NCBI GenBank assembly: GCA_028717525.1
Contig: JAQUNT010000042.1
Coordinates: 1 to 10,102 of the forward strand
Length of the DNA stretch: 10,102 nucleotides
Source of the DNA: Elusimicrobiota bacterium
GTDB lineage: Bacteria; Elusimicrobiota; Elusimicrobia; UBA1565; UBA9628
Direction: 5' to 3'
Of this stretch, positions 1 to 10,102 are shown piece by piece; the first letter of the stretch is position 1; each line of letters begins with the position of its first letter. The position numbers and the translations under genes are program-made. The notes below the pieces were generated by a model. That model made no database searches, was not told where the DNA came from, and was given only the letters and a program-made list of their open reading frames with translations.

Positions 1-1
1 G

Positions 2-166
2 CACAGCGACGTCGGGATGAAGATGGCCGACATGAAGGCCGGCAAGGGCTGCGGCTCCTGCCACGACGGCAAGAAGCTCTTCGCCAAGGACAAGAAGGTC
101 TTCGCCGCCAAGACCAGCTGCATGAAGTGCCATAAGCCGGTACCCAAGGCCGCTCCGGCCAAGTAG
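2..166 (+). CDS. Multihaem c-type cytochrome, c7/triheme-like, C-terminal fragment
   Basis: This is the last 54 codons of a gene whose start lies before the window; the frame is open to the left edge and ends in TAG at 164-166. Two CxxCH haem-attachment motifs are visible, CGSCH (residues 17-21 of the fragment) and CMKCH. Between them lies a Lys-rich stretch, and the tail is Ala/Pro/Lys-rich. The pattern Met-Lys-Met-Ala-Asp-Met followed by GKGCGSCHDGK and then CxxCH fits the last two haem sites of the c(7)-type triheme domain found in periplasmic cytochromes of metal-reducing and related bacteria. By family knowledge such proteins carry electrons in the periplasm. The partner is not visible. 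The missing N-terminus should hold a signal peptide and at least one more haem site. It is followed by a hairpin terminator, so it ends its transcription unit. The family call is fairly safe; the haem number is not determinable. Confidence 0.85.
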   Translation, partial: HSDVGMKMADMKAGKGCGSCHDGKKLFAKDKKVFAAKTSCMKCHKPVPKAAPAK

Positions 167-177
167 CGCCGCGCCTA

Positions 178-223
178 GGCCCAAGGACCCATGCCGCCCC
201 GGGTCCATGGGCCCTGCTTCTTT
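178..223 (+). terminator. Hairpin terminator after the cytochrome gene
   Basis: Arms at 178-190 (GGCCCAAGGACCC) and 201-213 (GGGTCCATGGGCC) pair over 12 bp with a single A-A mismatch, enclosing a 10-nt loop. The run CTGCTTCTTT follows, a weak T-rich tail. The position 12 nt after the cytochrome stop fits an intrinsic terminator. The arms are also copies of a motif found in the hairpin at 7636-7673, so the element may be a repeat reused as a terminator. It ends just before the -10 box at 237. Confidence 0.6.
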
Positions 224-249
224 GGGTCTAAAGGGCTATAATCATACGA
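221..249 (+). promoter_or_regulatory. Promoter of the ribonuclease-barstar pair
   Basis: A perfect TATAAT -10 box sits at 237-242, placing the likely transcription start near 249, only about 3 nt before the ATG at 252. No TTGACA-like hexamer is seen at the usual 16-18 bp distance. A TTTGGG block lies 10 nt upstream of the -10 box, and a similar GGG block precedes the amylase -10 box by the same distance. No ribosome binding site fits between promoter and start, so the transcript looks leaderless. Confidence 0.6.
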
Positions 250-251
250 CC

Positions 252-851
252 ATGAAGAACTGGATGCGTCGGACTGGTCTTTTGACGGTCGCCGCTGCTT
301 TCGCGCTGGCCGCCGCCGCGCGCGCCGGGGAGTCGGCCCCGGCCAAGAAGGACGCCTCGCCCGCCTTCTCGTCCTTGCTGGAGTCGGCGCCCGCGGACCA
401 GCGCGCCCGCGTCGTCGCGCCGGTGGCCGGCGTCCCGGCCGCCTCCACCAGGGGGGGCCCGGCCTGCGTGCCGTCCCCCAAGCTGGCTCCCGGACAGGGC
501 TTCTCTCCGCAGGTCAACGAGCCGGTGCGCTTCGCCGCCATCACGGACCTGCTCGACCGCATCGCCGCCTGCAAACCCCTGCCCTATGCCCATGACGGCA
601 TCGTCAACAACAACCGGGAAGGCCTCCTGCCCCAGCGGCCGACCGGCTACTACCTCGAGTACACCTTGAAGGTCCCCGGCCGTCAGACCGGGGACGGCCC
701 GGTGCCCGTGGACATCGGCGGCAAGATCTACATGACCGGCAAGATGCTCAGCGCCCGGGGCCCGGAGCGCATCATCGTGGGCGGCCACGAGCGCGTCTAC
801 TACACGCCCGACCACTACAAGACCTTCATCGAGCTGGTTATCGTCCGCTGA
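252..851 (+). CDS. Exported guanyl-specific ribonuclease (barnase/RNase Sa/T1-type)
   Basis: A 199-residue protein with an N-terminal signal peptide: Lys/Arg at 2-7, hydrophobic Ala/Leu core at 9-23, likely cleavage after ARA at about residue 25. Residues 26-90 are a Pro/Ala-rich linker of no recognised fold. The ribonuclease domain covers about 95-199, with the family pattern HDGIVNNNREGLLP at 114-127, GYYLEYT at 132-138, RIIVGG at 173-178 and YYTPDHYKTF at 183-192. By comparison with RNase Sa, the catalytic residues are Glu136, Arg169 (with Arg173) and His188, all present, so the enzyme should cleave RNA after G. Cys72 and Cys107 could form a disulfide. Odd feature: Glu136 and Arg169 are 33 residues apart, against 11 in RNase Sa, so the loop 144-168 carries an insertion of about 22 residues. 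The start at 252 was chosen because an in-frame ATG at 207 lies upstream of the -10 box. A barstar-like gene follows with no gap. Confidence 0.88.
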   Translation: MKNWMRRTGLLTVAAAFALAAAARAGESAPAKKDASPAFSSLLESAPADQRARVVAPVAGVPAASTRGGPACVPSPKLAPGQGFSPQVNEPVRFAAITDLLDRIAACKPLPYAHDGIVNNNREGLLPQRPTGYYLEYTLKVPGRQTGDGPVPVDIGGKIYMTGKMLSARGPERIIVGGHERVYYTPDHYKTFIELVIVR

Positions 852-1265
852 ATGCCGGACGACTCCTTCCTGGCGGCCGCGGACCCGCCGCACCTGGCCG
901 ACCTGGACGCCGCGGAGGCGGCCGAGCTGCGGCTGCGGGCGGCGGCCCTGGGCTTCGCGGTCTTCGAGCTCGACGCCGCGCGCATGCAGACCAAGCCCGA
1001 ACTCATGGACCAACTGGCCGAGGCCCTGAAGTTCCCCGGCGACTTCGGCCGGAACTGGGACGCGACCGTGGACTGCCTGGGCGACCTGGCCGGCATCCAC
1101 GGCGGGAAGAAGTTCCTCGTCGTGGTCAAGGACCCCGCGGCCCTGGAGCGCGCCGATCCCCGCCTCTACGCCGACTTCCGCGAGGTCTGCGGCCTGGCCT
1201 GCGAGAACGCCCGGCAATGGAGCGGCGGCTCGGTCCGGCTGAAGTTCGCCTTCGCCGCCTCCTGA
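852..1265 (+). CDS. Barstar-family ribonuclease inhibitor
   Basis: A 137-residue protein without signal peptide or membrane segment, so cytoplasmic. The core barstar signature is at about 59-77: LKFPGDFGRNWDATVDCLGDL-like, with Asp70 and Asp74 matching the two aspartates (Asp35 and Asp39 of Bacillus barstar) that enter the ribonuclease active site; the Trp38 position is Val73. A hydrophobic beta strand FLVVV follows at 88-92, as in the family. It is longer than the 90-residue Bacillus protein because of an acidic Ala-rich N-terminal extension of about 25 residues. Its ATG immediately follows the TGA of the ribonuclease (TGAATG) and no Shine-Dalgarno is evident, so translation is probably coupled. 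The likely role is to block any ribonuclease that folds in the cytoplasm before export. Barstar-family proteins without a cognate RNase exist, but the pairing here makes the partner clear. Confidence 0.88.
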   Translation: MPDDSFLAAADPPHLADLDAAEAAELRLRAAALGFAVFELDAARMQTKPELMDQLAEALKFPGDFGRNWDATVDCLGDLAGIHGGKKFLVVVKDPAALERADPRLYADFREVCGLACENARQWSGGSVRLKFAFAAS

Positions 1266-1386
1266 GCCGGGGCGCGGGCAGATGGGCTAGGGGTCGCTAG
1301 GCCCTTCGGACTCGGTTCCGCAGAGCCGATTCTCGCGCCTATTTTGGGACCTTTTGCCCTATAGGGCCGCGGCCGCGCGCCCCCCG
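1266..1386. other. Convergent intergenic spacer with palindromes and CTAGG motifs
   Basis: No gene is seen in these 121 bases between the barstar stop and the stop of the MBL hydrolase. Contents: two CTAGG cores (1287-1291 and 1297-1301) in a block GGGTCGCTAGGCCC at 1291-1304 that resembles the arms of the hairpins at 178-213 and 7636-7673; a small hairpin at 1312-1329 (TCGGTT/AGCCGA, 6 bp with one G-T, loop CCGCAG); and a perfect 12-nt palindrome GCCCTATAGGGC at 1356-1367. A TTTTGGG block lies 11 nt before TATAGG (1360-1365), echoing the two forward promoters, but no forward gene follows. The region may act as a bidirectional terminator, though no strong T-run follows a hairpin. Confidence 0.4.
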
Positions 1387-2247
1387 CTAAGGCTCGAGCG
1401 TCGTCCCCTCGGTCGCCCCGAAGCAGTCGACCGCTCCGCCGGCCTTGCGGATCCGGCGCCGACAGTTCTCCACCTGCCGGTCGAGGTCGTCGTCCGTCCG
1501 ATCCGGGTCGTGATGGAAAAGCCCCAGCCGCTTGACCCCGGCGGCCAAGGCGAGGTCCACCGCGTCGTTGAAGGTGGAATGCCCCCAGCCCCGGGTCAGC
1601 CGATATTCCGCGTCCGTGTACTGAGCGTCATGGATGAGCAGGTCCGCGCCGCGGCAAAGATCCGCGTACTGCGCGGGCGTCAGCCCGCCCTCGTGCCGGA
1701 AGCCGAGCTCGTTGTCGGTGAGGAAGACGAAGCTCCTTCCCCTTTCCGTGAATTTGAAGCCGTAGCCGCCGTTGGGGTGGTTCAGCGCGATGGGGGCGAC
1801 CTCCAGCCCGTCCCAACGGCACGGCCCCGAGCACGGGCGCATGCCGTCGCGCTGGCAGGCGAAGTCGAACTTGGCCTTCAAAACGGAGAATTCGACGGGG
1901 AAGAACGGCGCCGTCATCTGGCGGCTGAGATACCTCTTGATGGAGTCCTGGGCATGGACGCCTCCGCAGAAGGTCAAAGAGAAGCGCTCCAGATAGGCCG
2001 GCTCGAAGAAAGGGAACCCGGACAGATGGTCCAGGTGGGCATGGGTGATGAAGAAACGCAGCTCCGACACCCCTGGCTCGCGGCGCAAGGCTTTGCCGAG
2101 GAACCGCAGTCCCGAGCCCGCGTCGACGATGACGATGCGGCCCTTCTTGGTCCTCATCTCGAGGCAGGTGGTGTTGCCCCCGTAGCGCAGCGTGGCGGGC
2201 CCGGGCGAGGCGATGGACCCTCGGCAACCCCATAGCTTGATCTGCAT
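1387..2247 (-). CDS. Metallo-beta-lactamase-fold hydrolase, last gene of the haem operon
   Basis: A 286-residue soluble protein. The MBL metal motif is THAHLDH at 68-74 (His69, His71, Asp73, His74), and further candidate metal ligands are His156 (NHP), Asp178 (LTDNE), Asp207 (HDAQY) and His223 (GWGHST). The N-terminus LWGCRGSIASPGPATLRYGGNT (5-26) matches a widespread MBL subfamily related to RNase Z/PqqB/class II cyclic-nucleotide phosphodiesterase-like enzymes. The substrate cannot be told from sequence; a phosphodiester is plausible. The ATG is 6 nt after the hemC stop; GAGG lies only 2 nt before it, so translation is likely coupled to hemC. Whether it has a role in haem metabolism is unknown. 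Confidence 0.85.
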   Translation of the reverse strand: MQIKLWGCRGSIASPGPATLRYGGNTTCLEMRTKKGRIVIVDAGSGLRFLGKALRREPGVSELRFFITHAHLDHLSGFPFFEPAYLERFSLTFCGGVHAQDSIKRYLSRQMTAPFFPVEFSVLKAKFDFACQRDGMRPCSGPCRWDGLEVAPIALNHPNGGYGFKFTERGRSFVFLTDNELGFRHEGGLTPAQYADLCRGADLLIHDAQYTDAEYRLTRGWGHSTFNDAVDLALAAGVKRLGLFHHDPDRTDDDLDRQVENCRRRIRKAGGAVDCFGATEGTTLEP

Positions 2248-2253
2248 ATCCTC

Positions 2254-3156
2254 TTACCCCCGGCTTCGGACCCGCCCGGCCAGGTTCCGGACGAACTCCT
2301 CGGCGCGAGCCAGATCCTCGCACGCCTCATGGAGCCGCACGGCCCGCGAGCCGTCAGGTTCGGAATAGAAGACGCAGAGCTCGGCACCCGCGCCGCGCAG
2401 CCTGGCCCGCGCCGCCAGCGGCACCGAGCAGCCGCCGCCCAGCTCCTTGAGGAAGGCCCGCTCGAGCTCGACCTCGGCGCGCGTGCGCCGGTCGTCGAGC
2501 TTGGCCAGCAGTCCCACCACCTCCGGGCGGTCCTGCCGCGCCTCCAGGGCCAGAGCTCCCTGACCCGGAGCCGGCAGAAGCAGCTCCTCGGGGAGCGCCT
2601 CGTGCGCGACCGCGGCCAAGCCCACCCTGCGCAGGCCCGCCCCGGCCAGGACCAAAGCGTCGCAGACGCCCTGCTCCAGCTTGCGCAGGCGCGTGTCCAC
2701 GTTGCCGCGCATGGGCAGCATCTTCAGCCCCGGCTTGGCCGCCAGGAGCTGGACCTGCCTGCGCAAGGACGAAGTCCCGATCCGCGTCCCGTCTCCGGCG
2801 GAGGCCCAGCCCAAGCCGGCCCGGCCGATGAACACGTCGCGCGGGTCCTCGCGCTCCGGATAGGCCGCGACGGCGAGCCCGGCCCTGAGCTCTGCGGGCA
2901 GGTCCTTGGCGCTGTGCACGGCGAAATCGATGCTCCCCGCCAGCAGCGCTTCCTCGATCTCCTTGATGAAGAGCCCCTTGGTCCCGGACGAGGCCGCGGC
3001 CGCGGCCGGGCTCTGGATGGAGAAGCGGTCGCCGCTGGTCTGGATGCGCACCGTCTCCACTTCCAGCCCCGGGTGCAGCCGCATCAGCGCCGCGGCGGTC
3101 TGCCCGGACTGGGCCAGGGCCAAGGCCGAGCCCCGGGTCCCCATGCGCAATCTCAT
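2254..3156 (-). CDS. hemC: Hydroxymethylbilane synthase (porphobilinogen deaminase)
   Basis: A 300-residue cytoplasmic enzyme, of normal length, that polymerises four porphobilinogens into hydroxymethylbilane. Family landmarks: MGTRGSALALAQS at 5-17; HSAKDLP at 81-87 with catalytic Asp85; YPEREDPRDVF at 99-109; IGTSSLRRQVQL at 127-137; MRGNVDTRLRKL at 149-160; and GGGCSVPL at 240-247, with Cys243 holding the dipyrromethane cofactor. The start at 3156 was chosen because a good AGGAGG lies 5 nt upstream and the protein then begins at the conserved N-terminus. An Ala/Ser-rich stretch (PAAAAASSG, 50-58) lengthens the usually flexible active-site loop before KGLF. hemD, which should use its product, is not in the window. 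The gene sits between hemY (10-nt gap) and the MBL hydrolase (6-nt gap). Confidence 0.97.
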   Translation of the reverse strand: MRLRMGTRGSALALAQSGQTAAALMRLHPGLEVETVRIQTSGDRFSIQSPAAAAASSGTKGLFIKEIEEALLAGSIDFAVHSAKDLPAELRAGLAVAAYPEREDPRDVFIGRAGLGWASAGDGTRIGTSSLRRQVQLLAAKPGLKMLPMRGNVDTRLRKLEQGVCDALVLAGAGLRRVGLAAVAHEALPEELLLPAPGQGALALEARQDRPEVVGLLAKLDDRRTRAEVELERAFLKELGGGCSVPLAARARLRGAGAELCVFYSEPDGSRAVRLHEACEDLARAEEFVRNLAGRVRSRG

Positions 3157-3161
3157 AAGCC

Positions 3162-3167
3162 CCTCCT
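3162..3167 (-). promoter_or_regulatory. Ribosome binding site of hemC
   Basis: AGGAGG on the minus strand, 5 nt before the hemC ATG at 3156. Its first A is the last base of the hemY TGA stop, so ribosomes finishing hemY are delivered onto the hemC site. It is the strongest Shine-Dalgarno in the window and fixes the hemC start. Confidence 0.8.
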
Positions 3168-4549
3168 CATGATGCCGCCAAAGCCTTGAGCAGGCGCTGC
3201 GCGGCCAGCTTCGACTGCAGGACGCAGTCGTTGAGCGAGACGCCCCGATAGGCGTTGCTGTCGAGCTCCAGCCCGGGCAGGGCTTCCAGGCGCCTGGCGA
3301 TGCGCTCCAGCCTGGCCCCGTGCCCCTTGAGGTACTGCGGGATGCCGCGCTCATGGAAGAAGACCCGCTCCAGCGCCGGCTGCGCGGACAGGCCCATCAG
3401 GTCCTTGAGCTCGCCGCGCACCATGGCCAGCAGCTCCGCCTGCGGCAGGCGCGCCAGCTCCGGCTGGCGCGCGCCGCCCACCATGACCCGGATCAGGGCC
3501 TGGCCTTGCGGGGCCCGGTTGGGGAACACGCTCGAGTCCCACAGGGCGCCCAGGATCTTCCGCCCCTCCAGCCTCGGCACCAAGAAGCCGAAGCCGTCGA
3601 GCGGCCGGCCCAAGTCCGCGGCCGCGTAGCCCAAGGCGGCCACGGCGACCGGGGCGTAAGGGATGCCCGAGAGCTCGACGGCCAGCTCCTGGTCCAGGCC
3701 GCGCAGCATGGCCGCGGCCGCGTAGGCCGGAGCCGCGACCACCACCGCGTCGAAATCGCTCTCCGCACGCGCCCCGGCGGACTTGACCGCCACCCGGAAC
3801 TTCGCGCCCGCCCGGGACACAGCCTCGACCTCGGCCCCCAGGCGCAGCTCCTTGGCCAGGCTCCCGGCCAGCACCTCCACCAAGGCCTGCGCCCCGGTGT
3901 CGAAGGAGGTGAGGACCCCGCCCGGCCCGGCCGACATCTCGGCCCGGGCGCCTTGGCGGAACCTCTCCCAGCGCAGAAGGAGCATGGCCCTGACCAGGCC
4001 CCCGTAGCGCTGCTCCAGCTCGCGGATGCGCGGGAAGCATGAGGCCAAGGAGAGCTGGTCGGGATCTCCGGCGAAGACCCCGGCGGTCATGGGCTCGATG
4101 AGCTTCTCCATGGCCTCCGGCCCCAGGCGCCGGCGCGCGAAGCCGGCCACGGACTCGTCTTCACCCCCCCGCCGCGGCGCGATGAAAGGCTCGGCCAGGA
4201 CCCGCAGGCGGCCCGCCGCGCTGAGCAGGCCGGAAGCCAGGAACTGCCCGGGGGTCTCGGGCAGGCGGTGCAGCCGGCCTCCGGAACAGACGAAGCGCTT
4301 GCGCGCCAGGTCCGAGGAGCGCAGCAGGCGCGCCTCGATGCCCAGTTCCCGGGCCAGCTCCAGGGACCAGGGCTTGTTGGTCAGGAAACCGTTGGGGCCC
4401 CATTCCATGATGAAGCCCTGCTCCCGGCAGGTGCGCATGGTGCCGCCGGGCGAGCTCCGCGCCTCGAAGATGACGGTCTCCGCCGCGCGGCGCAGATGAT
4501 GGGCCGCGGTCAGGCCCGATATGCCGCCGCCCAGGACCGCGATCCTCAT
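3167..4549 (-). CDS. hemY: FAD-dependent porphyrinogen oxidase (protoporphyrinogen/coproporphyrinogen III oxidase, HemY/CgoX)
   Basis: A 460-residue flavoprotein that takes six electrons from a porphyrinogen ring. The N-terminal FAD-binding fold shows VLGGGISGL at 5-13, Glu29 for the ribose, and the family motif EWGPNGFL at 49-56. The C-terminal FAD motif is AYRGVSLNDCV at 433-443. The length fits the HemY family; no transmembrane helix is evident. The same fold serves as protoporphyrinogen IX oxidase (PgoX) in the classical pathway and as coproporphyrinogen III oxidase (CgoX) in the coproporphyrin-dependent pathway. I cannot tell these apart by eye, and the choice matters for reading the operon. 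Its ATG overlaps the hemH TGA (ATGA, 4546-4549). Alternative names are hemG and cgoX. Confidence 0.93.
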   Translation of the reverse strand: MRIAVLGGGISGLTAAHHLRRAAETVIFEARSSPGGTMRTCREQGFIMEWGPNGFLTNKPWSLELARELGIEARLLRSSDLARKRFVCSGGRLHRLPETPGQFLASGLLSAAGRLRVLAEPFIAPRRGGEDESVAGFARRRLGPEAMEKLIEPMTAGVFAGDPDQLSLASCFPRIRELEQRYGGLVRAMLLLRWERFRQGARAEMSAGPGGVLTSFDTGAQALVEVLAGSLAKELRLGAEVEAVSRAGAKFRVAVKSAGARAESDFDAVVVAAPAYAAAAMLRGLDQELAVELSGIPYAPVAVAALGYAAADLGRPLDGFGFLVPRLEGRKILGALWDSSVFPNRAPQGQALIRVMVGGARQPELARLPQAELLAMVRGELKDLMGLSAQPALERVFFHERGIPQYLKGHGARLERIARRLEALPGLELDSNAYRGVSLNDCVLQSKLAAQRLLKALAAS

Positions 4550-5505
4550 GCGGTCTTCAGCGCGGAGAGAGCCAGATCCTTGAGCGCGGCGATGAAGCCC
4601 GGCGAGTCGTTGAGCGCCGGCACGCGCAGGAAGGCCTTGATCCCCGCCGCCTCGGCGGCGGCGCGCAGCTCGATGTCGAGGTCGTAGAGGGTCTCGGAGT
4701 TGTCGCAGACGAAGCTCAGCGGGACCACCACCGCGGCCTGCACCCCGACCCGGCCCAGGCGCGCGAGCTCCTCCGCGGTGTCCGGCCCCAGCCAGCGGCC
4801 GCGGCCGGTCCGGCTCTGGAAGGCCAAGGAGCTGGGCGTGTCCGGGAAGAGCCGGCCCAGGGCCTCGGCCGTGAGCCGGACCTCGTTCAAGTAGGGGTCT
4901 CCGGCGTCGATGAAGGACTGGGGCACGCCGTGGGCGCTGAAAAGAAGATGGGTCCTGCGGCCCGCGGCCTTGGCCAAGGCCCCGGCCGTCAGCTCGGCCA
5001 GGGCCGCGAGGTAGCCGGGGTGCTGCGGCCAGGAACGCAGCTCCTTGAGCGGGATGCCGGCCTCGGCCTCCTGCAGGCCGCGGCGCAGGTCGTGCAGGCT
5101 CGAGCCCGTGGTGGCGCGGCAGTACTGCGGGTAGAGGGGCAGGGCCACGGCCTGGTCCACGCCTTCCGCCGTCATGCGCGCCGCCGCGTCGCGGGCCGAG
5201 GGCCGGCCGTAGCGCATGGCCGCGTAGACGCGGAAATCCCCGGCGCCGTGCAGGGCTTCCTTGAGCCGCGCCCTCTGCTGGTAGGTCAGGCGCACCAAGG
5301 GCGAGCCCCCGCCGATGGCGGCCAGCCTGCGGCGCAGGCCGGCCTGGCGCAGGCCGGATACGGCCCAGGCGAAGAGGGGCTGGAGGGAAGGCACGGGAAA
5401 GGGCACCAGGTCCCGGTCGGCCAGCAGCTGGCGCAGGAAAGGACGGACCTGGTCGAGGCTCTCCGGCTCGCCCATGGTGAGCAGCACGACCCCCACGCGC
5501 GCCAT
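4546..5505 (-). CDS. hemH: Ferrochelatase (protoporphyrin or coproporphyrin ferrochelatase)
   Basis: A 319-residue enzyme that inserts Fe(II) into the porphyrin. Landmarks: LLTMGEPESL at 8-17; LPLYPQYCRATTGSS at 122-136; FSAHGVPQSF at 189-198 with catalytic His192; FQSRTG at 229-234; and CDNSETLYDLDIE at 267-279 with Glu271. There is no C-terminal membrane anchor and no Cys set for a [2Fe-2S] cluster at the C-terminus, so it is a compact soluble form. At the position where Bacillus coproporphyrin ferrochelatase has the iron-ligating Tyr13 (AYGTP) this protein has Met11 (TMGEP), as in many protoporphyrin ferrochelatases. Its ATG lies 3 nt after the hemE stop, and its stop overlaps the hemY start. 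Confidence 0.96.
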   Translation of the reverse strand: MARVGVVLLTMGEPESLDQVRPFLRQLLADRDLVPFPVPSLQPLFAWAVSGLRQAGLRRRLAAIGGGSPLVRLTYQQRARLKEALHGAGDFRVYAAMRYGRPSARDAAARMTAEGVDQAVALPLYPQYCRATTGSSLHDLRRGLQEAEAGIPLKELRSWPQHPGYLAALAELTAGALAKAAGRRTHLLFSAHGVPQSFIDAGDPYLNEVRLTAEALGRLFPDTPSSLAFQSRTGRGRWLGPDTAEELARLGRVGVQAAVVVPLSFVCDNSETLYDLDIELRAAAEAAGIKAFLRVPALNDSPGFIAALKDLALSALKTA

Positions 5506-5508
5506 GGC

Positions 5509-6540
5509 CTAGCCTTGGCGCCCCAGGCGGTGCACGGCCTCGACCAAAGCCCGGGCCGCCTCCGGGTCGGTGCGGGGCAGGATGCCGTGGCCCAGGTTGA
5601 AGATGTGTCCCCCCGCCTGGCGGCCGCGCTCCAGGACCTCCTTGGCCGCGTCCGCCACCTCGCCGGCGGGCCTGAGCAGGACCTCCGGGTCGAGGTTGCC
5701 CTGCAGCACGAAGCCCGGCCCCGCGAGGCGCGCGGCTTCGTCGAGAGGGACGCGCTGGTCTATGGAAAGCACGTCCACGGGGAGCTCCCTGAGGACCGGC
5801 AGGAGCCTGCGGCAGTCCGCCGTAAAATGGATGACCGGCACCCGGCGCAGGCGCACGGCCTGCGCCACGCGGAACGTATGCGGCAGCACCTGCCTGCGGT
5901 ACTGCTCCGGCTCCAGGATCCCGGCCCAGGTGTCGAAGAGCTGGATGGCCTGGGCCCCGGCCGAGATCTGGGCCCCGGCATACGCGACGGTGGTGTCCGT
6001 GAGCTTGTCCATCAGCACGGCGAAAGCTCCGGGATCGTCCTGCATCAGCGAGCGCAGGGCGGCGAAGTCCCGCGACTTGCCGCCCTCCACGATGTAGCTG
6101 GCCAAGGTGAAGGGCAGGCCGGAGAAGCCGATGAGCGGCACCCGGCCGGCCAGCTCCCGGCGCAGCACGCGCACCGCGTCGAGCACGAAGCCGAGGTCCC
6201 GGACCGGGTCCGGCACGCGCAGGGCCTCGATGGCGGAGCGGTCCCGCGCGCCCCGGCCCAGGATGGGGCCTCGGCCTTCGTGGAACTCCAGGGGCACGCC
6301 CATGGCCTCCACCGGGATCAGGATGTCGGAGAAGAGGATGGCGGCGTCCACGCCCAGGCGCGCGACCGGCTGGATGGTCACCTGCGCGGCCAGCTCCGGC
6401 GTCTTGCAGACGGTGAGGAAGTCGTGCTTGCGGCGCACCTCCATATACTCGGGGAGGTAGCGGCCCGCCTGGCGCATGATCCAGACCGGGACGGTGTCTA
6501 CGGGCTGCTTGCGGCAGGCCCTGAGGAAACGGTCGTTCAT
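5509..6540 (-). CDS. hemE: Uroporphyrinogen III decarboxylase
   Basis: A 343-residue cytoplasmic enzyme, normal in length, that removes four acetate carboxyls from uroporphyrinogen III to give coproporphyrinogen III. Signature 1, [10 protein letters not shown], is at 18-27; the catalytic Asp is Asp72 in LFSDIL; signature 2, [16 protein letters not shown], is at 138-153; GNLDPEVLL and [15 protein letters not shown] motifs follow near the C-terminus. The start at 6540 was chosen because the family begins with NDRFLRA and because this ATG overlaps the TGA of the upstream radical SAM gene as ATGA, with GAGG a few bases upstream. An in-frame ATG at 6567 would add nine poorly conserved residues. 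The product is the branch point for the protoporphyrin and coproporphyrin routes. Confidence 0.97.
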
Positions 6541-7598
6541 CTCATCCTCAGAGGGATGTAGCTGCACATGGGCTCTTCAGCCAGGAAGTCCCCGCTCATG
6601 AGCTCGGCCCGGGCCCGGCAGCCGCCGCAGACCTTGAGGTACTCGCAGGAGCCGCAGCGGCCCTTGTAGCCCTTGAAGTCGCGCAGGGAGCGGAACAGCT
6701 CCGAGTCCGTCCAGATCTCCCGGAAAGGCTTCTCCTTCACGTTGCCCGCGGCGCGCGGGAAGTAGGAGCAGGGCTGCACGTTGCCCAGGCGGTCGATGAA
6801 GGCTATGCTCTGGGCGCAGACGCAGCCCTTGGCCCCGCCGGTGGAGAAGGTCAGCGAGCGCCTCTGGTAGCCGGTGTCTCCGGCCTTGGACTTCTGCGCG
6901 ATGACCCGGTAGTAGTGGGGGGCGCAGGTCGGCCGCATCAGCATCGCGGTCTCGTCCTTCTCGGCTTGGTAGTGCCAGTCGAGGATCTTCTCGTAGTCCT
7001 CCTTGGAGATGAGTTCGCCGAGGATGTCCTGGCCGCGGCCCGCGGGCACCACCATGAACAGGTACCAGGCCTTGGCCCCGACGGACTTGGCCAGGCGGCA
7101 GACCGCGCCGATGTCCGCCTGGTTGCGCTTGGTGAAGGAGGAGTTGACGATGAACTCGACGCCGGCTTTACGGAAAGCCTCGGCCGCCTTCATGGTGCCG
7201 GCGAAGGCGCCCTTCTGCCGGCGGAAGTCGTCATGGACCTCGGGCGTGGCCCCGTCGAGGGAGAGCGAGACGATGCGGATCCCGGAGTCCTTGATCCGGG
7301 AGCAGACCTCGTCCGTCACCAAGGTGCCGTTGGTGGCCAAGGCCATCTTGAGGCCTTGGTCCGTGCCCAGGCGCGCCAGCTCGAAGAGGTCCGGCCGCAG
7401 CAGGGGCTCGCCGCCGGAGAGCACCAGGACCGGCTTGCAGAAGGAGGCGATGTCCAGGATGAGGGCCTTGGCCTCGGCCGTGGTGAAGTCGGGGCCGGCC
7501 GCGTTGGAGCCGGAGCGGCAATGCACGCAGTCCAGGTTGCAGCGGCCCGTGACCTCCCAGGCCAGCCACTTCGGGATGAACTCGGCACCCCCTCTCAC
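6537..7598 (-). CDS. Radical SAM/SPASM protein, AhbC/AhbD/NirJ-like (tetrapyrrole side-chain processing)
   Basis: A 353-residue iron-sulfur protein. The radical SAM cluster motif is CNLDCVHC at 20-27 (Cys20, Cys24, Cys27) and the SAM-binding SGGEP is at 61-65. A C-terminal SPASM-type region holds Cys259, Cys261, Cys277 ([10 protein letters not shown]), Cys315, Cys318, Cys324, Cys327 ([16 protein letters not shown]) and Cys345 (EEPMC). PTCAPHYYR at 223-231, the GxVQPC motif and the C-terminal Cys cluster are typical of the haem-synthesis group AhbC, AhbD and NirJ. AhbD decarboxylates Fe-coproporphyrin III to haem b; AhbC acts on didecarboxysirohaem; NirJ makes haem d1. Subfamily assignment by eye is unsafe, but the ATGA overlap with hemE and the presence of hemY and hemH favour an AhbD-like role. 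The start is GTG at 7598, which coincides with the predicted transcription start; no ribosome binding site precedes it. Confidence 0.85.
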
Positions 7599-7604
7599 TT
7601 TTCT

Positions 7605-7610
7605 ATTATA
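7605..7610 (-). promoter_or_regulatory. -10 box of the haem operon
   Basis: The minus strand reads TATAAT at 7610-7605, followed by AGAAAA and then the GTG start codon. With the usual spacing the first transcribed base is 7598, the G of GTG, so the operon mRNA should be leaderless. No -35 consensus is seen 16-18 bp upstream. This would be the only promoter needed for the six genes down to 1387. Confidence 0.65.
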
Positions 7611-7635
7611 GACAATATGGCCGACGGACGCGTCT

Positions 7636-7673
7636 GGGTCCTAGGGCCTAGGTGCCGCTGGGCCCTAGGACTC
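7636..7673. repeat. 16-bp inverted repeat/hairpin in the divergent promoter region
   Basis: Arms GTCCTAGGGCC (7638-7648) and GGCCCTAGGAC (7661-7671) are perfect reverse complements. The stem extends inward by three pairs (one G-T) and outward by two (one G-T), giving 16 bp with a 6-nt loop, GTGCCG. The left arm with its GG extension, GGGTCCTAGGGCC, closely matches the right arm of the hairpin at 178-213, and both loops contain TGCCG. It lies between two divergent -10 boxes (7605-7610 minus, 7697-7702 plus), so it could be an operator, an insulating terminator or a dispersed repeat. Confidence 0.6.
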
Positions 7674-7680
7674 TTCCCAT

Positions 7681-7709
7681 CCTGGGCCTTTCAGTCCATA
7701 ATGGACTCA
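7681..7709 (+). promoter_or_regulatory. Promoter of the GH13 gene with palindrome over the -10 box
   Basis: CATAAT at 7697-7702 is a near-consensus -10 box; the predicted transcription start is about 7709, 8 nt before the ATG. TTCCCA at 7674-7679 is a possible -35 at 17 bp. A GGG block ends 10 nt before the -10 box, as in the ribonuclease promoter. The -10 box lies inside the perfect inverted repeat GTCCAT-A-ATGGAC (7694-7706), which a dimeric regulator could bind. An in-frame TAA at 7699-7701 excludes any longer upstream start. Confidence 0.5.
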
Positions 7710-7716
7710 CGGCCTC

Positions 7717-9714
7717 ATGCTGACCCCCGCCCTGCTGTCCTTGGCGCCGCTGTTCGCGGCTCCGCTCCATGCCCAGACCCCGGCCTTGGCCCAGGCCGCG
7801 GCCCTGGTGGAGGACCTCGGCAGCGCAAGGAACGCCCCCTCCATGGCTCCAGCCCTCAAGCGCTTCTACGACGGCGCCCCGCGCAACGTCATCCCGGTCC
7901 GCGCCGATACCGGCGGGGCGCGCTCCCGGCAGCTGCGCTCTTTGCTGAGCCTGGGCACCATGAAGTCCGACGGGAGCATGATCGGGCCTTTCGTCTTCCG
8001 GCCGGCCGGCGGCGGGGCCTATACCGCTCCCGCCGCCGGCCTGGAAGGCTTCGTCTATGGCGAGGGCCAGGCGCGGGCGGGCGGCAGCGCGGACTCCATC
8101 CGCCACCACCTGCGGGACTACGGCCGCTATCTCGAGGACCTGCTCGCGCCGGTGCCTTGGGCCGCGGAGGCCCGCCGGCACGTCAAGGACCTGCTCTCCG
8201 GCCCGGGCTCGGACGCGGTTAAGTACGACCAGCTCATGGCCTTCGTGCGGCAGTACACCGAGACCCTGCGCGCGCAGGTCGCGGCCTCGGACCAGAGCCA
8301 GTGGGTGCGCCAGGCCCGCATCTACGAGATCTTCCCCCGCGCCTACAACCTGGCGGGCAAGCGCGCGGCCATGGGCCGGCCCGCCGGGGCCGGAGCGCCC
8401 TTTTTCGCCGACTTCGGGACCCAGGACCTGCGCGACATCCAGGGCCTGGGCTTCGACACCCTCTGGGTGATGGGCATCTTCCCGATCGGCCGGCGCAACC
8501 AGTCCGGCACGGGCGGCGGCTCGCCCTACTCGATCCAGGACCACGAGTCCTTGAACCCGGAGCTGGGCACGCCGGAGGATTTCCGCGGCTTCGTGGCGCG
8601 CGCCCACGCCCTGGGCCTGAAGGTCATCATCGACTTCGTGCCCAACCACACCGCCATGGACTCCAAGCTGATCGAAAGCCACCCGGAGTATTTCCTGCAC
8701 AGCGACTCCCAGCCTGCCGGCGAGGGCTGGTTCGCCGCGGGCCCCAGGTGGATCCGCCACGGGGGCTTCAGCGTGTTCGGCAGCGTGTCCTTCTGGAAGG
8801 ACACGGCCCAGGTGGACTACTCCAACGAGAGCCTGCGCCGCGAGCTGGTGCGCATCGAGCGCTCCTGGGTGGAGCGTTTCGGCGTGGACGGCTTCCGGGT
8901 GGACATGGCCTACCTCGACCTCAACGCCAACTTCTCGCGCACCTGGGGGGTGTCCATGCCGCCGCGCGAGTTCATGGAGATGCTCATCACCGCGGTCAAG
9001 GCCGCCTACCCCGCGACCGCGTTCATCGCCGAAAGCTACGACAACTGGGACGAGCTCTCCGCCTGCGGCTTCGACCTGGTCTACGGCAAAAACGACATGG
9101 GCCGGCCGGGCGGGCACACGGGCTGGTACGACGCGGTGCAGAGCCGCGACCCGGGCCGCATCCGCGCGGCGCTGGCGCGCGTGGAGTACCTGCAGTGGCA
9201 GAAGGGCGGCTCGGACATGCTGGACTTCATCGGCAACCACGACGAGCCTTCCCCGGCGCGCGCCTTCGGGCCCTGGATGCGGGGGGCGTCCTTGCTGTCC
9301 TTGCTCCTGCCCGGAGCGCAGCTCTTCTACGGCTCGCAGGAGATCGGCTTCGACGCGGGCGGAGGGCCGGGGGCGGAGCCCAAGTCCATCCCCTTCGACG
9401 TGCCCGTGCAGGTGGACTGGAAGGCCGCCGATGCCGCGGCGGCGCGCTTCTACCAGGACACCTTCCGCGCGGCCGCGGCCGTGCGCGCCCGCCTGCGCAA
9501 CCCCTCGCTCAAGGCCTTGAGCCCGCAGGGCGAGCCGGCCTGGGTGGGCTACGCCTTGGTGGCCGCGGACGCGCAGAAGCCCGGGGCCCTGGTGCTGGCC
9601 AACCCCACGGACCGGACCGTGGCCGTGGACTTCCACGACCCCCGCCTGGACACCGGCTGGACCGGGACCTTGCCCGCCTACGGCTACGCGGTGGTCGAGC
9701 CCTCGTCCCCCTGA
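7717..9714 (+). CDS. Exported GH13 (alpha-amylase family) glycoside hydrolase
   Basis: A 665-residue protein. Residues 1-19 form a hydrophobic signal-like segment ending in LHA, followed by Gln; it lacks the usual positive charge near the start. Residues 20-195 match nothing I recognise. The GH13 barrel runs from about 200 (RIYEIFPRAYN) to 545: DLRDIQGLGFDTLWVMGIFP at 237-256, region I DFVPNH at 306-311, region II GFRVD at 392-396 with nucleophile Asp396, region III acid/base Glu439 in FIAES, and region IV FIGNHDE at 504-510 with Asp509. All three catalytic acids are present, so it should be active on alpha-glucans or related alpha-glucosides outside the cytoplasm; exact specificity is not readable. 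About 570-665 looks like the C-terminal beta domain typical of the family. It is transcribed alone, divergently from the haem operon. Its last 31 bases overlap the reverse-strand gene ending at 9684. Confidence 0.93.
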   Translation: MLTPALLSLAPLFAAPLHAQTPALAQAAALVEDLGSARNAPSMAPALKRFYDGAPRNVIPVRADTGGARSRQLRSLLSLGTMKSDGSMIGPFVFRPAGGGAYTAPAAGLEGFVYGEGQARAGGSADSIRHHLRDYGRYLEDLLAPVPWAAEARRHVKDLLSGPGSDAVKYDQLMAFVRQYTETLRAQVAASDQSQWVRQARIYEIFPRAYNLAGKRAAMGRPAGAGAPFFADFGTQDLRDIQGLGFDTLWVMGIFPIGRRNQSGTGGGSPYSIQDHESLNPELGTPEDFRGFVARAHALGLKVIIDFVPNHTAMDSKLIESHPEYFLHSDSQPAGEGWFAAGPRWIRHGGFSVFGSVSFWKDTAQVDYSNESLRRELVRIERSWVERFGVDGFRVDMAYLDLNANFSRTWGVSMPPREFMEMLITAVKAAYPATAFIAESYDNWDELSACGFDLVYGKNDMGRPGGHTGWYDAVQSRDPGRIRAALARVEYLQWQKGGSDMLDFIGNHDEPSPARAFGPWMRGASLLSLLLPGAQLFYGSQEIGFDAGGGPGAEPKSIPFDVPVQVDWKAADAAAARFYQDTFRAAAAVRARLRNPSLKALSPQGEPAWVGYALVAADAQKPGALVLANPTDRTVAVDFHDPRLDTGWTGTLPAYGYAVVEPSSP

Positions 9715-10102
9715 TCCGAATTCGGGGACACAATACTTATCTCAGGAGTCAGGTATTGTGTCCCCGAACTCAACAGCGCGGTCCCGCAGAACAGGATGAG
9801 CAGGGGATAGCAGGGCGCAAGATATAGGAGATTCACCGCGGGCCAGGATGCGGCGTCTATGAAGGAGAAGAGCAGCAGCCGGGTCAGCAGCGCGATGAGC
9901 AAGGCCGTGCTCAGGGCCGGCAGCAGTCCCCAGCGCCGCAGGGACCGGCCGTAGCAGACCAAGGCGATCAGGAAGACCGCCGGGAGCAGGACCCGGTAGA
10001 GGTTTCCGACCCAGCGCAGCAGCCGGAACAGACGCTCGCCCCTCCGCGCGTCATAGCCGGCCGACATGCCCTGCCGGCTCGTCTGCCGGACCAAGACCCG
10101 CC
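9684..10102 (-). CDS. Multi-pass membrane protein, C-terminal part, with repeat-derived tail
   Basis: The frame is open to the right edge, so the gene starts outside the window; 138 residues are visible. A basic segment with many Arg (about 10070-9995) is followed by three hydrophobic stretches likely to be membrane helices, at about 9992-9945, 9926-9858 and 9836-9771 (Pro-rich at its centre, APCYPLL). I do not recognise the family; polyprenyl-dependent glycosyltransferases and related integral membrane proteins can end this way, but nothing decides it. The last 16 or so codons before 9721 are translated from the inverted repeat at 9721-9768, and the final 11 run into the spacer and the antisense strand of the GH13 gene before a TAG. 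The native C-terminus therefore seems to have been replaced. The TTG at 10094 could be read as a start but the frame and character continue beyond it. Confidence 0.6.
   Translation of the reverse strand, partial: RVLVRQTSRQGMSAGYDARRGERLFRLLRWVGNLYRVLLPAVFLIALVCYGRSLRRWGLLPALSTALLIALLTRLLLFSFIDAASWPAVNLLYLAPCYPLLILFCGTALLSSGTQYLTPEISIVSPNSDQGDEGSTTA
9721..9768. repeat. Perfect 16-bp inverted repeat, REP/REPIN-like element
   Basis: Arms TTCGGGGACACAATAC (9721-9736) and GTATTGTGTCCCCGAA (9753-9768) are exact reverse complements around a 16-nt loop. It begins 7 nt after the GH13 stop. Sequences of the type 'attcggggacacaatactta' are, as I recall, common next to REP-associated tyrosine transposase (IS200/Y1-like) genes in diverse bacteria; no such transposase is in the window, so this would be a non-autonomous copy. 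The element is less GC-rich than its surroundings, which supports a foreign origin. It may also terminate both converging transcripts. Confidence 0.7.

Follow-up and report, generated by a model that had tools for sequence, protein, structure and literature searches.

A minus-strand haem operon in an Elusimicrobiota genome starts with a radical SAM protein (rSAM) and raises the question of which step of haem synthesis that protein carries out. We analysed the operon within the window, the whole stretch of 10,102 nucleotides. The first-pass annotation had read it as a coproporphyrin branch in which the rSAM takes the place of ChdC. We found that its operon, the likeness of the rSAM to AhbD, and the missing genes all held up, while the coproporphyrin branch and the replacement of ChdC did not.

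The operon and its conservation in relatives

We confirmed the positions of six closely spaced minus-strand genes. Gene families were assigned with NCBIfam profiles, and hemE, hemH, hemY, and hemC all scored above their own cut-offs. The features are as follows.

6537..7598, minus strand: rSAM, AhbD-like protein with radical SAM and SPASM domains (353 aa, starting with GTG), first gene of the conserved operon and putative anaerobic coproporphyrinogen III decarboxylase (TIGR04545, 419.9 bits)
7518..7541, minus strand: CX3CX2C radical SAM motif (C20, C24, C27) of the rSAM protein
6564..6926, minus strand: full SPASM motif of the rSAM protein, C225-X33-C259-X17-C277-X37-C315-X2-C318-X5-C324-X2-C327-X17-C345
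5509..6540, minus strand: hemE, uroporphyrinogen decarboxylase, 343 aa, start taken from the ATGA overlap (TIGR01464, 396 bits; cut-off 303)
4546..5505, minus strand: hemH, ferrochelatase, predicted protoporphyrin (PpfC) type (283 bits; NCBIfam cut-off 125)
5314..5472, minus strand: HemH residues 12 to 64, a stretch of 53 residues (short-type HemHs have 37) that contains the long active-site lip
3167..4549, minus strand: hemY, FAD porphyrinogen oxidase, predicted protoporphyrinogen (PgoX) type from the tree (TIGR00562, 293 bits; cut-off 98)
2254..3156, minus strand: hemC, hydroxymethylbilane synthase, placed by profile and start codon (TIGR00212, 295 bits; cut-off 164)
1387..2247, minus strand: MBL-fold hydrolase (PF12706, 57.7 bits)

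All junctions are ATGA overlaps or gaps of 3 to 10 nt. The rSAM gene overlaps hemE (ATG at 6540) and hemH overlaps hemY, in both cases by ATGA; the gaps are 3 nt between hemE and hemH, 10 nt between hemY and hemC (ATG at 3156, with GAGGAGG upstream), and 6 nt between hemC and the MBL gene. The MBL hydrolase is probably cotranscribed with the haem genes.

We then compared loci of operon-type rSAMs, defined as at least 55% identical, in three sets in which each locus had at least 800 nt downstream; a few loci are duplicates of one contig (L001/L035 and L002/L037). We found hemE within 500 nt after the rSAM in 20 of 23, 8 of 8 (the window's own copy included), and 27 of 28 loci, and hemH came next after hemE in 18 of 23, 8 of 8, and 22 of 28. 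In the first set, hemY was then present in 13 of the 23 loci; the loci of the other two sets, about 4 kb long, are too short to reach hemY. Because hemE and then hemH recur after the rSAM across loci, the pairing of rSAM and hemE is not due to chance. The order rSAM then hemE was found in Elusimicrobia, "Deltaproteobacteria," one Nitrospira MAG, Malonomonas, and two archaeal MAGs. Malonomonas rubra DSM 5091 is a cultured relative.

The last two genes of the operon are not part of the wider conserved set. Outside the window, we found hemC at the operon only in L002 (and in the same contig again, L165), and no MBL hydrolase follows hemC on this contig of G003, the sole relative contig extending that far. 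The MBL hydrolase thus lies outside the conserved haem operon.

The radical SAM protein and its nearest families

The first-pass annotation had placed the rSAM among AhbC, AhbD, and NirJ. We found that its best family is AhbD (TIGR04545), at 419.9 bits, which is below the curated cut-off of 500; NirJ2 reached 294 bits, and NirJ and AhbC reached 203 bits each. The best TIGR04545 score of any operon-type rSAM was 454.8, and no match above 500 was found in the two sets of 57 and 46 genomes searched. We rejected a NirJ identity because of its lower score (203 versus 420 bits) and because the two NirJ rows split off in the tree with 100/100 support. The same scores led us to reject AhbC, which had no row in the tree. 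The operon-type rSAMs form a 100/100 clade of their own on a long stem (1.14) in this tree, which holds no characterised AhbD, and this separation leaves room for a new substrate.

The rSAM carries AhbD-like Fe-S motifs, namely CX3CX2C and the full SPASM cysteine motif, and fits the AhbD cysteine motif given in passages of PMC10452713. Since all eight SPASM cysteines are placed as in characterised AhbD, AhbD is the simplest name, and one database source labels many operon-type proteins "heme b synthase." The AhbD motif was present in 66 of 70 operon-type rows, a count that leaves out eight fragments of at most 153 aa and includes a few copies. The misses were L029 and L030, which are cut by contig ends, L031, which lies in two frames, and L015, whose match ends at residue 338. 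The motif is not exclusive: it also occurred in 12 of 24 rows below 55% identity, though in neither of two TIGR04053 rows and neither of two NirJ rows.

The rSAM of L032 scored 411 bits against TIGR04545 and 388 bits against TIGR04053. A tblastn search of the window proteins against the 19-kb stretch around AhbAB in archaeal genome G086 gave no match, so no AhbC or AhbD was seen beside AhbAB there. Given this negative result and the close TIGR04053 score, L032 is no more than a possible AhbD of the sirohaem route.

Missing haem enzymes and the type of HemH and HemY

Consistently with the first-pass annotation, which had noted the lack of ChdC and HemF/HemN in the operon, we found no ChdC, HemF, AhbAB, or HemN above cut-off in any of the seven genomes of the genus that we searched (its own genome and six genus mates). 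All seven contain a ferrochelatase, and with the other enzymes missing, this makes the rSAM the candidate for the missing step. We rejected MAG incompleteness as the cause, since G003 (99% complete), G001 (97%), G004 (93%), and G005 (92%) show the same absences as G000 (79%). Thus, these genomes lack the HemN or HemF of the protoporphyrin-dependent route, the ChdC of the coproporphyrin-dependent route, and the AhbAB of the sirohaem route in which AhbD is known.

The pattern extends beyond the genus. Among the 30 genomes behind L003 to L032, we found ChdC in none, HemF in one, HemN in two, and AhbAB in one, and none of the four in 27. Counted over genomes other than the window's own that carry an operon-type rSAM, 27 of 29 had no match to any of these enzymes. 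AhbAB (PF17805) was absent from all 57 relatives, and its single occurrence among the 30 locus genomes was in G086. L014 and L027 place an operon-type rSAM in genomes possessing HemN, which counts against a replacement of HemN. Among the genes scanned beside L014, L021, L026, and L027, there were no further haem genes.

The coproporphyrin branch of the first-pass annotation calls for HemH and HemY as CpfC and CgoX. We compared the active-site lip of HemH after removing 33 partial proteins. The lip was 53 to 54 residues long in all 26 operon-type rows (23 distinct) and 50 to 55 in eight protoporphyrin references; in the 29 other HemHs, which include those of B. subtilis, Staphylococcus, Lactococcus, Streptomyces, and Deinococcus and five fetched HemHs from relatives with a strong ChdC, it was exactly 37. 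Passages of a review (PMC9133952) describe absence of the lip as what allows CpfC to bind coproporphyrin. Short lip and ChdC are not always paired, as G030 has a short-lip HemH and no PF06778 match. R115 of human ferrochelatase is described as binding propionate 7; R53 of the window HemH aligns with it and is near-invariant among 19 operon HemHs. The window HemH has a leucine at the position of human Y123, which counts against a protoporphyrin reading.

The trees agreed with the lip. Coproporphyrin-type proteins were set apart by a 100/99 branch for HemH and a 100/100 branch for HemY, and in both trees the operon rows fell with the protoporphyrin references. The window HemY scored 337 bits against M. 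xanthus versus 212 bits against B. subtilis. In PDB-chain scores, the window HemH and HemY were nearer the protoporphyrin type, and those of the ChdC-bearing relative compared were of the opposite type. An insert of about 8 residues was rejected as a marker of CgoX-type HemY: the M. xanthus protein and that of the window lack it, yet the human HemY has a similar length in this region. The typing of HemY therefore rests on the tree. Judged by sequence, the operon HemH is of the protoporphyrin (PpfC) type and HemY is of the PgoX type.

The step carried out by the radical SAM protein

With HemH and HemY of these types, the rSAM would act directly after HemE and stand in for HemN or HemF rather than for ChdC. 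The operon would then encode a protoporphyrin route that needs no oxygen. HemE would produce coproporphyrinogen III, and the AhbD-like rSAM would convert the ring A and B propionates to vinyls to give protoporphyrinogen IX. HemY would convert this to protoporphyrin IX, perhaps with an acceptor other than oxygen, and HemH would insert iron to make haem. We infer both the substrate of the rSAM and the order of action, and we consider this pathway probable. Weighing against it, passages of PMC11306076 report that characterised AhbD uses coproporphyrin very poorly when it lacks iron or carries Zn instead, and that the iron of the substrate is thought to take part in the reaction.

The known chemistry of AhbD, which acts on Fe-coproporphyrin III, speaks for the coproporphyrin branch finished by AhbD instead of ChdC, as do the best family match and the full cysteine motif. 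This idea is not new: passages of Bryant 2020 and of a 2025 Chem Rev paper allow the coproporphyrin route to end with AhbD, and one review cites ahbD adjoining hemY/hemH/hemQ. We nevertheless hold it to be rather unlikely here, as the operon HemH has the lip said to keep out coproporphyrin, both HemH and HemY group with the protoporphyrin enzymes in their trees, and even the operon-type rSAMs stay below the AhbD cut-off. If the rSAM instead worked between HemY and HemH, converting metal-free coproporphyrin III to protoporphyrin IX, the type of HemH would fit, but that of HemY (protoporphyrinogen) would not, and the substrate would be the very poor one just mentioned; we regard this as highly improbable. 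It is also improbable, though less so, that the rSAM acts elsewhere and that another HemN-superfamily protein, HemW-like or STM4012-like, carries out the HemN step. Such proteins occur in G003, G000, and G062, and G000 has a HemW (225 bits; cut-off 205). However, the six that we scanned (three of five matches in G003, two of four in G000, and one of three in G062) reached 104 to 159 bits versus the HemN cut-off of 325 and were also below the HemZ cut-off, and the pairing of rSAM with hemE is kept across phyla.

On balance, we favor the view that an AhbD-family rSAM was recruited as a second, unrelated oxygen-independent coproporphyrinogen III dehydrogenase, replacing HemN in the protoporphyrin route of several groups of bacteria and of some archaeal MAGs. 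With AhbD, the haem synthase of the sirohaem route, it shares its nearest family, both cysteine motifs, and the proposed conversion of two propionates to vinyls; it differs in its score below cut-off, its separate clade, the lack of AhbAB in the genus, and an operon with hemE, hemY, and a hemH of apparent protoporphyrin type. HemN/CgdH (TIGR00538) would share the step and oxygen-free radical SAM chemistry but belongs to another branch of the superfamily; the rSAM has a SPASM domain, and HemN was not among the best 25 of the 73 families that it matched. ChdC/HemQ likewise turns the ring A and B propionates into vinyls but is a peroxide-dependent enzyme of the chlorite-dismutase family acting on Fe-coproporphyrin. 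CgoN (YtpQ), an oxygen-independent coproporphyrinogen III oxidase, is described as another recently found oxygen-independent substitute for a haem enzyme, at a different step and from a different protein family. In the titles, abstract openings, and passages searched, we found no statement of an AhbD-like enzyme replacing HemN.

If this view is correct, the haem genes of many anaerobes have been misread, and their route would be neither broken nor coproporphyrin dependent but a protoporphyrin route that is complete because a substitute fills the place of HemN. It would explain haem synthesis in genomes that have a ferrochelatase but no HemN, HemF, or ChdC. One radical SAM scaffold would act on porphyrinogens, which are flexible and here metal-free, as well as on flat porphyrins that contain iron, and the rSAM would probe how far AhbD truly needs iron.

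The operon and its radical SAM protein

The source MAG of contig C42 comprises 3.02 Mb in 562 contigs (completeness, 79.4%). We confirmed the six-gene minus-strand operon described in the first-pass annotation (radical SAM protein [rSAM], hemE, hemH, hemY, hemC, and MBL hydrolase), in which the junctions are ATGA overlaps or 3- to 10-nt gaps. In a profile search, HemE, HemH, HemY, and HemC exceeded their curated cutoffs. The rSAM is 87 to 89% identical to proteins of two Elusimicrobia MAGs, so that the source organism probably belongs to this group as well; it was nearest to the AhbD model (419.9 bits versus a cutoff of 500). NirJ and AhbC scored far lower, so that of the earlier AhbC/AhbD/NirJ-like label only the AhbD part stands, though below the cutoff. 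The radical SAM cysteines are C20-X3-C24-X2-C27, and further cysteines are C225-X33-C259-X17-C277-X37-C315-X2-C318-X5-C324-X2-C327-X17-C345. These match the full motif given for AhbD of methanogens and sulfate reducers in PMC10452713. The motif is not exclusive to this group, as 12 of 24 more distant relatives also match. 

In the class of genome G085, 37 of 46 genomes had a match of 415 to 455 bits to TIGR04545, the AhbD model, and none of the 46 had one over 500 bits. We built an 83-row tree that included 6 of the 30 loci L119 to L148 and 10 of 240 database proteins and excluded rows under 300 aa. The 45 operon-type rows (at least 55% identical to the window rSAM) formed one side of a 100/100 branch; beyond it lay locus L032, TIGR04053, NirJ, and another AhbD-like group, from Elusimicrobia. 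That the operon-type clade stands apart on a long stem agrees with a shift in substrate, without demonstrating one. The second AhbD-like clade (L038, L042 to L044, L046 to L051, and L053 to L057; 38 to 43% identical; TIGR04545, 338 to 420 bits) also occurs in genomes lacking any ferrochelatase match (G011, G019, G026, and G028).

The window also carries the following:

207-1265, plus strand: barnase-like ribonuclease (PF00545, 43.7 bits), then directly barstar (PF01337, 71.1 bits), by profile search
7717-9714, plus strand: GH13 alpha-amylase-like protein, transcribed away from the operon

The former is a predicted RNase/inhibitor pair, and the genus member G003 has a similar pair about 9 kb past hemC (L165, 9832-10520). 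A GH13 alpha-amylase-like gene adjoins rSAM in several genus members too (L001, L036, and L040).

Conservation of gene order

We counted gene order at loci where the contig continues for 800 nt or more past rSAM. The operon-type rSAM was followed by hemE at 20/23, 8/8, and 27/28 loci in three locus sets, the first drawn from 31 operon-type loci out of 34 and the second including the window itself; a few counted loci are copies of one contig. Next after hemE came hemH (18/23, 8/8, and 22/28), and hemY was present at 13 of the 23 longer loci. Three of eight operon-type loci with under 800 nt downstream nevertheless show hemE. Despite room, hemE was missing at L010, L014, L027, and L146; at L010, hemY and hemH adjoin rSAM on the opposite strand. 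Genomes G081 (L027) and G068 (L014) also have HemN, and the 5.7-kb L014 contig could be stray. By record titles, which may be wrong for MAGs, as may binning, the operon occurs in Elusimicrobia, 'Deltaproteobacteria', Desulfuromonadaceae, Malonomonas, Nitrospira, Deferribacteres, and two archaeal MAGs. The archaeal loci (L016 and L030) have a bacterial-type rSAM-hemE-hemH-hemY operon and no AhbAB match, and reflect either gene transfer or binning error. We concluded that the operon is real and conserved, not a product of chance, and that its present naming is probably wrong.

Haem enzymes and the HemH lip in related genomes

The first-pass annotation had called for a genome-wide search for hemN, hemF, chdC, and ahbAB. 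Ferrochelatase was present in all seven genus genomes searched (G000 to G006), and ChdC, HemF, AhbAB, and HemN over its cutoff were each found in 0/7. Six of the 12 HemN-superfamily matches in G003, G000, and G062 were scanned and were HemW-like or STM4012-like (104 to 159 bits versus a HemN cutoff of 325). Among 57 relatives, HemF and AhbAB were each found in none, HemN over the cutoff in one (G049), and the ChdC family PF06778 in 41, six of them strongly (187 to 202 bits). Among the 30 genomes behind L003 to L032, which include a single 2.3-Mb chromosome record (G062) and the isolate Malonomonas rubra DSM 5091 (G075), HemN was over the cutoff in two (G068 and G081), HemF was found in one (G068), ChdC in none, and AhbAB in one (G086). 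None of the four was present in 27 of these 30 genomes, whose completeness is not stated; 29 of the 30 carry an operon-type rSAM, the exception being G086.

Four genomes (G030, G039, G043, and G044) have ferrochelatase and no PF06778 match, and the G030 HemH (L091) is nevertheless short-lip. Other family f1 genomes, such as G007 to G015, have PF06778 matches of about 47 to 51 bits, mostly to the C-terminal half only, and no ferrochelatase match; these weak matches are probably not ChdC.

According to PMC9133952, human protoporphyrin-type HemH has a 12-residue lip insertion that is absent from Gram-positive coproporphyrin-type HemH, and the missing lip permits coproporphyrin binding. After removing 33 loci with partial HemH (<290 aa), we measured in each of 63 HemH rows how many residues separate the human M76 column from the GGxSP column. 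We found 29 short rows (exactly 37 residues; Y, F, or H in the M76 column) and 34 long rows (50 to 55 residues; M or L). The short rows were B. subtilis, Staphylococcus, Lactococcus, Lactiplantibacillus, Streptomyces, Deinococcus, Chlorohelix, and 22 class relatives. These relatives included the HemHs retrieved from five of the six strong-ChdC genomes, all but G051 (L082, L086, L089, L090, and L103). The long group comprised all 26 operon-type rows (the window, with 53 residues, among them), human, E. coli, five other Proteobacteria, and G049, alone among the relatives in having a true HemN. As is well established, these Proteobacteria use the protoporphyrin route, and these Firmicutes use the coproporphyrin route. 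The operon HemH and HemY appear made for protoporphyrin(ogen) IX, which argues against the earlier proposal of a coproporphyrin branch with the rSAM in place of ChdC.

A proposed order of steps

AhbD relatives of the operon rSAM convert precisely the two relevant propionates to vinyls. Since HemH and HemY look protoporphyrin-type, no known maker of protoporphyrin(ogen) IX was found among the enzymes searched for in operon genomes, and the AhbD-like partner is conserved, we infer that the order would be HemE, rSAM, HemY, and then HemH. The chief objection is iron, which known AhbD requires in its substrate (PMC11306076). Oxygen-free HemY would by itself be no problem, since S. aureus CgoX is reported in PMC12670364 to be active without oxygen too.

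The combination of a coproporphyrin route with AhbD is already in print as a general statement in PMC7242693, PMC12670364, and PMC10548856 (the last citing Dailey 2015), and so that earlier idea is nothing new. An AhbD-like protein in HemN's place was not found in our literature search, which did not reach key subscription papers. As leads only, the hemY carried by Geobacter metallireducens and G. sulfurreducens is reported to share 38% identity with its M. xanthus counterpart, and a G. lovleyi gene called hemN shares only 27% with Salmonella hemN. On balance, we somewhat favor reading the operon as a protoporphyrin route in which another enzyme stands in for HemN, acting on a substrate that we infer.
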